Shown: piece by piece, positions 1 to 64,000 of the stretch
Layout of the letters: every line of letters begins with the position of its first letter
Position numbering within the stretch: position 1 is the first letter of the stretch
NCBI RefSeq assembly: GCF_000144625.1
Contig: NC_014376.1
Coordinates: 1,054,001 to 1,118,000, forward strand
From: [Clostridium] saccharolyticum WM1
GTDB lineage: Bacteria; Bacillota; Clostridia; Lachnospirales; Lachnospiraceae
DNA: 64,000 bases
Reading direction: 5' to 3'
Notes under the pieces: generated by a model
Seen by the model: only the letters and a program-made list of their open reading frames with translations
Told to the model about the DNA's origin: nothing
Database searches by the model: none
Program-made: the position numbers and the translations under genes

Positions 1-979
1 GGCAGTCTTGGCCGCTTCCCTGACTGCCTGCGCAGGAAATGGGAATCAGGCAGTAAATATGGAAACATCGGATTTGAAGAAGGTGACCTTTGTCCTGGAC
101 TGGACTCCCAATACCAATCATACAGGGCTTTATGTGGCAAAGGAAAAGGGATATTTTAAGGATGCAGGGCTTGAGGTAGACATCGTCCAGCCGCCGGAAG
201 ACGGAGCCGAGGTACTGGTAGCTTCCGGAAAAGCCCAGTTTGGCATGTCCTTTCAGGATTCCATGGCACCGGCCCTTGTAGGGGAAAATGCTCTTCCCAT
301 TACAGCGGTAGCTGCAGTTATACAGCATAATACTTCCGGTATTATTTCCAGAAAAGGAGAGGGATTGGCATCTCCAAAGGGAATGGAAGGAAAGAATTAT
401 GCCACCTGGGATCTTCCGGTGGAAAAGGCCATGGTCAGGGACGTGGTAGAGGCCGACGGAGGTGATTTTTCCAAGGTACAGCTGGTTCCCAGCACTGTCA
501 CGGACGAGGTTTCCGCCTTAAAGTCAAAAACAGTGGATGCCATCTGGATCTTCTATGCATGGGCAGGCGTGAAGATGGAAGTAGAAGGCCTTGAAACGGA
601 CTATTTTAAGTTTGCTGATTTAAATCCGGTCTTTGATTATTATACTCCTGTGGTTATCGCCGGAAATGAATTTCTAAAGGAGGATCCGGAGACTGCCAGG
701 GCCTTTTTAAGCGCCTTGAGCAAGGGGTATGAAGATGCCCAAAAGAATCCGCAAGAGGCTGCACAAATCTTGCGGAAGGCTGCTCCGGAGCTTGATGAAA
801 AGCTGGTGATGGAAAGTCAGAAATACCTGGCGGACAAGTATCAGGATGACGTAGATGTATGGGGATACATTGACCCGGTACGGTGGAACCGGTTTTATGA
901 ATGGCTGAATGAAAACGGCCTTTCAAGCCCTGAAATTCCGGAAAATACCGGTTTTACCAATGATTTTCTGCCTCAGTAA
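1..979 (+). CDS. NMT1/THI5-like ABC transporter substrate-binding lipoprotein (5' partial)
   Basis: Binding lipoprotein of an ABC importer, probably for a thiamine pyrimidine precursor or similar small heterocycle. The reading frame is open from base 2, so the start codon and most of the signal peptide lie outside the window. The first visible residues give a lipobox (Leu-Thr-Ala-Cys), meaning the mature protein is lipid-anchored outside the membrane. The mature part opens with the NMT1/THI5 pattern (VLDWTPNTNHTGLYVAKEKG) and keeps the periplasmic-binding fold to the end. The ATPase gene follows 95 bases downstream. No permease gene lies between them, so the permease is presumably upstream. 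The ligand is inferred from the family only; aliphatic sulfonates or other amines are possible. Confidence 0.85.
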   Translation, partial: AVLAASLTACAGNGNQAVNMETSDLKKVTFVLDWTPNTNHTGLYVAKEKGYFKDAGLEVDIVQPPEDGAEVLVASGKAQFGMSFQDSMAPALVGENALPITAVAAVIQHNTSGIISRKGEGLASPKGMEGKNYATWDLPVEKAMVRDVVEADGGDFSKVQLVPSTVTDEVSALKSKTVDAIWIFYAWAGVKMEVEGLETDYFKFADLNPVFDYYTPVVIAGNEFLKEDPETARAFLSALSKGYEDAQKNPQEAAQILRKAAPELDEKLVMESQKYLADKYQDDVDVWGYIDPVRWNRFYEWLNENGLSSPEIPENTGFTNDFLPQ

Positions 980-1074
980 GCAGGGAAAGCCATTCACTGT
1001 TCGTCAGATGCAGGAATGCCGCATTCCTGTCAATGGTTTATTTTTTACGAAATAGAAAAATTCAGGAGGTACCC

Positions 1075-1818
1075 ATGGCACAGCTTAAGGCAGAAGGCAT
1101 TACAAAATCCTTTGAGACAAGAACAATACTTAAGGGAGTATCCCTGGAGCTTGGGGAGGGGGAACTGGTATCACTTCTGGGAGTCAGCGGTGGTGGTAAG
1201 ACTACCTTGTTTCATATCATCGCCGGCCTTTCCCTTCCAGATGAAGGACATGTGTATCTGGATGGAGAAGAGATCACCGGAAAGCCGGGGTATGTCAGCT
1301 ATATGCTGCAAAAGGATCTTTTGCTGCCCTACCGCACCATTGTGGATAATGTTGCGCTTCCTCTTCTCATCAAAGGCATGAAGAAAAAGGAGGCTAGGGA
1401 AAAGGCAGGAGAATATTTTAAGCTCTTTGGCCTGGAAGGGACGGAAAGACAGTACCCTTCCCAACTGTCCGGCGGGATGAGACAGAGGGCGGCCCTATTA
1501 AGGACCTACCTGTTTTCAAACTCCGTGGCTCTCCTTGACGAACCTTTTTCTGCCCTTGACATGCTGACAAAGAGAGGCGTTCATGAGTGGTATTTAAAGG
1601 TTATGGAGGATATCCGTCTTTCCACACTTTTTATCACCCATGATATTGATGAAGCCATTCTTTTGTCAGACCGCATCTGCCTGCTGACCGGGTCTCCAGG
1701 CCGGATTACAAAGGAAATCATCATTAATGAACCAAAACCCAGAACAAAGGATTTTAATATTTCGGAAGAATTTTTAAGGTATAAAAGAGAGATATTAAAG
1801 CATTTGGAAGGAATATGA
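1075..1818 (+). CDS. ABC transporter ATP-binding protein (SsuB/TauB/ThiZ type)
   Basis: Cytoplasmic ATPase, 247 aa, that powers the importer whose binding protein lies just upstream. Walker A is GVSGGGKTT near residue 38, the signature is LSGGMRQRAA, Walker B runs into LLDEPFSALD, and the switch His is in FITHDIDEA. Length and motifs match the nitrate/taurine/thiamine-precursor ATPase group. The open frame extends back to 1033, but AGGAGGT at 1063-1069 lies five bases before ATG 1075, which fixes this start. An intrinsic terminator follows directly, so this is the last gene of its operon. Confidence 0.9.
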   Translation: MAQLKAEGITKSFETRTILKGVSLELGEGELVSLLGVSGGGKTTLFHIIAGLSLPDEGHVYLDGEEITGKPGYVSYMLQKDLLLPYRTIVDNVALPLLIKGMKKKEAREKAGEYFKLFGLEGTERQYPSQLSGGMRQRAALLRTYLFSNSVALLDEPFSALDMLTKRGVHEWYLKVMEDIRLSTLFITHDIDEAILLSDRICLLTGSPGRITKEIIINEPKPRTKDFNISEEFLRYKREILKHLEGI

Positions 1819-1824
1819 GATTCG

Positions 1825-1852
1825 GCGGGCTTTTTGAGTCCGCTGTTTTTTT
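1825..1852 (+). terminator. Intrinsic terminator of the NMT1-type ABC operon
   Basis: A 7-bp stem (1825-1831 with 1837-1843, one G-T wobble), a 5-base loop and a T-rich tail to 1852, starting 7 bases after the ATPase stop codon. Confidence 0.75.
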
Positions 1853-1886
1853 ATCCTGTCATGTGAAGAAATTGTCAAAAACCTTA

Positions 1887-1915
1887 TTGTAAGTATCCAG
1901 TTTATTTTGTATAAT
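1887..1915 (+). promoter_or_regulatory. Sigma-A type promoter of the MerR gene
   Basis: TTGTAA at 1887-1892, a 17-base spacer, then TATAAT at 1910-1915. The -10 box overlaps the ATG at 1907, so that upstream ATG lies before the transcript start and cannot be the start codon of the MerR gene. Confidence 0.7.
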
Positions 1916-1957
1916 AAATACAGAAACAATCATGGTTTACTGCGGAGATTGATGGAT

Positions 1958-2812
1958 ATGATAAAATTGACAAATTTTAATGTTAAAAAAATGACGATTG
2001 GGGAAATGGCAAAAATTAACCGGATATCAGAGCAAACCCTGAGGCTCTATGACCGGGAAGGGTTGTTTTCTCCTCTGTACCGGGATGAAAACACCGGATA
2101 CCGTTACTATGATATCCGCCAAAGCGCCCAGCTTGATATGATCCGGTATATGAAGGCTCTTGGCATGCCCTTAAAGGAGATCCGGGTCCACATGAAAAAG
2201 TGGGATATGGGGCGGGTAAAGCAGCTTCTTAAGGAGAACCGGGATGCCATTGACCAGAAGATTGTGGAACTCAATCTCCAAAAGCGGGCCATTGAACGGA
2301 CCATTGACAGTTATGAACGGTATGAAGCGGCTCCCCCGGACGGGGCCATTGTTCTGGAGTACATACAAAAACGCCGGATGTATGTGAAGGAAACGAAAAC
2401 CAATTTTTACGATTATGAAATCGATGAATACGAGCGCCTTCTGCGCAGCTTAAAAGAGGACATGGCGGCCCGGAATATATCGACCTTTTACTTTGCCAAT
2501 GCGGGAACCATTTTAAAGCGTGAGAATTTTATGAAGAGAAATCTGTATTCTACTCAGGTGTTTGTGTTTGTGGACCAGGAATACGTTGATGAAGAGCTGA
2601 TTACCGTTATCCCTGCAGGATCCTACTTATGCATATACTGTGACCGCTTTTCCAAAGAAAAGGAATATATGGACCGTCTGCTTGCAGCCATTGAAGAAAA
2701 TCATTATACAGTTACAGGAGACTACATTTGCGAGGTCATCGTGGAAATGCCTCTTGACTATAAGGAAAGAGGTATGTTCCTGCGCCTTCAGGTGCCGGTC
2801 CGTATGTCCTGA
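1958..2812 (+). CDS. MerR family transcriptional regulator with effector-binding domain
   Basis: One-component regulator of about 284 aa. The N-terminal winged helix contains the MerR pattern (MTIGEMAKINRISEQTLRLY, then DREGLF and the RYYD wing). A dimerisation coiled coil follows (roughly residues 70-105), then a C-terminal domain resembling the GyrI/BmrR ligand-binding fold. GGAG at 1944-1947 favours ATG 1958 (ATG 1952 also possible). The dehydrogenase gene 100 bases downstream has a promoter with the 19-base spacer typical of MerR targets, so it is the most likely target. The effector is unknown. Confidence 0.85.
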   Translation: MIKLTNFNVKKMTIGEMAKINRISEQTLRLYDREGLFSPLYRDENTGYRYYDIRQSAQLDMIRYMKALGMPLKEIRVHMKKWDMGRVKQLLKENRDAIDQKIVELNLQKRAIERTIDSYERYEAAPPDGAIVLEYIQKRRMYVKETKTNFYDYEIDEYERLLRSLKEDMAARNISTFYFANAGTILKRENFMKRNLYSTQVFVFVDQEYVDEELITVIPAGSYLCIYCDRFSKEKEYMDRLLAAIEENHYTVTGDYICEVIVEMPLDYKERGMFLRLQVPVRMS

Positions 2813-2822
2813 TATTTGGTGA

Positions 2823-2882
2823 TTTTGCTCCATTGACCTGATACCTTCTATAACCTTTATAATGTAGTCATCAGGAGCAAAA
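2823..2882 (+). promoter_or_regulatory. Promoter with 19-base spacer inside an inverted repeat; probable MerR operator
   Basis: TTGACC at 2833-2838 and TATAAT at 2858-2863 are separated by 19 bases, the long spacer that MerR-family activators act on. The promoter is framed by a perfect 9-bp inverted repeat (TTTTGCTCC 2823-2831, GGAGCAAAA 2874-2882). A nested 6-bp repeat (CCTGAT 2837-2842, ATCAGG 2870-2875) lies inside it. Confidence 0.55.
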
Positions 2883-2916
2883 CTCCAAAACAAGTTCTTC
2901 TATAGAAAGGATGACG

Positions 2917-3960
2917 ATGATGATGAATTACGAAAAGATCCGTGTGGTACAGTATGGCTGCGGTAAAATGGCAAAGTATATTTTAAGATACTTATATGAG
3001 AAGGGTGCGGAAATTGTAGGTGCCATTGACGTGAATCCTGATGTGGTAGGCATGGATGTGGGTGAATTTGCAGGCCTTGGATTTAAGATCGGGGTTCCGA
3101 TCCGCAGCGATGCCGATGCAGTTCTGGATGAATGTGATGCCGATATGGCGATCGTAACGCTGTTCAGCTTCATGGATGATGTATATCCTCATTTTGAGAA
3201 ATGCGTTTCCAGAGGGATCAATGTGGTGACCACCTGTGAGGAAGCCATCTATCCATGGACAACTGCTTCCGCCATTACCAACCGCCTGGATGCTCTGGCA
3301 AAAGAAAACGGCTGTACCATTGTTGGTGCCGGGATGCAGGATATTTACTGGATCAACATGATCGGCTGTGTAGCAGGCGGCGTTCACCGGATTGACCGCA
3401 TCGAAGGTGCAGTCAGCTATAATGTGGAGGACTACGGACTGGCTCTTGCAGAGGCTCACGGCGCAGGCATGACCCCTGAGGAATTTGAAGAGAAGATCGC
3501 TCATCCCACCACCTTGGAGCCTTCCTATGTATGGAATTCCAATGAAGCGCTGTGCAACAAGATGGGTTGGACCATTAAATCCCAGACACAGAAATGTGTT
3601 CCTTATTTTTACGACAAAGACTTATATTCCGAGACTCTGGGAGCTACCATTCCCAAAGGCAACTGCATTGGAATGAGTGCGGTTGTTACTACGGAAACCT
3701 TCCAGGGCCCGGTTATTGAGACCCAGTGCATCGGTAAGGTTTACGGCCCGGATGACGGAGACATGTGTGACTGGAAGATCATTGGAGAGCCGGATACTAC
3801 CTTCTTTGTTCAGAAGCCGGCCACGGTGGAGCATACCTGTGCAACGATTGTAAACCGCATTCCAACCATTCTGAATGCCCCCGCAGGGTTTATCACCGTT
3901 GAAAAGCTTGACGATGTTCAGTACTTGTCTTATCCCATCCATTTGTATGTGGAAGCTTAA
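2917..3960 (+). CDS. NAD(P)-dependent oxidoreductase of the 2,4-diaminopentanoate dehydrogenase (Ord) / DapB-like family
   Basis: About 347 aa, cytoplasmic. The N-terminus is a Rossmann fold ([17 protein letters not shown]) with an acidic residue (AIDVNPD) after strand 2, followed by a dihydrodipicolinate-reductase-like catalytic domain. Overall pattern and length resemble 2,4-diaminopentanoate dehydrogenase of clostridial ornithine fermentation. The other genes of that pathway (OraSE, OrtAB) are not nearby, so the substrate is uncertain. Of several in-frame ATGs (2911, 2917, 2920, 2923), AAAGG at 2906-2910 suits 2917 or 2920. The MerR gene upstream and the unusual promoter suggest inducible expression of a single-gene unit. 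Confidence 0.65.
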
Positions 3961-3986
3961 GCATCAGAGACATTAAGGAAAAGAAT

Positions 3987-4024
3987 AAAGATCCGCAGAG
4001 GCAACAGACTCTGCGGATCTTTTA
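3987..4024 (+). terminator. Intrinsic terminator after the Ord-like dehydrogenase
   Basis: A perfect 14-bp stem (3987-4000 with 4009-4022), an 8-base loop and a short T tail, 26 bases after the stop codon. Confidence 0.85.
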
Positions 4025-4226
4025 CTGAGAAACAATAGTAAATCCACAAATACATAAAAAAAAGTAATGATTACATGTCGAATGATAATATTAACTGCAT
4101 AAATATAGGGAAATAGCCTTATATTTCCCTCAAATATGATAAAAAAATCATATGCATGACGGTAAAATGATAATAAAAACGACATGAGCCTGACCGTGCA
4201 GTTTTTCTCTCATCCCTTATCATGCT
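4025..4226. other. AT-rich intergenic stretch with two small hairpins
   Basis: No gene seen. It holds a hairpin with AGGGAAATA / TATTTCCCT arms near 4109-4132, and a second with ATATGAT / ATCATAT arms around an A-run near 4135-4153. The role is not evident. It separates the Ord unit from the promoter of the EamA pseudogene. Confidence 0.4.
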
Positions 4227-4254
4227 TTGAAAATACTGGAAGTGATGGTATAAT
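4227..4254 (+). promoter_or_regulatory. Promoter in front of the EamA pseudogene
   Basis: TTGAAA at 4227-4232, a 16-base spacer and TATAAT at 4249-4254. It is well preserved although the gene behind it is broken. Confidence 0.55.
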
Positions 4255-5010
4255 CAAAGGATTTGCACAGAGACAAGGAATATTCCCATGCGCCTTCCGT
4301 AGTGACGGCTGCTTACCGGCTGTTATGGACGGTGGGTCTTATGACACCGGTGGTGTTAGGGAAATCACAGATCCGGGAGGAACTGAAGCGTACGGACAGG
4401 AAAACCATGGCATTGTGCGGGGTGAGCGGAATCTTTCTGTCCCTTCATTTTACGGCATGGTTTGAGTCATGTAAGCAGACCTCTGTGGCAAGCTCAACGG
4501 CAATCGTTTGCACGGAGGTCATCTGGGTGGCAATGGGATTTGTTGTGTTCTTAAAAGGCTGGCTGGGAAAACCTCCTCTGGCAAGCATAGCTGTCACCGT
4601 ATTTGGCAGCCTGCTTATCGCCCTGTCCGATTATTCAGCGGGAGGGGATCATTTGCCGGGAGACGGTCTTGCCCTGGCGGCCGCCGTATTTTCCGCTGTT
4701 TATACGCTCATAGGCCGTAGTACGAAAGGGAATTTCGACAACATCCTACACTTATATCGTTTATGCCTTTTGTGCACTGGCGCTTTGTGCCGTTACGGCA
4801 GGGGCAGGGATTCCTTTCTTTGGGTATGGGCTCAGTTCTACGTGGTAGGGCTTCTCCTGGCGGTATTCTCTAACCTGCTTGGACACAGCATTTTCAGCTG
4901 GTGCTTAAAATACCTATCTCCCTCGTTTGTGTCGGCTTCCAAGCTTTGCGATTGGTAACGGCCATGTTTGCCGTGTTCCTTTATTCTAAAGTGGAGAAAA
5001 ATGGGGAATG
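4255..5010 (+). pseudogene. Decayed EamA/DMT-family membrane transporter
   Basis: Remnant of a 10-TM drug/metabolite transporter. The frame opening at 4263 enters the EamA pattern abruptly (SHAPSVVTAAYRLLWTVGLM), so the first transmembrane segment is missing. Near 4735 the EamA-like reading moves to another frame (TYIVYAFCALALC) and returns near 4835 (YVVGLLLAVFSNLLGHSIFSW). Near 4940 it shifts again: the expected SASKL-AEP-V segment becomes SASKLCDW and stop, while another frame carries a decayed continuation to a TGA about 5010. At least three frameshifts plus 5' loss make function very unlikely. An intact copy elsewhere in the genome cannot be excluded. Confidence 0.8.
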
Positions 5011-5095
5011 ATTTTTCTTGTGATTCCCTTAAAATCGTGTTACCCTAATAACCGTGGAATGATGTTCCATAATATTCAGAAAAGGATTCAAGGCA

Positions 5096-6505
5096 ATGAT
5101 CAGGAAAGGAATTCATGGGATTACGGTGGGAAAGAGCGTTTTCCTTGCAGTCATATTTCTGCTGGCAGGGACAACGATTGCATTGGCAGATGATCCTTCA
5201 AAATTTGTTCCAGGGACCAAAATCAATGGTGTCCTTGTGGGAGGAATGACGGTTGAAGAAGCGAAGATACAGATAGAAGGCTTTTATGGCAGGGAATATC
5301 AGCTCTCGGTGAAGGAGAAGGGCGGCGTAACCGAGGTGATCAGCGGCCCGGAAATCGGCTATCAGGTGGTCCTTACGGAAGGGCTTCAGGCGGTACTGGA
5401 GGAACAGAATGCCGCGGGACGGGTGGCAGGACCTGCCGCAGACAATACCCATACCCAAAAGGGCGTGGTCAGCTATGATGCAGGAAAGCTGAAAGAAAAG
5501 CTGAATTCTCTCTCCTGCATCAGCGGAAAGGATATTACGGTTACGAGGAATGCCCGGATTTCTGACTGGCAGCAGGGAATTCCCTTTGCCATCCTTCCGG
5601 AAGTACAGGGTAACAGCGTGAACCTTGAAAAACTGGAAGCAGCAGTCAAGGCTGCGTTAAATGAAGAACTTCCTCAAATAGACATAGAGGAATCAGGCTG
5701 TTATGATACCGTAACCGTAACCTCAGAGGATGCAGGATTGATCGCCCAACGGGATGCCCTTAACCGCGTAAGGGAAATGGAAATCACCTATGCCTTTGGA
5801 GACCAGTCAGAGGTCTTAAAAGGAGAGGAAATCTGTTCCTGGATATCGGGGATGACGGGAGAGGTGATTAACGTAAGAGGAGATAAGACTTCCGCTTATA
5901 TAAAGGCTCTGGCAGACAAGTATGATACCGCAGGAAAAGAACGGGCATTTCGTGTCACAGATGGAAAAGCCTATCTTCTTCCTGGTTCCTGTGGCCGCAA
6001 GTTGGATCAGACGGGAGAAACCGCTGCCCTGGCTGCTCTCATTCAGACCGGACAAAGCCAGAAAAGGGAACCAAAGTATGTTCAGACAGTGGCTGACCGG
6101 AGCAAAGCCTGGGGCGGGAATTTTGTTGAGATAGATCTGGCGGCCCAGCATGTTTACATGTATAAGGGTGGTGTTCTGGTATGGAATTCCCCCTGTGTAA
6201 CTGGAAATGTTTCCAAAGATAACACAACTCCGGAAGGTATTTTCACCCTTTCCTATAAGGAAACAGACCGGGTCCTGCGGGGAGCGAAACAAGCGGACGG
6301 AACCTACGAATATGAAAGTCATGTGAATTACTGGATGCCGTTTAACGGAGGGATCGGTCTTCATGACGCCAACTGGAGAACCAGGTTCGGCGGAGACATC
6401 TATCAGACAAAGGGAAGCCATGGCTGTGTTAACCTTCCGCCGGATAAGGCAAAGGAATTATACGGCTTGGTCTACTCAGGGATTCCTGTAATTTGCCATT
6501 ATTAA
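5096..6505 (+). CDS. Exported L,D-transpeptidase (YkuD) with PG_binding_4 domain
   Basis: 469 aa cell-wall enzyme that forms 3-3 peptidoglycan cross-links or attaches wall proteins. The N-terminus is a signal peptide or anchor (hydrophobic stretch near residues 14-31, Ala-Leu-Ala before DD). The central part is the repeated PG_binding_4-type domain. The YkuD domain fills the last 130 residues, with the catalytic SHGCVNLP motif (His 442, Cys 444). AAAGGA at 5081-5086 supports ATG 5096. It is a monocistron between a pseudogene and a strong terminator. A paralogue with the same architecture lies at 16380-18077. Confidence 0.9.
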   Translation: MIRKGIHGITVGKSVFLAVIFLLAGTTIALADDPSKFVPGTKINGVLVGGMTVEEAKIQIEGFYGREYQLSVKEKGGVTEVISGPEIGYQVVLTEGLQAVLEEQNAAGRVAGPAADNTHTQKGVVSYDAGKLKEKLNSLSCISGKDITVTRNARISDWQQGIPFAILPEVQGNSVNLEKLEAAVKAALNEELPQIDIEESGCYDTVTVTSEDAGLIAQRDALNRVREMEITYAFGDQSEVLKGEEICSWISGMTGEVINVRGDKTSAYIKALADKYDTAGKERAFRVTDGKAYLLPGSCGRKLDQTGETAALAALIQTGQSQKREPKYVQTVADRSKAWGGNFVEIDLAAQHVYMYKGGVLVWNSPCVTGNVSKDNTTPEGIFTLSYKETDRVLRGAKQADGTYEYESHVNYWMPFNGGIGLHDANWRTRFGGDIYQTKGSHGCVNLPPDKAKELYGLVYSGIPVICHY

Positions 6506-6558
6506 TCAGGAGAATAATAAGAAAAGTAATCGTACGTCAAGAGTAATGGAAATGAAGC

Positions 6559-6611
6559 GGGCCGCTGCAAAAATAAGTAAGCAATCACTTATTTTTGCAG
6601 CGGCCCTTTTT
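6559..6611 (+). terminator. Strong intrinsic terminator after the first YkuD gene
   Basis: Perfect 20-bp stem (6559-6578 with 6587-6606), 8-base loop, then TTTTT at 6607-6611. Confidence 0.9.
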
Positions 6612-6830
6612 GGCATCGTGTTTTTCCATCGGCTCTATCCCTTTTTCAACCATTGGTTCCAGACTCAGTGGCCATATTCCATAACGTGAAAAATATTACT
6701 ATTATAGTAACAAATAATAAAATATGTGATAGTATCCGTATATACTTGAAACTATTTACATGCGAAATGAAATGAAGTATCATTAGGCCATCAGAAGAGG
6801 ACAACAAAAATGTAGAAAAGGAGAAAATCA
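6612..6830 (+). promoter_or_regulatory. Upstream region of the GH4/PTS unit with palindromic operator candidate
   Basis: No gene seen. It contains the palindrome TTACTA-TTA-TAGTAA at 6696-6710. A related half-site (ATAGTA) lies near 6729-6734, inside an AT-rich stretch where the promoter must be. No single -35/-10 pair stands out. RpiR regulators commonly bind short palindromes near such promoters, so this is a candidate site for the RpiR proteins encoded nearby. Confidence 0.4.
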
Positions 6831-8156
6831 ATGAAAGCATTTCGTGTTTGTATCGTCGGAGGGGGAAGCACCTTTACACTTGGATTCCTGAAGTCATTTG
6901 TCAGACTGAGGGAAGCGTTTCCCCTAAAGAAGCTGGTGCTCTTTGACATAGACAGCGACCGCCAGGAGCCCATTGGAAAGTACGGTGAGATTCTCTTTAA
7001 GGAGCGGTTTCCGGAGCTGGATTTCTCTTATACCACGGATATCCGGGAAGCCTATGAAGGAATGGATTTCGTGTTCATGCAGATGCGCGCCGGAGGACTT
7101 CCCATGCGGGCAAAGGATGAACACATTCCCCTTAGCATGGGACTGGTGGGACAGGAAACCTGCGGGGCAGGCGGTATGGCCTATGGTCTTCGGTCTTGTG
7201 TGGACATGATCAAGGCGGTACACCAAATCCGTACCTATGCGCCGGAAGCATGGATCCTGAATTATTCCAATCCGGCAGCTATTGTGGCGGAAGCGCTCCG
7301 CAGGGAATTTCCGGATGACAAGAGAATTTTAAACATCTGTGACCAGCCGGAAAACGTAGTCCGCTCCTGCAGCAGGCTTTTACAGTGCAGTTGGGAGGAT
7401 TTGGATCCGGTATATTTCGGACTGAATCACTATGGCTGGTTTACCCATATGTATGATATCCGTACAGGGGAAGACCTGCTTCCAAAGATCAGGGAAATGG
7501 TTGCCCGGAACGGCTTCCTGCCCCAGGATGCGGAGCAAAGGGACAAATCCTGGCTGGATACCTATGGAATGGTGAAGACCATTATGGAGGATTTTCCGCA
7601 ATTTCTTCCGAATACCTATGACCAGTATTATTTGTATCCGGAATACAAGGCCAGCCATCTGGATCCTGACTTTACCAGGGCCGATGAGGTGATGGCAGGA
7701 AGAGAAAAACGGGTATTCGGGGAATGCGCAGAGGTGATCCGGGAAGGAAGGCTGGGAGACAAGTTTGATGAGATCTCCGATGCCCATGCGGAAATGATGA
7801 TCAAGGTTGCGGAATCCATTGCTTATAATAAGAATGACAGGCATATTATGATCGTGGAAAATAACGGAGCCATTGCCAATATGCAAAATGATGCCATGGT
7901 AGAGGTGGTGTGCGAGCTTGGAGCAAATGGCCCGCGCCCCATGAGGGTGGGAAATATTCCCCAGTTCTATCTGGGACTTCTGGTAAACCAGGTATCCTGT
8001 GAAAAGCTGATCGTAGATGCATATTTTGAGAATTCCTATCAAAAGGCTCTGGAGGCATTTACCTTAAACCGGCTGATCAACGATGGAAAAAAGGCAAGAA
8101 AGGTGCTTGATGCTTTGATTGAGGCTAATAAAGGCATGTGGCCGGAGTTAAAATAA
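6831..8156 (+). CDS. Glycoside hydrolase family 4, 6-phospho-alpha-glucosidase type
   Basis: 441 aa cytoplasmic enzyme that hydrolyses phosphorylated alpha-glucosides (such as maltose 6'-phosphate) made by the PTS, using NAD and a metal. The N-terminal nucleotide-binding motif is VCIVGGGSTFT. A CDxP motif (Cys 170, Asp 171, Pro 173) is the alpha-specific variant in GH4, whereas beta-specific members have CN(V/I)P. GLNHYGW follows as in MalH/GlvA. Length equals MalH/GlvA. RBS GGAG lies before ATG 6831. The PTS permease follows 120 bases downstream, supporting a shared substrate. Confidence 0.9.
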   Translation: MKAFRVCIVGGGSTFTLGFLKSFVRLREAFPLKKLVLFDIDSDRQEPIGKYGEILFKERFPELDFSYTTDIREAYEGMDFVFMQMRAGGLPMRAKDEHIPLSMGLVGQETCGAGGMAYGLRSCVDMIKAVHQIRTYAPEAWILNYSNPAAIVAEALRREFPDDKRILNICDQPENVVRSCSRLLQCSWEDLDPVYFGLNHYGWFTHMYDIRTGEDLLPKIREMVARNGFLPQDAEQRDKSWLDTYGMVKTIMEDFPQFLPNTYDQYYLYPEYKASHLDPDFTRADEVMAGREKRVFGECAEVIREGRLGDKFDEISDAHAEMMIKVAESIAYNKNDRHIMIVENNGAIANMQNDAMVEVVCELGANGPRPMRVGNIPQFYLGLLVNQVSCEKLIVDAYFENSYQKALEAFTLNRLINDGKKARKVLDALIEANKGMWPELK

Positions 8157-8234
8157 GGGGATACGGCAGAAGGAAGTTGAAGGGATTGAGATGAAATATG
8201 CTCACCCGGGAAAACATAAGAAAACAGGATGTAA

Positions 8235-8261
8235 CGCCGCAGCAAAAGGGTGACTGCGGCG
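8235..8261 (+). promoter_or_regulatory. GC-rich hairpin abutting the RBS of the PTS gene
   Basis: CGCCGCAG at 8235-8242 pairs with CTGCGGCG at 8254-8261. The 3' arm touches GGGAGAGG, the ribosome binding site of the next gene. It may set the ratio of permease to hydrolase or protect a processed mRNA end. No T tract follows, so it is not a terminator. Confidence 0.5.
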
Positions 8262-8276
8262 GGAGAGGATATTATC

Positions 8277-9800
8277 ATGAAAAAAAACAGGGTGATGGAC
8301 TTTTTCTCTGCTTTAGGGCGTAGCTTACTGATGCCCATAGCAGCTTTGGCTGCCTGCGGAATTGTACTGGGGCTGACTTCGGCGCTTATGAAGGCGCAGG
8401 TACAGGCGGCGGTTCCGTTATTACAGCAGGGGCTTATATTATTCATTATTTCTACATTAAATAAAGTATCAGGGGTTGTTTTTACACTGATTCCGGTTCT
8501 TTTTTCCATTTCCATTTCCTTTGGCATGGCCAGGGATGAAAAGGAAATAGCCGCATTTGCAGGCTTTATCGGATATTATACGTTTCTCGTGGCATCATCA
8601 TGTATGATCAACTCCGGTTTCATGAATTTCGGGGCTTTAAAGATATCCACGATTCTGGGTGTTGAGACGCTGGATATGGGAGCAGTTGCCGGTATTGTTT
8701 CCGGTATCATAACCGCTTCGCTCCATAACCGGTATCACAAAATCACCTTCCCGGTAGCCATTTCCTTTTATGGCGGCAAACGTTTTGTGGCCATTGTGGT
8801 CATCATGGCCATGGCTGTGGTGGGGCTGGTGGCTCCGATCATCTGGTCGCCTGTGTCCATGGTCATTGACGGCATGGGAGGTCTGATATCTGCCACAGGG
8901 CTGGCCGGGGTATTTGGCTACGGATTCCTGGAACGTCTACTGATTCCCACCGGCCTGCATCACGTTTTAAACGGCATATTCCGCACCACCTCCATAGGAG
9001 GAACCTATGAAGGCGTGGAAGGATGCCTGAATATCTTTTTGCAGTTTGTTGATAAGGTAGACATTTCTGAGCTCAGGCAATTCACCGTATTTTTAGGACA
9101 GGGGAAAATGCCCATGATGATGTTCGGACTTCCGGCAGCGGCTTTGGCGATCTACAGGACCTCTCCTCCGGAGAAAAAAAGCAAGGTAAAAGCTCTCATG
9201 ATTGCAGGTGTTGCAGCCAGCATTGTGTCAGGAATCACCGAACCCCTGGAATTCTCATTTATGTTTATTGCTCCCCCCCTGTTTCTCTTCCACGCAGTCA
9301 TGGGAGGACTGTCCTTTCTGCTCATGGCGGCTTGTAACGTCATTATCGGAAACACAGGCGGCGGACTGATCGATTTTCTGATCTGGGGCGTGTTCCAGCC
9401 GGGATCCCGCTGGTACTGGGTAATTATCACAGGACCCTTCTTTTCCCTGGCCTATTATTTTGTTTTCAAAAGCTATTTGACAAAAAAACAGCTTTCCATT
9501 GACGTATCTGACGAAGAACAGGAGACAGGTTCCCGGGGGAGCTCCATGGAAGATAAGCAGCATGCCCTGGCATCCAGAATTATAGAGGGTCTTGGAGGAA
9601 CCGGAAATATTGCAGTGGTGAACAACTGTCTGACCAGGCTTCGTGTGGACATAAAGGATATGGGACTGGTAAGTGAAGAGCTTTTAAAGAAAACCGGTGC
9701 AATGGGATTTGTCCGTTCCAGCGATAGCCACATTCAGGTGATTTATGGACCAAAGGTGGAAGGAATTGCATCCAACGTAAGGGAAATATTAAAATATTAA
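8277..9800 (+). CDS. PTS alpha-glucoside transporter subunit IICB
   Basis: 507 aa membrane protein that imports and phosphorylates an alpha-glucoside. Residues about 1-410 are the multi-TM EIIC domain of the glucose/maltose family (GLHHVLNG and GITEPLEFSFMF are typical). Residues about 430-505 are EIIB, with the phosphorylated Cys 451 in NNCLTRLR. No EIIA domain is present, so it must borrow a IIA from elsewhere, as MalB/GlvC-type systems do. The frame extends back to 8250, but GGGAGAGG at 8261-8268 supports ATG 8277. Confidence 0.9.
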   Translation: MKKNRVMDFFSALGRSLLMPIAALAACGIVLGLTSALMKAQVQAAVPLLQQGLILFIISTLNKVSGVVFTLIPVLFSISISFGMARDEKEIAAFAGFIGYYTFLVASSCMINSGFMNFGALKISTILGVETLDMGAVAGIVSGIITASLHNRYHKITFPVAISFYGGKRFVAIVVIMAMAVVGLVAPIIWSPVSMVIDGMGGLISATGLAGVFGYGFLERLLIPTGLHHVLNGIFRTTSIGGTYEGVEGCLNIFLQFVDKVDISELRQFTVFLGQGKMPMMMFGLPAAALAIYRTSPPEKKSKVKALMIAGVAASIVSGITEPLEFSFMFIAPPLFLFHAVMGGLSFLLMAACNVIIGNTGGGLIDFLIWGVFQPGSRWYWVIITGPFFSLAYYFVFKSYLTKKQLSIDVSDEEQETGSRGSSMEDKQHALASRIIEGLGGTGNIAVVNNCLTRLRVDIKDMGLVSEELLKKTGAMGFVRSSDSHIQVIYGPKVEGIASNVREILKY

Positions 9801-9808
9801 AAACAAAG

Positions 9809-9848
9809 AAAGCTGTCTGACCGTGCAGTTATGGTCAGACAGCTTTTT
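9809..9848. terminator. Bidirectional terminator between the PTS gene and rpiR genes
   Basis: Perfect 14-bp stem (9809-9822 with 9833-9846), 10-base loop, T run on the plus side and A-rich flank that serves the minus side. It sits between convergent genes. Confidence 0.85.
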
Positions 9849-10640
9849 CTATATTCCGGGCGGAGGGGCAGTGCCGCCTTCCTCTGCCGGGGAATTCTGT
9901 TTGATCCTGGCTGCCAGTTCTATAAGGAGCTGGATCATGGTGAATATTCCAAGCCTGGGATTGATGTCTACATGACGGTATTCCTCATTCCGGTCATTGG
10001 TGCAGAGAGCGAAGGTGCTATATGGGATCAGGGGGCTGTCCTTTTCGCAGGTAAGCAGTACTGTTATGGCACCCCGGGCCTTGGCCCTGCGAAAGACGGA
10101 TAGATAGCGCCTGGCATCCCCATGGGCTGTAATGATGAAAAGAACGGCATTGCTGCTGATCTCATATATCAGTCCGTTAAGCAGGCGCTGCCACTCCACC
10201 AGAATGCAGGGACAGTCCAGGGTGGTCAGGACGGTCTGGAGGTATTTGGCCGCCAGGGAGCTTAAATTAGAGCCGTAAATATAAATGGGCCGGTCGCTGG
10301 TTAACAGCCCGGCAATTTCTTCCAGTTTCTCCTCATCCACCTGATCCAGATTGTCTTTAAACAGGGCAAGAGAGTGGTGGACCAGATCATCCGCTCGGAA
10401 GGTCTGAGGATGCAGCTGCTTTAATTCCTTGCGCACCTGGTATTTGAATTCGTTATAGCCTTTTAAGCCCAGCTTCTGGCAGAAACGGACAATGGTGGCA
10501 TTGGAGGTATATAAGCCTGCGCTTAAATCATTTAAATTAGCATAAACAGAAGAGGGGAGATTGGATTCAAAATACTTCAGGATCCCTTCTTCCGTATCTG
10601 TAAGCGTAAGCTGATGTGCCTTTTCAAATAATGGAATCAT
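9849..10640 (-). CDS. RpiR family sugar-phosphate-responsive regulator (second of tandem pair)
   Basis: 263 aa. The N-terminal HTH_6 domain contains the typical LYTSNATIVRFCQKLGLKGY segment near residues 44-63. The C-terminal SIS domain (residues about 115-245, IYIYGSNLSS) would bind a phosphosugar. Its start lies inside the end of the upstream rpiR gene (17-base overlap), so the two are translationally coupled. Convergence on the GH4/PTS unit suggests it controls that unit. Confidence 0.85.
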   Translation of the reverse strand: MIPLFEKAHQLTLTDTEEGILKYFESNLPSSVYANLNDLSAGLYTSNATIVRFCQKLGLKGYNEFKYQVRKELKQLHPQTFRADDLVHHSLALFKDNLDQVDEEKLEEIAGLLTSDRPIYIYGSNLSSLAAKYLQTVLTTLDCPCILVEWQRLLNGLIYEISSNAVLFIITAHGDARRYLSVFRRAKARGAITVLLTCEKDSPLIPYSTFALCTNDRNEEYRHVDINPRLGIFTMIQLLIELAARIKQNSPAEEGGTAPPPGI

Positions 10641-11448
10641 GATTTTCCCCCTGCTCTGTCTGGTCCCTGCCAGACTGCTTGTAGTGAAGATAGCTTCGTA
10701 TAATAACGTCGATCACGTAAAACACGGGAAGCCTGGAGGTGAATTCTGCGCCAGAGTTCTCCCGCTGGTCAGTGAAGAAGCGGAAATTAACAGTGGCCAG
10801 GCTGGCAACGGCATTGTTGGTATATGGAGTGATGGAGAGGATGGGGACGTTGTTCATACGGGCAATTTTTCCAAGGCGCAGGGTGGGGCCGAAATCCCCT
10901 GTGGTGCTGATTAAGATCAGCAGGGATTCCGTATGGATGTTTCTTAAGATATGCTCACCCATTTTGCCGGATTCGATCTTGTACACATTCTGGCGTCCGA
11001 TGGAAAAAAGCAGCTTCTCAAAATAGTCACTCAGAATGGAAGTGATCCCTCCGGGTGCCCATAAATAAACCGGGCAGTCACTGTCAAAATACCGGAAGGC
11101 CGAGCTGAGCTGATCTTCGGATATGAGGCTGGAGGTCCCTTCCACGTTGGAACACAGGCTGTCAATCAGGATCCGGGTGGTGAAGGCCTGGGTCTTTGAA
11201 GCGGCAGATCCTGTACCTTCTTTTCTTCCTTCGGCACGAAGTGCATATTTAAACTCTGCAAAGCCGGAGTACCCAAGCTTCTTGCAAAAACGCAGGATGG
11301 TGGCAGAGGAATAGGCTGTCTGGGAGGCCAGTGACTGTATGCTCATATCCAGAATCTCTTCGGTGTGTTCATAAACAAATTTCAGGATGTTCAGTTCGTT
11401 GCTGCTTAGGCTTTTAATAACAGTATCATCCAGATGAAGTGTGACCAT
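10624..11448 (-). CDS. RpiR family regulator (first of tandem pair)
   Basis: 274 aa with the same HTH_6 (AYSSATILRFCKKLGYSGF) plus SIS architecture as the downstream paralogue, but with clearly different sequence, so an old duplication or two independent regulators. The SIS part has VYLWAPGGITS in place of the usual glycine-rich start. AGGAGG lies 6 bases before ATG 11448. It is transcribed from the promoter at 11479-11506. Confidence 0.85.
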   Translation of the reverse strand: MVTLHLDDTVIKSLSSNELNILKFVYEHTEEILDMSIQSLASQTAYSSATILRFCKKLGYSGFAEFKYALRAEGRKEGTGSAASKTQAFTTRILIDSLCSNVEGTSSLISEDQLSSAFRYFDSDCPVYLWAPGGITSILSDYFEKLLFSIGRQNVYKIESGKMGEHILRNIHTESLLILISTTGDFGPTLRLGKIARMNNVPILSITPYTNNAVASLATVNFRFFTDQRENSGAEFTSRLPVFYVIDVIIRSYLHYKQSGRDQTEQGENHDSII

Positions 11449-11478
11449 AGGAAACCTCCTCGCAAATCTCTTTTGTCC

Positions 11479-11506
11479 ATTTTATCACGAATGCATGAGA
11501 AGTCAA
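11479..11506 (-). promoter_or_regulatory. Promoter of the tandem rpiR genes
   Basis: On the minus strand, TTGACT (11506-11501), a 16-base spacer and TAAAAT (11484-11479), 30 bases before the first rpiR start. Confidence 0.65.
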
Positions 11507-11578
11507 TGCGGCCTGGGGGAAATGGGAAGGCAGCCAGGCTAAATGCCTGGGGAATCAGGAGCAGTTTGTGGCAACAGA

Positions 11579-11607
11579 TTGACAGTATGGTCTCTTTGTG
11601 CTACATT
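11579..11607 (+). promoter_or_regulatory. Promoter of the nucleoside phosphorylase-ECF operon
   Basis: TTGACA at 11579-11584, 17-base spacer, TACATT at 11602-11607. It is divergent from the rpiR promoter. A CCAGGC/GCCTGG hairpin (11534-11550) lies between the two promoters. Confidence 0.65.
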
Positions 11608-11631
11608 CAGGACATAAAAGGGTGAAAGGAG

Positions 11632-12381
11632 ATGATGCCTGTGGCTGAGATCATGCCTCATATTAAGCTGTCGGAAGAACATGCCGTTCCCTATGGGCTG
11701 CTGCCGGGAGACCCGAAACGTCTTGACCGGATTGCAGCCTGTCTCACGGATGTGGAGGAACTGGCCTTTCACAGGGAGTTTCGAAGTCTTAAGGGAAAAT
11801 ACAGGGGAGTTCCGGTCATGGCGGTATCCACAGGAATTGGAGGAGCGTCCGCTGCCATAGCCGTGGAGGAACTGGCCAGGATCGGGGTGAAGGCCATGAT
11901 CCGGATTGGAAGCTGCGGGGCGCTGCAAAAGGGAATCCGTCTTGGGGATTTGATTCTGGTTAATGGGGCTGTCAGAGATGACGGAGCCTCGTCCTCTTAT
12001 GTGGATTCCATTTTTCCGGCTGTGCCGGATACGGAGCTTTTGCTTTCCTGCATGGAAAGCGCCAGGCAACTGGGTGCCAGGACTCATGTAGGAATAGCCA
12101 GAAGCCATGACAGCTTTTACATTGATGAGGAGAAGGAAGTCTGTGCCTTTTGGGCAGGAAAGGGAGTGATGGGCTCTGATATGGAAACCGCAGCGTTATT
12201 TGTGGTGGGTGGACTGCGGGGAGTGAAAACCGCCTCTATTTTAAATGTAGTGGTTGAACATGAAGAATCCTTGGAGGACAGCATCAACAGCTATACAGGC
12301 GGAGAGTCCGCCATGATGAGGGGAGAGCATCTGGAGATCCTGACGGCTTTGGAAGCCTTTGTCCGGCTGGATCAAGGCTGA
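11632..12381 (+). CDS. Nucleoside phosphorylase, uridine phosphorylase-like
   Basis: 249 aa cytoplasmic enzyme that splits a (deoxy)nucleoside with phosphate into base plus ribose 1-phosphate. Family marks are GLLPGDPKRLDRIA (phosphate site), STGIGGASAA, IRIGSCGAL and the ribose-binding acidic motif SDMETAAL near residue 185. Overall it is closer to uridine phosphorylase than to hexameric PNP, but base specificity cannot be read off. AAAGGAG ends at 11631, so the true start may be ATG 11635 or GTG 11641. First gene of a four-gene unit with an ECF importer, which suggests the imported substrate is a nucleoside. Confidence 0.8.
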   Translation: MMPVAEIMPHIKLSEEHAVPYGLLPGDPKRLDRIAACLTDVEELAFHREFRSLKGKYRGVPVMAVSTGIGGASAAIAVEELARIGVKAMIRIGSCGALQKGIRLGDLILVNGAVRDDGASSSYVDSIFPAVPDTELLLSCMESARQLGARTHVGIARSHDSFYIDEEKEVCAFWAGKGVMGSDMETAALFVVGGLRGVKTASILNVVVEHEESLEDSINSYTGGESAMMRGEHLEILTALEAFVRLDQG

Positions 12382-12428
12382 AAGAAAACCATCTTTCAGC
12401 CTGTAAAAAAATGATTGGAGGAAATGAG

Positions 12429-13031
12429 ATGAAAAATTTATTCAAAACCAAATTAAACGCGGCCTGCTTTGTGCTGATTCCTGCCTGTATTGGAATCAAC
12501 TATTTAGGAAAGCTTTTTGCGTCAGTTTTAAAGCTGCCTCTTTGGCTGGATTCCATCGGCACCTGCATCGGAGGAATACTGGGCGGGCCTGTCATCGGAG
12601 GAATCTGCGGAGCTGCCAATAACTTGATTTACGGTTTTACCACAGGTGATTCCATTACCCTGGTCTATGCCCTGACCAGCCTGGGAATCGGCGTGGCGGT
12701 AGGAATCATGGCAAGGCTCGGACGCATGGAAAGGCTTTCGGGGGCCATACTCACCGCCTGTGTGGCAGGCCTTACGGCTGTTGTGATCTCCACTCCTTTA
12801 AACATCATTTTCTGGGGAGGAACCACGGGTAATATCTGGGGAGATGCTGTCTTTGCCTGGTCACAGGCTTCCGGGCTTCCTGTTGCTTTTGGATCCTTCC
12901 TGGATGAAGTCATCGTGGATGTGCCGGATAAACTGATCACCCTGTTGATTGTGTTTGCCATCATCAAAGGACTTCCCAAAAAACTTACCTCTCTTTACGA
13001 AGTGGATGATGAAGTAATGAGTCTGGATTAA
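12429..13031 (+). CDS. ECF transporter substrate-binding (S) component, unknown ligand
   Basis: 200 aa integral membrane protein with about six TM segments and the ECF-S features: a glycine-rich LDSIGTCIGGILGGPVIG stretch after TM1 and an acidic C-terminal tail. GGAGG at 12417-12421 supports ATG 12429. Genes for T and fused A-A' components follow, so the module is self-contained. Linkage to a nucleoside phosphorylase suggests a nucleoside or related compound. This is context inference; it is not one of the vitamin S components I can recognise. Confidence 0.75.
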   Translation: MKNLFKTKLNAACFVLIPACIGINYLGKLFASVLKLPLWLDSIGTCIGGILGGPVIGGICGAANNLIYGFTTGDSITLVYALTSLGIGVAVGIMARLGRMERLSGAILTACVAGLTAVVISTPLNIIFWGGTTGNIWGDAVFAWSQASGLPVAFGSFLDEVIVDVPDKLITLLIVFAIIKGLPKKLTSLYEVDDEVMSLD

Positions 13032-13051
13032 AGCAGGAAAGGCAGAATTAT

Positions 13052-13825
13052 ATGAAAAGTATCAGTCTTTACGTGGATAAAGATACCTTCTTAACCAGGC
13101 TGCATCCCTTTGCCAAGATGTTTTATATTCTGACAGCTGTCAGCGCACCCCTGATCGGGGGTGCGCTTTGGATGTACATCCTGTTTTTAGGCCTTAGCCT
13201 ATGCCTTTTGGCCAGCGGAAAGATCGTAAGCAGGGTTCTGCCCTTGATCGCATTTTCTTTTACCATTATCTTTACCATTTTTTTGATCCACGGTCTTTTT
13301 AACCAGGAGAACCAGAAGGCTTTGTTTCGTCTTGGCCCTCTTGTATTTTATCAGGAAGGTCTTCTTTATGCGGCCAGGATCGGGCTTAATATCTTAAACA
13401 TGCTTTTGGCCTTTGCCACCTTTGTATTGGCCACCAAGCCTGCGGATCTGGTGGAAACCATGGAGCAGGCAGGCTTTTCTCCCAGATTCGGATATATGAT
13501 CAGCTCTGTTTTCCAGATCATTCCCCAGATGATGGGGACCATGAATACCATCATGGATGCCCAGAGAAGCCGGGGCATGGAAACAGAGGGGAGTCTGCTT
13601 GTAAGGGCCAGGGCGTTTATTCCCCTGATTTCGCCTGTAGTCAGCAGCTCCCTGATCAACACCAGGGAAAGGGCCATAGCCCTGGAGGTACGGGGATTTG
13701 ATTCAAGGATCAAAAAGACATTTTTAAGGGAACACAGGTTCAATGGGAGGGACAAGACATTCCTGTCACTTATGGTCCTGCTTATTGCCGGTTCCGTGAT
13801 ATGGAGGGTGCTTGCATGGCTTTGA
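13052..13825 (+). CDS. ECF transporter transmembrane (T) component
   Basis: 257 aa CbiQ/EcfT-type protein that couples the S component to the ATPases. It carries two Ala-Arg-Gly-type coupling motifs: AQRSRGME near residue 170 and ALEVRGFD near residue 210. About five TM segments. The ATPase gene overlaps its last 10 bases, indicating translational coupling. Confidence 0.85.
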   Translation: MKSISLYVDKDTFLTRLHPFAKMFYILTAVSAPLIGGALWMYILFLGLSLCLLASGKIVSRVLPLIAFSFTIIFTIFLIHGLFNQENQKALFRLGPLVFYQEGLLYAARIGLNILNMLLAFATFVLATKPADLVETMEQAGFSPRFGYMISSVFQIIPQMMGTMNTIMDAQRSRGMETEGSLLVRARAFIPLISPVVSSSLINTRERAIALEVRGFDSRIKKTFLREHRFNGRDKTFLSLMVLLIAGSVIWRVLAWL

Positions 13826-15507
13826 TCGAAGTGAAAAACTTGAAATACCGGTATCCCCATAGGTCAGATCTGGCTCTTGACGGAATCGATTTTCAGGTGG
13901 AAAAGGGGCAGTTTATCGGGATTGCCGGTGAGAACAAGGCAGGAAAGAGCACCTTGTGCCAGGCCTTTGCCGGGCTGGTTCCCACCATGTTCCGGGGGGC
14001 TTACGGAGGAGGAATCCTCATTGACGGAGCGGAGGCGGCGAAGACACCCATTGCCTCGCTGTGCCAGAAGGTTGGGCTTGTGTTCCAGAACCCGTTTAAC
14101 CAGCTTTCGGGAGCAAAGGATACGGTTTTTGAGGAAATTGCCTTTGGGCTTCAAAACCTGGGGATTTCCAGGGATGAGATTTTTAAGAGGGTGGAAAAAA
14201 ATTTAAAGCTTCTGGATATTGAGGAATACAGGGACAGAAATCCCTTTGATCTATCCGGCGGACAGACCCAGAGGGTGGCTATCGCCAGCATTCTCGCCAT
14301 GGAGCCTAAAATCATCGTCCTTGATGAGCCTACCTCCCAGCTGGACCCGCAGGGAAGCGAAGAGGTGTTCCGGGTGGTTGACAAGCTGGCAAAAACAGGC
14401 ATCACCATTATTATGGTGGAGCAGAAAATAGAGAAGCTTGCCTCCTATTGTCATAAGATCCTTCTTCTTCATGAAGGAAAACAGGTAGCCTTTGATACAC
14501 CGGAACGGATTTTTTCAAGGGATGATCTGGAAGCGCTTGGTGTGAAGCCGCCGGTTTATACTCAGGTATGCAGGGCCCTTGGCGTCAGCAGAAAGGAAGG
14601 GGATGATAAGCTTTATCCAGTCACCCTGGAACAGATGGAACATTTAAAGGATCAGTTTCCGCCTAAGCTGATTGGCAGGACTTTTCCAAAAGGCAGGAAC
14701 GTGGAGCCGGGCCAGGAAGTGTTCCAAATTCAGGATCTTGGGTTTCATTACCAGCCGGATACTCCGGTAATTGAGCACTTAGATCTTTGCCTGGATGCAA
14801 GACCTACCGCCATCATCGGACAAAATGGGGCAGGGAAGACCACCCTGGTCAAGCTGCTGAAGGGACTTTTAAAGCCTGAGGCTGGAAGCATTCTCTTTGA
14901 AGGAGAAGATATATCCAGGAGAACCGTGGCGCAGCTTGCCGGAAAGGTGGGGTATGTGTTCCAGAACCCGGATGACCAGATATTTAAAAACAGAGTGATG
15001 GAAGAGGTTATGGTGGGACCTTTAAATTTGGGGATGAGCCGGAGCGAGGCGCAAAAGAGGGCATCGGAGGCCCTTGCAATGGTAGGACTTATGGAGGCGG
15101 CAGAGGAAAATCCTTATGACCTTGATTTATCGGAAAGGAAAATGGTAGCCATCGCTTCGGTGGTGGCCATGGATCCCAGAGTCCTTATTTTAGATGAACC
15201 AACCATAGCCCAGGATGCAGGAGGAAGGGCCGTGTTGGGACAGATAGTCCGTACCTTAAGGGAAAAGGGAAAATTTGTACTGGCGATCCTTCATGATATG
15301 GATTTTGTTGCAGAATACTTTGAACGGGTCATTATCATGGCTCACGGAAAAGTACTGTCCGACGGACCGGGAGAAGAGGTTTTTTATGAAAAGGATAGCT
15401 TATCCAAGGCCAGGCTGGAGCAGCCTCACACCACCAGGCTGTGTGAATTTCTGGGCTATGAGGGTGCATTTTTGACGGCAGAGGATATAAAGGCTGCGGA
15501 CAGATAG
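13816..15507 (+). CDS. ECF transporter fused ATPase (A-A')
   Basis: 563 aa protein with two ABC domains in one chain, energising the ECF importer. Domain 1 has Walker A GENKAGKST, signature LSGGQTQRVA and LDEPTSQLDP. Domain 2 has Walker A GQNGAGKTT and LDEPTIAQD, but its signature reads LSERKMVAIAS instead of LSGGQ, so one of the two ATP sites is probably degenerate. GGAGGG at 13803-13808 supports ATG 13816, overlapping the T gene. The architecture resembles YkoD. Confidence 0.85.
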   Translation: MALIEVKNLKYRYPHRSDLALDGIDFQVEKGQFIGIAGENKAGKSTLCQAFAGLVPTMFRGAYGGGILIDGAEAAKTPIASLCQKVGLVFQNPFNQLSGAKDTVFEEIAFGLQNLGISRDEIFKRVEKNLKLLDIEEYRDRNPFDLSGGQTQRVAIASILAMEPKIIVLDEPTSQLDPQGSEEVFRVVDKLAKTGITIIMVEQKIEKLASYCHKILLLHEGKQVAFDTPERIFSRDDLEALGVKPPVYTQVCRALGVSRKEGDDKLYPVTLEQMEHLKDQFPPKLIGRTFPKGRNVEPGQEVFQIQDLGFHYQPDTPVIEHLDLCLDARPTAIIGQNGAGKTTLVKLLKGLLKPEAGSILFEGEDISRRTVAQLAGKVGYVFQNPDDQIFKNRVMEEVMVGPLNLGMSRSEAQKRASEALAMVGLMEAAEENPYDLDLSERKMVAIASVVAMDPRVLILDEPTIAQDAGGRAVLGQIVRTLREKGKFVLAILHDMDFVAEYFERVIIMAHGKVLSDGPGEEVFYEKDSLSKARLEQPHTTRLCEFLGYEGAFLTAEDIKAADR

Positions 15508-15541
15508 CCATTGCATCTTTGCTCCTATCCGCAGGCAGGAA

Positions 15542-15585
15542 ACGCCTGGCTTACAGAGGAATCCCTTTGAAGCCAGGTGTTTTTT
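15542..15585 (+). terminator. Terminator of the ECF operon
   Basis: 11-bp stem (15542-15552 with 15570-15580), 17-base loop, followed by a run of T to 15585. Confidence 0.75.
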
Positions 15586-15605
15586 ATGTTGGAAGGAAGA
15601 CTATT

Positions 15606-16115
15606 CTAGGTTTTTCTTTCAGGAGGGCAGAAAACCACGATCATCAGGGGAGTGGTGGCAGCCGGGATGCTTCGGGTGGTAAACTCGTAAAGAACAAGAA
15701 GAAAATGGCCGCCTGGATTGTAAAAGTAAGTCTGCCCGTTGGAAAGGATGAGCGTTGTCTCGCTTTGATTAGAAAGGTTCAGCTTCAGGGTTTGAGAAGA
15801 ATTCAACAGGTTTTCGTCAAAATAATCTAAAACAGCCTCATACCCATCGCTGTTTTCCGCAAGAAGGACCGCTGTAAACTGGGGCGGATAAATAAGAGGC
15901 ACAGGCGCTTTGGTATCATAGAAGGCAACAATGGAATCACCGGTGTGAAAGGTGTACTGGTCAAGGACATAGGTTTGGGGAGTGACTATAAAATTTGTTT
16001 GTCCCAGGCTCTCACTCATGATGGAGATAATCATGTTGCAGCTTTTGTCTTCCGAAGAGGTCATTAAGGGATTAACGGAAGTAACTGTTCCGTAAACAGG
16101 AGAATAGCGTGCCAT
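15606..16115 (-). CDS. Hypothetical protein, small beta-rich
   Basis: 169 aa, no family recognised. No signal peptide or TM segment. The sequence alternates short hydrophobic strands with polar turns (VYGTVTSVN, NFIVTPQTYVL, GDSIVAFYD), suggesting an all-beta, possibly OB-like fold, and ends in a basic tail. AAAGGA precedes ATG 16115 on the minus strand. It is convergent with the ECF operon and divergent from the second ykuD gene. Codon use matches its neighbours, so the gene looks real. Confidence 0.6.
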   Translation of the reverse strand: MARYSPVYGTVTSVNPLMTSSEDKSCNMIISIMSESLGQTNFIVTPQTYVLDQYTFHTGDSIVAFYDTKAPVPLIYPPQFTAVLLAENSDGYEAVLDYFDENLLNSSQTLKLNLSNQSETTLILSNGQTYFYNPGGHFLLVLYEFTTRSIPAATTPLMIVVFCPPERKT

Positions 16116-16309
16116 AAAAGATCCTTTTCATCATTCTTATTTTTATCTTATGAAGGAGGCAAAGGCATTATGAAATATTTTCCCATCATGAGAAGCCGGA
16201 ATTCACTTAAAATCCTTATAAGGAAAGCCTTACCCCCCATCATGTACTGGAGAATGGACAGGAAAGAGGAAATCGTAATAAAAATGTCAAGAAATATACC
16301 GTAAATATT

Positions 16310-16339
16310 TAGACAAATTTCGCGGTTTTCATGTATAAT
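16310..16339 (+). promoter_or_regulatory. Promoter of the second YkuD gene
   Basis: TAGACA (16310-16315), an 18-base spacer and TATAAT (16334-16339), 40 bases before ATG 16380. Confidence 0.55.
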
Positions 16340-16379
16340 ATACTCTGAACGATAAGGTAAGCAAAGAGGTAGGTATTAA

Positions 16380-18077
16380 ATGGAAAACGTGAAACCGCGC
16401 AGCAGAAAGAAAAAGCCACTGGGATTAAAAGGCTGGGCAGCAATTGGAAGCGGGACTGTAGCTGCAGCGGCGCTGATTGCTGCCCTGATCTATCTTCAGA
16501 TGGGCAGGCAGTATGAGAAGGTGTTTTTTCCTAACACCACGATCAATGGAGTCGATGCATCTAAGAAATCCATTGAAGAAGTAAAGAAGTCGATCGCTTC
16601 CGGAATTGATGGCTATGTGCTGTCAATCAGGGAGAGAGGAGGAAACACAGAGGAAATAAAGGGAAAGGATATCGGCCTTGAGTCGGTTTTTGACGGAAGC
16701 CTTGAAAAGCTTTTGGCTGACCAGAAGACCTACCAATGGCTGAAGCACATAAAAACGCCCCAGGAATACGATATTGGGACCATGATCCAGTATGACAAGG
16801 ACAAACTGGAAGCGCTTGTTTCCGGCTTGTCATGTTTGAACGATGAGCTTGTGGAGAAGCCGGAAAACGCCCGGGTATCCGGATATGCATCGGGACAGGG
16901 GTATCAGATTCTGCCTGCAAAAGAAGGAAACCAGTTGGATCCGGAAAAGGTGAAGACAGAGATTTCCCAGGCTGTCATAAACTTAAAACCGGAGATCTCC
17001 CTGGAGGAACTTGAGGCCTATGTAAAGCCTGAAATCCCGGCGGATGATCCCCAGCTGATTGCCCAGGTGCAGACATTAAACAAATACGCCAATGTTACCA
17101 TTACATACAGCTTTGGAGAGGAAAAGAAAGTTTTAAACGGCGATACGATTTCCAAGTGGACCGGCATCGGGGAGGATGGAAAGGTTTATTTAAACAGCTC
17201 CGAGGTCACTGCATATGTGAAGGAGCTGGCCTCTAAATATGATACGTCAAGCAAGGCCAAAAGCTTAAAGACCTCCTATGGTCAGACCGTAAAAATCACC
17301 GGTGGCAGCTATGGCTGGAGAATCGACCAAAGCGCCGAGGCAGATGAGCTGGCGGAGCTGATCCGTTCCGGACAGAGCGTGGTCAGGGAACCGGTTTACA
17401 AACAGAAAGCAGCCAGCCGCGGGGAAGCCGATTACGGCAAAACCTACGTGGAAGTGAACTTAACGGCCCAGCATCTGTATTTTTATAAAGATGGAAAGCT
17501 GGTGGTGGATTCGGATTTCGTATCCGGCAATGAGTCAAAGGGCTGGTCTACTCCTGCCGGAGTATATTCCCTTACCTATAAACAGAGGGATGCTACGTTA
17601 AAAGGAGAAAATTACAGGACTCCGGTGTCCTACTGGATGCCCTTTAATGGTAATATCGGCTTTCATGACGCCACATGGCGCAGTACCTTCGGAGGTACGA
17701 TCTATAAGAACGGCGGATCACACGGTTGTGTCAACCTGCCGCCTGCTGTGGCGAAGACCATGTTTGAGAATATTGCATCAGGGGTTCCTGTTCTCTGCTA
17801 TCATTTGCCTGGAACAGAATCCAAGGCGGCTTCTGACGGAACAGCGAAGCCGGGTGAGACAAAGCCTGCTACGGAGCAGACTACCGCTGCCAGGCCTACG
17901 GAAGCTCCGACAACGGCTCCCCAGACAACCGCTCCGGCCACTACTGCGGCTCCGCCCGCCACAAGGGAGCCGGAGACAGAGACGCCATCCAGCCCTCCTA
18001 CCCCAGGGGGAGAGATCGGACCTGGAGTTTCCAGTACTTCAGGCAAGCATAAAACAGGGCCAGGGGCAACGAAATAA
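16380..18077 (+). CDS. Membrane-anchored L,D-transpeptidase (YkuD) with PG_binding_4 domain and Pro/Thr tail
   Basis: 565 aa paralogue of the protein at 5096-6505. A basic N-terminus and one TM segment (about residues 19-40) are consistent with a type II membrane anchor rather than a cleaved signal. PG_binding_4-type region in the middle; YkuD domain with SHGCVNLP (Cys 450). Unlike the paralogue it continues for about 85 residues as a Thr/Ala/Pro-rich low-complexity tail with repeated TTAP units, ending in basic residues. The tail could span or bind the wall. RBS AGAGGTAGG precedes ATG 16380. Confidence 0.9.
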   Translation: MENVKPRSRKKKPLGLKGWAAIGSGTVAAAALIAALIYLQMGRQYEKVFFPNTTINGVDASKKSIEEVKKSIASGIDGYVLSIRERGGNTEEIKGKDIGLESVFDGSLEKLLADQKTYQWLKHIKTPQEYDIGTMIQYDKDKLEALVSGLSCLNDELVEKPENARVSGYASGQGYQILPAKEGNQLDPEKVKTEISQAVINLKPEISLEELEAYVKPEIPADDPQLIAQVQTLNKYANVTITYSFGEEKKVLNGDTISKWTGIGEDGKVYLNSSEVTAYVKELASKYDTSSKAKSLKTSYGQTVKITGGSYGWRIDQSAEADELAELIRSGQSVVREPVYKQKAASRGEADYGKTYVEVNLTAQHLYFYKDGKLVVDSDFVSGNESKGWSTPAGVYSLTYKQRDATLKGENYRTPVSYWMPFNGNIGFHDATWRSTFGGTIYKNGGSHGCVNLPPAVAKTMFENIASGVPVLCYHLPGTESKAASDGTAKPGETKPATEQTTAARPTEAPTTAPQTTAPATTAAPPATREPETETPSSPPTPGGEIGPGVSSTSGKHKTGPGATK

Positions 18078-18252
18078 GACTGTCCGGCAGAAATATATGG
18101 GAGCAATGCCTCAGGCTGCTGTCCCGGCTTTCCACAAAGCAGGGCGGCGGCCTTTCCTATTTTCTGTAAAAAGCAGAGGATCTTCTTGACAACGGAAGGT
18201 TGGTAAGATAGGGTTTGATGTATGGAAGAGTACCGATAAGGAGGAATGTAAA

Positions 18253-18528
18253 ATGCTTAATAAAGATACCTTCGTTCCCATGGCGTTTTTTAAAAAAGAG
18301 GCTTACACCGGGAGCATGAAAGGGATGCGCTACCGGGTAAAAAAAGAAGAGGAGAAGTTTTCCGCTGTGGTATACCCGGAACCCTATTGTTATGAGGCGA
18401 CTCCCGAGGAGAAAAAAATCCGGGCGGCTTTTCCTTTTACGGAAGAAGGAAGGATCCAGGTGTTGAACTGGATCAATCAGCAGTATGAGGAAAACCAGCG
18501 GGTTTGGGAGAAGACCGCAAGAACATGA
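18253..18528 (+). CDS. Small conserved-looking hypothetical protein
   Basis: 91 aa, soluble, charged, no family recognised. It has a Lys/Glu-rich middle, a Tyr/Pro patch (VVYPEPYCYEATPEEK) and a C-terminal helix (EEGRIQVLNWINQQYEENQ). AAGGAGG at 18238-18244 gives strong translation start support, and a TTGACA lies at 18186-18191 without a clear -10. It stands alone between the ykuD paralogue and glnS. Confidence 0.65.
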   Translation: MLNKDTFVPMAFFKKEAYTGSMKGMRYRVKKEEEKFSAVVYPEPYCYEATPEEKKIRAAFPFTEEGRIQVLNWINQQYEENQRVWEKTART

Positions 18529-18646
18529 CTGGTATGGCTCCAATGGGGCTATGGCCTGTTTCTTTGCTGTATTTTCCCCCTTTCCTAAATAGGTGAAGTA
18601 TGATATGATAGTGTATTATTGGAATTACTGACATGGAGGAAGAGAA

Positions 18647-20320
18647 ATGGAAGCGAACAAAGAAGAAGTTGTTTCTAAAAACTTTATTGAACAGGAGATA
18701 GATAAGGATCTTGCAGAGGGCGTTTACGATCATGTGCAGACCAGGTTTCCGCCGGAGCCTAACGGCTATCTGCACATCGGACATGCTAAATCCATATTGT
18801 TGAACTATGGCCTGGCTCAGAAGTATGGTGGAAAATTCAACCTCCGTTTTGACGATACAAACCCGACAAAAGAGAAAACAGAATTTGTAGAATCCATCAT
18901 GGAGGATGTGAAGTGGCTGGGTGCTGATTTTGAGGACCGCCTTTTCTTTGCTTCCAATTATTTTCAGGAGATGTATGATTGTGCCGTCCTTTTAATAAAG
19001 AAGGGAAAGGCATTTGTCTGTGATCTGACTGCAGAAGAGATCAGGGAATACCGGGGAGATTTTAAAACCCCGGGAAAAGAAAGCCCTTACCGGAACCGCT
19101 CTGTGGAAGAGAACTTAAAGCTGTTTGAAGAGATGAAGGAAGGCAAATATCAGGATGGGGAAAAGGTTCTCCGTGCCAAGATTGATATGGCGTCTCCCAA
19201 CATCAATATGAGGGATCCGGTTATTTACCGGGTGGCCCGCATGACGCACCATAACACCGGAGATCAGTGGTGCATTTATCCCATGTATGATTTTGCCCAC
19301 CCCATTGAGGATGCCATTGAGCGCATTACTCATTCCATCTGCACTCTGGAATTTGAAGATCACAGGCCTCTTTACGACTGGGTGGTCAAAGAGTGCGAGT
19401 ATGCCAATCCGCCCCGCCAGATCGAGTTTGCAAAGCTGTATCTGACCAATGTGGTCACTGGAAAACGCTACATCAAGAAGCTGGTGGAAGACGGTATCGT
19501 TGACGGCTGGGACGACCCCCGCCTGGTATCCATTGCAGCCTTAAGAAGAAGAGGCTATACCCCGGAATCCCTGCGCATGTTTGTGGATCTGGTAGGCGTA
19601 TCAAAGGCCAACAGTTCCGTGGATTATGCCATGCTGGAATACTGTATCCGTGAGGATTTAAAGCTGAAAAAACCAAGAATGATGGCGATCCTGGATCCGG
19701 TGAAGCTGGTCATTGACAACTATCCTGAGGATACCATCGAGTATCTGGATGTTGCTAACAACCTGGAAAATCCTGAATTAGGAGAACGTAAGGTCCCCTT
19801 TGGAAAAGAATTATATATCGAACGGGAAGACTTTATGGAAGAGCCTATTAAGAAATATTTCCGCCTTTTCCCAGGCAATGAAGTCCGCCTGATGAATGCT
19901 TATTTTGTCACCTGCTCAAGCTGTGAAAAGGATGCTGACGGCAATGTGACAGTGGTACATTGTACCTATGATCCGGAGACAAAAAGCGGTTCCGGCTTTG
20001 AGGGCAGAAAGGTAAAGGGAACCATTCACTGGGTGGCATCTTCCACTGCAGTACAGGCGGAATGCCGTCTGTATGAAAACATCGTTGACGAAGAAAAAGG
20101 AAAGCTTAATGAGGATGGCAGCTTAAACTTAAATCCAAATTCTCTGACAATCTTAAAGAACTGCTTTGTGGAGCCCGGCTTCTTAAGCGCAAAGGCTTAT
20201 GACAGCTTCCAGTTTGTAAGAAACGGTTTCTTCTGCATTGACTGTAAGGACAGCAGGGAAGATCATCTGGTATTTAACCGGATTGTTTCGTTAAAGAGTT
20301 CTTTTAAAATAACAAAATAA
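18647..20320 (+). CDS. glnS: Glutaminyl-tRNA synthetase
   Basis: 557 aa class I aminoacyl-tRNA synthetase that charges tRNA-Gln directly. [15 protein letters not shown] contains the HIGH signature (residues 43-46). [22 protein letters not shown] and the C-terminal anticodon-binding beta barrels follow as in other GlnRS. The KMSKS-equivalent loop reads VTGKR (residues 270-274) where typical GlnRS has VMSKR, so the usual Ser is Gly. The invariant Lys is kept. Many Firmicutes lack GlnRS, but clostridia often have it. Alternative product GluRS is excluded by the GlnRS-type pattern. Confidence 0.93.
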
Positions 20321-20409
20321 CCTATGACCGGCTCAAAAGGCCGGTTACACGAGGAGAATGCTGCATGGCCGGGGGGAAAAAGGACGTGCGGCATTTCTTC
20401 ATATCCGGT

Positions 20410-20465
20410 AAAGGAATACCAGGGGGTATTCCTTTATGCCCAGAACCCATGGGCAGAAAAGGAGG
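20410..20465 (+). repeat. Upstream two-hairpin repeat element, copy at the MocR gene
   Basis: First hairpin: AAAGGAATACC (20410-20420) and GGTATTCCTTT (20425-20435), 11 bp perfect. Second hairpin: TGCCCA (20437-20442) and TGGGCA (20450-20455). The AAAAGGAGG ribosome binding site follows directly. Similar elements precede rhaB, the YtxH-like gene, the DUF6106 gene, yitT and the MATE gene. Confidence 0.7.
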
Positions 20466-20473
20466 AGTTTTTC

Positions 20474-21922
20474 ATGGAACTTATGATACCCTTAAAAAAT
20501 CAGCCTGGGCTGCCCTATTACAGCCAGATTTACAGCTACATCAAAGAAGAAATCAAAAAGGGAAATATTGGCCCGGCGACCCGTCTCCCGTCTACAAGAC
20601 AGCTTGCAGAAAATATAAAGGTCAGCCGAAGCACCACCCAGATGGCCTATGAACAGCTGCTGTCGGAAGGGTACATTGAGGCTGTTCCCTGTAAGGGGTA
20701 TTTTGTATGCAGGATCGAGAGCCTGGTGCGCACCGGCCAGGATCAAGGGGATAAGATATCCTCATTTTTTTCTCCTTCTTCCGTTGGCAGGGATAAATCC
20801 GGGGAATGGAAGGTGGACTTTTCCCCCAGGGGCATTGATCTCTGCGCCTTTCCTTTTAATACCTGGAGGAAGATATCGAAAAACACCCTTGTAGACGATA
20901 ACCGGGAGATGTTCATGCCGGGAGATCCCCAGGGAGAGCCTGCTTTCCGGGAAGCCATCCGGTCTTATCTTCATTCTGCCCGGGGGGTGAACTGCCTGGC
21001 AGAGCAGATTATCGTAGGGGCAGGTAGTGAATACCTATTGATGCTGCTGTCCCAGATCCTTGGGACGGAGCGGTTGATTGCCATGGAAAATCCCACCTAT
21101 AAGCAGGCATACCGGGTCTTTCGCAGCTTAAAATACCAGGTAGTCCCTGTTGCCATGGACAAGTCTGGAATGGATGTGGAGCTTTTGAAAAAAAGCGGGG
21201 CAGACATCGCTTATGTGATGCCTTCCCACCAATATCCCACCGGCATAGTCATGCCGGTAAAAAGGAGACAGGAGCTTCTGGCCTGGGCTTATGAACAGGA
21301 GGGCCGGTATCTCATTGAGGATGATTATGACAGTGAATTCCGCTACAAGGGAAAGCCCATCCCTGCTTTACAGGGAATGGACGGAAGAAACCGGGTCATT
21401 TATTATGGTACCTTCTCCAAATCCATAGCTCCGGCCATCCGGGTAAGCTACATGGTCTTGCCGGCGCCATTGCTAGCTGTTTACCGGGAGCGGATGAATT
21501 TCTATGCATCCACAGTGTCCCGTATTGACCAGAACATCCTTTACGAGTTTATGGGAGAAGGGCATTACGAACGTCACTTAAACCGGATGAGGGCGGTATA
21601 TAAGGCAAAGCACGACGCGATGTCAGTGGGGCTTAAGCCTTTTGAAAGTCAGTTTTTAATCACGGGAGAGCATGCTGGACTTCATTTACTCTTAACTGAC
21701 CGAAAGAAACGGGCAGAGAGCCTGCTCATAAATATGGCGGCAACATCCGGGGTTAAGGTTTACGGAATGTCGGGATACTTTATCCAGGAAGAGCATAATG
21801 CTTATCCGTCAACCGTTGTTCTTGGTTATGCCAGCCTTACGGAAGAAGAGATAAGGACAGGACTTGCCCTGCTTTGTCAGGCCTGGTCCGTATGTGACCA
21901 AAAGGAGGGATCTTGTGAGTGA
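20474..21922 (+). CDS. MocR/GntR family regulator with aminotransferase domain
   Basis: 482 aa PLP-dependent transcription factor. The N-terminal GntR winged helix (residues about 12-78: SQIYSYIKEEI, RLPSTRQLAENIKVSRST) is followed by a fold-type I aminotransferase-like domain with the PLP-binding Lys in GTFSKSIAPAIR. The family includes PdxR and GabR; target genes are often adjacent but none is obvious here. The frame is open back to 20324, but AAAGGAGG at 20458-20465 and the upstream repeat indicate ATG 20474. The next gene overlaps its end by 8 bases. Confidence 0.85.
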   Translation: MELMIPLKNQPGLPYYSQIYSYIKEEIKKGNIGPATRLPSTRQLAENIKVSRSTTQMAYEQLLSEGYIEAVPCKGYFVCRIESLVRTGQDQGDKISSFFSPSSVGRDKSGEWKVDFSPRGIDLCAFPFNTWRKISKNTLVDDNREMFMPGDPQGEPAFREAIRSYLHSARGVNCLAEQIIVGAGSEYLLMLLSQILGTERLIAMENPTYKQAYRVFRSLKYQVVPVAMDKSGMDVELLKKSGADIAYVMPSHQYPTGIVMPVKRRQELLAWAYEQEGRYLIEDDYDSEFRYKGKPIPALQGMDGRNRVIYYGTFSKSIAPAIRVSYMVLPAPLLAVYRERMNFYASTVSRIDQNILYEFMGEGHYERHLNRMRAVYKAKHDAMSVGLKPFESQFLITGEHAGLHLLLTDRKKRAESLLINMAATSGVKVYGMSGYFIQEEHNAYPSTVVLGYASLTEEEIRTGLALLCQAWSVCDQKEGSCE

Positions 21923-22784
21923 GAATTGGAAGGATCAGAAAAGAAAGGAAAACCTTCGCATCATCCTTTGGATCGGACTGATTACGCTGCTGCTGCTGAT
22001 GCTCAGCATTGCCGGAACCATAAGGAATGGAAATAAATATGAAGAGCCGGCCGGGGATTTTACAGAGGTGGGAAAAGCGGAACCAAAGGCCCTGGCAGAG
22101 CCTTTGGAGGAGACGTCATCGGATGAGATAATCCTCACTTCCGGGGATGAGGAGTTTTTAAAACGTCTGACAGAGCTGTTTGAACAGGGGGACTTAGAAG
22201 GCGCTGCCAGGGTGTTAAGCAGTTATGAAATCCCATGGAAAGATTTTCCCTGCATCTATGACGGTACAACCATGAAAGGGAAGATATCTTCCGGCAAAGG
22301 ACTGGTGTTTATAAAAGCTTCCACGGTCTTTTATGGGAATTTTATATCAGGAAAGCCGGAGGGAGAATGTGCTGCCCTACAGGTTCTTGAACTGGAGGAG
22401 GGGAAGCGCTATGATTACTCCTACGGCACATGGGAGAAGGGAAAAATGAACGGAACCGGAGAATGCGGCTATCATTATTACGACGGGGTAACAGAGGGCA
22501 TTGCAAAGCTGAATTCTAAAAGAGGTGCTTTTCAGGATGATCTGATGCAGGGAGAGATCACTTATACCAGTACGAACTCAGAAGGAGAGTCTGCTGTCTG
22601 GCAGTTTCAGGTAGCAAATGGCATCATTGTAAAAGACGACAGGTGGATGAAGGATACGGACGATTCCGGCGCAGTCATTTATAAGCTGATGGCAAAGGGG
22701 GCTGAGATTCATGCCTATGCTTTAGGGGAGAGCGCTATCGGAGAAGACAGGTGGAAAAACCTGCTTGTATTTCCACAGGCTTAA
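21915..22784 (+). CDS. Membrane-anchored MORN-repeat-like hypothetical protein
   Basis: 289 aa. Starts with GTG 21915 after GGAGGG, overlapping the end of the MocR gene. One TM segment (about residues 17-38) with the rest outside. The C-terminal half holds MORN-like units (YGNFISGKPEGEC, YGTWEKGKMNGTGECGYHYYDG), repeats that commonly mediate lipid or protein contacts. A Glu-rich stretch links the two parts. Function unknown. Coupling to MocR suggests coexpression. Confidence 0.7.
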   Translation: MSENWKDQKRKENLRIILWIGLITLLLLMLSIAGTIRNGNKYEEPAGDFTEVGKAEPKALAEPLEETSSDEIILTSGDEEFLKRLTELFEQGDLEGAARVLSSYEIPWKDFPCIYDGTTMKGKISSGKGLVFIKASTVFYGNFISGKPEGECAALQVLELEEGKRYDYSYGTWEKGKMNGTGECGYHYYDGVTEGIAKLNSKRGAFQDDLMQGEITYTSTNSEGESAVWQFQVANGIIVKDDRWMKDTDDSGAVIYKLMAKGAEIHAYALGESAIGEDRWKNLLVFPQA

Positions 22785-22801
22785 AAAGGAGGAGCTGACG
22801 G

Positions 22802-23764
22802 ATGAATCAGGAGATCATAGACCGACTGGGAGTCATTACAGACGAGGAACGGGAAATAATCAACGGGCGGACGGAAATCGACCGCAACCGGTATACCGAG
22901 GGGCGGGATCTGGTCATTGACAGCAAAAAGATGCTGGAGCACGGGAAGATGATCTCCATCAGGCCCCACACCAGGTTTGTCCATTTTCCAAAGCACAAGC
23001 ATAATTACATTGAAGTGATCTATATGTGCAGGGGGGAAACCGTCCATATTATTGACGGAGAAAAGGTCATTTTAAAAACCGGAGAGCTGCTGTTTTTAAA
23101 TCAGCATGCCACTCAGGAGATCCTTCCGGCAGGAGAGGAGGATATTGGTGTAAACTTCATCATCCTGCCGGAATTTTTTGATACTGCTTTTGAAATGATG
23201 GGGGAAGAGGAAAATCTTCTCCGGGATTTTCTGGTAGGCTGCCTCTGTTTTGATCCCCGTTACGCCAGTTACCTTCATTTCCAGGTAGCGGATGTGCTGC
23301 CGGTACAGAATCTGGTGGAAAATATGGTGTGGACCCTTTTAGGAGACCAGCCCAATAAAAGACGCATCAATCAGATCACCATGGGACTTTTGTTTCTCCA
23401 GCTCATGCATTATACAGATAAGATCAGTCATACTCTGGAAAGCTTTGAACAGAAGCTGATCTTTCAGGTTCTTACCTACATTAATGAAAATTATAAGAAT
23501 GGGGAGCTGACTGAGCTTGCGGCGCTGCTTAACTATAATATTTACTGGCTGAGCCGGGCCGTAAAAAGACTGACCGGCCGGACCTATAAGGAGCTTTTGC
23601 AGATTAAACGGCTGAATCAGGCTTCTTTCCTTCTTTTAAATACCAGAATCTCCGTGACGGACATCTCCATTGCAGTGGGGTATGATAATACCAGCTATTT
23701 CCACCGTATCTTCCGAAGCTATTATGGAATGTCCCCAAAGGAATACAGGGATTCCGTTTCTTAA
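22802..23764 (+). CDS. AraC family transcriptional regulator
   Basis: 320 aa. N-terminal cupin-type sensing domain (residues about 55-150, FPKHKHNYIEVIYMCRGE is typical). C-terminal double helix-turn-helix: first HTH near LTELAALLNYNIYWLSRAVKR, second near ISVTDISIAVGYDNTSYFHRIF with the AraC signature. GGAGGAG precedes ATG 22802. It is convergent with the putative glycosidase gene and may control nearby carbohydrate genes. Confidence 0.88.
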   Translation: MNQEIIDRLGVITDEEREIINGRTEIDRNRYTEGRDLVIDSKKMLEHGKMISIRPHTRFVHFPKHKHNYIEVIYMCRGETVHIIDGEKVILKTGELLFLNQHATQEILPAGEEDIGVNFIILPEFFDTAFEMMGEEENLLRDFLVGCLCFDPRYASYLHFQVADVLPVQNLVENMVWTLLGDQPNKRRINQITMGLLFLQLMHYTDKISHTLESFEQKLIFQVLTYINENYKNGELTELAALLNYNIYWLSRAVKRLTGRTYKELLQIKRLNQASFLLLNTRISVTDISIAVGYDNTSYFHRIFRSYYGMSPKEYRDSVS

Positions 23765-23796
23765 TAGGAGGCAGGGAAAAAATGGGTGGATAGATT

Positions 23797-25689
23797 CTAT
23801 TGTCTGGTTTTGATTTCATAAGCTCCGTGAATCAGATCGATTTCAACTACAGTGCCGTCAGAAAATGCAGTGCGCTGCCGGTATGGATCACCTTCTATGA
23901 ATTCATGATACACCATTTCGCACAGGGCTACCTTTTCGTGCAGGGAAGCGACAACCCTGCAGCGGTCCGCCATCTCTTTCTCAGAGAGAGCCTGATGGCC
24001 GCCAAAGGAGCCGTCGATGTTCTCATAGGCCCCATCCCGGATAAAATATGGTGCGCCGCCGTTTAAGAGGGCATAAAGCATGAAATCTTCTTTTTCATAT
24101 TTTTCCATCATCCACGGAATGATCATACAGTCATGGTATACCAGGTTAAAAAGAGGTACACCTATTCCCTGGCGCTTGGCTCCCGGCTCGTGCATCATAA
24201 AGGAATAAGGAGCATAGTGGCAGAATACCAGGCTTTTCACGCACCAGTCCGTCACTTCTTCAGAGCTTGGAAGAATTCCCTGGGAAAGCAGATATTCAAA
24301 GCAGAGACTCCGGTAGTCTAAGCATTCCTTCCGGTTGATCCGGTGCCATGGGTGATTGCATTCATCCGGCTCGTTGCAGGTGAACACATCTAAGTAGGCA
24401 CAGTCTAATGTTATTCCATTCTTTTTGATCTCAGTAAAGTTCCTTTTCACATAATAAGGAGCCTGGGTGGCACACAAATAGGTTTGCGGCCCCCCGGCCC
24501 AGTTGGCATGCTCCGTAAGGGTTCCATCAGGCTTTTGGGCTGCAAAATTCTGGTCAAAGGTTCTGGCTCTGCGGTAATAATCCCGGTACTGGTCGTGAAT
24601 GCCAAAGGAGTATCCATATTCGTGCATGGTATCTGCAAGCTCCTTCATTTTTTCCCAGCCTCCTGCTTCTTCACAGGCAGGAAGATAGTCGGGATGCTGG
24701 TTGTCATAGCCTGGTTCCGCCCAGCCATCCAGATGGAGATACAGTTTTTTAAGGCCCAGATCCTTGTGGAAGCGGCGGATCTCACCGGTTCTTTTCTCAA
24801 AGCTGTATACATGGTTGTTTTTGTCCGGGTTTTCCGGGTCAAAGAATCGGGAATCCGGCATGACCTGGGTTTTGATTCCCTTGTGGATGAAGGAAGCACC
24901 CACCAGCTTGTGAACAGGTGCTTTGGCAGACTTTTCCTTAAGGGAACAGAAGATGCCCTGCTCCTTTGCATAGCTTCTGTAATGCTTGCAGATATCATTG
25001 TAATCGCAGTCCGTCAGAAAGGAATACCTCATGGTTCTCCGGCTGTTCATTTTACCCAGGCTGGGTAGCCATTTGATGCCGGTATGGGTATAGGGACCCA
25101 TTGCCGGATGCTCCGCATAATAAGCCCCATCCCAGGGCTGTTCACAAATGGCGATATAGCCTTCTCCATCCTTTATCTGGGCAAACCAGGGCATGTAAGA
25201 ACCGGCCGTGCACATCATACCGTCAAAGGGCAGCTTTTCCAGAGCTGTTTCCCAGGTGTTTGGTATGAGCAGCCCTTGCTGGATATTTAAAAGGGTATAC
25301 CAACGGTCGCTTCCCTTATCAAATTCCATATATCCGGGCCAGTATACTTCCGAAACCGGGATGCTGCTTTCTGTTAAAGGAATCCATTCAAAATGTATGT
25401 CCTCCGTGGTATATTCTATCCATGATACCGTTTCAAAGGCCAGTCCAAGATCCTTGCCGTCTAACAGAAAGCCTTGGTAATGACTGATGACCCCTTCTCC
25501 TGCCCCTGTTTTCCATTGGTTATGGGTAATGGAAGCGGCGTCCTGAAAATAGACGGTCTGTCCGCCGATCACAAGGCGGGGCTTGTACTCCCTGCCCCAT
25601 TTCCAATACGCATTTTTGTGCTTTATGGAAAATAAAAGGGAGTCTTCCCCGAATCTCAAGGCGGTTTGATTGATGATAATATCCTGCAT
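23797..25689 (-). CDS. Putative glycoside hydrolase, GH101/DUF5696-like barrel
   Basis: 630 aa, no signal peptide, so cytoplasmic. An N-terminal beta-rich domain (residues about 1-200) precedes a (beta/alpha)8-like part. The barrel shows YLHLDGWAEPGYD, then CAYLDVFTCNEP and SSEEVTDW. These resemble the nucleophile Asp (YVDVW) and acid Glu segments of endo-alpha-N-acetylgalactosaminidase-type GH101 enzymes and relatives. I assign it as a probable alpha-glycosidase on an imported oligosaccharide or glycoside. Exact family and substrate are uncertain. Flanked by two AraC regulators and near a sugar ABC importer. Confidence 0.55.
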   Translation of the reverse strand: MQDIIINQTALRFGEDSLLFSIKHKNAYWKWGREYKPRLVIGGQTVYFQDAASITHNQWKTGAGEGVISHYQGFLLDGKDLGLAFETVSWIEYTTEDIHFEWIPLTESSIPVSEVYWPGYMEFDKGSDRWYTLLNIQQGLLIPNTWETALEKLPFDGMMCTAGSYMPWFAQIKDGEGYIAICEQPWDGAYYAEHPAMGPYTHTGIKWLPSLGKMNSRRTMRYSFLTDCDYNDICKHYRSYAKEQGIFCSLKEKSAKAPVHKLVGASFIHKGIKTQVMPDSRFFDPENPDKNNHVYSFEKRTGEIRRFHKDLGLKKLYLHLDGWAEPGYDNQHPDYLPACEEAGGWEKMKELADTMHEYGYSFGIHDQYRDYYRRARTFDQNFAAQKPDGTLTEHANWAGGPQTYLCATQAPYYVKRNFTEIKKNGITLDCAYLDVFTCNEPDECNHPWHRINRKECLDYRSLCFEYLLSQGILPSSEEVTDWCVKSLVFCHYAPYSFMMHEPGAKRQGIGVPLFNLVYHDCMIIPWMMEKYEKEDFMLYALLNGGAPYFIRDGAYENIDGSFGGHQALSEKEMADRCRVVASLHEKVALCEMVYHEFIEGDPYRQRTAFSDGTVVEIDLIHGAYEIKTRQ

Positions 25690-25769
25690 GGTCCATCCTC
25701 CACTGATTTGATGGTTCTAATATACCACTTTTTCAGAAAAAAGCCTTACGGGATCATCACAGAATCTTG

Positions 25770-26714
25770 TCAAATCATCCGGTCATCCACTCCCTTTTTT
25801 TTGCTGGCATTTGTAATTTCATTGGAATATTTTTTGACGGAATTAAAATATTCCAGAGGAGACATTCCGGTTGTTTTTTTAAACTGCTTGGAAAAGTACT
25901 GTAAAGAGCTGTAGGACAAGTAATACGCGATCTCCGTAAAATTCATATTGCCATCCCGCATGATTTCCTTGGAACGTTCAATCTTCATGAAATTAAAATA
26001 GTCAATAGCCCCGCAGTCTTTTTCCCTGTGAAACAGGGAATGAAGGGTTGAGCGGCTTATGGAAAATTCATCGCAAATGGTTTTAATGGATAGGTGCTCG
26101 CAGATATGAAACTCCATAAACTGAATAATCTGCTCCAAATGAGTGGAATTGGAGGAAAAGGCCATTTGCTCAGTCAGAATTGCATGGATGGGTGCGCTGT
26201 CCGCTTCAAAATGATTCCGTTTCACATGGATCAGAAAAATCTGTAAATATAAAAGGATGAGCTGGGCAGCCCCAAAAGGCGGGGAAGATGCCAGCTCCAC
26301 CTTTTCCACAGAAGGAATATGGAGGGGGGTGGAAAAGGCCTGTCTCGCTTCTGCAATGATCCTGGAAAGGAGGAAACGCTCATCCTGATTTAAGGAGCAG
26401 GATTTTTCTTCAAAAAACTTCATGCTGCTGCTGTTGCAGCGGAAGGAGATGGCCACCAGGTTCGGAGCCTTGTTTCCCATGGCTTTCAGGGCATGAAATT
26501 CGTTTGGTTTGTGAAAGATCACATCCCCTGCTTTTAAGTGGTAGATGGAATGGTCTGCCTGTACGGTGATTTCCCCTTTGTCTACGTAAAGAAACTCCCA
26601 GAAATCATGGGCTTCGCCTGAAAATACGAAATCCTTCATGTATTCAAAATAATGGACGGTTATGATTTCGCGGATATCAAATTCTATGGTTAATGGTGTG
26701 CTGCAGTATGGCAT
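25770..26714 (-). CDS. AraC family transcriptional regulator with cupin domain
   Basis: 314 aa. N-terminal cupin (HDFWEFLYVDKGEITVQ, LKAGDVIFHKPNEFH), C-terminal AraC DNA-binding domain (LSIKTICDEFSISRSTLHSLF, FTEIAYYLSYSSLQYFSKQF then KKTTGMSPLEY). AGGAGG lies before ATG 26714. It is divergent from the dehydrogenase/ABC operon at 27158-31526 and in line with the upstream end of the glycosidase gene, so it probably controls one or both. Confidence 0.88.
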   Translation of the reverse strand: MPYCSTPLTIEFDIREIITVHYFEYMKDFVFSGEAHDFWEFLYVDKGEITVQADHSIYHLKAGDVIFHKPNEFHALKAMGNKAPNLVAISFRCNSSSMKFFEEKSCSLNQDERFLLSRIIAEARQAFSTPLHIPSVEKVELASSPPFGAAQLILLYLQIFLIHVKRNHFEADSAPIHAILTEQMAFSSNSTHLEQIIQFMEFHICEHLSIKTICDEFSISRSTLHSLFHREKDCGAIDYFNFMKIERSKEIMRDGNMNFTEIAYYLSYSSLQYFSKQFKKTTGMSPLEYFNSVKKYSNEITNASKKKGVDDRMI

Positions 26715-26826
26715 TTGGAATACCTCCTTTGGCTTTTATGGTAGCATGAAAGGAGCCGGCTGGCAAGATTGGATAATTTGATAACAAGACAGGACAATCA
26801 TGCAATTCAAATGAAAGGAATAGGAG

Positions 26827-26894
26827 TATAATAGAAAAAAAATAATGATTGGGCCAACGGAGGCGTTCATAGATTCCTGTGAATGCCTCTTTTT
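26827..26894 (+). ncRNA. Possible short terminated transcript upstream of the sugar operon
   Basis: TATAAT at 26827-26832 is followed about 28 bases later by a 13-bp stem (26860-26872 with 26877-26889, two G-U pairs), an ATTC loop and TTTTT (26890-26894). No gene on this strand lies upstream, so the hairpin can only end a transcript of roughly 55 bases. The -35 match is poor, which lowers confidence. Confidence 0.4.
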
Positions 26895-26983
26895 GTATTT
26901 TTTAGGAAATTCCGTTGAAATCACCGTAAGAAGGGAGCTGTGTCTGGAAAATATTGTGCACTATAACGAAAAAAACAACGAAT

Positions 26984-27012
26984 TTGGCAATGAGTCCGGT
27001 TAATAGTATAAG
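26984..27012 (+). promoter_or_regulatory. Promoter of the Gfo/Idh-ABC operon
   Basis: TTGGCA (26984-26989), 17-base spacer, TATAAG (27007-27012). Two further TATAAT boxes (27033-27038, 27057-27062) lie downstream without good -35 partners. The 26715-27157 stretch holds no gene besides these signals and the short transcript candidate. Confidence 0.55.
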
Positions 27013-27157
27013 CATATCATTCCGGTTCATTATATAATGATAAAAAAGAACCAAGATATAATGAGCCCATGAAAGCGAAAAGGAGCTTGTCCGTCGGCGG
27101 GAGCCGCGAATGGGAATCATAAATGACAGGCTCATGATAGTAAGAAAGGAAAATCAT

Positions 27158-28438
27158 ATGAAAAGGATTACAGTTGCCCTTGCGGGCTTGGGAAGCAGAG
27201 GCAAGGATACCTATGCACCGGTTGCAAAACTGCTTCCTGAAAAAATGGAGATCACTGCCATTGCGGATATTGATGAAACAAAGGTGGAAGAGGTGGCCAG
27301 AGAATACGGAGTGCCAAGAGAGCGATGTTTCTCCAGCGCCGAGGAGATGTTAAAGGAGGAAAAGCTTGCGGATGTAATGTTTATTGCCACACAGGACCGG
27401 CAGCATGTGGGCCATGCCCTTCCTGCTCTTGAAAAGGGATACGATCTATTGCTGGAAAAACCCGTTTCGCCGGATTTAGACGAATGCAGGGAACTATTAA
27501 AATCTGCCAGTGAGAAGGGACGGAAGGTGGTTGTCTGTCATGTGCTGCGCTATACGCCTTTTTATACAAAGGTGAAAGAACTGATAGATGACCGGGTGAT
27601 CGGTGATGTGGTCACTGTCATGGGAATTGAGAATGTAGGGTACTGGCATCAGGCTCACAGCTTTGTCAGGGGAAACTGGAGAAATTCCGATATCACCAGT
27701 CCTATGATCCTTCAAAAGTGCTGTCATGACATGGATCTTTTATTGTGGCTGACGGGAAAAACCTGCGATTCCGTCACATCCTTTGGAAGCACCTATTTAT
27801 TCAAAAAGGAAAAGGCTCCGGAAGGTGCAGCTATGCGCTGCCTGGATGGATGCAGGGCTAAGAACGAATGTCCCTTTGATGCGGAAAAAATCTACATAAC
27901 CAATGAAAAGACCGGCATTGCTCATGGCAAGTCAGACTGGCCGTGTAACGTGCTTACCCTTCAGCCTACGGAAGAATCCGTTATGGAAGCCTTAAAGACC
28001 GGACCGTACGGGAGATGCGTGTATCATTGCGATAATAATGTAGTGGATCATCAGGTAGTGAATTTAAATATGACAGACGGCTCAACCATCAGCTTTACCA
28101 TGACAGGCTGTACCGAGGAAAATTCCAGATATACCAAATTTATGGGAACAAAGGGAGAGATAGAAGCAAGCCTTCATTCCAACCTTATCACGGTAAGGCC
28201 CTTTGGAAAGGAAAAGCAAATCATAGATGTTTCCAAATTGTCTGACGATTTTTCCGGCCATGCCGGCGGCGATAACCGGATGGTGGAGCAGTTTCTTGAC
28301 ATGGTCAGGGAAGGATCCGAACCAGGCCATTCCATGACCACATTGGAAAAGTCCCTGGAGAGCCATTACATCGCCCTGGCAGCGGAGCAGTCCAGAATTT
28401 TAAGGGGAAAGCTGGTTCCATTAAAGGATATTCGTTAA
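27158..28438 (+). CDS. Gfo/Idh/MocA family NAD(P)-dependent dehydrogenase
   Basis: 426 aa cytoplasmic oxidoreductase for a sugar or sugar acid. N-terminal Rossmann motif VALAGLGSRGKDTYAP and the family EKP motif (LLEKPVSPD) carrying the catalytic Lys. C-terminal beta-sheet domain. It contains an unusual Cys cluster (CLDGCRAKNECPFDA near residue 225, then WPCN and CVYHCDN), which could bind metal. AAGAAAGGAAAA precedes ATG 27158; the open frame to 27110 has no RBS. First gene of a four-gene unit with a sugar ABC importer. Confidence 0.85.
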   Translation: MKRITVALAGLGSRGKDTYAPVAKLLPEKMEITAIADIDETKVEEVAREYGVPRERCFSSAEEMLKEEKLADVMFIATQDRQHVGHALPALEKGYDLLLEKPVSPDLDECRELLKSASEKGRKVVVCHVLRYTPFYTKVKELIDDRVIGDVVTVMGIENVGYWHQAHSFVRGNWRNSDITSPMILQKCCHDMDLLLWLTGKTCDSVTSFGSTYLFKKEKAPEGAAMRCLDGCRAKNECPFDAEKIYITNEKTGIAHGKSDWPCNVLTLQPTEESVMEALKTGPYGRCVYHCDNNVVDHQVVNLNMTDGSTISFTMTGCTEENSRYTKFMGTKGEIEASLHSNLITVRPFGKEKQIIDVSKLSDDFSGHAGGDNRMVEQFLDMVREGSEPGHSMTTLEKSLESHYIALAAEQSRILRGKLVPLKDIR

Positions 28439-28472
28439 TTTTAAATATCAATAAAAAAGGAGAGAGCAGATT

Positions 28473-29768
28473 ATGAAGAAAACAAAAGGAAAGAAAATGA
28501 TGGCAATGGGAATGGCCCTTGCCATGGCTGCAATGAGCATAACCGCATGCAGCGGAGGCGGCGGAGCTTCCAAAGGAGGCCCTGTGACACTGAGCTTTGG
28601 AATATGGGATGAAAAGCAGCGCCCTGTCATGGAATCCATGATCCAGGCCTACGAGAAGACGCATGAAAATGTAACCATCGAGATCCAGCTTACCCCTTAT
28701 AAGGGAGGCGAATACTGGACCAAGCTGGAGGCTGCGGCAACAGGAGGGACAGCCCCTGATGTGTTCTGGCTCAATGTGCTTCATGCTGAGGATTACTACG
28801 ACGGAGGAATCCTTCTGGATTTAAATGAATCTTTGAAAAAGTCAGACTTAGATCTTGGAAAAAACTTTCCGGAAGCCCTTGTAAAGGCCTATAACTTTGA
28901 GGATAAACAGATTGCCGTACCTAAGGATTTTGATACCAATGCCCTGTGGTATAACAAAGAAATCTTTGATAAGGCAGGGGTGGCTTACCCTACCGATGAC
29001 TGGACCTATGATGACCTCGTAAAGGCATGCAAGGATTTAAAGGCAGCAGGCCTTGACTCAGGAGCCTATCCTTTTGCCTGCCCCATTGATTTCCAGACCT
29101 GGTATTATCCAACCGTATATGCTAACGGCGGCTGGATCTTAAATGAAGACAAAACAGAAACCGGCTATGCGGATCCCAAGACTCAGGAGGGAATCCAGTG
29201 CTGGATTGATCTGATAAAAGAAGGCTATTCCCCATCAGCAGCCGCATTGTCAGAGACCAGTGCCGATGCCATGTTTGAGGGAGGACAGCTGGCTATGGTT
29301 TTAGCAGGCTCCTATATGACACCGGAGTATACGGGAAATGATGCCATCAACACTAAGATCAACCTGGTAGAATTTCCATCATTCAACGGAACGGAGCCCA
29401 ACATTATTAACGGTCTTGGTTATGCAGTATTTGCAGGAAGTAAAAATAAGGACGCAGCAGCAGATTTTGCATTATGGCTGGGAAGCGAAGAGGCCATGAA
29501 GATCCAGGGAGAGAGCGGAGTTGTTATTTCCGCAAGGAATGACGCCCAGAAGTATTTTTCCGAGTCCAACAAGGATTTAAATCTGGCGGCATATACCAAT
29601 CATTCCGGTGAAGCCAATCCTCTTCCGGTGTGCAAATCCGTGGCAGAGATCTATGATCTGGAAGCAGAGGCTTTAAAGGCAGCTTATTCCGGGGATAAGC
29701 CTTTAGCAGATGTATGCAGCCAGCTTAAAACAGACACAGATGCGATTCTGGCAAAAAATAAGAAGTAG
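28473..29768 (+). CDS. Sugar ABC transporter substrate-binding lipoprotein
   Basis: 431 aa family 1 extracellular solute-binding protein. Lipoprotein signal peptide with lipobox Ile-Thr-Ala-Cys at about residues 24-27 followed by a Ser/Gly linker. Typical SBP_bac_1 segments (YNKEIFDKAGV, DDWTYDDL). GGAGAG lies before ATG 28473. It delivers sugar to the two permeases encoded directly downstream. No dedicated ATPase is present, so an MsmK-type shared ATPase is expected. Confidence 0.9.
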   Translation: MKKTKGKKMMAMGMALAMAAMSITACSGGGGASKGGPVTLSFGIWDEKQRPVMESMIQAYEKTHENVTIEIQLTPYKGGEYWTKLEAAATGGTAPDVFWLNVLHAEDYYDGGILLDLNESLKKSDLDLGKNFPEALVKAYNFEDKQIAVPKDFDTNALWYNKEIFDKAGVAYPTDDWTYDDLVKACKDLKAAGLDSGAYPFACPIDFQTWYYPTVYANGGWILNEDKTETGYADPKTQEGIQCWIDLIKEGYSPSAAALSETSADAMFEGGQLAMVLAGSYMTPEYTGNDAINTKINLVEFPSFNGTEPNIINGLGYAVFAGSKNKDAAADFALWLGSEEAMKIQGESGVVISARNDAQKYFSESNKDLNLAAYTNHSGEANPLPVCKSVAEIYDLEAEALKAAYSGDKPLADVCSQLKTDTDAILAKNKK

Positions 29769-29777
29769 GTGTATGGA

Positions 29778-30686
29778 ATGCAGGGTACGACAAAAAAGAA
29801 AATTGCAAAGCGGCAATGGAAAGAATGGGGAGAGGGGTATTTATTTATAACGCCCCTGTTGCTGGGAATCTTTGTATTTTATATTTTTCCCTTTATTCAG
29901 AATTTCTGGTTCAGCTTTAATGAAGTGAATAAATTCAATGCAGCCACCTTTTATGGCCTTAACAATTATAAGGAAATGTGTAAGGATAAAGAACTGTGGA
30001 AGGCTCTTGGAAATACACTTCTTTACGTCGGGGTCACTGTGCCCTTGGGCCTTACGTTATCCTTGTTTGTAGCGGCCCTGCTCAATACGAAAATCAGGGG
30101 AACTTCCTTTTACCGGACCATTTATTTCCTGCCCTCAGTAACCATGTCGGCGGCAGTGGCGATGGTTTGGAAGTGGATTTATAATGAGCAGTACGGACTT
30201 TTAAATGCGGCGATGAAGGCCATGGGTTTTTCTCCACATGGCTGGATCACCGATCCTAAAACTGCCCTGTTCATGGTGATGATCGTTGGGATTTGGGGGA
30301 CTGTTGGCTATAACATGATCATACTTTTGGCAGGCATGCAGGGGATCTCAAGATCCTATTATGAGGCGGCGTCTGTGGATGGGGCAAGCGGCATTCACCA
30401 ATTCTTTAAAATTACGGTCCCCATGCTGTCACCCACCATATTTTTCGTACTGATCACTTCCGTCATCAGCGGTTTTCAGGTATTTGACACCATTTACATG
30501 ATGGTTGGAAAAACCAATACGGCTTATCGCAGCACACAGACTTTGGTCATGTTGTTCTACCGAAATGCGTTTGATTATGGACATAAGGGCTATGCAGCAG
30601 CCATATCCATTTTAATCTTTTCTATTATTATGCTGGTAACAGTGATACAGATGATAGGACAGAGAAAATGGGTCAATTACGACTAA
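29778..30686 (+). CDS. Sugar ABC transporter permease (MalF/UgpA type)
   Basis: 302 aa, six TM segments, with the EAA loop (YYEAASVDGASGIHQFFKITVP) that docks to the ATPase. GTG 29769 directly after the SBP stop is also in frame, but AGGTG at 29767-29771 favours ATG 29778. Sugar specificity cannot be read from the sequence. Confidence 0.88.
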   Translation: MQGTTKKKIAKRQWKEWGEGYLFITPLLLGIFVFYIFPFIQNFWFSFNEVNKFNAATFYGLNNYKEMCKDKELWKALGNTLLYVGVTVPLGLTLSLFVAALLNTKIRGTSFYRTIYFLPSVTMSAAVAMVWKWIYNEQYGLLNAAMKAMGFSPHGWITDPKTALFMVMIVGIWGTVGYNMIILLAGMQGISRSYYEAASVDGASGIHQFFKITVPMLSPTIFFVLITSVISGFQVFDTIYMMVGKTNTAYRSTQTLVMLFYRNAFDYGHKGYAAAISILIFSIIMLVTVIQMIGQRKWVNYD

Positions 30687-30698
30687 AGGAGGCACCGG

Positions 30699-31526
30699 AT
30701 GAAGAGAACGAGCAGTCGAAAAAAACTATTGATCCATATGATTCTGATTGCAGGAATCGGTATTACCGTGTTTCCGTTTCTTTGGATGCTGTTTACCTCC
30801 TTTAAAACAAAGGGAGAATCCATGGCGATTCCGCCTACAATCTTTCCGCAGCAGTTTGCAACAGAGGCTTATAATAACGTTCTGACCGCCCTGCCCTTTG
30901 GAAGAATATATATGAACACCGTTTTTTCAACGGTTATAACGGTTGCAGGACAGGTGGCGATCTGCACCCTGGCAGCGTATTCCTTTGCCAGAATTAAGTT
31001 TCCAGGGAGGGATATCCTGTTTTTGATCGTGTTGTCCGTCCTGATGGTACCAGGACAGATCTTTCTGGTTCCCCAGTACTTAATTGTACAGAAGATCGGG
31101 CTGCTGGATACGCTGTTTGCGCTTTTTCTGCCTAATTTATTCAGTGCCTTCGGCACCTTTATGATGCGCCAGTTTTTCTTATCGCTCCCCGATGAACTGG
31201 AGGAAGCGGCTATACTAGACGGCTGCAGCAGATTCCAGATCCTGACCAGGATCATGGTTCCTCTGGTCAAATCAGGGATCGTGGCCCTTGTGATCTTCAC
31301 AGCGAAGTTTGCCTGGAATGATTTTATGTGGCCTTTGATTGTCAATACCTCCACTACAAAAATGACTCTTGCTCCGGCTCTGTCCACTCTTCAGGGACAG
31401 CATACCAATGATTATCCGGCACAGATGGCAGGAGCAGTTCTGGCGGTTATCCCAATGATTGTTTTGTTTTTTATTTTCCAGAAACAGTTTATAGAAGGCG
31501 TGGCTCATACAGGTGTAAAAGGCTAA
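30699..31526 (+). CDS. Sugar ABC transporter permease (MalG/UgpE type)
   Basis: 275 aa, six TM segments, EAA loop LPDELEEAAILDGCSRFQI. Partner of the preceding permease, 12 bases apart, with AAAGGAGG before ATG 30699. Last gene of the operon, followed by a terminator. Confidence 0.88.
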   Translation: MKRTSSRKKLLIHMILIAGIGITVFPFLWMLFTSFKTKGESMAIPPTIFPQQFATEAYNNVLTALPFGRIYMNTVFSTVITVAGQVAICTLAAYSFARIKFPGRDILFLIVLSVLMVPGQIFLVPQYLIVQKIGLLDTLFALFLPNLFSAFGTFMMRQFFLSLPDELEEAAILDGCSRFQILTRIMVPLVKSGIVALVIFTAKFAWNDFMWPLIVNTSTTKMTLAPALSTLQGQHTNDYPAQMAGAVLAVIPMIVLFFIFQKQFIEGVAHTGVKG

Positions 31527-31577
31527 AGGATGCATTTAAACAAATTTTAGAATGTGTGCAGAGTCGTTTGAAACAGG

Positions 31578-31613
31578 AAAAGGAAAGCGGACCGGATCCG
31601 CTTTCCTTTTCTT
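31578..31613 (+). terminator. Terminator of the sugar ABC operon
   Basis: Perfect 14-bp stem (31578-31591 with 31597-31610), 5-base loop, and T-rich arm end. Confidence 0.8.
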
Positions 31614-31778
31614 ACTCTGGAGGTGTGAAATACCTTTTAATACCGGAAAATTTTCATAAAAGTTCTTCCTGATTCTATTTCTATGATGATAATTATAAAG
31701 TAATAAACAAAAGAAACTTTGCATATACTTGGTAATATATGGTCGATATAAAATATTTCTGTAAAGGAGAGAACTAAT

Positions 31779-32012
31779 ATGCCAAGAGGAGTAAGAAAGA
31801 CACCGCTTGAAAAGCTTCAGGAAGAATTAAAAGAGGTCCAGGAATCAATCCAGCAATATAAGAACAGTCTGGTTACGTTGGGGGAAAAAGAGAAAGAGAT
31901 TCAGGATAAAATAAAGCTGGAACAATTTAAGGAAGTATCAACAATTTTGGACGAGCATGAGATGTCGATCATGGATTTAAAGGAATTACTAATTTCATCG
32001 AAAGCCGAGTAA
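31779..32012 (+). CDS. Small coiled-coil protein, MPRGVRK family (copy 1)
   Basis: 77 aa. Basic N-terminus (MPRGVRKT), a Glu/Lys/Gln-rich coiled coil (about residues 10-60) and a conserved C-terminal helix MSIMDLKELL. Closely related to the protein at 32279-32506. AAAGGAGAG precedes the start. No family recognised; size and layout recall DUF4315-like small coiled-coil proteins, but I do not claim membership. Lies in an AT-rich island. Confidence 0.7.
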   Translation: MPRGVRKTPLEKLQEELKEVQESIQQYKNSLVTLGEKEKEIQDKIKLEQFKEVSTILDEHEMSIMDLKELLISSKAE

Positions 32013-32038
32013 AATGCTTGAATGGCTGCAGAGAGAAT

Positions 32039-32059
32039 ATGCAAATAAGGACGCAGTTT
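32039..32059 (+). repeat. 21-bp direct repeat, copy 1 (orphan terminator arm)
   Basis: Identical to 34053-34073, starting ATGCAAATAAGG. At 34057-34099 this sequence is the 5' arm of a terminator; here the matching 3' arm is missing. Confidence 0.85.
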
Positions 32060-32081
32060 ACAATAAAATACGATACAACAT

Positions 32082-32121
32082 TGAACAATATTTCAAATAC
32101 ACGTATTTACGACATTGTTCA
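32082..32121. repeat. Nested inverted repeat in the AT-rich island
   Basis: TGAACAAT (32082-32089) with ATTGTTCA (32114-32121), enclosing AAATAC/GTATTT (32095-32100, 32103-32108). No T tract follows. It could be an operator or mRNA structure upstream of the second coiled-coil gene. Confidence 0.45.
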
Positions 32122-32278
32122 GTAATACGATAATTAAATATTGTCATTTCAAGTCGTTTCGTATCCGCATAAACCGAAACAATTTGGGGTAACTTTTATT
32201 ACAATCAGGACTTATTCAAGCACTTATTTGATTATTGTATATATTGAAAAATGTGTGAAATAAAAGGAGGGTACAATT

Positions 32279-32506
32279 ATGCCAAGAGGTGTGCGCAAAT
32301 CATCACTTTTAAAATTACAAGAAGAACTAAAAAATACACAAGATGCGATAGAACAATATAAGGCAGCTATTAAAACCCAAGAAGAAAGAGCAAAGCAGAT
32401 TCAAGAAGAAATTAAGTTAGAAGAATTTAAGGAAATATCAGCAATTCTCGAAGAGAAGAACATGTCTGTTACCGACCTAAAAGAAATACTTTTAAGCAAA
32501 GATTAG
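32279..32506 (+). CDS. Small coiled-coil protein, MPRGVRK family (copy 2)
   Basis: 75 aa paralogue of the protein at 31779-32012: same MPRGVRK start, the same coiled-coil register (KLQEELKN, EQYKAAIK) and C-terminal MSVTDLKEILL. AAAGGAGG lies before ATG 32279. It is more AT-rich than copy 1. The two copies may form homo- or hetero-oligomers; the basic N-terminus would allow nucleic acid or membrane contact. Function unknown. Confidence 0.7.
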   Translation: MPRGVRKSSLLKLQEELKNTQDAIEQYKAAIKTQEERAKQIQEEIKLEEFKEISAILEEKNMSVTDLKEILLSKD

Positions 32507-32509
32507 TTG

Positions 32510-32550
32510 ATATGCCAAATATCCTTATGGGGTGTTTGGCATATTTTTTT
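32510..32550 (+). terminator. Terminator after the second coiled-coil gene
   Basis: ATATGCCAAA (32510-32519) with TTTGGCATAT (32535-32544), then T run to 32550. Confidence 0.8.
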
Positions 32551-32655
32551 GAGAAAACAGAAATGTGGTAAGAATAATATGTATTCTATCATGAGTTTTT
32601 TATCAAGATTCCATGTAATTATTTGTAATATATCGTTATGAATAGGTAGAATTAG

Positions 32656-32663
32656 CATATAAT
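32656..32663 (+). promoter_or_regulatory. -10-like box of the LysM-GH18 gene
   Basis: CATATAAT at 32656-32663 fits both a sigma-A TATAAT and a sporulation sigma-E/K CATA-type -10 box. No good sigma-A -35 is found 17 bases upstream, so a sporulation promoter is possible. Confidence 0.35.
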
Positions 32664-32692
32664 AGGATTAATTAGATTACTTGAGGGAAGTC

Positions 32693-33988
32693 ATGATCAT
32701 ACATGTTGTTCAATCTGGCGAAACTATTGATTCGATATCAGATTATTACAAAATTCCTGTTAACAGATTAATATTGGAAAACGGAATTACAAACCCTAAC
32801 AATTTAGCAATTGGTCAAACGATCGTGATTGTTCAGCCGGAAACACTCTACACTGTCCGGGCCGGCGATACATTGGAGAGTATTGCTGAGCAGCACGGTG
32901 TTTCCCCAATGGAATTATTAAGAAATAACCCTTATCTTTCCGATAGAGAATTTATGTATTCCGGTGAAACCATAGTTATAAAATATCAAACGAATAAAGC
33001 AAGAACGATTGAAACCAGTGGCTATACCTTTTCATATATAGATCAATCTGTTTTAATAAAAACGCTACCTTTTTTATCATATTTGACTATTTTCAATTAT
33101 AGGGCCACACGTGAAGGAGATCTTGTCACTATTGCTGACGATGCAGATGTCATTCAGTTGGCTAAAACTTATGGTGTTGCGCCCATGATGTTTGTTTCTA
33201 CAATTACGGAAGAAGGAACAATTATTCGTGAAGTAACTCAGAATATTTTAAATAACTCTTCTGTGCAAGATCGCCTCATTGACAATATTCTTCAAATGAT
33301 AAAAACAAAAGGTTATTATGGAGTGAATATGTATATCGAAGATATTACACCGGATAACATAAATAGTATTGTAGAATACATAAGAGTAGCTTCCGCTAAA
33401 TTTCGTTCAGAAGGTTATAGAGTGCTAGTCACCACAACGCCAATCATGAATATTGATAGGCCTATTGTCAGCTTTGAAAAATTGGATTATTCACGATTAT
33501 CTGGATATGTAGATGGAATTTTATTTGCTTCTTATGATTGGGCCAGATTTTACAGTTACCCAAGTTCAATTTTTCCGGTTAATGTTTTACGAGAGTTATT
33601 ATATTATGTAGTCAATATTATTCCACCTGACTTTTTATTCTTAGGAATCACTACGCTCGGTTATGATTGGACACTTCCTTATGTTCCGGGAGCTACGGGG
33701 GCTACTGCTATAGCAAACAATAATGCAATACGAATAGCAGCAGAAAACAATATACCAATACAATTTAATGAAGCAGCACAATCACCTTTTTTCTATTATA
33801 TGGATAGTGATGGAATCCTTCATATAGTGTGGTTTAATGATGCGAGAAGTTTTGACGCAAGAGCGGGGCTGGTAGAAGAATTTGATCTTCAAGGTCTATC
33901 TCTATGGACTATTATGAGATTTGATACACAAATGTGGTTTATTATTAATTCTCAATACAACATAGAGAAAGTTATGGAGGCTGACTAA
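32693..33988 (+). CDS. LysM-GH18 protein, spore cortex-lytic SleL/YaaH type
   Basis: 431 aa without signal peptide. Two LysM repeats (about residues 1-47 and 48-95) bind peptidoglycan, followed by a GH18-like barrel as in SleL/YaaH/YdhD N-acetylglucosaminidases of spore cortex. In the catalytic strand, where GH18 has DxxDxDxE, this protein reads YYGVNMYIED (residues 208-217): the Glu (216) remains but the Asp two residues before is Tyr. Activity may be altered. ATG 32693 with GAGGGA before it is preferred over the upstream TTG. Codon use is strikingly AT-rich compared with the flanking operons. Confidence 0.75.
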   Translation: MIIHVVQSGETIDSISDYYKIPVNRLILENGITNPNNLAIGQTIVIVQPETLYTVRAGDTLESIAEQHGVSPMELLRNNPYLSDREFMYSGETIVIKYQTNKARTIETSGYTFSYIDQSVLIKTLPFLSYLTIFNYRATREGDLVTIADDADVIQLAKTYGVAPMMFVSTITEEGTIIREVTQNILNNSSVQDRLIDNILQMIKTKGYYGVNMYIEDITPDNINSIVEYIRVASAKFRSEGYRVLVTTTPIMNIDRPIVSFEKLDYSRLSGYVDGILFASYDWARFYSYPSSIFPVNVLRELLYYVVNIIPPDFLFLGITTLGYDWTLPYVPGATGATAIANNNAIRIAAENNIPIQFNEAAQSPFFYYMDSDGILHIVWFNDARSFDARAGLVEEFDLQGLSLWTIMRFDTQMWFIINSQYNIEKVMEAD

Positions 33989-34052
33989 GAAATTAATTGG
34001 TTGGATACATAACCTTTGATAAAACATAACAAATAGGAGCATTTAAGCTATA

Positions 34053-34073
34053 ATGCAAATAAGGACGCAGTTT
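34053..34073 (+). repeat. 21-bp direct repeat, copy 2
   Basis: Identical to 32039-32059, 2,014 bases away. It forms the 5' arm and loop start of the terminator at 34057-34099. Confidence 0.85.
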
Positions 34074-34099
34074 TAAATAAACAGCGTCCTTATTTTTTT
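34057..34099 (+). terminator. Terminator after the LysM-GH18 gene
   Basis: AAATAAGGACGC (34057-34068) with GCGTCCTTATTT (34084-34095), followed by T to 34099. Confidence 0.85.
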
Positions 34100-34125
34100 G
34101 TGTGTAATCCGTTATGATAAAAAAA

Positions 34126-34167
34126 GAAACACCCTGCAGGTATCCCTTACCTACAAAAAAGCATGGA
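34126..34167 (+). repeat. Upstream repeat element, degenerate copy at rhaB
   Basis: GAAACACCCT at 34126-34135 and GGTATCCCT at 34139-34147 match the element upstream of the MATE gene almost base for base, as does AAAGCATGG at 34158-34166. The second hairpin is eroded (CCTACA instead of TGCCC). It lies about 35 bases before the rhaB start, in the same orientation relative to the gene as all other copies. Confidence 0.55.
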
Positions 34168-34200
34168 TTTAACAAAGAAAGCAATGGGAGAGTGGTTGAC

Positions 34201-35703
34201 ATGGAGAAGTACTATCTTGCGGTGGATATCGGCGCATCCAGCGGCCGCCATATTCTTGGGACAGTAAAGGAAGGAAAGCTGGAGCTTCAGGAGATTTACC
34301 GGTTTGAAAATGGGATGAAACAGAAAGACGGGCAATTCTGCTGGGATGTGGAGTCCTTGTTTACAGAGATTAAAGAAGGCATGAAGGAGTGCCGGAAGCT
34401 TGGGAAGATTCCTTTAAGCATGGGGATCGATACCTGGGCCGTGGACTTTGTCCTTTTGGATGGGGAAAACCGCATGCTGGGAAATGCAGCAGGTTACCGG
34501 GATGACAGAACCAAAGGGATGGACAAAAAACTGTATGAGGTCATTTCCTTAAAAGATTTATATGAAAGGACCGGCATCCAGAAGCAGATCTTTAATACCA
34601 TTTACCAGCTTATGGCTGTCAGGGAAGAAACTCCGGAATATCTGGAAAAAGGAGAAACCTTCCTCATGATCCCAGACTATTTCCACTATTTGCTCACCGG
34701 GGTAAAAATGCAGGAGTATACCAATGCAACCACCACACAGTTGGTAAAGGCAGAAACCGGAACCTGGGATTATGAACTGATGAAAAAACTGGGCCTGCCG
34801 GAACGGCTGTTTGGAAACCTATCCATGCCAGGAACGACGGTGGGTCCATTGACGGGAGCCGTTGAACAGGAAGTGGGATTTTCCTGTCAGGTAGTCCTTC
34901 CTGCCACCCATGATACGGGTTCTGCCGTTATGGCAGTTCCTTTGTGTCCGGTTGAAGAGGAATCCACGGAGGATATCCTTTACATCAGTTCAGGAACATG
35001 GTCCCTTATGGGGACGGAGCTTTCAAAGGCAAATTGCTCCGCGGAAAGTATGGAAGCCAATTTTACCAATGAAGGCGGTTATGACCACCGCTTCCGTTAC
35101 TTAAAAAATATCATGGGCCTTTGGATGATCCAGTCCGTGAAAAAGGAGCTGGAAGAAAAGGGAGAGGCATATTCCTTTGCAGAGCTTTGCCGTATGGCCT
35201 CTGAGGAAGAGATTGCTTCCATTGTTGACTGCAATGACAGCTTATTTCTGGCACCGGTGAGCATGATCCGGGCAGTGCAGGATTACTGCCAAAGTTCCGG
35301 AATGGCGGTTCCTAAGACTCCCGGGCAGTTGGCGGCAGTGATATACAACAGCCTGGCAGCCTGCTACGGAAACACGGTTAAGGAACTGGAAGCCATTACC
35401 GGAAGAAGCTATCCTGCCATTCATGTGGTGGGGGGAGGCTCTAATGCAGAGTATTTGAACCGTCTGACGGCTGACCGTACAGGCAGGACCGTTTATGCCG
35501 GACCGGGAGAAGCCACTGCCATCGGAAACCTCCTTGCCCAGATGCTGGCTGCCGGAGAGTTTGAGAGCTTGAAGCAGGCAAGGGAAGCGGTATACCGGTC
35601 CTTTGCCGTAAAGGAATATAAACCTGACAGTCCGGGTCTGCCTTTCTATCCGGCAAAAGGGAAGCCTGTGAACAAACATGAGCAGATGGAGGAAAAGATA
35701 TGA
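34201..35703 (+). CDS. rhaB: Rhamnulokinase
   Basis: 500 aa FGGY-family kinase that phosphorylates L-rhamnulose to rhamnulose 1-phosphate. N-terminal LAVDIGASSGRHILG matches rhamnulokinase rather than xylulokinase or fuculokinase, and VGGGSNAEYLNRLTAD is the FGGY C-terminal signature. Rhamnose isomerase and aldolase genes follow, confirming the pathway. GGGAG lies before ATG 34201; the open frame back to 34114 runs through the repeat element and is not coding. Its stop overlaps the ATG of the rhaM remnant (ATGA). Confidence 0.93.
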   Translation: MEKYYLAVDIGASSGRHILGTVKEGKLELQEIYRFENGMKQKDGQFCWDVESLFTEIKEGMKECRKLGKIPLSMGIDTWAVDFVLLDGENRMLGNAAGYRDDRTKGMDKKLYEVISLKDLYERTGIQKQIFNTIYQLMAVREETPEYLEKGETFLMIPDYFHYLLTGVKMQEYTNATTTQLVKAETGTWDYELMKKLGLPERLFGNLSMPGTTVGPLTGAVEQEVGFSCQVVLPATHDTGSAVMAVPLCPVEEESTEDILYISSGTWSLMGTELSKANCSAESMEANFTNEGGYDHRFRYLKNIMGLWMIQSVKKELEEKGEAYSFAELCRMASEEEIASIVDCNDSLFLAPVSMIRAVQDYCQSSGMAVPKTPGQLAAVIYNSLAACYGNTVKELEAITGRSYPAIHVVGGGSNAEYLNRLTADRTGRTVYAGPGEATAIGNLLAQMLAAGEFESLKQAREAVYRSFAVKEYKPDSPGLPFYPAKGKPVNKHEQMEEKI

Positions 35704-35937
35704 TAAGAAAATCTTTTAAGATGTATTGAAATAAGGGTATGGCTGAGGTATATGAAAAGAGGCACAAAATGCTCTGGCCTTAGAGGAAGGACATGATCAG
35801 CCAGGGCAAAATCAGCGGATACGCCCGTTAACCGGAAGTGGTGGGATTTCATGGCTGACATTATGAAAACCAATCCAGACAACAGCCCGGTTTCCATTGG
35901 CTTAAAGCCTGTATTTCATTTAGACTGTTACAAATAA
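35700..35937 (+). pseudogene. rhaM: L-rhamnose mutarotase remnant
   Basis: Coding remnant in the gap between rhaB and rhaA. From ATG 35700 (overlapping the rhaB stop) the frame reads MIRKSFKMY, a TGA at 35727, then MAEVYEKRHKMLWP, TAG at 35781, and a TAA at 35829. These pieces match the RhaM start (MIRKAFVMQ..., EYQRRHNPIWPEL). After a +1 shift, 35839-35937 reads [20 protein letters not shown] and ends [12 protein letters not shown], matching the RhaM C-terminus ([20 protein letters not shown]). Three in-frame stops, a frameshift and a missing middle (about 25 residues short of the usual 104) show it is dead. Confidence 0.88.
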
Positions 35938-35960
35938 ATCATAAAAAGGAGAAGAGTGCC

Positions 35961-37211
35961 ATGACAATAAAGGAACGTTATGAAGCAGCAAGGGAAGCAT
36001 ACCAGGGGGTTGGAGTTAATACGGATAAAGCATTGGAGGCTCTGAAAAAGATTCCTGTTTCCATGCACTGCTGGCAGGGAGATGATGTGATGGGATTTGA
36101 CGGGGATGGTACCTTATCAGGGGGCATTCAGACTACGGGCAATTATCCGGGCAGAGCCAGAAATCCCGGGGAGCTGATGAGAGACATGGACAAAGCCTTA
36201 AGCCTGATCCCAGGAAAACACAGGATCAACCTTCATGCAAGCTATGCCATATTTGAGGAAGGAGAATGGGCGGACCGGGATCAGCTGGAGCCCAGGCATT
36301 TTGAAAAATGGGTGGAGTTTGCCAGGGAGCGAGGAATCGGCATTGACTTTAATCCTACCCTGTTCTCTCATCCAAAGGCAGAGAATGCCACCTTATCCAG
36401 TGAGAAAGAAGAGATCCGAAGCTTCTGGATCAGACACGTACAGGCGTGCATCCGCATTTCCGAATATTTTGCAAAGGAGCAGGGAACACCATGCACGATG
36501 AATATCTGGATTCCCGATGGATTTAAGGATATTCCTGCAGACCGTACATCTCCAAGGGCGCGTCTAAAAGATTCCCTAGACCGGATCCTTTCCATGGATT
36601 ACGATAAGTCCAAGGTACTTGTTGCGGTGGAATCCAAGGTATTTGGGATCGGTATGGAAAGCTGTACGGTGGGTTCCCATGAATTTTACATGAATTACGC
36701 TTCCAAGAATGATATCCTCTGCCTGCTTGACAGCGGCCATTATCATCCTACGGAGGTGATATCTGACAAGATATCCTCCATGCTCCTGTTCTTTGATAAA
36801 GTGGCTCTTCATGTAACCAGGCCGGTGCGGTGGGACAGTGACCATGTGGTACTGTTTGATGATGAGACAAGGGAAATCGGGAAGGAAATCATACGGGGAG
36901 GAGCCGACCGCGTTCTTTTGGCTCTTGACTTCTTTGATGCCAGCATTAACCGCTTATGTGCATGGATCGTTGGAATGCGCAACATGCAGAAGGCACTGTT
37001 AAATGCCCTTCTTCTTCCCGGTGAGACCCTTGCGGAATTACAGAAAGAGCGGAATTTCACGGAGCAGATGATGCTCCAGGAGGAGCTTAAGCTTTATCCT
37101 TTCGGGGATGTATGGAACTATTTCTGTGAGATCAACGGGGTTCCCCCAAAAGAAGACTGGTTTAAAGAGATACGCAGCTATGAAAAAGAAGTGCTGCTTA
37201 ACAGGAGATAA
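35961..37211 (+). CDS. rhaA: L-rhamnose isomerase
   Basis: 416 aa enzyme that converts L-rhamnose to L-rhamnulose with a divalent metal. Family pattern is clear from the start ([15 protein letters not shown]) through the metal-binding strands ([34 protein letters not shown]). Length equals E. coli RhaA. AAAAGGAGAAG precedes ATG 35961. Second intact gene of the rhamnose operon. Confidence 0.95.
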
Positions 37212-37224
37212 GGAGAAAAAGAAT

Positions 37225-38052
37225 ATGAAGATTCTAGATACGGAATTTGTAAAAAGCTTTATCAGGCTGTGTGATGACGGCTTCCATCAAAACTGGCATG
37301 AAAGAAACGGGGGCAATTTAAGCTACCGCATGAAGCAGTCTGAGGTGGAATCCGTTAGAGAGAACTTCACGGATGGAAATCCCTGGCAGCCCATAGGCAC
37401 CCGTGTAAAGGGTCTGGCAGGAGAGTATTTTATGGTGACTGGGAGCGGAAAATATTTCCGCAACGTGATTCTGGATCCGGAGGCCAATATCTGCATGATT
37501 GAAGTGGATGAAAGCGGGGAAAATTACAGGATCCGCTGGGGACTGGTAAACGGCGGGCGTCCTACCAGCGAGCTTCCCTCCCATCTCATGAATCACGAGG
37601 TTAAGAAGGAGTCTTCCAACGGAAAGCACAGGGTGATATACCATGCCCATCCTGCCAATGTAATCGCTCTCACCTTTGTTCTTCCCTTAGAGGATAAGGT
37701 GTTCACCCGGGAATTGTGGGAGATGGCCACGGAGTGTCCCGTGGTTTTCCCTGATGGAGTAGGTGTGGTGGGCTGGATGGTACCGGGCGGACGTGAGATA
37801 GCCGCAGCCACCAGTGAGCTGATGAAGAACTATGATGTAGCTGTCTGGGCCCATCACGGTTTATTCGTTTCAGGTGAGGATTTTGACCTTACTTTCGGAC
37901 TGATGCATACAGTGGAAAAATCTGCGGAAATACTTGTTAAGGTGCTTTCCATCCGTCCGGATAAGCTTCAGACCATATCATCCCGGAACTTCCGTGATCT
38001 GGCGGCTGACTTTCAGGTGAACCTGCCGGAAGAATTTTTGTATGAAAAGTAA
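37225..38052 (+). CDS. rhaD: Rhamnulose-1-phosphate aldolase
   Basis: 275 aa class II aldolase that cleaves rhamnulose 1-phosphate to dihydroxyacetone phosphate and lactaldehyde. It has the zinc-binding HAHP motif (YHAHPANVIALT) and a second HHG motif (WAHHGLFVSGEDF), and the N-terminal WHERNGGNLSYR. AAGGAG at 37210-37215 supports ATG 37225. It ends the rhamnose operon; no lactaldehyde reductase, regulator or dedicated transporter is adjacent. Confidence 0.93.
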   Translation: MKILDTEFVKSFIRLCDDGFHQNWHERNGGNLSYRMKQSEVESVRENFTDGNPWQPIGTRVKGLAGEYFMVTGSGKYFRNVILDPEANICMIEVDESGENYRIRWGLVNGGRPTSELPSHLMNHEVKKESSNGKHRVIYHAHPANVIALTFVLPLEDKVFTRELWEMATECPVVFPDGVGVVGWMVPGGREIAAATSELMKNYDVAVWAHHGLFVSGEDFDLTFGLMHTVEKSAEILVKVLSIRPDKLQTISSRNFRDLAADFQVNLPEEFLYEK

Positions 38053-38063
38053 AAAACACGGAA

Positions 38064-38102
38064 AAAAGCCACTGGAGAACAGAGTCTCTCCAGTGGCTTT
38101 TC
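38064..38102. terminator. Terminator of the rhamnose operon
   Basis: Perfect 15-bp stem (38064-38078 with 38087-38101), 8-base loop. T and A runs on both sides allow use in both directions, between convergent genes. Confidence 0.85.
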
Positions 38103-38124
38103 CCACTCTCAGCGATATGATATT

Positions 38125-38769
38125 TTAATCCATTTCCTCTTCCACAATGGTCGTGGTTTCATCAGCCAGATCCTTTATGGCCTCTCCGGCAGACTGTACC
38201 GCATCCTTTGCTGTCTCAAGTCCATTCTTTGCCGCATCCTTTGCCGCCTCGACCGCTGTTTCCGCTGTTTCTTTGAAAGATTCTGCCGTTTCATCCGCTT
38301 TTTCTGCCAGACGGTCTGCAGCTCCGGCAGCGTAATCCAAACCGCCGTCAGAACGATCCTCTTCATCATCTAAATACGTATCTGCCTGATCTTTTGCGGA
38401 TTCAAACATGTCCTTTGCGGTATATGCAACGGCAGAAGCCGCTTCCTTTGCCGTATCTGAGACAATGCTTGCCGCATCCTTTACCAGGTTTCTCGCCGCA
38501 CTTACCGCATCCTTGGCAGCGTCTGCCATATCAGAAGCAGCGATCTTAAATTCATCCTTATTGGCATGTAAGGAAACATAGTTGCGGTTCATTGTGCTGT
38601 CAATCTTGGAAATGTCGTCATTCCCCTCATCTTCAAAATCGTGGAAATTTTCTTCCAGTTCTTTGTGGAAGGATTTGTATTTCGTAAAATAAGAGATCCC
38701 AGCAGCTACAACGCCGGCGATAGTGGCCAGTGCCACGAATTTCCCAAACCCATTACCCTTTTTTGCCAT
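38125..38769 (-). CDS. YtxH-like membrane protein with Ala-rich helical repeats
   Basis: 214 aa. Residues about 1-26 contain a single hydrophobic segment after a Lys/Gly start (GFGKFVALATIAGVVAAGI), as in YtxH stress proteins. The rest is Ala/Glu/Asp/Lys-rich amphipathic helix with an 11-residue-like rhythm (repeats such as AKDAVSAARN, AKDAAKNGLE), resembling LEA or apolipoprotein-type helices. GTG 38778 is in frame, but AGGAG placed 9 bases before ATG 38769 decides the start. Three 49-bp repeats lie upstream. A role in envelope or desiccation/spore stress is a guess. Confidence 0.7.
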   Translation of the reverse strand: MAKKGNGFGKFVALATIAGVVAAGISYFTKYKSFHKELEENFHDFEDEGNDDISKIDSTMNRNYVSLHANKDEFKIAASDMADAAKDAVSAARNLVKDAASIVSDTAKEAASAVAYTAKDMFESAKDQADTYLDDEEDRSDGGLDYAAGAADRLAEKADETAESFKETAETAVEAAKDAAKNGLETAKDAVQSAGEAIKDLADETTTIVEEEMD

Positions 38770-38790
38770 TTGAAACACTCCTTTCCTTAT

Positions 38791-38942
38791 TACCGCCCAG
38801 GGATTCTGGACACAACGTTATGCTTTCAAACATTTTTATTATTGCCCATAATTTTTGGACATAACGTTATACCTGCACGGCACTTTTTTTCCGGCCTGTG
38901 CATTTGGGCATAATGGTATGCCTGTAAGGCACTTCATTCTCT
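38791..38942 (-). repeat. Three tandem 49-bp upstream repeat elements at the YtxH-like gene
   Basis: Copies at about 38791-38836, 38841-38892 and 38898-38942. The matching segments GGACACAAC (38808), GGACATAAC (38857) and GGGCATAAT (38906) are exactly 49 bases apart. Read toward the gene, each has the same layout as the elements at the MocR and MATE genes. Copy 1 sits directly before the ribosome binding site. Confidence 0.7.
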
Positions 38943-39060
38943 GTTATTGTAATACGTTCATAGAAAAAAATAAAGGTATATAATAAGAAAATTTCTATAA
39001 ACTATGTAGGTAAAGGAAAAAATCACGCAAATATGGAAAAAATGTAAAAAATATATAAAG
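38943..39060. other. AT-rich gap upstream of groES
   Basis: No gene seen. It holds several TATA-like boxes (near 38977-38985 and 39050-39057) that could serve the YtxH-like gene or groES, but I cannot pair them with -35 boxes. Confidence 0.4.
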
Positions 39061-39087
39061 TTAGCACTCAACTATTGACAGTGCTAA
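39061..39087 (+). promoter_or_regulatory. CIRCE operator (HrcA site)
   Basis: TTAGCACTC (39061-39069), 9-base spacer, CAGTGCTAA (39079-39087). It matches the CIRCE consensus with one change (first base of the right arm C instead of G). Confidence 0.92.
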
Positions 39088-39103
39088 TAATGAGTGATAT
39101 AAC
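39075..39103 (+). promoter_or_regulatory. groESL promoter
   Basis: TTGACA (39075-39080), 17-base spacer, TATAAC (39098-39103). The -35 box lies inside CIRCE, so bound HrcA would block RNA polymerase. Confidence 0.8.
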
Positions 39104-39185
39104 TTAGTATGTGAATAAAATAAAACTTCTTTCGGAAGGCCAAAAGAAAGAAATAATAAGCAAAAAGCTATGAGGAGGAATTGCA

Positions 39186-39476
39186 ATGAAATTAGTACCA
39201 TTATTTGACAAAGTTGTGTTAAAACCATTGGTTGCAGAGGAGACAACAAAGTCCGGTATTGTTCTGCCGGGTCAGGCAAAAGAAAAACCGCAGCAGGCGG
39301 AAGTTATTGCAGTAGGACCTGGCGGTCTGGTAGACGGCAAGGAAGTCACCATGCAGGTTAAAGTGGGCGATAAAGTAATCTTCTCCAAATATTCAGGAAC
39401 AGAAATAGAAACCGGAGAAGACGATCAGAAATATGTGATCGTAAAACAGAATGATATTTTAGCAGTAATCGAGTAA
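39186..39476 (+). CDS. groES: Co-chaperonin GroES
   Basis: 96 aa; forms the heptameric lid of the GroEL chamber. The mobile loop (EEETTKSGIVLPGQAKEKPQ-like segment) and PLFDKVVLKP start are typical. GAGGAA precedes the start. Transcribed with groEL under CIRCE control. Confidence 0.96.
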   Translation: MKLVPLFDKVVLKPLVAEETTKSGIVLPGQAKEKPQQAEVIAVGPGGLVDGKEVTMQVKVGDKVIFSKYSGTEIETGEDDQKYVIVKQNDILAVIE

Positions 39477-39557
39477 TTAAGAAAGCAATACCAAAGTCAA
39501 AAGTTCAGATTGTAGATCATACGTATTTTCATTTTATGTAGAAAACTGGAGGAATGA

Positions 39558-41180
<1,623 letters not shown>

Positions 41181-41205
41181 TATTCACGAAAGCCATGAGC
41201 AGTGG

Positions 41206-41271
41206 GAAACGGAATATGAAAAATTTTATGTTGTGCTTTGCACATAAGAAAAATTTTCCATATTCTGTTTC
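41206..41271. repeat. Long imperfect hairpin downstream of groEL
   Basis: The arms start GAAACGGAATATG (41206-41218) and end CATATTCTGTTTC (41259-41271), and pair through AAAATTTT and GTGC/GCAC segments to a small loop near 41236. It comprises about 28 paired positions. No T tract follows. Confidence 0.7.
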
Positions 41272-41290
41272 AGAGGGCGAATGCCCGTGA

Positions 41291-41317
41291 GCGGGGAAAG
41301 CCGCAGGCTTTCCCCGC
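41291..41317. repeat. Perfect 12-bp GC-rich hairpin
   Basis: GCGGGGAAAGCC (41291-41302), loop GCA, GGCTTTCCCCGC (41306-41317). No T run, so an mRNA stability or processing structure is likelier than a terminator. Confidence 0.65.
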
Positions 41318-41354
41318 TGCACTGCGGTCTTCCAATAGACCAACATATCTCATC

Positions 41355-41433
41355 GAAAGCCTGCGGGTCTTCCCTTGCACTCAAACAAGGGTTAGGCTCC
41401 CCCTGACAGGCCGGGCAGGAAAGAGGAAAGGAT
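41355..41433 (+). repeat. Upstream repeat element, expanded copy at the DUF6106 gene
   Basis: GAAAGCCTGCGGGTCTTCCC (41355-41374), CAAGGG (41386-41391) and GGGCAGGAAAGAGGAAAGGA (41413-41432) align in order with the element upstream of the MATE gene. An extra stretch of about 20 bases is inserted before the GGGCAG part. Same orientation relative to the gene. Confidence 0.5.
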
Positions 41434-41443
41434 CCAGATCGTT

Positions 41444-41953
41444 ATGAATGAAATGTATGCAGAATGGCTTGTGAAGCGAAAATCTCCGGCCTACACCATG
41501 TTGATAAAAATTGCGATGGGAATCCTGTGCGTAATTGCATTTTTCCTCTCCATGTCTCCGGTATTCGGAATCTTTGGAGTGCTCATCCTGCTTGCCGCTG
41601 TAGCAGCTACATACTTTGTATACCGTAACAGCGAAGTGGAATTTGAATATCTCTATGTGACCAGCACTCTTACCATTGACCGGATCTACGGCAGAAGCAA
41701 GAGAAAGAAAGCCTGGGAAGGTTCCATGGAAGGGATACAGATTGTAGCACCCACAGGCTCTACCGAAGCCAGGGATCATGAAACAAAGAATATGAAGGTG
41801 CTGGATTTTTCTTCTCACGTACCGGGGGCAAGGACGTATACATTAATCAGCCAGTCCGGTGCGGAAACGACCAAGATCATATTTGAGCCTAACGATAAGC
41901 TGCTTCAGTGTATGAGGATGACAGCGCCCCGTAAAGTGGTAAAAGCAGTATAA
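41444..41953 (+). CDS. DUF6106 family membrane protein
   Basis: 169 aa. Two TM segments (about residues 18-38 and 42-60) followed by a soluble domain with the conserved EYLYVTSTLTIDRIYGRSKRKKAWE segment. I recognise this as the Lachnospiraceae-type DUF6106 family; function is unknown. The ribosome binding site GAGGAAAGG is about 13 bases before ATG 41444. A terminator follows, so it is probably a single-gene unit. Confidence 0.75.
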   Translation: MNEMYAEWLVKRKSPAYTMLIKIAMGILCVIAFFLSMSPVFGIFGVLILLAAVAATYFVYRNSEVEFEYLYVTSTLTIDRIYGRSKRKKAWEGSMEGIQIVAPTGSTEARDHETKNMKVLDFSSHVPGARTYTLISQSGAETTKIIFEPNDKLLQCMRMTAPRKVVKAV

Positions 41954-41956
41954 AAG

Positions 41957-42003
41957 AAAAAGGAACCAGTCGGTTTTGTATCATACCGTCCGGTTCCTTT
42001 TTG
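41957..42003 (+). terminator. Terminator after the DUF6106 gene
   Basis: AAAAAGGAACC (41957-41967) with GGTTCCTTTTT (41992-42002), 24-base loop that can pair further (CGG/CCG). Confidence 0.8.
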
Positions 42004-42092
42004 CGTGAGCAAAAAGCCGGACCAATTTTGACCTGCACCTTTGACAAATACAGAATGTCCACGGAGGACGGAAAGAAACCGGAAAATGTCCG

Positions 42093-42121
42093 TTGACAAC
42101 CTAGGTAAAATTTGCTAAACT
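42093..42121 (+). promoter_or_regulatory. guaB promoter
   Basis: TTGACA (42093-42098), 17-base spacer, TAAACT (42116-42121). No riboswitch-like structure is seen in the 70-base leader. Confidence 0.7.
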
Positions 42122-42163
42122 ATGTAACTAACAAGTCAAAAGGCTTATTAGTGTCATTAATAA

Positions 42164-43645
<1,482 letters not shown>

Positions 43646-43677
43646 ACAACATAACAGAAAACATAACAGACATCATA

Positions 43678-43715
43678 ACAGGTGGAGATCATAATAGATT
43701 CTCCACCTGTTTGAT
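43678..43715. terminator. Terminator between guaB and the DUF3842 gene
   Basis: 11-bp stem (43678-43688 with 43700-43710) and 11-base loop, between convergent genes. The right arm lies within the last codons of the minus-strand gene. Confidence 0.65.
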
Positions 43716-44093
43716 TACCTGGGCAATGGATTCTGTTAACGTCAGATCTTCACAACCCACCACATAATGATTGCACCTGTTCACCGGTATAAGGATTTTA
43801 TAGGCACGGCTTCTGCCGATCGCCTCTGCCATGGCTGGGGTAATCTCACCTAAGAGGGAGTCAGCGATGACGATTCCAATAGGCCCGATGATGAGATCCG
43901 CATCTCTGCTAGCAACGATAACAGGATTTTCCCCGGTTGCGCCTGCGTCGGCTCCGGCCTTTAGCATGGCGGAAGTAGCGATGGAATTGGTTCCAATGGC
44001 AACGACCGGCAGCTTGGGAAGGGATTTTTTCAGCTGGGCAATGACGGACTGCCCCATTTTGCCGCCCTGCCCGTCAATAATAACGACTTTCAT
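43689..44093 (-). CDS. DUF3842 family protein
   Basis: 134 aa cytoplasmic protein. N-terminal glycine-rich MKVVIIDGQGGKMGQSV followed by a Rossmann-like alternation (VVAIGTNSIATSAMLKAGADAGATGEN), typical of DUF3842 in clostridia. A nucleotide- or cofactor-binding role is likely from the fold. GGAGG lies before ATG 44093; the frame to 44141 has no RBS. Confidence 0.8.
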   Translation of the reverse strand: MKVVIIDGQGGKMGQSVIAQLKKSLPKLPVVAIGTNSIATSAMLKAGADAGATGENPVIVASRDADLIIGPIGIVIADSLLGEITPAMAEAIGRSRAYKILIPVNRCNHYVVGCEDLTLTESIAQVIKQVENLL

Positions 44094-44149
44094 AGCATCC
44101 TCCTTGCCCTTTATTTTATTATAGGGAAGGAAAGAAATCAAGTGTCCTG

Positions 44150-45559
44150 CTATTTTTTCCTGTGAGGAAGCCGTCCCCGGAAAAACCTCTTTTTCAGCTC
44201 TGTAATGTGGAATGGAATTAAAGGATAAATATAGCTTTTTCCTGCAATGGTTTTATTGAATACAATAGCCAACAGAGATAGGGCCACTCCTCCCACAAAT
44301 CCCCAGAAGTTAAATAATGCGGTAGTGATCAGCATGATCATTCGCATGAATTTAAAGGCATAGCCCAGTTCAAAGCTGGACTGGGAATAGTTTGCTATGG
44401 TCACAAAGGCCATGTAAAGCATGGTTTCACTGTTAAACCAACCGGATTTTACGGAGTATTCACCCAGTACAATACCGGCGATCACACTGAGAGGTGTGGT
44501 CAGCATGCTTGGCGTGTTGACTGCTGCTAGCCTTAGTCCGTCAATGGCGAATTCCAGGATCAAAAGCTGGAAAAGAAGGGGAACCTGAGGTTCCTCCGAC
44601 AGGCGGATGAATTGGAGCCAGGAAGGGATCAATTCTGGATTTTGCATAAAAAACAGCCACATTGGCGTCAAATATAAGGTCAGAATAGAAATGACCAGTC
44701 TGGACAGCCGCAGATAGGTCCCTGTAACAGGCGGAAAATAATAATCATCGGCTTCTTCAATGATGTCAAAGACAGAGGACGGCAAAATCATGGCAGAGGG
44801 AGAATTGTCCACCAGGATGACAATGTTCCCCTCCAGCAGGGAAGCAGCGGTAGTATCAGGCCTTTCGGAATATTTGAATTTTGGGAAAGGATTGAACCAT
44901 TTATGGGGATATATACACTCCGCAAGGCTTTCCTGGTTCATGGTCAGGGCATCTACCTTAAGGCTGCTGATCCGATCCTTGATCATGGTGAGAAGCTTTT
45001 CATCATACCGCCCCTTAAAATAGCAGATGGCTATATCCGTATGAGAGCTTTCTCCGGCATTCATGACTTCAATGGTAAGCTTTGGATCACGGATCCTGCG
45101 GCGGATGAGGGCAGTATTAAATACCAGGGTTTCTACAAATCCATCCCTTGATCCTCTGAGAACCTTATCCTTCTCCGGTTCTGAAACCCCCCGGGAGGGA
45201 TAGCTCCGGCAGTCCACGGTCAGACATTTGTTATAACCGTTAATAAACAGACAGGATATTCCGGTTAAAAGCTGCTTGACCATGGTCTCGTCGTCTTTTA
45301 CCAGTCCCACCTGACCATATGGAAGATACCTTTTGGAAAATTCATGGGCATCCTGCGGGATATCATCTGCCTTTATGGATGAAAAGCTATCCAGGATCTT
45401 CTGCCATAAATCACTCTGAGTAAATCCTTCAATGAAGTATAGGCAGGCCTCCCGTTCCCCAATATAAAAGGTCCGGTAGACGATATCAAAGTTTCCGTCT
45501 ACATCCAGCTTTGTGTTTAAATGATACATATTATCGGAAAGGCTGTTGGAAAATTCCAT
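44150..45559 (-). CDS. GerA/SpoVAF family spore germination protein
   Basis: 469 aa. The N-terminal half is the soluble GerA-A domain (SRYLPYGQ..., DCRSYPSRGVSEPEKDKVLRGSRDGFVET), the C-terminal half has 4-5 TM segments (about residues 285-450). The RGSRDGFVET motif is diagnostic of the GerA A-subunit/SpoVAF family. No GerB or GerC subunit or spoVA genes are next to it, so an orphan SpoVAF-like role is more likely than a complete nutrient receptor. AAGGAG precedes ATG 45559. Confidence 0.88.
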   Translation of the reverse strand: MEFSNSLSDNMYHLNTKLDVDGNFDIVYRTFYIGEREACLYFIEGFTQSDLWQKILDSFSSIKADDIPQDAHEFSKRYLPYGQVGLVKDDETMVKQLLTGISCLFINGYNKCLTVDCRSYPSRGVSEPEKDKVLRGSRDGFVETLVFNTALIRRRIRDPKLTIEVMNAGESSHTDIAICYFKGRYDEKLLTMIKDRISSLKVDALTMNQESLAECIYPHKWFNPFPKFKYSERPDTTAASLLEGNIVILVDNSPSAMILPSSVFDIIEEADDYYFPPVTGTYLRLSRLVISILTLYLTPMWLFFMQNPELIPSWLQFIRLSEEPQVPLLFQLLILEFAIDGLRLAAVNTPSMLTTPLSVIAGIVLGEYSVKSGWFNSETMLYMAFVTIANYSQSSFELGYAFKFMRMIMLITTALFNFWGFVGGVALSLLAIVFNKTIAGKSYIYPLIPFHITELKKRFFRGRLPHRKK

Positions 45560-45847
45560 GGTGTTTATCTCCTTGCAAATAAAATAGCGTAAATCAGACA
45601 GGAAAGATATATCTTGCAGATATATCCTTACCCTTAAAGTGCCGGACAGTCATAAGAAACTTGTTGGCCGGCGTATTGATATGACTGCAATACCGGCGCT
45701 AATAAGAAAAGTATGCACATATTTCATGAAATTATGTTTTATAAATTCTGTACGTATTACAAAGACTTTTGTCACGTCCTTGTATGAAAAAAATATGATA
45801 ATATTCCTTTTATATAAAAAGATTTTTAGCAAAATGTACTAAAAATA

Positions 45848-45876
45848 TTGACTTTTTACGCAATCAATGGTATTAT
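45848..45876 (+). promoter_or_regulatory. Strong sigma-A promoter with no gene directly behind it
   Basis: TTGACT (45848-45853), exact 17-base spacer, TATTAT (45871-45876). The next gene on this strand starts 310 bases later. Confidence 0.75.
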
Positions 45877-45881
45877 CGTCC

Positions 45882-46022
45882 ATGTGAGAAGCACAAAGGA
45901 GTTCCTTGTGTGCGTGATTTTGGTATGGGGATGCCAAGTAGCAGAAACAGAATAATGTGACGGTTTCAGATCGTGACGGGGGATTGCCTTCTGTGGGGGA
46001 AGGGCAATCCTCTATTAATTTC
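45882..46022 (+). ncRNA. Candidate structured RNA (leader of yitT or independent RNA)
   Basis: Starting at the predicted transcript start, four hairpins follow each other: GCACA-AAGGA with TCCTT-G-TGTGC (45891-45913); a 7-bp stem capped by GGGG (45920-45937); GAAAC with GTTTC (45944-45948, 45963-45967); and a 13-bp stem 45978-45990 with 46001-46013. Only a weak T-rich tail follows. No open frame of useful length is present. It matches no riboswitch class I know. It lies 170 bases upstream of the yitT start and in the same direction. Confidence 0.5.
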
Positions 46023-46063
46023 AAAATATTGATACAAGGGATAGATTTACATATAATATCAAG

Positions 46064-46165
46064 AAATCCCTTTCAGGAACCCTTTGTGTTCAGAGAAAAC
46101 AGGCGGGAATAGGAAAATCCCTTCCAGAGTGCCTTTCTGCTCTGATAAAACAGGCGAAAATATGG
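46064..46165 (+). repeat. Two tandem 51-bp upstream repeat elements at yitT
   Basis: AAATCC at 46064 recurs at 46115 and AAAACAGGCG at 46096 recurs at 46147, both 51 bases apart, with similar sequence between. Each unit aligns with the MocR-gene element (CCTTT-TGC-C-GA....GGC-AAA). The second copy ends just before the AGGAGGAG ribosome binding site. Confidence 0.65.
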
Positions 46166-46185
46166 ATATGATGAGGAGGAGTTTT

Positions 46186-47058
46186 ATGTGGAAAAAACTG
46201 AGGAGAGATAAGAGGGTCAGAAATGTAATGACAACCCTGGCAGTTGTGTTCTCCGCACTTTTACAAACCTTTGTGATCCAGGCATTTATCAAACCGGCGG
46301 GGCTTCTGTCCGGAGGGTTTACAGGAATTGCAATTTTGGTGGACCGGGTAACTTCCTTATATGGATTTAATATTTCCACCTCCCTGGGTATGATTGCCTT
46401 AAACATTCCCGTTGCATGGGCCTGCAGCAGGAATATCAGCAAACGGTTTACCTTTTTTTCCTTAATGCAGGTATTTCTGGCCAGTGCATTTTTAAGGATA
46501 TTCAATTTTTCGCCTATATTCGAGGACAGACTTTTAAATGTTATTTACGGCGGAGTCCTTTATGGATTTGGAATTGTACTGGCACTTCGGGGCAACGCTT
46601 CCAGCGGGGGAACGGATTTTATCGCCCTGTATGTGTCCAACAAGACGGGCAATTCCATCTGGTCCCAGGTTTTCATAGGAAATGTACTGCTGCTTTCTAT
46701 TTTCGGAATGATCTTTGGATGGGATTATGCAGGATATTCCATTCTGTTTCAGTTTGTAGGGACGAAGGTCATCTCCACCTTTCATCACAGGTATGACAGA
46801 GTCACCCTTCAGATCACCACCGTCCAGGGACCAAAGCTTGCCAATAAATACGTTGAAGCCTTCCGGCACGGTATTTCCTGCGTAGATGCGGTGGGAGGCT
46901 ACAGCAAAAAGAAAATGTACCTGCTTCATACGGTGGTGTCTTCCTATGAGGTGGCGGATATTATCACCCTGTTTCATGAGGTGGATGAGCACGTAATCGT
47001 AAATGCATTTAAAACCCAGCAGTTTTTCGGGACTTTTTACAGGGCGCCTATGGAATAA
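46186..47058 (+). CDS. YitT family membrane protein (DUF161/DUF2179)
   Basis: 290 aa. Five to six TM segments in the first 200 residues (PAGLLSGGFTGIAIL and RGNASSGGTDFIALYVS are family marks), then a soluble DUF2179 domain (about residues 205-285, ITTVQGPKLANKYVEAFRHGISCVDAVGGYSK). Function is not established; some members are implicated in transport. AGGAGG at 46173-46178 fixes ATG 46186. The open frame upstream to 46084 is the repeat element, not coding. Confidence 0.85.
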   Translation: MWKKLRRDKRVRNVMTTLAVVFSALLQTFVIQAFIKPAGLLSGGFTGIAILVDRVTSLYGFNISTSLGMIALNIPVAWACSRNISKRFTFFSLMQVFLASAFLRIFNFSPIFEDRLLNVIYGGVLYGFGIVLALRGNASSGGTDFIALYVSNKTGNSIWSQVFIGNVLLLSIFGMIFGWDYAGYSILFQFVGTKVISTFHHRYDRVTLQITTVQGPKLANKYVEAFRHGISCVDAVGGYSKKKMYLLHTVVSSYEVADIITLFHEVDEHVIVNAFKTQQFFGTFYRAPME

Positions 47059-47078
47059 GCCTGTTTTTTAAAATAACA

Positions 47079-47123
47079 GCGGGACTTTACTGCGGAAAGA
47101 GGTAGCTGCAGTAAAAGTCCCGC
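47079..47123. terminator. Hairpin terminator between yitT and the MATE gene
   Basis: GCGGGACTTTACTGC (47079-47093) pairs with GCAGTAAAAGTCCCGC (47108-47123) with one bulge. On the minus strand a T-rich stretch follows, so it mainly ends the MATE transcript. Confidence 0.65.
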
Positions 47124-47133
47124 ATGATTAAAT

Positions 47134-48531
47134 TTATGATATTTTTTTCTTGATTCGTGCTGGAAACTGTTTTCTTCTCAGTTTACCGAACCAGTTAAAA
47201 TATACAATGAACAGCAGAGAAGTGGTAGCCCAGGTCAGGGGATAGCTGAATATTATGGTTTCCATGGTGGGACGTAAGGGAACTGCCACGCAGATCCAGA
47301 CCACACGGAGGGCACAGACGCCAAGGCTGGTAAGTATCATGGGAATCCAGCAATCTCCTGCTCCGCGAAGAGAACCGGAATAAATCTCTATGCAGACATA
47401 GGTAAAAAAGGTGGGAGCAAGGTAACGGAGTATTTGCGTCCCCTTTTGAATGACCGCCTCATCGGTGGTGAACAGCAGGTAAACATAATTCCCAAAGGTA
47501 TAGAGAAGAACGCTGAGCACAGCAGCGGAAGCAAAGCTCATGATCATGCAGACCCGGATCCCCTTGTAGATTCGGTCCTTTTTTCCGGCACCGTAGTTCT
47601 GCCCTACAAAGGTGGTGATGGAAATGCCGAAGGCACTGATGATCATCCAGAACACGCTGTCTATCTTTCCATAGGCTGTCCATGCGGCGATGGTGTCTGT
47701 TCCCAGTGCATTGACGCTGGACTGGATGATGATGTTGGATGATGAGTACATAACTGATTGCAGCCCTGCAGGAAATCCGATCCTTATGATGCGCTGCAGC
47801 ATGTCCCGGTCAATCCTGATGTCCTTAGGCACCAGATGGTAAGACTCCCTTGTCCGAATTAAAACCAGGATCACAAGAACTGCACTGACCATCTGGGAAA
47901 TGATGGTGGCGAGAGCCGCTCCCATGACGCCCATATGCCCGTAGACCACAAATAGAATATCCAGGACCACATTGGTAAAACAGCTTGCAATCAGGAAGTA
48001 CAGAGGCTTTTTGGAATCTCCGATAGCCCTTAGAATCCCTGCGCCCATATTGTAAACAAGATTCGGGATCACTCCCGCAAAATAGATCCTCATATACAGG
48101 ACCGCATATTGTAAGATATCATCAGGAGTTCCCATAGCCAGTAAGGCATAGGGAGCTGCCAGGATGCCGACTCCCATCAGGATGGCGCCGCATAGGATAG
48201 AAAAAGCCATTGCGGTATGGACCGCCCGGCTGACTTGTCCTTCCTGCCTGGCTCCGTAAAACTGGGAAATAATGACCCCGGCGCCGGAAGAAAGCCCTAT
48301 GAAGAAACCGATCAGTAAATTGATCAGGGGTCCCGTAGGGCCTCCCACGGCTGCCAGCGCTTCCTTTCCCACAAACCGGCCTACAATGACAGCATCGGCG
48401 GTATTATAAAGCTGCTGGAAAAAAGTCCCAAATAAAATGGGAAAGAAAAACAGAAGAAGCTGTTTCCAAATCACTCCCTCTGTAATCTGATTTTGCTTAA
48501 GTGTTTCTGTAGTAACCGCATTCTGGTTCAT
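47134..48531 (-). CDS. MATE family multidrug/cation efflux transporter
   Basis: 465 aa, 12 TM segments, two MatE repeats (QLLLFFFPILFGTFFQQLYNTADAVIVGRF opening pattern, split here for reading). It exports organic cations or drugs with Na+ or H+. The frame extends to 48597 through the upstream repeat; AGAGGAAACGG before ATG 48531 decides the start. Monocistronic. Confidence 0.9.
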   Translation of the reverse strand: MNQNAVTTETLKQNQITEGVIWKQLLLFFFPILFGTFFQQLYNTADAVIVGRFVGKEALAAVGGPTGPLINLLIGFFIGLSSGAGVIISQFYGARQEGQVSRAVHTAMAFSILCGAILMGVGILAAPYALLAMGTPDDILQYAVLYMRIYFAGVIPNLVYNMGAGILRAIGDSKKPLYFLIASCFTNVVLDILFVVYGHMGVMGAALATIISQMVSAVLVILVLIRTRESYHLVPKDIRIDRDMLQRIIRIGFPAGLQSVMYSSSNIIIQSSVNALGTDTIAAWTAYGKIDSVFWMIISAFGISITTFVGQNYGAGKKDRIYKGIRVCMIMSFASAAVLSVLLYTFGNYVYLLFTTDEAVIQKGTQILRYLAPTFFTYVCIEIYSGSLRGAGDCWIPMILTSLGVCALRVVWICVAVPLRPTMETIIFSYPLTWATTSLLFIVYFNWFGKLRRKQFPARIKKKIS

Positions 48532-48540
48532 ATCCGTTTC

Positions 48541-48592
48541 CTCTTTTCTGCCCATGCTTTCCGGGCATAGAGGGATACCCGTAGGGTGTTTC
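48541..48592 (-). repeat. Upstream two-hairpin repeat element, copy at the MATE gene
   Basis: Read toward the gene: GAAACACCCTACGGGTATCC, then CCTCTATGCCC and CATGGGCAGAAAAG. Hairpins are ACCC/GGGT and TGCCC/GGGCA. It ends at the ribosome binding site. It is the best match to the degenerate rhaB copy and shares its second hairpin with the MocR-gene copy. Confidence 0.7.
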
Positions 48593-48662
48593 CTCATTCA
48601 AGTAATTATGTAGTCTTTTCTTCCATTATACTGTCTCAAATGGAAAAATACAATCCCCGTCC

Positions 48663-49103
48663 TTATTCGGTTATCTGTGCCTTTGTTATGGCCTGGTCCA
48701 CAGCCTTTAGAAGCACGCCCGACGTATAGCGGGTTTCCGTTGAATAGGAGATATTCTTTGTAGACTGGTTTTTAATAATCTGCTGGGACAGGTTATCCAT
48801 TGCCGGCTGCATCAAAGGATACATGGTGGTAACGGCTTCGCTTAAGGGAACCAGGGTAACGGAAGTGATTTTTTTGGAGTCTACCGAAACCTCTACGTTG
48901 ATATCCTGGCTGTTCAGAGTGATGACGGAAGAATACACTCCAGGAACATAGCGCACAGGATCACCGGAAGTTGGGAGAATATCCTTCTTCGGACGGAACA
49001 TAACTAAAAACAAAGTAATGAGTAGGATTCCAAGACCGACGAAGATTGCGGTGTAGATGATTTCCTTCATTCGTAAAACAACTATTTTTGTTTTGGAGCT
49101 CAT
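48663..49103 (-). CDS. Membrane-anchored FMN_bind-like protein lacking the flavinylation motif
   Basis: 146 aa. One TM segment (about residues 14-36), then a domain with the FMN_bind layout: VPGVYSSVITL, VEVSVDSKKITSV, then IIKNQS and a C-terminal helix. Where flavinylated proteins have SGA(S/T)xT, this reads STETRYTS, so covalent FMN attachment is unlikely. GGAGGGC precedes ATG 49103; the frame upstream to 49223 is not supported. Divergent from addB. Confidence 0.65.
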   Translation of the reverse strand: MSSKTKIVVLRMKEIIYTAIFVGLGILLITLFLVMFRPKKDILPTSGDPVRYVPGVYSSVITLNSQDINVEVSVDSKKITSVTLVPLSEAVTTMYPLMQPAMDNLSQQIIKNQSTKNISYSTETRYTSGVLLKAVDQAITKAQITE

Positions 49104-49252
49104 AAAAAAAGCCCTCCGTACAGTTTTGTTATAATGTATGAACGGATTGAGGGGTTTCATGCCTAAGATTTCATTGTTGGCAGAGGAAATCTGTGTTAAG
49201 ATGATAGACAAACATGCAGGCAAAGAAAGCGAAAAAAGGAGATGATAAGGCT

Positions 49253-52200
49253 ATGTCCCTTCAACTGATATTAGGCGGCTCCGGCTCCGGCAAGACCTTC
49301 CGGCTTTATACGGATTTGATCCGCCAGTCCATAGAGCAGCCGGATACCCGGTATATTGCCATAGTACCGGAGCAATTTACCATGCAGACCCAGAAGGAGA
49401 TCGTTTCTCTCCATCCAAACCATGGGGTTATGAATATTGATATCGTAAGCTTTCAGCGATTTGCCTATCGGGTATTTGAGGAGCTTGCCATCTCAAATCC
49501 CCAGGTACTTGATGATATGGGAAAATCCATGGTACTGCGTAAAGTGGCATCCAATAAAAAAAAGGATCTGGTCCTTTATAAAGAACACTTATCCAAATCC
49601 GGTTTTATTTCTCAGTTAAAGTCCATGCTGTCGGAGCTATACCAGTACGGCATAACGCCGGAGATGCTAAACCAGGGAATACCGGATAACGTAAGTCCCA
49701 TGCTTCGGCAAAAATTATCTGATATATCTGTTATTTATCAGGGGTTTAAGGATTATATCAGGGATAAATATATTACCACGGAGGAGATTTTGGATGTGCT
49801 GTGCAGAGTCCTGCCCCGGTCGGAGCTGATTAAGAACAGCGTGATCACCCTTGACGGCTATACCGGCTTCACTCCTGTCCAGTACCGGATCCTTAAGCTG
49901 CTTCTTAACTACAGCAAACGGGTCATTGTCACTGTAACCATAGATCCTTCTGAGAACCTGAACAGAAAAACCGGAGTCCAGGAGCTGTTTCACATGAGCC
50001 GGCAGATGATTTGGAAATTAAATGAGCTGGCAAAAGAAACGGGAACAGGAAAGGAGAAGGATATTCTTTTAAAGAATCATCCGGCCGTCCGTTTCCTGGG
50101 AGCGGCGGTCACGGAAAGCCGGGAAGGGACTTATGGGGAAAATGCCCTGGACTTTCTGGAACAAAATTTATACCGCTACAAAGGAATCTCCTGCCAGGAC
50201 GCCCCAGGCTCCATACGCCTTATAAAGGCCATAAACCCCATGGATGAGGTTGCCTTTGTAATCCGTTCCATCGAAGAAGAGATCAGGTATCAGGGGCTTC
50301 GTTACCGGGATATGGCTGTCATTACCGGAGATATTGGAGGCTATTCCAATGAAATCATTCATCAGTTCCAGCTAAATGGGATACCTTATTTCCTGGATGA
50401 TAAAAAAAGCATATTAAAAAATTCCATGGTAGAGCTGATCCGGGCGGCCATGGAAATCATTCAGAAGGATTTTACATATGAATCTGTTTTTCGTTACTTA
50501 CGAACCGGTCTCATTACGGCTAAAGAGGATGAGGAGAAAGCCGACCGCCTGGAAAATTACGTGATTGCCATGGGCATTCGGGGGTTTAAAAAGTGGGATT
50601 CCCAGTGGGAAGGCTGGTACCGGGGAGGGAAGGAACTTAATCTGGAAGAGTTAAACAGATACCGGGAGGAGATCATGGCTCCTTTAAGGCGATTAAAAGC
50701 AGCCTTTGGGGAAACGGATTCCACCGTTGCCTCTATGACCCGGGCGGTGACAGCCCTTCTTATGGAGACAGGGATCCAGGAAAAGATGCTGGCTTACGAG
50801 GAAAAATTCAGGGCAATGGGCGAATTCACCCTTGCCATGGAATACAGTCAGGTTTACGGACTGGTCATGGATTTATTTGACCGTCTGGCAGGGCTTCTGG
50901 GGGAAGAGCATGTAAGCCGCAGGGAGTATGGGGAAATCCTGGATGCAGGATTTTCCGAGATCCAGGTGGGGCTGATTCCGGCTACCCTGGACCGGGTAGT
51001 GGTGGGAGATATTACCAGAACAAGACTGGATCACATTAAGGTGTTGTTTTTCGTGGGAGTCAATGATGGGATCGTGCCGGTGAAAAAGGAAAAAAGCAGC
51101 CTGTTTACGGACCGGGAGCGGGAATTTCTGGGTGATCACCAGATGGAGCTGGCTCCAACTGCCAGGGAAGAAGGGTTCCGGCAGAGGTTTTACCTATACC
51201 TTGCCTTAACAAAGCCTGAGAAAAGACTGGTCCTATCCTATGCGGCTATGAATGGCAGCGGGAAAAGCCTGCGCCCCTCCACTCTGATCGGAGAACTGAA
51301 AAAACTGTTTCCCGGCCTTTCAGAAGCTTCCCCATCCAGGCTTTCTGTCCCTCTGACTATGAGGGAGGCAAAGGACCGTCTGGCGGATGGGCTGCGGGAT
51401 TACGGGAAACGTGGGGAAGAACGAAGATTTCTGGAGCTATTAAGGGCCTTTCTCAAGTCTGGGGAGCACAGGGAGGAAGGAAAAAGATTGACTGAGGCCG
51501 CATTCCATGCCTATGAGGAGAAAGGAATCGGAAAATTAGCGGCAAAAGCCCTTTATGGCTCTGTCATTAGCGGAAGCGTCACAAGAATGGAGCAGTATGC
51601 CTCCTGCGCATATGCCCATTTTTTAAGCTATGGGCTGGAACTAATGGAGCGGCAGGAATATGAGCTGGCTGCCATGGATATTGGAAACCTGTTTCATGAT
51701 GCCATTGGCTTATGGTTTCAGCGCATGAAGGAGGAGGGAAGAGATTTTAAAACCCTCACAGAGGAAGAGAGGAAAAGCCTGGTCCATGAATGCGTAACCA
51801 AGGTAACGGAAGAATACGGCAATACTATTTTAAAAAGCTCCGCAAGAAATGCATATCTGGCAGGCAAGGTGGAACGGATCACAGACCGGACCGTGTGGGC
51901 ACTGTCTGAGCAGCTGAAGAAGGGGGATTTTGTTCCTGTGGGATTTGAAGTATCCTTTTCCGCTGCCGACCAGCTAAAGGCCATGAGAATCCCCTTATCA
52001 AAAGAGGAAGCCATTCATTTAAGAGGCAGGATTGACCGTTTGGATTTATGTGAGGATGAGGAGGCCGTTTATGTGAAGATCATCGACTACAAATCCGGAA
52101 GCACGTCCTTTGACTTATCATCCCTGTATTACGGCCTTCAGCTTCAGCTGGTGGTCTACATGGATGCGGCATTGGAGATGGAGGAACGGAGAGTAGAGGA

Positions 52201-52699
52201 CAAGCCGGTAGTTCCTGCCGGAATTTTCTATTATAACATAAACGATCCTGTCATTGATCGGGAGGGTGAGATGACCGATGAGGAGGTCAGCGGAAAAATA
52301 CAGAAGCAGCTTCGCATGAACGGACTGGTCAACAGCGATTTAAATGCCATCTCTCACCTGGATCATGAAATCGGGACGGAATCGGATGTGATTCCGGTGG
52401 CTATGAAAAACGGGATCATACAGGAAGCCAGGTCATCGGTTGCAGGAGGAAAGCGTTTTTCTTCATTGAGGCAGTATGTGCGGGAGAAATTAAAGTCAGA
52501 AGGAAGGGAAATCCTTGACGGTGTCATTGATGTTAACCCCTATAAACAGGGAAACAGGAGTGCCTGTGATTACTGCCCCTACCATGCGGTCTGCGGATTC
52601 GATTTAAAGACAGCCGGATATGGTTTCCGGAAATTTAAACCTTTAAAATCCGAGGAGATATGGCCGGTCATTGAAGGGGAAGAGGAGGAAGGAGAGTAA
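49253..52699 (+). CDS. addB: ATP-dependent helicase-exonuclease subunit AddB
   Basis: 1148 aa subunit of the AddAB (RexAB) double-strand break processing complex. N-terminal Walker A GGSGSGKT near residue 8. The C-terminal RecB-type PD-(D/E)xK nuclease (LRGRIDRLDL, VKIIDYKSG) has the Fe-S cluster cysteines: one in YASCAYAHF and three in CDYCPYHAVC. AAGGAG lies 11 bases before ATG 49253; the in-frame ATG at 49214 has no RBS. addA starts 1 base after the stop codon. Confidence 0.95.
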   Translation: MSLQLILGGSGSGKTFRLYTDLIRQSIEQPDTRYIAIVPEQFTMQTQKEIVSLHPNHGVMNIDIVSFQRFAYRVFEELAISNPQVLDDMGKSMVLRKVASNKKKDLVLYKEHLSKSGFISQLKSMLSELYQYGITPEMLNQGIPDNVSPMLRQKLSDISVIYQGFKDYIRDKYITTEEILDVLCRVLPRSELIKNSVITLDGYTGFTPVQYRILKLLLNYSKRVIVTVTIDPSENLNRKTGVQELFHMSRQMIWKLNELAKETGTGKEKDILLKNHPAVRFLGAAVTESREGTYGENALDFLEQNLYRYKGISCQDAPGSIRLIKAINPMDEVAFVIRSIEEEIRYQGLRYRDMAVITGDIGGYSNEIIHQFQLNGIPYFLDDKKSILKNSMVELIRAAMEIIQKDFTYESVFRYLRTGLITAKEDEEKADRLENYVIAMGIRGFKKWDSQWEGWYRGGKELNLEELNRYREEIMAPLRRLKAAFGETDSTVASMTRAVTALLMETGIQEKMLAYEEKFRAMGEFTLAMEYSQVYGLVMDLFDRLAGLLGEEHVSRREYGEILDAGFSEIQVGLIPATLDRVVVGDITRTRLDHIKVLFFVGVNDGIVPVKKEKSSLFTDREREFLGDHQMELAPTAREEGFRQRFYLYLALTKPEKRLVLSYAAMNGSGKSLRPSTLIGELKKLFPGLSEASPSRLSVPLTMREAKDRLADGLRDYGKRGEERRFLELLRAFLKSGEHREEGKRLTEAAFHAYEEKGIGKLAAKALYGSVISGSVTRMEQYASCAYAHFLSYGLELMERQEYELAAMDIGNLFHDAIGLWFQRMKEEGRDFKTLTEEERKSLVHECVTKVTEEYGNTILKSSARNAYLAGKVERITDRTVWALSEQLKKGDFVPVGFEVSFSAADQLKAMRIPLSKEEAIHLRGRIDRLDLCEDEEAVYVKIIDYKSGSTSFDLSSLYYGLQLQLVVYMDAALEMEERRVEDKPVVPAGIFYYNINDPVIDREGEMTDEEVSGKIQKQLRMNGLVNSDLNAISHLDHEIGTESDVIPVAMKNGIIQEARSSVAGGKRFSSLRQYVREKLKSEGREILDGVIDVNPYKQGNRSACDYCPYHAVCGFDLKTAGYGFRKFKPLKSEEIWPVIEGEEEEGE

Positions 52700-52700
52700 C

Positions 52701-55700
52701 ATGAGGATTTGCTGGACAGAGGAGCAAAAAGCTGTCATTGAAAGCAGAAACAGAAATCTCTTAGTGTCTGCGGCAGCAGGTAGCGGCAAGACAGCCGTTC
52801 TGGTGGAACGGATCATCCGCATGATCACGGAGGGAGAATCTCCTTTAAGAATCGATCAGCTCCTGGTCATGACATTTACCAAGGCGGCTGCCGATGAAAT
52901 GCGGGAGCGTGTACTGAAAGCCGTGGATGAAAAACTTGTGGAGAACCCGGACAGCGCCCATTTGCAGATGCAGGCGGCCATGATCCCCTATGCCCAGATC
53001 ACTACCATAGACAGTTTTTGCCTGGGTCTGATCAGGGACCATTACAATAAGCTGGACATTGATCCGGCTTTCCGGGTAGGGGATGAGGGAGAGCTTCTCC
53101 TTTTGCGGGCAGACGTAATGAAAGAGATGCTGGAAGAGCATTATGAAAAAGCCGACCCTTTATTTGAGAAGTTTGTGGAAACCTATGCCACGGGAAAGTC
53201 TGATAAGGGGATCGAGGATTATATTATGCAGGTTTATACCTTTTCCCAGAGCAATCCCTGGCCGGCTGAGTGGCTTGACCGGTGCCGGCAGGAACTGGAA
53301 ACCTGTGATATGGGGCATATTATGGATACCGGATGGATGAAATTCCTTATGAAGGATGTGAAAATGCAGCTTTGGGAATTAAAAATCCAGATGGAAAAGG
53401 CCATGGAGGTGTGTGAAGAGGAAAACGGACCGGAAGCTTATCTGCCCATGCTGGCTCATGACTTACAGATGCTGGATCGCCTGTATCTTGCGGAGAATTA
53501 CGAAGCCTTAAATGAACAGCTAAAAAACGTCAGCTTTGACCGCCTGGCCTCCATCAGGAGCAAGGAGATTGATGGGGAAAAAAAGGCATTTGTAACAGGA
53601 ATCCGGGACCGGGTGAAAAAGGCGGTGGGAAAACTTCTTGAATTCTATTGCTTTGAATCTCCAAAAGAGGTCCTTTCCGATATCAGAGGCTCCAGGGATG
53701 CGGTAACAACCCTTCTTTCCCTGGCTGGAGAATATGGGGATAAGTACCGGGACAAGAAGAGAGAGAAAAACCTGGTGGATTTTAATGATTTGGAACACTA
53801 TGCTTTGGAAATACTGTTGGATAAGGAAGAAGGAAAAACCGTAACCACTCAGGTGGCGGATGAGCTTAGCAGGCAGTATGAGGAGATCCTGGTGGATGAA
53901 TACCAGGACAGCAACGATGTGCAGGAAGCTCTGATCAACAGCATTTCCAGAGAACGGTTTGGTACTCCCAATGTGTTCATGGTAGGAGATGTGAAGCAGA
54001 GCATCTACCAGTTCCGCCTGGCCAGGCCTCAGCTGTTTTTGGAGAAATACGATTCTTATTCCGTGGATGAAGGGAAATACCAGAAAATAGAATTGCACCA
54101 GAATTTCAGAAGCAGAGATGAGGTCCTAAAGGGAATCAATGAGGTTTTCTACCAGATCATGACAAGGAATCTGGGAGATATACCGTATACCAAGGACGCA
54201 GCCCTTCATCCGGGAGCAGAGTTTCTCAAGGCCGATGGTCGTTTGGGAGAGAAGCCGGAGCTTTTGATGATTCATGGATCAGGGAATTTAATAAAGCAGC
54301 TTGATGATGACGGAGCCGAATGCACCAGCCGGGAAATGGAGGCAAAAACCATTGCCTGGAAGATCAAAGAGCTGACTGACCCGGTAAAAGGTCTTTTGGT
54401 CTGGGATAAGGGGCTGGAAGGAAAGGGCGGTTACCGGGTGGCAGAATATGGGGATATGGTGATCCTGCTCAGGTCTTTAAGCGGCTGGGCGGAAGACTTT
54501 GTAAGTGTTCTGATGAATGAAGGAATTCCAGCCTATGCAGAGCGGAAAACCGGGTATTTTACAGCCCCTGAAGTGGAAACCGTTCTGTCCATGCTGAATA
54601 TCATTGATAACCCCATGCAGGACATTCCTTTGGCGGCAGTGCTTAAGTCCCCCATGGGCAGGGTAACGGATGAGGAAATGGCCCATTTAATGGCTGTCTG
54701 GAAAAAGACGGCTAAAAAAGGCCAGGACAGGGGATTATATGGAGCATGGCAGCATTACAGGAAGGAATATGAAGGCGGGGGGGATCCGGAATACCCAGAG
54801 CTTTTTAAGAAGCTGGAAGATTTTAATTCCATGCTTTCCATTTATAGGGAAAAGTCATCTTATCTATCCATCCATGAGCTGCTTTTTGATCTTTACGAAG
54901 GGACCGGATATTATGATTATATATCCGCCATGCCGGCAGGAGAGGTGAGAAGAGCCAATCTTTCCATGCTGGTGGAAAAGGCTTCGGCTTATGAAAAGAC
55001 CAGCTATACCGGATTGTTTCATTTCATCCGATACATTGAGAACCTGAAAAAATACGATACGGATTTTGGGGAAGCTTCCCTGGCCGGGGAGGATAACACG
55101 GTCCGGGTCATGAGCATCCATAAGAGCAAGGGACTGGAATTCCCTGTGGTATTTCTGGCAGGTATGGGGAAAAAGTTCAACAAGCAGGACGCTTACGGAA
55201 AGATCCTTATTGACCCGGATCTGGGAATCGGAACCGATTATCTGGATTTGGAACGGCGGTTAAAAGCACCTACCTTAAAAAAACATGCCCTGCGGAGAAA
55301 AATGGAGCTGGGAGCCATGGGGGAAGAACTGCGGGTGCTTTACGTAGCCATGACTAGGGCAAAGGAAAAGCTGGTGATGACCGGACTTGACCGGTATCTG
55401 GACAAAAAGCTGGAACGGTTTGCCGAGATCATGAGAGTGGAAGGACAGATTCCCTTTACCATTCTCAGTTCCGCAGATTCTTATCTGGACTGGATGCTCA
55501 TGAGTCTTTCAGGAAAATATTCCCTCTCCCAGATCCTTTCGGAAGAAGGGGCGGATACCGGGAGCCTGATCGTAAAGGAATTGTCTGTACCTGATCTTGT
55601 AGGAGGAGAGATGGAACGGCAGGCGGAAAAGAAGCTGACAAAGGATGCACTCCTTTCCCTTGATACGGAAAGGAGTTATGACCAGGAGTTTGGGGCGGAA

Positions 55701-56390
55701 CTAAAGGCTGCCTTTGAATACCGCTATCCCTATCTGGCCGATACCAGGCTCCATACCAAGGTGACCGTATCCGAGTTAAAAAAACAGGGGCAATTCACCG
55801 ATGAGGAGGAAAGCGGCTTTCTTCCTGCGATTCCTGCATTCCTAAGGGAAGAAGGGAAAAAGGAAAAGACGGGAGGAGCCTTCCGGGGTACGGCATATCA
55901 CAGGGCTTTGGAGCTGCTGGATTTTGGAATGGTGACAACAGGGGAGGCGCTTCGCAATGCCTTAGAGGGATTCCGGAAAGACCGGCGGATGGATGAGGAA
56001 AGCCTTTCCCAGTTATCGGAGCATGTACTTTTGTCCTTTTTAACCTCGCCCCTTGGAACACGGCTGGCTGCAGCCCAGAGGGAAGGACGTCTGAAAAAAG
56101 AGCAGCAGTTTGTAGTGGGCATTCCTGCCCGGGATATGGATGCAGGGGATTCCGATGAACGGATTCTCATCCAGGGCATCATAGATGCCTATATGGAAGA
56201 GGAAGATGGTCTGGTTCTGTTGGATTATAAAACGGATTTCATCAGGCCGGGAGAAGAGAAGGTGCTGGTTAACCGGTATCAGACACAGATGGATTATTAC
56301 CAAAGGGCTCTGGAACAGATGACAGGGAAGCGGGTCAGGGAAAAAATTATTTATTCCTTGTCTTTGGAAAAGGAAATAACTCTTGGATAA
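52701..56390 (+). CDS. addA: ATP-dependent helicase/nuclease subunit AddA
   Basis: 1229 aa UvrD-type helicase with nuclease. Walker A SAAAGSGKTAVLVERI (residues about 24-39), motif II VDEYQDSN, motif VI VAMTRAKEKL, and a C-terminal RecB nuclease (LIQGIIDAYME, LLDYKTD). Forms the AddAB complex with the upstream gene. GGAGG-rich end of addB serves as ribosome binding site; stop of addB and ATG 52701 are one base apart. Confidence 0.96.
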   Translation: MRICWTEEQKAVIESRNRNLLVSAAAGSGKTAVLVERIIRMITEGESPLRIDQLLVMTFTKAAADEMRERVLKAVDEKLVENPDSAHLQMQAAMIPYAQITTIDSFCLGLIRDHYNKLDIDPAFRVGDEGELLLLRADVMKEMLEEHYEKADPLFEKFVETYATGKSDKGIEDYIMQVYTFSQSNPWPAEWLDRCRQELETCDMGHIMDTGWMKFLMKDVKMQLWELKIQMEKAMEVCEEENGPEAYLPMLAHDLQMLDRLYLAENYEALNEQLKNVSFDRLASIRSKEIDGEKKAFVTGIRDRVKKAVGKLLEFYCFESPKEVLSDIRGSRDAVTTLLSLAGEYGDKYRDKKREKNLVDFNDLEHYALEILLDKEEGKTVTTQVADELSRQYEEILVDEYQDSNDVQEALINSISRERFGTPNVFMVGDVKQSIYQFRLARPQLFLEKYDSYSVDEGKYQKIELHQNFRSRDEVLKGINEVFYQIMTRNLGDIPYTKDAALHPGAEFLKADGRLGEKPELLMIHGSGNLIKQLDDDGAECTSREMEAKTIAWKIKELTDPVKGLLVWDKGLEGKGGYRVAEYGDMVILLRSLSGWAEDFVSVLMNEGIPAYAERKTGYFTAPEVETVLSMLNIIDNPMQDIPLAAVLKSPMGRVTDEEMAHLMAVWKKTAKKGQDRGLYGAWQHYRKEYEGGGDPEYPELFKKLEDFNSMLSIYREKSSYLSIHELLFDLYEGTGYYDYISAMPAGEVRRANLSMLVEKASAYEKTSYTGLFHFIRYIENLKKYDTDFGEASLAGEDNTVRVMSIHKSKGLEFPVVFLAGMGKKFNKQDAYGKILIDPDLGIGTDYLDLERRLKAPTLKKHALRRKMELGAMGEELRVLYVAMTRAKEKLVMTGLDRYLDKKLERFAEIMRVEGQIPFTILSSADSYLDWMLMSLSGKYSLSQILSEEGADTGSLIVKELSVPDLVGGEMERQAEKKLTKDALLSLDTERSYDQEFGAELKAAFEYRYPYLADTRLHTKVTVSELKKQGQFTDEEESGFLPAIPAFLREEGKKEKTGGAFRGTAYHRALELLDFGMVTTGEALRNALEGFRKDRRMDEESLSQLSEHVLLSFLTSPLGTRLAAAQREGRLKKEQQFVVGIPARDMDAGDSDERILIQGIIDAYMEEEDGLVLLDYKTDFIRPGEEKVLVNRYQTQMDYYQRALEQMTGKRVREKIIYSLSLEKEITLG

Positions 56391-56467
56391 GGGAGTTAAA
56401 TATTGCTAAAAAATCACAATATGCTAAAATAATAGAAGATGTCTATTAATACAAGGAGAAAACAGGT

Positions 56468-57514
56468 ATGATACCAGATCGAGAAGTAAGACTTACCCAA
56501 ATGACAAAAACTGCGGGATGTGCAGCTAAAATAGGTCCCGGTACACTTGCCGGGATATTGGAGAATCTGCCTAAATTTCAGGATCCTAATCTGCTGGTGG
56601 GGATCGAAACCTCTGATGACGGGGCTATTTATAAGGTCAACGAGGAAACCGCATTGATCCAGACCCTGGACTTTTTTACCCCTGTGGTGGATGATCCTTA
56701 TACCTTTGGCCAGATAGCTGCTGCCAATGCCTTAAGCGACATTTATGCCATGGGAGGGGAACCAAAGGTGGCTCTTAATATCGTGGCCTGGCCCAACTGC
56801 GTAAATCCCGCTCTATTGGGAAAGATTTTAGAAGGAGGGGCATCTAAGGTCCTTGAGGCCGGGGCTGTGCTGGCCGGAGGGCACTCCATTCAGGATGATG
56901 AGCCGAAATACGGATTAAGCGTCACCGGATTTGTCCATCCGGACAAGGTATTCAAAAACAGCGAAGCCAGGCCGGGGGATGTTCTGATTTTGACAAAGCC
57001 TTTGGGAACCGGGATCGTCAATACGGCAGTAAAAGCGGATATGGCTTCAGAAGAAGCAAAAGAGGAAGTGATCCGTGTCATGACCTCTCTGAATAAAAAA
57101 GCAAAACAGGTAGCAGAGCATTATGAAATCCATAGCTGCACCGATATCACCGGCTTTGGACTGGCTGGACACTCCGTTGAAATGGCGGAGGGCAGCGGGG
57201 TTACAATCGAAATCTTTGTTAAGGATCTGCCTATTCAGAAGGAGGCCATAAGCCTGGCTAAAATGGGACTGATTCCGGAAGGGGCTTACAGGAACCGTTC
57301 CTATACTGAGGAAAAAGTGGATTTTGGGGACACCGAAGAGTACATTCGTGATATTTTCTGTGATCCTCAGACATCCGGAGGACTTTTGCTCAGCGTTTCC
57401 CTTAAGACAGGGGAAAGCATCATGGAGGACCTTAAAAAGGCCCAGATGGACACAGCCTTTGCAATCATCGGACGAGTCGTGGAAAAAGAAGAAAAATCAG
57501 TAAAGTTGAGGTAA
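56468..57514 (+). CDS. selD: Selenide, water dikinase (selenophosphate synthetase)
   Basis: 348 aa; makes selenophosphate from selenide and ATP. The active-site loop reads TKTAGCAAKIGPG: catalytic Cys (TGT codon, not selenocysteine) and Lys are both present. The GGHSIQDDEPKYG and TGFGLAGH motifs are standard. AAGGAG precedes ATG 56468. It starts a unit of selenium genes: class V aminotransferase, LysR, DUF3343. No selA, selB or selC is in the window; with this context, delivery of labile selenium to a molybdenum hydroxylase is the likely role. Confidence 0.94.
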   Translation: MIPDREVRLTQMTKTAGCAAKIGPGTLAGILENLPKFQDPNLLVGIETSDDGAIYKVNEETALIQTLDFFTPVVDDPYTFGQIAAANALSDIYAMGGEPKVALNIVAWPNCVNPALLGKILEGGASKVLEAGAVLAGGHSIQDDEPKYGLSVTGFVHPDKVFKNSEARPGDVLILTKPLGTGIVNTAVKADMASEEAKEEVIRVMTSLNKKAKQVAEHYEIHSCTDITGFGLAGHSVEMAEGSGVTIEIFVKDLPIQKEAISLAKMGLIPEGAYRNRSYTEEKVDFGDTEEYIRDIFCDPQTSGGLLLSVSLKTGESIMEDLKKAQMDTAFAIIGRVVEKEEKSVKLR

Positions 57515-57519
57515 GGAAA

Positions 57520-58662
57520 ATGATCTATCTGGATAATGCGGCGACCTCCTTCCGGAAGCCGGAGGAAGTGAGAAAGGCGGTGTCCGATGCCTTGGTTTCT
57601 CTTGGAAATTCCGGAAGGGGAGCCCATGGGGCATCTCTGGATGCATCCCGCCTGATTTTCGATACCCGCAGGCTCCTGGCAGAGCTTTTTCATGGAGGAG
57701 ATCCTTCCCGGGTGGCTTTTACAGCCAATTCAACGGCCAGCTTGAACATGGCCATTCAGGGCCTCCTTGAACCGGGGGATCATGTGATTACCACCATGAT
57801 GGAACACAATTCCGTACTGCGCCCTCTGTACCGCATGGAGGAGCAGGGCGTGGAGCTTACCATCCTGCCCTCAGATGAAAGGGGCAGGGTTAAGTATGAG
57901 GATTTTGAAGATGCAGTCCGGAAAAATACAAAGGCGGTGGTCTGTACCCATGCCTCCAACTTGACAGGAAACATAAATGACTTGGAAATCATCGGAAGTA
58001 TCTGCAAAAAGCATGGGATTCTTCTGGTGGTGGATGCATCCCAGACTGCAGGGGTATTTGACATTGATATGGAAAAAATGGGGATCCATGTTTTGTGCTT
58101 TACCGGCCATAAAGGTCTTTTGGGACCTCAGGGGACCGGAGGAATCTGTGTCCGTCAGGGAATCTCCTTACGGCCTTTCCTGGTGGGAGGCAGCGGAGTC
58201 AAAAGTTATTTAAAGTCCCAGCCGGAGGAGATGCCGGAAGCCTTGGAAGCCGGAACCTTAAACGGCCACGGGATTGCAGGCCTTCATGCAGCCCTTCTGT
58301 ATCTGGAAAAGACCGGGATTGAAACCATACGGGAAAGGGAGCTTCTGCTTATGAGGCGGTTCTATGAGGGCGTAAAGGATATTCCCGGAGTCCGGGTGTA
58401 TGGGGACTTTTCAGATCAGGCACTTCTTTGCCGGGCTCCGGTAGTGGCTCTTAACATCAGGGATTACGATTCCGGCGAAGTAGCTGACGAGCTGGCTTTC
58501 TCCTATGATATCTATACCAGGGCTGGGGCCCACTGTGCGCCTCTTATGCACCAGGCTCTTGGGACTGTGGAGCAGGGAGCTGTCCGCTTTTCCATGTCCC
58601 ATTATAATGAAGAAGAAGAGATTGACAAAGCCATTCAAGCGGTGAGGGAGCTGAGCTTATGA
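57520..58662 (+). CDS. Class V aminotransferase / cysteine desulfurase-like, SelD-associated type
   Basis: 380 aa PLP enzyme. PLP Lys in CFTGHKGLLGPQGTGG, active-site Cys in RAGAHCAPLMH, and THASNLTGN as in NifS-like proteins. Pattern matches the group (E. faecalis EF2568-like) found beside orphan selD and selenium-dependent molybdenum hydroxylase genes, where it probably mobilises S or Se. Six bases after selD, and its end overlaps the LysR start (ATGA), so the three are one operon. Confidence 0.85.
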   Translation: MIYLDNAATSFRKPEEVRKAVSDALVSLGNSGRGAHGASLDASRLIFDTRRLLAELFHGGDPSRVAFTANSTASLNMAIQGLLEPGDHVITTMMEHNSVLRPLYRMEEQGVELTILPSDERGRVKYEDFEDAVRKNTKAVVCTHASNLTGNINDLEIIGSICKKHGILLVVDASQTAGVFDIDMEKMGIHVLCFTGHKGLLGPQGTGGICVRQGISLRPFLVGGSGVKSYLKSQPEEMPEALEAGTLNGHGIAGLHAALLYLEKTGIETIRERELLLMRRFYEGVKDIPGVRVYGDFSDQALLCRAPVVALNIRDYDSGEVADELAFSYDIYTRAGAHCAPLMHQALGTVEQGAVRFSMSHYNEEEEIDKAIQAVRELSL

Positions 58663-59564
58663 ATCTGAAGCAGTTGGAAGCATTTGTTTGTGTGGCGGAA
58701 GAAAAAAGCTTTTCGGCTGCTGCCAAGAAGCTTTATCTCACCCAGCCTACGGTAAGCGCCCATATCAGTTCTCTGGAAAAGGAACTGGGAGCCCGGCTGT
58801 TTGTCCGGACCACAAAGGATGTGGAACTGTCTCCGGAAGGGGAACAGCTTTACGGCAATGCCAGGAAAATACTTCAATTAGAAAAGAATATTCTGCGGGA
58901 TTTCACCCAGAAGGATTTAAAGACAGCTAACAGGATCGTGGTAGGCGCTTCCACAGTACCGGGACAGTACATACTGCCCCAGATCCTTTCCCTGTTTTCC
59001 AGAACCTATCCGGGAAACCAGCTGGAGCTAAAGGAAGCGGACAGCATGGAGGTGGTCCGGCTGGTACAGGATGGCCTGGTGGAAATCGGCTTTACAGGGA
59101 CCACTGTCACCGATCCCACCTGTGTGTTTGAACCTTTTTATTCGGACCGTCTGGTGATCATCACACCCAACAATGACAAATACCGCCAGTATGAGAAAAC
59201 AGGATTCCCCTTAGAGCAGTTTTATGAGGAGCGCTGGATCTTCCGGGAGGAAGGCTCCGGCACAAGAAAGGAAGCAGAGAGCCATTTAAAGGATATGGGA
59301 GTGGATTTAAGCCGCCTGGAAATTGTGGCGACCATCAGCAATCAGGAAACCATTAAAAAATCCGTGGAGGCGGCCATGGGCATTTCCATCCTGTCTGGCG
59401 CAGCCGTGGATGATTATGTCGAGCAGGGAGCCCTGCTTCGGTTTTCACCGGGACCCCAGGAGATTTACCGGAAATTATATATGGTGTGGAGCAAAAATCA
59501 CAAGCCAGGAAAAGCGGCCAGATTGTTTATCCGATTTGTCCGGGAACTGTATGCGTATTTATAG
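58659..59564 (+). CDS. LysR family regulator, selenium-metabolism-associated
   Basis: 301 aa. N-terminal winged helix (LEAFVCVAEEKSFSAAAKKL, LTQPTVSAHISSLEKELG), then a substrate-binding domain like a periplasmic binding protein. Located inside the selD operon, translationally coupled to the aminotransferase, which matches a LysR subtype known next to selenium genes. Probably controls this operon or the hydroxylase genes. Effector unknown. Confidence 0.85.
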   Translation: MNLKQLEAFVCVAEEKSFSAAAKKLYLTQPTVSAHISSLEKELGARLFVRTTKDVELSPEGEQLYGNARKILQLEKNILRDFTQKDLKTANRIVVGASTVPGQYILPQILSLFSRTYPGNQLELKEADSMEVVRLVQDGLVEIGFTGTTVTDPTCVFEPFYSDRLVIITPNNDKYRQYEKTGFPLEQFYEERWIFREEGSGTRKEAESHLKDMGVDLSRLEIVATISNQETIKKSVEAAMGISILSGAAVDDYVEQGALLRFSPGPQEIYRKLYMVWSKNHKPGKAARLFIRFVRELYAYL

Positions 59565-59629
59565 AATTTCCCTATAAAAAATCAATGACCGATGACTTAA
59601 GATTATTAAAGAAACACGGGTAAGAGACT

Positions 59630-59866
59630 ATGAGAAAAAAAGAACGAAAAATTGTCATCACCTTCCGCACGACAGCAGAAGCCATTGCCATGGAATCCCA
59701 ATGCCAGAAGGAGGGAATTCCGGGCCGGCTCATTCCCGTTCCCAGACAGATTTCTTCTGGCTGCGGTCTTTCCTGGGCAATGCCGGCTGACTGGGAGGGA
59801 GACATTGGACCGTGGCTGGAGGACAGGGGGCTCCGTTGGGATAAGATAGGGGAATATTTTATATAA
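59630..59866 (+). CDS. DUF3343 putative Se/S carrier protein
   Basis: 78 aa. Starts ERKIVITFRTTAEAIAMES and contains the single Cys in SSGCGLSWAMP, the family mark of DUF3343, which is thought to carry sulfur or selenium as persulfide or perselenide. Members sit in selD/molybdenum-hydroxylase clusters, as here. Downstream of the LysR gene by 65 bases. Confidence 0.85.
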   Translation: MRKKERKIVITFRTTAEAIAMESQCQKEGIPGRLIPVPRQISSGCGLSWAMPADWEGDIGPWLEDRGLRWDKIGEYFI

Positions 59867-60052
59867 TTTTTCTGTCAATGTTCGTGTAATATTGAGCAAT
59901 ATTTAAAGGGAAAGAGTCAGAGGGGAATGGCTGCGGCTGCTCTTTTCCGGCTCTTTTATAGAAAATATCTATGGACTATTAACCGACAATTATTGGTTAT
60001 ACTGGAAAGAATGCTGCTAAATTATAACAAATGTACAAAAAAGAAATGGGTA

Positions 60053-60082
60053 TTGACAAATAGTTGTACAATATGATATAGT
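60053..60082 (+). promoter_or_regulatory. Promoter of the guanine deaminase unit with TGTACA repeats
   Basis: TTGACA (60053-60058), 18-base spacer, TATAGT (60077-60082). TGTACA occurs at 60032-60037 and again within the spacer at 60065-60070, a possible operator pair on both sides of the -35. The leader runs to the riboswitch. Confidence 0.65.
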
Positions 60083-60126
60083 CAACCTGTCACAAGTAAA
60101 AGGAATTTTTAGTATCAGTATTCAAA

Positions 60127-60272
60127 GAAACTTATATATGCTCATAATTGGTTGAGCGTCTCTACCAACTACCGTAATAGTTGCCTATAAGTTTCCGCAC
60201 CATAATAACCTCAGCTTTTTTGTTGTGTGTTAACGATGTGTGCGGAACAGATGGAAACTACGGTAGTTTTTT
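60127..60272 (+). promoter_or_regulatory. Variant purine riboswitch with terminator
   Basis: Aptamer 60127-60195. P1: GAAACTTATA (60127-60136) with TATAAGTTTC (60186-60195). P2: GCTCA/TGAGC. J2/3 is GTCTCTAC (canonical GTTTCTAC). P3: CAACTA/TAGTTG with loop CCGTAA. The residue that selects guanine (C74) is C (60185), but the base before it is C, not the usual A. P2 is shorter than usual. Expression platform: AACTACCGTA of P3 (60167-60176) and AGTTTCC of P1 (60190-60196) are complementary to 60253-60268, which precedes TTTTTT (60267-60272). Terminator and aptamer therefore exclude each other, predicting activation on ligand binding. Confidence 0.82.
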
Positions 60273-60357
60273 ATTGCGAAGAGTGATCAGAAAGGCTGGA
60301 ACGCCGCAATTATGGCTGCCGTATTTTGAAATTCTCTGATACGGAATGGGAGGTTCT

Positions 60358-61638
60358 ATGAATGGTGGTATAAGCTTTGTTTTAAAAGGCAACATTATTT
60401 ACAGCAATGATGACCGCACCTTAAAGACGGTGGAGCAGGGATACCTGGTTTGCCGGGAAGGGAAGTCAGCAGGAGTCTTTCAGGAGCTTCCTGAGCAGTT
60501 TAAAGATTATCCGCTGGAGGATTGGGGAGATATGCTCCTTGTTCCTGGACTGGTGGATCTTCATATCCATGCACCCCAGTTTGCCTTCCGCGGCATGGGA
60601 ATGGATCTGGAGCTTTTAGACTGGCTGAATACCAATACCTTTCCGGAGGAGGCAAAGTATGCCGATCTGGAATATGCCCAAAAGGCTTACGGAATTTTTG
60701 CAGATTCCATGAAAAAAAGCGCTACGACCAGAGCCTGTATATTTGGCACGATCCACAGACCGGCCACAGAGCTTTTAATGGACCTGATGGAGGAAACCGG
60801 CTTAAAGACTATGATCGGCAAGGTGAATATGGACCGGAATTCCCCGGACTTTTTGAAGGAACAAAGTGCCGAAGCATCGGAGCAGGAGACCCTCCGCTGG
60901 CTGGAGGAAACCGGCTCCAGGTATGAGAATGTGAAACCCATCCTCACGCCCCGGTTCATTCCATCCTGTACGGATGATCTTATGGAGCGGCTGGGAAAGC
61001 TGCAGAAGGAGTACGGACTGCCGGTACAGTCCCATTTATCTGAAAATCAAGGGGAGGTGGCCTGGGTCAAAGAGCTTTGCCCTGCTTCCAGATTTTACGG
61101 AGATGCTTATGACCGGTTTGGCCTGTTCGGAGGAAACGGAAAGACGGTTATGGCCCATTGTGTTTCTTCGTCAGAAGAAGAGATTGAATTAATAAAAGAG
61201 CGGGGGGTTACCATTGCTCACTGCCCTCAGTCAAACACCAACTTATCGTCAGGAGTGGCTCCTGTCAGGACCTATCTGGACCGGGGGGTGAAGGTGGGTC
61301 TGGGAAGTGATGTGGCTGGAGGAAGCGGAGAATCCATTTTCCGTGCCATGGCTGATGCCATTCAGGTATCTAAGCTGAGATGGAGGCTGAAGGATGATCG
61401 CTTAAAGCCCCTTACAGTGGAAGAGGCTTTTTACCTGGGTACCTTAGGCGGCGGATCCTTCTTTGGAAAAGTGGGAAGCTTTCAGGAAGGATATGAACTG
61501 GATGTATTAATCCTGGATGACGGCAGCCTGCCTCATCCTCAGACTCTTACCCTGCGGGAGAGGCTGGAACGGTTCATCTACCTGTCTGATGACAGACATA
61601 TTAAGGGGAAATATGTGGGAGGATATAGGATTTTCTAG
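60358..61638 (+). CDS. guaD: Guanine deaminase
   Basis: 426 aa zinc amidohydrolase that converts guanine to xanthine. Metal and substrate motifs: LVDLHIHAPQFAFRGMGMD, SHLSENQGEVAWV, HCVSSS, GLGSDVAGGSG. GGGAGG (60348-60353) supports ATG 60358 rather than ATG 60346. Preceded by a purine riboswitch and followed by a purine permease and a molybdenum hydroxylase, giving a guanine-to-xanthine-to-urate type route. Confidence 0.92.
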   Translation: MNGGISFVLKGNIIYSNDDRTLKTVEQGYLVCREGKSAGVFQELPEQFKDYPLEDWGDMLLVPGLVDLHIHAPQFAFRGMGMDLELLDWLNTNTFPEEAKYADLEYAQKAYGIFADSMKKSATTRACIFGTIHRPATELLMDLMEETGLKTMIGKVNMDRNSPDFLKEQSAEASEQETLRWLEETGSRYENVKPILTPRFIPSCTDDLMERLGKLQKEYGLPVQSHLSENQGEVAWVKELCPASRFYGDAYDRFGLFGGNGKTVMAHCVSSSEEEIELIKERGVTIAHCPQSNTNLSSGVAPVRTYLDRGVKVGLGSDVAGGSGESIFRAMADAIQVSKLRWRLKDDRLKPLTVEEAFYLGTLGGGSFFGKVGSFQEGYELDVLILDDGSLPHPQTLTLRERLERFIYLSDDRHIKGKYVGGYRIF

Positions 61639-61719
61639 CTTTACTTAATGAAAAAGAGGACTGCATGGGGCAGCTCTTATACAGCAAGAAAATATTCTAA
61701 CTATCAAGGAGGTAGAAGT

Positions 61720-63114
61720 ATGGAAACAAAAAAAAGCGGAGGATTCTTAGAAAGATTATTTCACTTAACTGAGAATCACACGGATGCAAGGACAGAGATC
61801 GTGGCCGGCATTACCACATTCATGACCATGGCTTATATCCTGGCAGTCAACCCAAGCATTTTAAGTGCAGCGGGAATGGACAGCGGAGCCGTATTTACGG
61901 CCACGGCACTTGCATCACTGTTTGCCACCCTTTTAATGGCAGGACTTGCCAACTATCCCTTCGTACTGGCGCCTGGAATGGGACTTAATGCGTATTTTGC
62001 ATATACCGTAGTCCTTAACATGGGCTATACCTGGGAGATGGCTCTGGCCGCCGTGTTCATGGAAGGTATTATTTTCATCGCCCTTTCCCTGACAAACGTA
62101 CGTGAAGCGATCTTCAATGCGATCCCTGTAAATTTAAAGCATGCCGTATCCGTAGGTATTGGCTTGTTTATCGCATTCATCGGACTTCAGAATGCAAAAA
62201 TCGTCGTAGATGGGGCAACTCTCGTAACAATGTTTTCCTTTAAAAGCTCTTTGGGGGATGGTTCCTTTTATACCGTCGGCATTACCGTTTTGTTAGCGAT
62301 TATCGGTATTCTGGTAACTGCTGTGCTGGTAGTAAAAAATGTAAAAGGCAACATTTTGTGGGGAATCATCATTACCTGGATTTTAGGTATGGTCTGTCAG
62401 GCCATCGGCTTATACCGGCCAAATCCGGAGCTGGGAATGTACAGCGTATTCCCGAATTTCTCAGCAGGATTTGGAATTCCTGATATGAGTCCTACCTTCT
62501 TGAAGCTGGATTTTTCCAGAGTAATTTCCCTGGATTTCCTTGTAGTAATGTTTGCATTCCTGTTCGTTGACATGTTCGATACCCTGGGAACCTTAATCGG
62601 AGTGGCCTCCAAGGCTGATATGCTGGATAAAGACGGAAAGCTGCCTCAGATCAAGGGTGCATTAATGGCTGATGCCGTTGGTACGACAGCAGGAGCATTA
62701 TTCGGTACCTCCACCACAACTACCTTCGTAGAAAGCGCCGCAGGTGTTGCAGAAGGCGGAAGAACCGGATTAACAGCAGTGGTTGCAGCCATTCTCTTTG
62801 GCTTATCCCTGTTCTTGTCCCCGATTTTCTTAGCCATTCCGTCCTTTGCGACGGCACCGGCTCTGGTAGTGGTAGGCTTTTTAATGCTGACCTCTGTCAC
62901 CAAAATAGATTTTGCAGATTTCACAGAAGCGATTCCAAGCTATATCGCCATCATTGCGATGCCGTTTATGTACAGCATTTCTGAAGGAATCTCCTTAGGA
63001 ATTATCTCTTACGTAGTTATTAATTTAGTAACCGGAAGAGCAAAAGAAAAGAAAATCAGTGCCCTTATGTATGTTTTGGCGATATTATTTGTGCTGAAAT
63101 ATATATTAATATAG
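61720..63114 (+). CDS. NCS2/AzgA family guanine-hypoxanthine permease
   Basis: 464 aa, about 13 TM segments. AzgA/PbuG marks: EIVAGITTFMTMAYILAVNP, APGMGLNAYFAYTVV, LFVDMFDTLGTLIGVA, TTTFVESAAGVAEGGRTGL. It imports guanine or hypoxanthine with protons. AAGGAGG precedes ATG 61720; the upstream open frame is not coding. Lies 81 bases after guanine deaminase, with no terminator between, so it is under the same riboswitch. Confidence 0.92.
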   Translation: METKKSGGFLERLFHLTENHTDARTEIVAGITTFMTMAYILAVNPSILSAAGMDSGAVFTATALASLFATLLMAGLANYPFVLAPGMGLNAYFAYTVVLNMGYTWEMALAAVFMEGIIFIALSLTNVREAIFNAIPVNLKHAVSVGIGLFIAFIGLQNAKIVVDGATLVTMFSFKSSLGDGSFYTVGITVLLAIIGILVTAVLVVKNVKGNILWGIIITWILGMVCQAIGLYRPNPELGMYSVFPNFSAGFGIPDMSPTFLKLDFSRVISLDFLVVMFAFLFVDMFDTLGTLIGVASKADMLDKDGKLPQIKGALMADAVGTTAGALFGTSTTTTFVESAAGVAEGGRTGLTAVVAAILFGLSLFLSPIFLAIPSFATAPALVVVGFLMLTSVTKIDFADFTEAIPSYIAIIAMPFMYSISEGISLGIISYVVINLVTGRAKEKKISALMYVLAILFVLKYILI

Positions 63115-63141
63115 CTATAAAAAAGCAAACCAATAAAGCAG

Positions 63142-63157
63142 TCTGATTAAAATCAGA
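63142..63157 (+). repeat. Small hairpin after the purine permease
   Basis: TCTGATT (63142-63148) with AATCAGA (63151-63157). Seven-bp stem with no T tract. Confidence 0.4.
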
Positions 63158-63179
63158 ACAACCGGTCAAAATACACAGG

Positions 63180-63248
63180 GACTGGCGGCGACATCACTTT
63201 GATAAGCGCTTAGCGCTTTGAAAAAGTCTCGTCTCCGTCAGTCTTTTT
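63180..63248 (+). terminator. Large imperfect hairpin with T tract between the permease and xdh genes
   Basis: GACTG-CGG-GAC (63180-63192) pairs with GTC-CCG-CAGTC (63231-63243). Inside lie ACTTT/AAAGT and AAGCGC/GCGCTT arms. TTTTT follows (63243-63247). It looks like a terminator or attenuator that would reduce read-through into the hydroxylase gene. Confidence 0.6.
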
Positions 63249-63309
63249 CATAAGGGAAGGACCGGGACACTGCGTATACAAATCATAATAAGAAATAGGA
63301 GGCGTTAAT

Positions 63310-64000
63310 ATGATAATCGGAAAAAGTGTTGCCCGTGTTGATGCATTTGACAAAGTCACGGGAAGATCCAAATACACCGATGATCTTTGTGAGAAAAATG
63401 CTCTGGTAGCGAAAATTTACCATTCTGCCATAGCCAATGGAAAGGTTACATCCATTGATACTTCAGAGGCAGAAAAAATACCGGGAGTGGTTAAGGTAGT
63501 GACCTGTTTTGACGTACCAAAGATCTATTTCCCGACAGCCGGTCATCCATGGTCTACGGATACAAGCCATCAGGATGTAGCAGACCGTCTGCTCTTAACA
63601 GACCGGGTGCGTTTCTGCGGCGATGATGTGGCAGCAGTAATTGCGGAAAGTGAAATAGCTGCTAAACAGGCGATCAAGGCGTTAAAGGTGGAATATGAGG
63701 AGTATCCCTTTGTTCTTGACGTCCAGGAGGCTATGGAAGAGGGGGCACCTCAGCTTCACGAAAAATATAGCAATAACATTCTGGGTCATTCCAGCATAAG
63801 AAAAGGGAATATAGAAGAGGCTATTAAGGAGCCGGGCTTAATTAAGATCGACCAGTGGTATGATACTCCCATTGTTCAGCACTGCCATATTGAAAACCAT
63901 ATTTGTTTTGCCAGTATGGAAAACGGAAAAATAACCGTGGTATCTTCCACCCAGATTCCTCATATCGTCAGAAGAGTGGTGGGGCAGGCTCTTGGAATTC
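63310..64000 (+). CDS. Xanthine dehydrogenase-type molybdenum hydroxylase, Mo-binding subunit (3' partial)
   Basis: 230 codons are visible, open to the window end. The sequence starts IIGKSVARVDAFDKVTGRSKYTDDL and continues with the aldehyde oxidase/xanthine dehydrogenase a/b hammerhead domain (RVRFCGDDVAAVIAESE), then QHCHIENH at the start of the molybdopterin-binding domain. TAGGAGG (63297-63303) sets ATG 63310. The neighbouring guanine deaminase, purine permease and selenium genes suggest a selenium-dependent xanthine (or purine) hydroxylase. FAD and Fe-S subunits would lie downstream. Confidence 0.88.
   Translation, partial: MIIGKSVARVDAFDKVTGRSKYTDDLCEKNALVAKIYHSAIANGKVTSIDTSEAEKIPGVVKVVTCFDVPKIYFPTAGHPWSTDTSHQDVADRLLLTDRVRFCGDDVAAVIAESEIAAKQAIKALKVEYEEYPFVLDVQEAMEEGAPQLHEKYSNNILGHSSIRKGNIEEAIKEPGLIKIDQWYDTPIVQHCHIENHICFASMENGKITVVSSTQIPHIVRRVVGQALGI

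Follow-up and report, generated by a model that had tools for sequence, protein, structure and literature searches.

Related purine riboswitches

Guanine-I riboswitches of the Bacillus subtilis xpt-pbuX type (Rfam family RF00167) are usually OFF switches in front of synthesis and salvage genes, and U22, U51 and C74 are named as ligand contacts in the available part of PMC9295807. The leader described here, with its aptamer at positions 60112-60207 of the window (the whole 64-kb stretch of DNA that was analysed), shares with them the three-way junction, the kissing-loop bases, U22, U47, U51 and C74. However, it carries the changes A24U, U48C and A73C in place of the consensus A24, U48 and A73, its P2 has 5 bp, and it is a predicted ON switch in front of catabolic genes. 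The missing consensus bases do not exclude it from guanine-I, because these positions also vary in aptamers that precede xpt, guaA and purE.

The closest mechanism, by analogy, is that of the adenine ON switch of B. subtilis pbuE. As far as the accessible text of PMC7707468 describes it, that riboswitch shares with the present leader the ON logic, a terminator that invades the aptamer with the help of a nucleating hairpin located 3′ of P1. In contrast to pbuE, the leader carries C74 (guanine type) rather than U74, and its invading arm reaches the 5′ strand of P3 and L3.

Three further classes, xanthine-II, guanine-II and 2′-dG-III, are defined in PMC9295807, whose available excerpts give the features used here. 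Xanthine-II resembles the window element in its predicted ON direction and its association with purine-breakdown genes, but is marked by U51G and by insertions in J2-3 and J3-1, whereas the window element has U51 (60163) and no insertion, for which reasons this identity was rejected. Guanine-II has in common with it the ligand guanine (predicted here) and the predicted ON direction; it has U51, and its one-nucleotide J2-3 insertion, its xanthine-II-like changes and its usual place before phosphoribosyltransferases are not features of the window element, so that guanine-II was rejected as well for want of an insertion in J2/3 or J3/1. The third class, 2′-dG-III, compared by description only, is marked by C73, by changes in all of its junctions and by a nucleoside hydrolase gene; the element has C73 and one change in each junction, but it keeps C74 and U51 and its gene is guaD, and it was not filed there.

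The aptamer

The Rfam purine model, which the first-pass annotation of this DNA had suggested as a check, matches the plus strand at 60112-60207 over all 102 model positions with 53.2 bits (E 3.1e-06), above the gathering score of 37, and this is the sole match in the window at Rfam gathering scores. The 70-nt aptamer folds with −20.1 kcal/mol (z −4.8), which is equalled by none of 200 shuffles. In the Rfam alignment and the computed fold, P1 pairs 60127-60136 with 60186-60195, P2 with its loop spans 60140-60157 (60140-60144 paired with 60153-60157), and P3 with the loop L3, CCGUAA, spans 60166-60183 (60166-60171 paired with 60178-60183). The GG in L2 is presumably the partner of the kissing pairs with L3.

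In xpt numbering, J1/2 (60137-60139) reads UAU, i.e., U22, A23 and U24; J2/3 (60158-60165) reads G46, U47, C48, U49, C50, U51, A52 and C53; and J3/1 (60184-60185) consists of C73, where the consensus has A, and the specificity base C74. The core thus departs from the consensus at U24 (60139), C48 (60160) and C73 (60184), while U22, U51 (60163), C74 (60185) and U47, which we take to be a ligand-contact base of the guanine-I aptamer, are unchanged and neither J2/3 nor J3/1 contains an insertion. The first-pass annotation had read P1, P3 and C74 as kept, C at positions 73 and 48 and a shortened P2, all of which agrees with the sequence, the alignment and the fold, in which P1, P2 and P3 all form; it had overlooked A24U.

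The expression platform

A promoter-like site lies upstream at 60053-60082 on the plus strand (TTGACA, an 18-nt spacer and TATAGT with an extended −10 TG; 11 of 12 consensus positions), one of four such sites found in 59600-60400, where 2.1 are expected from shuffles. Downstream, the terminator region 60166-60275 folds with −39.2 kcal/mol (z −5.8; equalled by 0 of 200 shuffles). Its inner hairpin (60191-60248, plus strand) pairs 60191-60203 with 60236-60248 below an upper stem and, as 60194-60246, is compatible with an aptamer that lacks the two outermost pairs of P1. The arm on the 3′ side of the terminator (60260-60272, plus strand) is complementary to the P3 5′ strand and L3 (60167-60175) and runs into six U (60267-60272). 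The pairs between 60167-60175 and 60260-60268 have predicted probabilities of 0.56 (end pair), 0.75, 0.91 and, for the other six, 1.0, and none of 300 tail shuffles reaches the energy of this duplex. The first-pass annotation had built the terminator from P3 and P1 strands. The P3 part stands, and so does the use of a P1 strand, although not through the proposed pairing of 60190-60196 with 60253 onwards: in the minimum free energy (MFE) structure, the region of the P1 3′ strand pairs as 60185-60188 with 60251-60254 and within the inner hairpin. A simple terminator scan of 59600-60400, limited to loops of 3-8, gave one site (59935-59952) and did not list the terminator formed by P3 and the tail, because the loop of that terminator exceeds the scan range.

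In the predicted folds, the pairing of the tail with P3 and the aptamer are mutually exclusive. When the leader is folded to 60262, the MFE structure contains the aptamer (−37.6 kcal/mol), whereas through the U-tract (60275) the terminator reaches −47.7 kcal/mol versus −40.9 kcal/mol for the best fold that keeps the aptamer, all energies being those of models without the kissing loop, Mg2+ or kinetics. The aptamer thus comes first and the terminator follows once the tail is made, an order that suits a co-transcriptional decision; since a ligand stabilises the aptamer and the terminator excludes it, ligand binding should prevent termination.

The downstream operon

The first gene, guaD (60358-61638, plus strand), encodes a guanine deaminase that scores 362 bits with TIGR02967, slightly below the cut-off of 375.4, and has as its best solved relative 2i9u (435 bits), titled ‘cytosine/guanine deaminase related protein’. 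Its frame is also open from an ATG at 60346, and GGGAGG precedes 60358. Models of 8-oxoguanine deaminase fit less well (NF006055, 110 bits against a cut-off of 532; the solved structure 7ww2, 80 bits against 435 for 2i9u). The 8-oxoguanine riboswitch class, which we take to be marked by an 8-oxoguanine deaminase gene downstream, does not fit the window gene in that feature. The second gene, on the same strand (61648-63114), is a permease of the xanthine/uracil type (PF00860, 155 bits; cut-off 27), for which the profile search gave no NCBIfam match and whose substrate, judging from the family, would be a purine. It is followed on the plus strand by xdhA, the molybdenum subunit of xanthine dehydrogenase (63310-63999, continuing past the window end), with xdhB and xdhC next in the genome beyond the window; read as whole genes from the genome, all three exceed their NCBIfam cut-offs, and XdhABC is the ‘hydroxylase’ that the first-pass annotation had considered probable. 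The operon is predicted to import purines, convert guanine to xanthine and then oxidise it further. Immediately upstream of the purine operon (56468-59564) lie selD, a cysteine desulfurase family gene and a LysR regulator of selenium metabolism.

Conservation of the architecture

A search of 25 Lacrimispora genomes with the purine model gave 55 matches, whose classes were read by eye: 26 orthologues of the window element, 18 A24/A73 aptamers, 9 with U51G, 1 guanine-II-like and 1 with U74. The orthologues are present in each of the 25 genomes (in one case divided between two contigs), and all 26 have 24U and 73U/C. In 25 of them guaD is the next gene, the 26th sitting at a contig end, and (A/G)CGGU(A/G)G stands immediately 5′ of at least six U in all 25 that have downstream sequence. 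The tail of the relatives L016, L018 and L050 is GGAAAUAGCGGUAGUUUU, and it folds with P3.

Beyond the genus, a pattern search for 73-pyrimidine aptamers in 299 genomes of the family, one per genus, provided a family set of 16 loci picked by eye for a paired P3, the remaining rows being dropped as chance matches; guaD or the permease lies downstream of 14, and a FAD-dependent protein of 2 (in L091, by eye). A contig scan for 73-pyrimidine aptamers gave at least 80 loci, and the matches listed include Blautia, Hungatella, Dorea, Enterococcus, Tumebacillus, Prevotella and Bdellovibrio. Either guaD or the permease follows in 38 of these 80 listed matches, and others precede xpt, guaA, purE, MATE-like genes or short exported-looking proteins. 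The genes following 73-pyrimidine aptamers were checked at one locus each for xpt (L119), guaA (L159) and purE (L160), and exceed their NCBIfam cut-offs.

Pooling the listed genus, family and scan matches gave at least 141 leaders, 111 of them distinct, of which 60 are catabolic, defined as a BLAST match downstream to the guaD or permease of the window, and 51 are not; gene calls in this comparison rest on BLAST to a few reference proteins and on ATG-started ORFs. Among the matches listed, the tail pairs with P3 in one fold test in 51 of the 60 distinct catabolic 73-pyrimidine leaders, and the remaining 9 have a local terminator only (3), no U-tract (1) or neither structure (5). The corresponding count among listed non-catabolic or unassigned leaders outside the genus is 5 of 39 (2 upstream of the FAD-dependent protein, 2 with no gene assigned and 1 other), the others having a local terminator only (20), no U-tract (6) or none of these (8); this count leaves out 12 non-catabolic genus leaders, 11 of which have no U-tract. 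The leaders are related by descent, so that none of these counts is independent, and one leader (L109) is ON in one fold test and local in the other, showing that the classification depends on fold boundaries.

A tail-P3 duplex of −9 kcal/mol or lower occurs in 48 catabolic leaders among the matches listed; in all 47 that could be parsed (L088 was dropped), the MFE structure contains the tail-P3 pairing and is more stable than the aptamer fold, which is not independent evidence as these leaders were chosen for pairing. Tail shuffles reach a leader's own duplex energy in at most 15 of 300 cases for 48 of 60 catabolic versus 6 of 51 other leaders among the matches listed, where the tail is the best of all U-tracts of a leader and the shuffles do not repeat that choice. 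A test for compensatory covariation of the tail with P3 was negative: when the tails are exchanged between leaders, the register being fixed, the canonical fraction stays almost the same (0.673 vs 0.665 ± 0.008; 192 of 1000 permutations as good), and for double changes 154 of 1000 are as good, the pairing not being significantly reduced. A swap test with foreign P3 variants, which is weak as the variants differ little, favoured the own P3 in 318 cases, disfavoured it in 123 and was tied in 90.

Proposed mechanism, ligand and direction

The leader with the aptamer at 60112-60207 is considered likely to be a purine riboswitch of the guanine-I class that works as a transcriptional ON switch, and the best reading of the sequence comparison would be a guanine-I aptamer on an ON platform like that of the adenine switch pbuE, kept in 25 of 25 Lacrimispora genomes and in other genera. 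In the model, the nascent RNA would, in the absence of ligand, make the hairpin 3′ of the aptamer (60194-60246), the emerging 60251-60268 segment would invade P1 and P3 and pair with L3 and the 5′ strand of P3, and the polymerase would stop at the run of six U. Bound guanine would lock the three-way junction and keep P3 closed, leaving the 3′ arm of the terminator without a strong partner, and transcription would read through into guaD, the permease and xdhABC, such that guanine would induce its own uptake and oxidation. The kinetics and the act of termination, like guanine as the ligand, are inferred. The first-pass annotation's proposal of a ligand-activated switch with a catabolic logic finds computational support in the competing folds and in the 51 of 60 catabolic leaders among the matches listed, and the predicted ON direction is well supported by inference.

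A conventional OFF switch, in which the bound aptamer permits a downstream terminator and guanine represses the operon, would follow the described behaviour of the class: guanine-I riboswitches are said to lower expression when guanine is plentiful in the available part of PMC9295807, and all four purine riboswitches of C. difficile are OFF switches according to the excerpted PMC11477304. The hairpin 60194-60246 and a weak, AU-rich local hairpin 5′ of the U-tract can also fold beside an intact aptamer. However, the hairpin that adjoins the U-tract is an AU-rich stem that consumes the U-tract itself, whereas the tail pairs with P3 both in L016, L018 and L050 and in most catabolic leaders among the matches listed, and a repression of guanine breakdown by guanine would make little sense. 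This reading is therefore regarded as very unlikely.

The ligand is probably guanine, as judged from the aptamer bases and the genes. The same ON mechanism could instead answer in the cell to xanthine or hypoxanthine, or to the oxopurine pool, since the permease and the xanthine dehydrogenase encoded by xdhABC would act on these purines and A24U, U48C and A73C would loosen selectivity. According to the available part of PMC9295807, the selectivity of guanine-I pockets over hypoxanthine and xanthine is only about 10-fold, so that guanine as the sole ligand is not certain, and one C. difficile purine riboswitch, in front of a permease, reportedly responds specifically to xanthine (PMC11477304, excerpt). 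This alternative is nevertheless considered improbable, as the ligand-contact bases match guanine-I, guanine is the substrate of the first gene product, the G51 and the J2-3 and J3-1 insertions of xanthine-II are absent, and xpt, guaA and purE are found downstream of 73-pyrimidine aptamers as well. A sensor of 8-oxoguanine or of a nucleoside is the least credible of these readings, although purine-fold variants with such ligands exist and 2′-dG-III combines C73 with a predicted ON architecture (PMC9295807, available part). The deaminase scores favour guanine deaminase, the 8-oxoguanine class having been compared here by this downstream gene; 2′-dG-III, in the same excerpts, deviates in all three junctions and is exclusively associated with nucleoside hydrolase genes.

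The suggestion of the first-pass annotation that the core changes shift the specificity, for example to xanthine, hypoxanthine or a deoxynucleoside, did not find support: U22, U47, U51 and C74 are intact, positions 24 and 73 vary before xpt, guaA and purE, and guaD also follows A73 aptamers elsewhere. An altered specificity through A73C and U48C was accordingly rejected as the leading idea, given the 73-pyrimidine aptamers at L119, L159 and L160 and the 15 of 43 A73 aptamers with guaD as the first ORF. With guanine kept as the probable ligand, A24U, U48C and A73C are read as ordinary variation or natural tuning of guanine aptamers in these bacteria, rather than as a change of ligand. Stoddard et al. 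reportedly described in 2013 such natural tuning near the purine riboswitch pocket. The accessible text of PMC6649850 cites a crystal structure in which hypoxanthine is bound to the xpt aptamer with A24U.

Position 73 was compared in a sample obtained with a pattern that leaves this position open (one genome per genus), comprising 16 pyrimidine and 43 A73 loci chosen by eye for a paired P3; L088 and L091 are not among the 16 owing to the stricter pattern. An ON-type fold is found in 13 of 16 73-pyrimidine versus 10 of 43 A73 leaders (Fisher p 1.5e-4, phylogeny ignored), and guaD is the first ORF after 11 of 16 and 15 of 43 aptamers, respectively (family sample, other genera). At position 24, each group includes aptamers with A, with U and with G, and an ON terminator occurs in 4 of 22 A73 catabolic leaders, which, mostly lacking one, may act on translation. 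A pyrimidine at position 73 thus appears to be associated with the ON platform, an association that shared descent could explain. Tentatively, nucleotide 73 might be coupled to the expression platform rather than to the ligand, a pyrimidine being selected where a terminator must invade P3, as in ON switches; the loss of A73 would perhaps destabilise the unliganded junction and keep the OFF state tight. If true, guanine-activated guanine breakdown would represent a hidden, widespread ON branch of the guanine-I riboswitches.

Should the prediction be right, an aptamer known from repressors would activate guanine catabolism in clostridia, the sign being set by the expression platform, and annotation based on Rfam would give these operons no sign of regulation or the wrong one; the Rfam purine alignment covers little outside the aptamer (PMC10907184, available part). 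This bears on purine turnover by Lachnospiraceae and offers a natural test set for the tuning of junction bases to strand-invading terminators. Among the papers listed in a literature search there was no account of a purine riboswitch that activates guanine deaminase, which is weak evidence of novelty as subscription papers lay largely outside it.

Other purine aptamers

The 18 A24/A73 aptamers (L002/L226 and 17 other Lacrimispora loci), like aptamers in other genera, precede a 470-aa FAD-dependent protein with Pyr_redox_2 and FAD-depend_C domains; some leaders of this protein in other genera also fold as ON switches. Nine of the 25 Lacrimispora genomes contain aptamers (L029, L038-L045) in which GUCUCGACC (U51G) is combined with an insertion in J3/1. 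These aptamers lie before xdh-like genes, of which the one at L038 encodes 485 aa with the domains Fer2 and FAD_binding_5, and fit the description of xanthine-II in our reading of the alignment. The genome of the window has three purine matches, none of this kind. One of them, L003/L225 (2463027-2463127, minus strand), is a guanine-II-like aptamer with insertions in J2/3 and J3/1 and with U51, as judged by eye, and precedes a PbuX-type xanthine permease (TIGR03173, 423 bits). The top purine score in the genus, 69.5 bits, belongs to an aptamer in one Lacrimispora genome (L004, 1501-1598) whose base 74 is the adenine-type U.

In Bdellovibrio, Oligoflexales and other proteobacteria, 73-pyrimidine aptamers among the matches listed end 10-13 nt 5′ of ORFs that start like exported proteins (L108, L121, L124, L126, L128, L133, L141, L147, L150, L154, L163, L165, L170 and L180); the ORF at L126 matches S1/P1 nuclease (PF02265, 37.1 bits), and that at L147 has no Pfam match. 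In Prevotella/Segatella, 24G/73U aptamers (L106, L114, L130 and L145) lie 32-37 nt 5′ of a MATE-like transporter, which at L106 is an open-ended fragment scoring 113 bits with TIGR00797, below the cut-off of 147.4.
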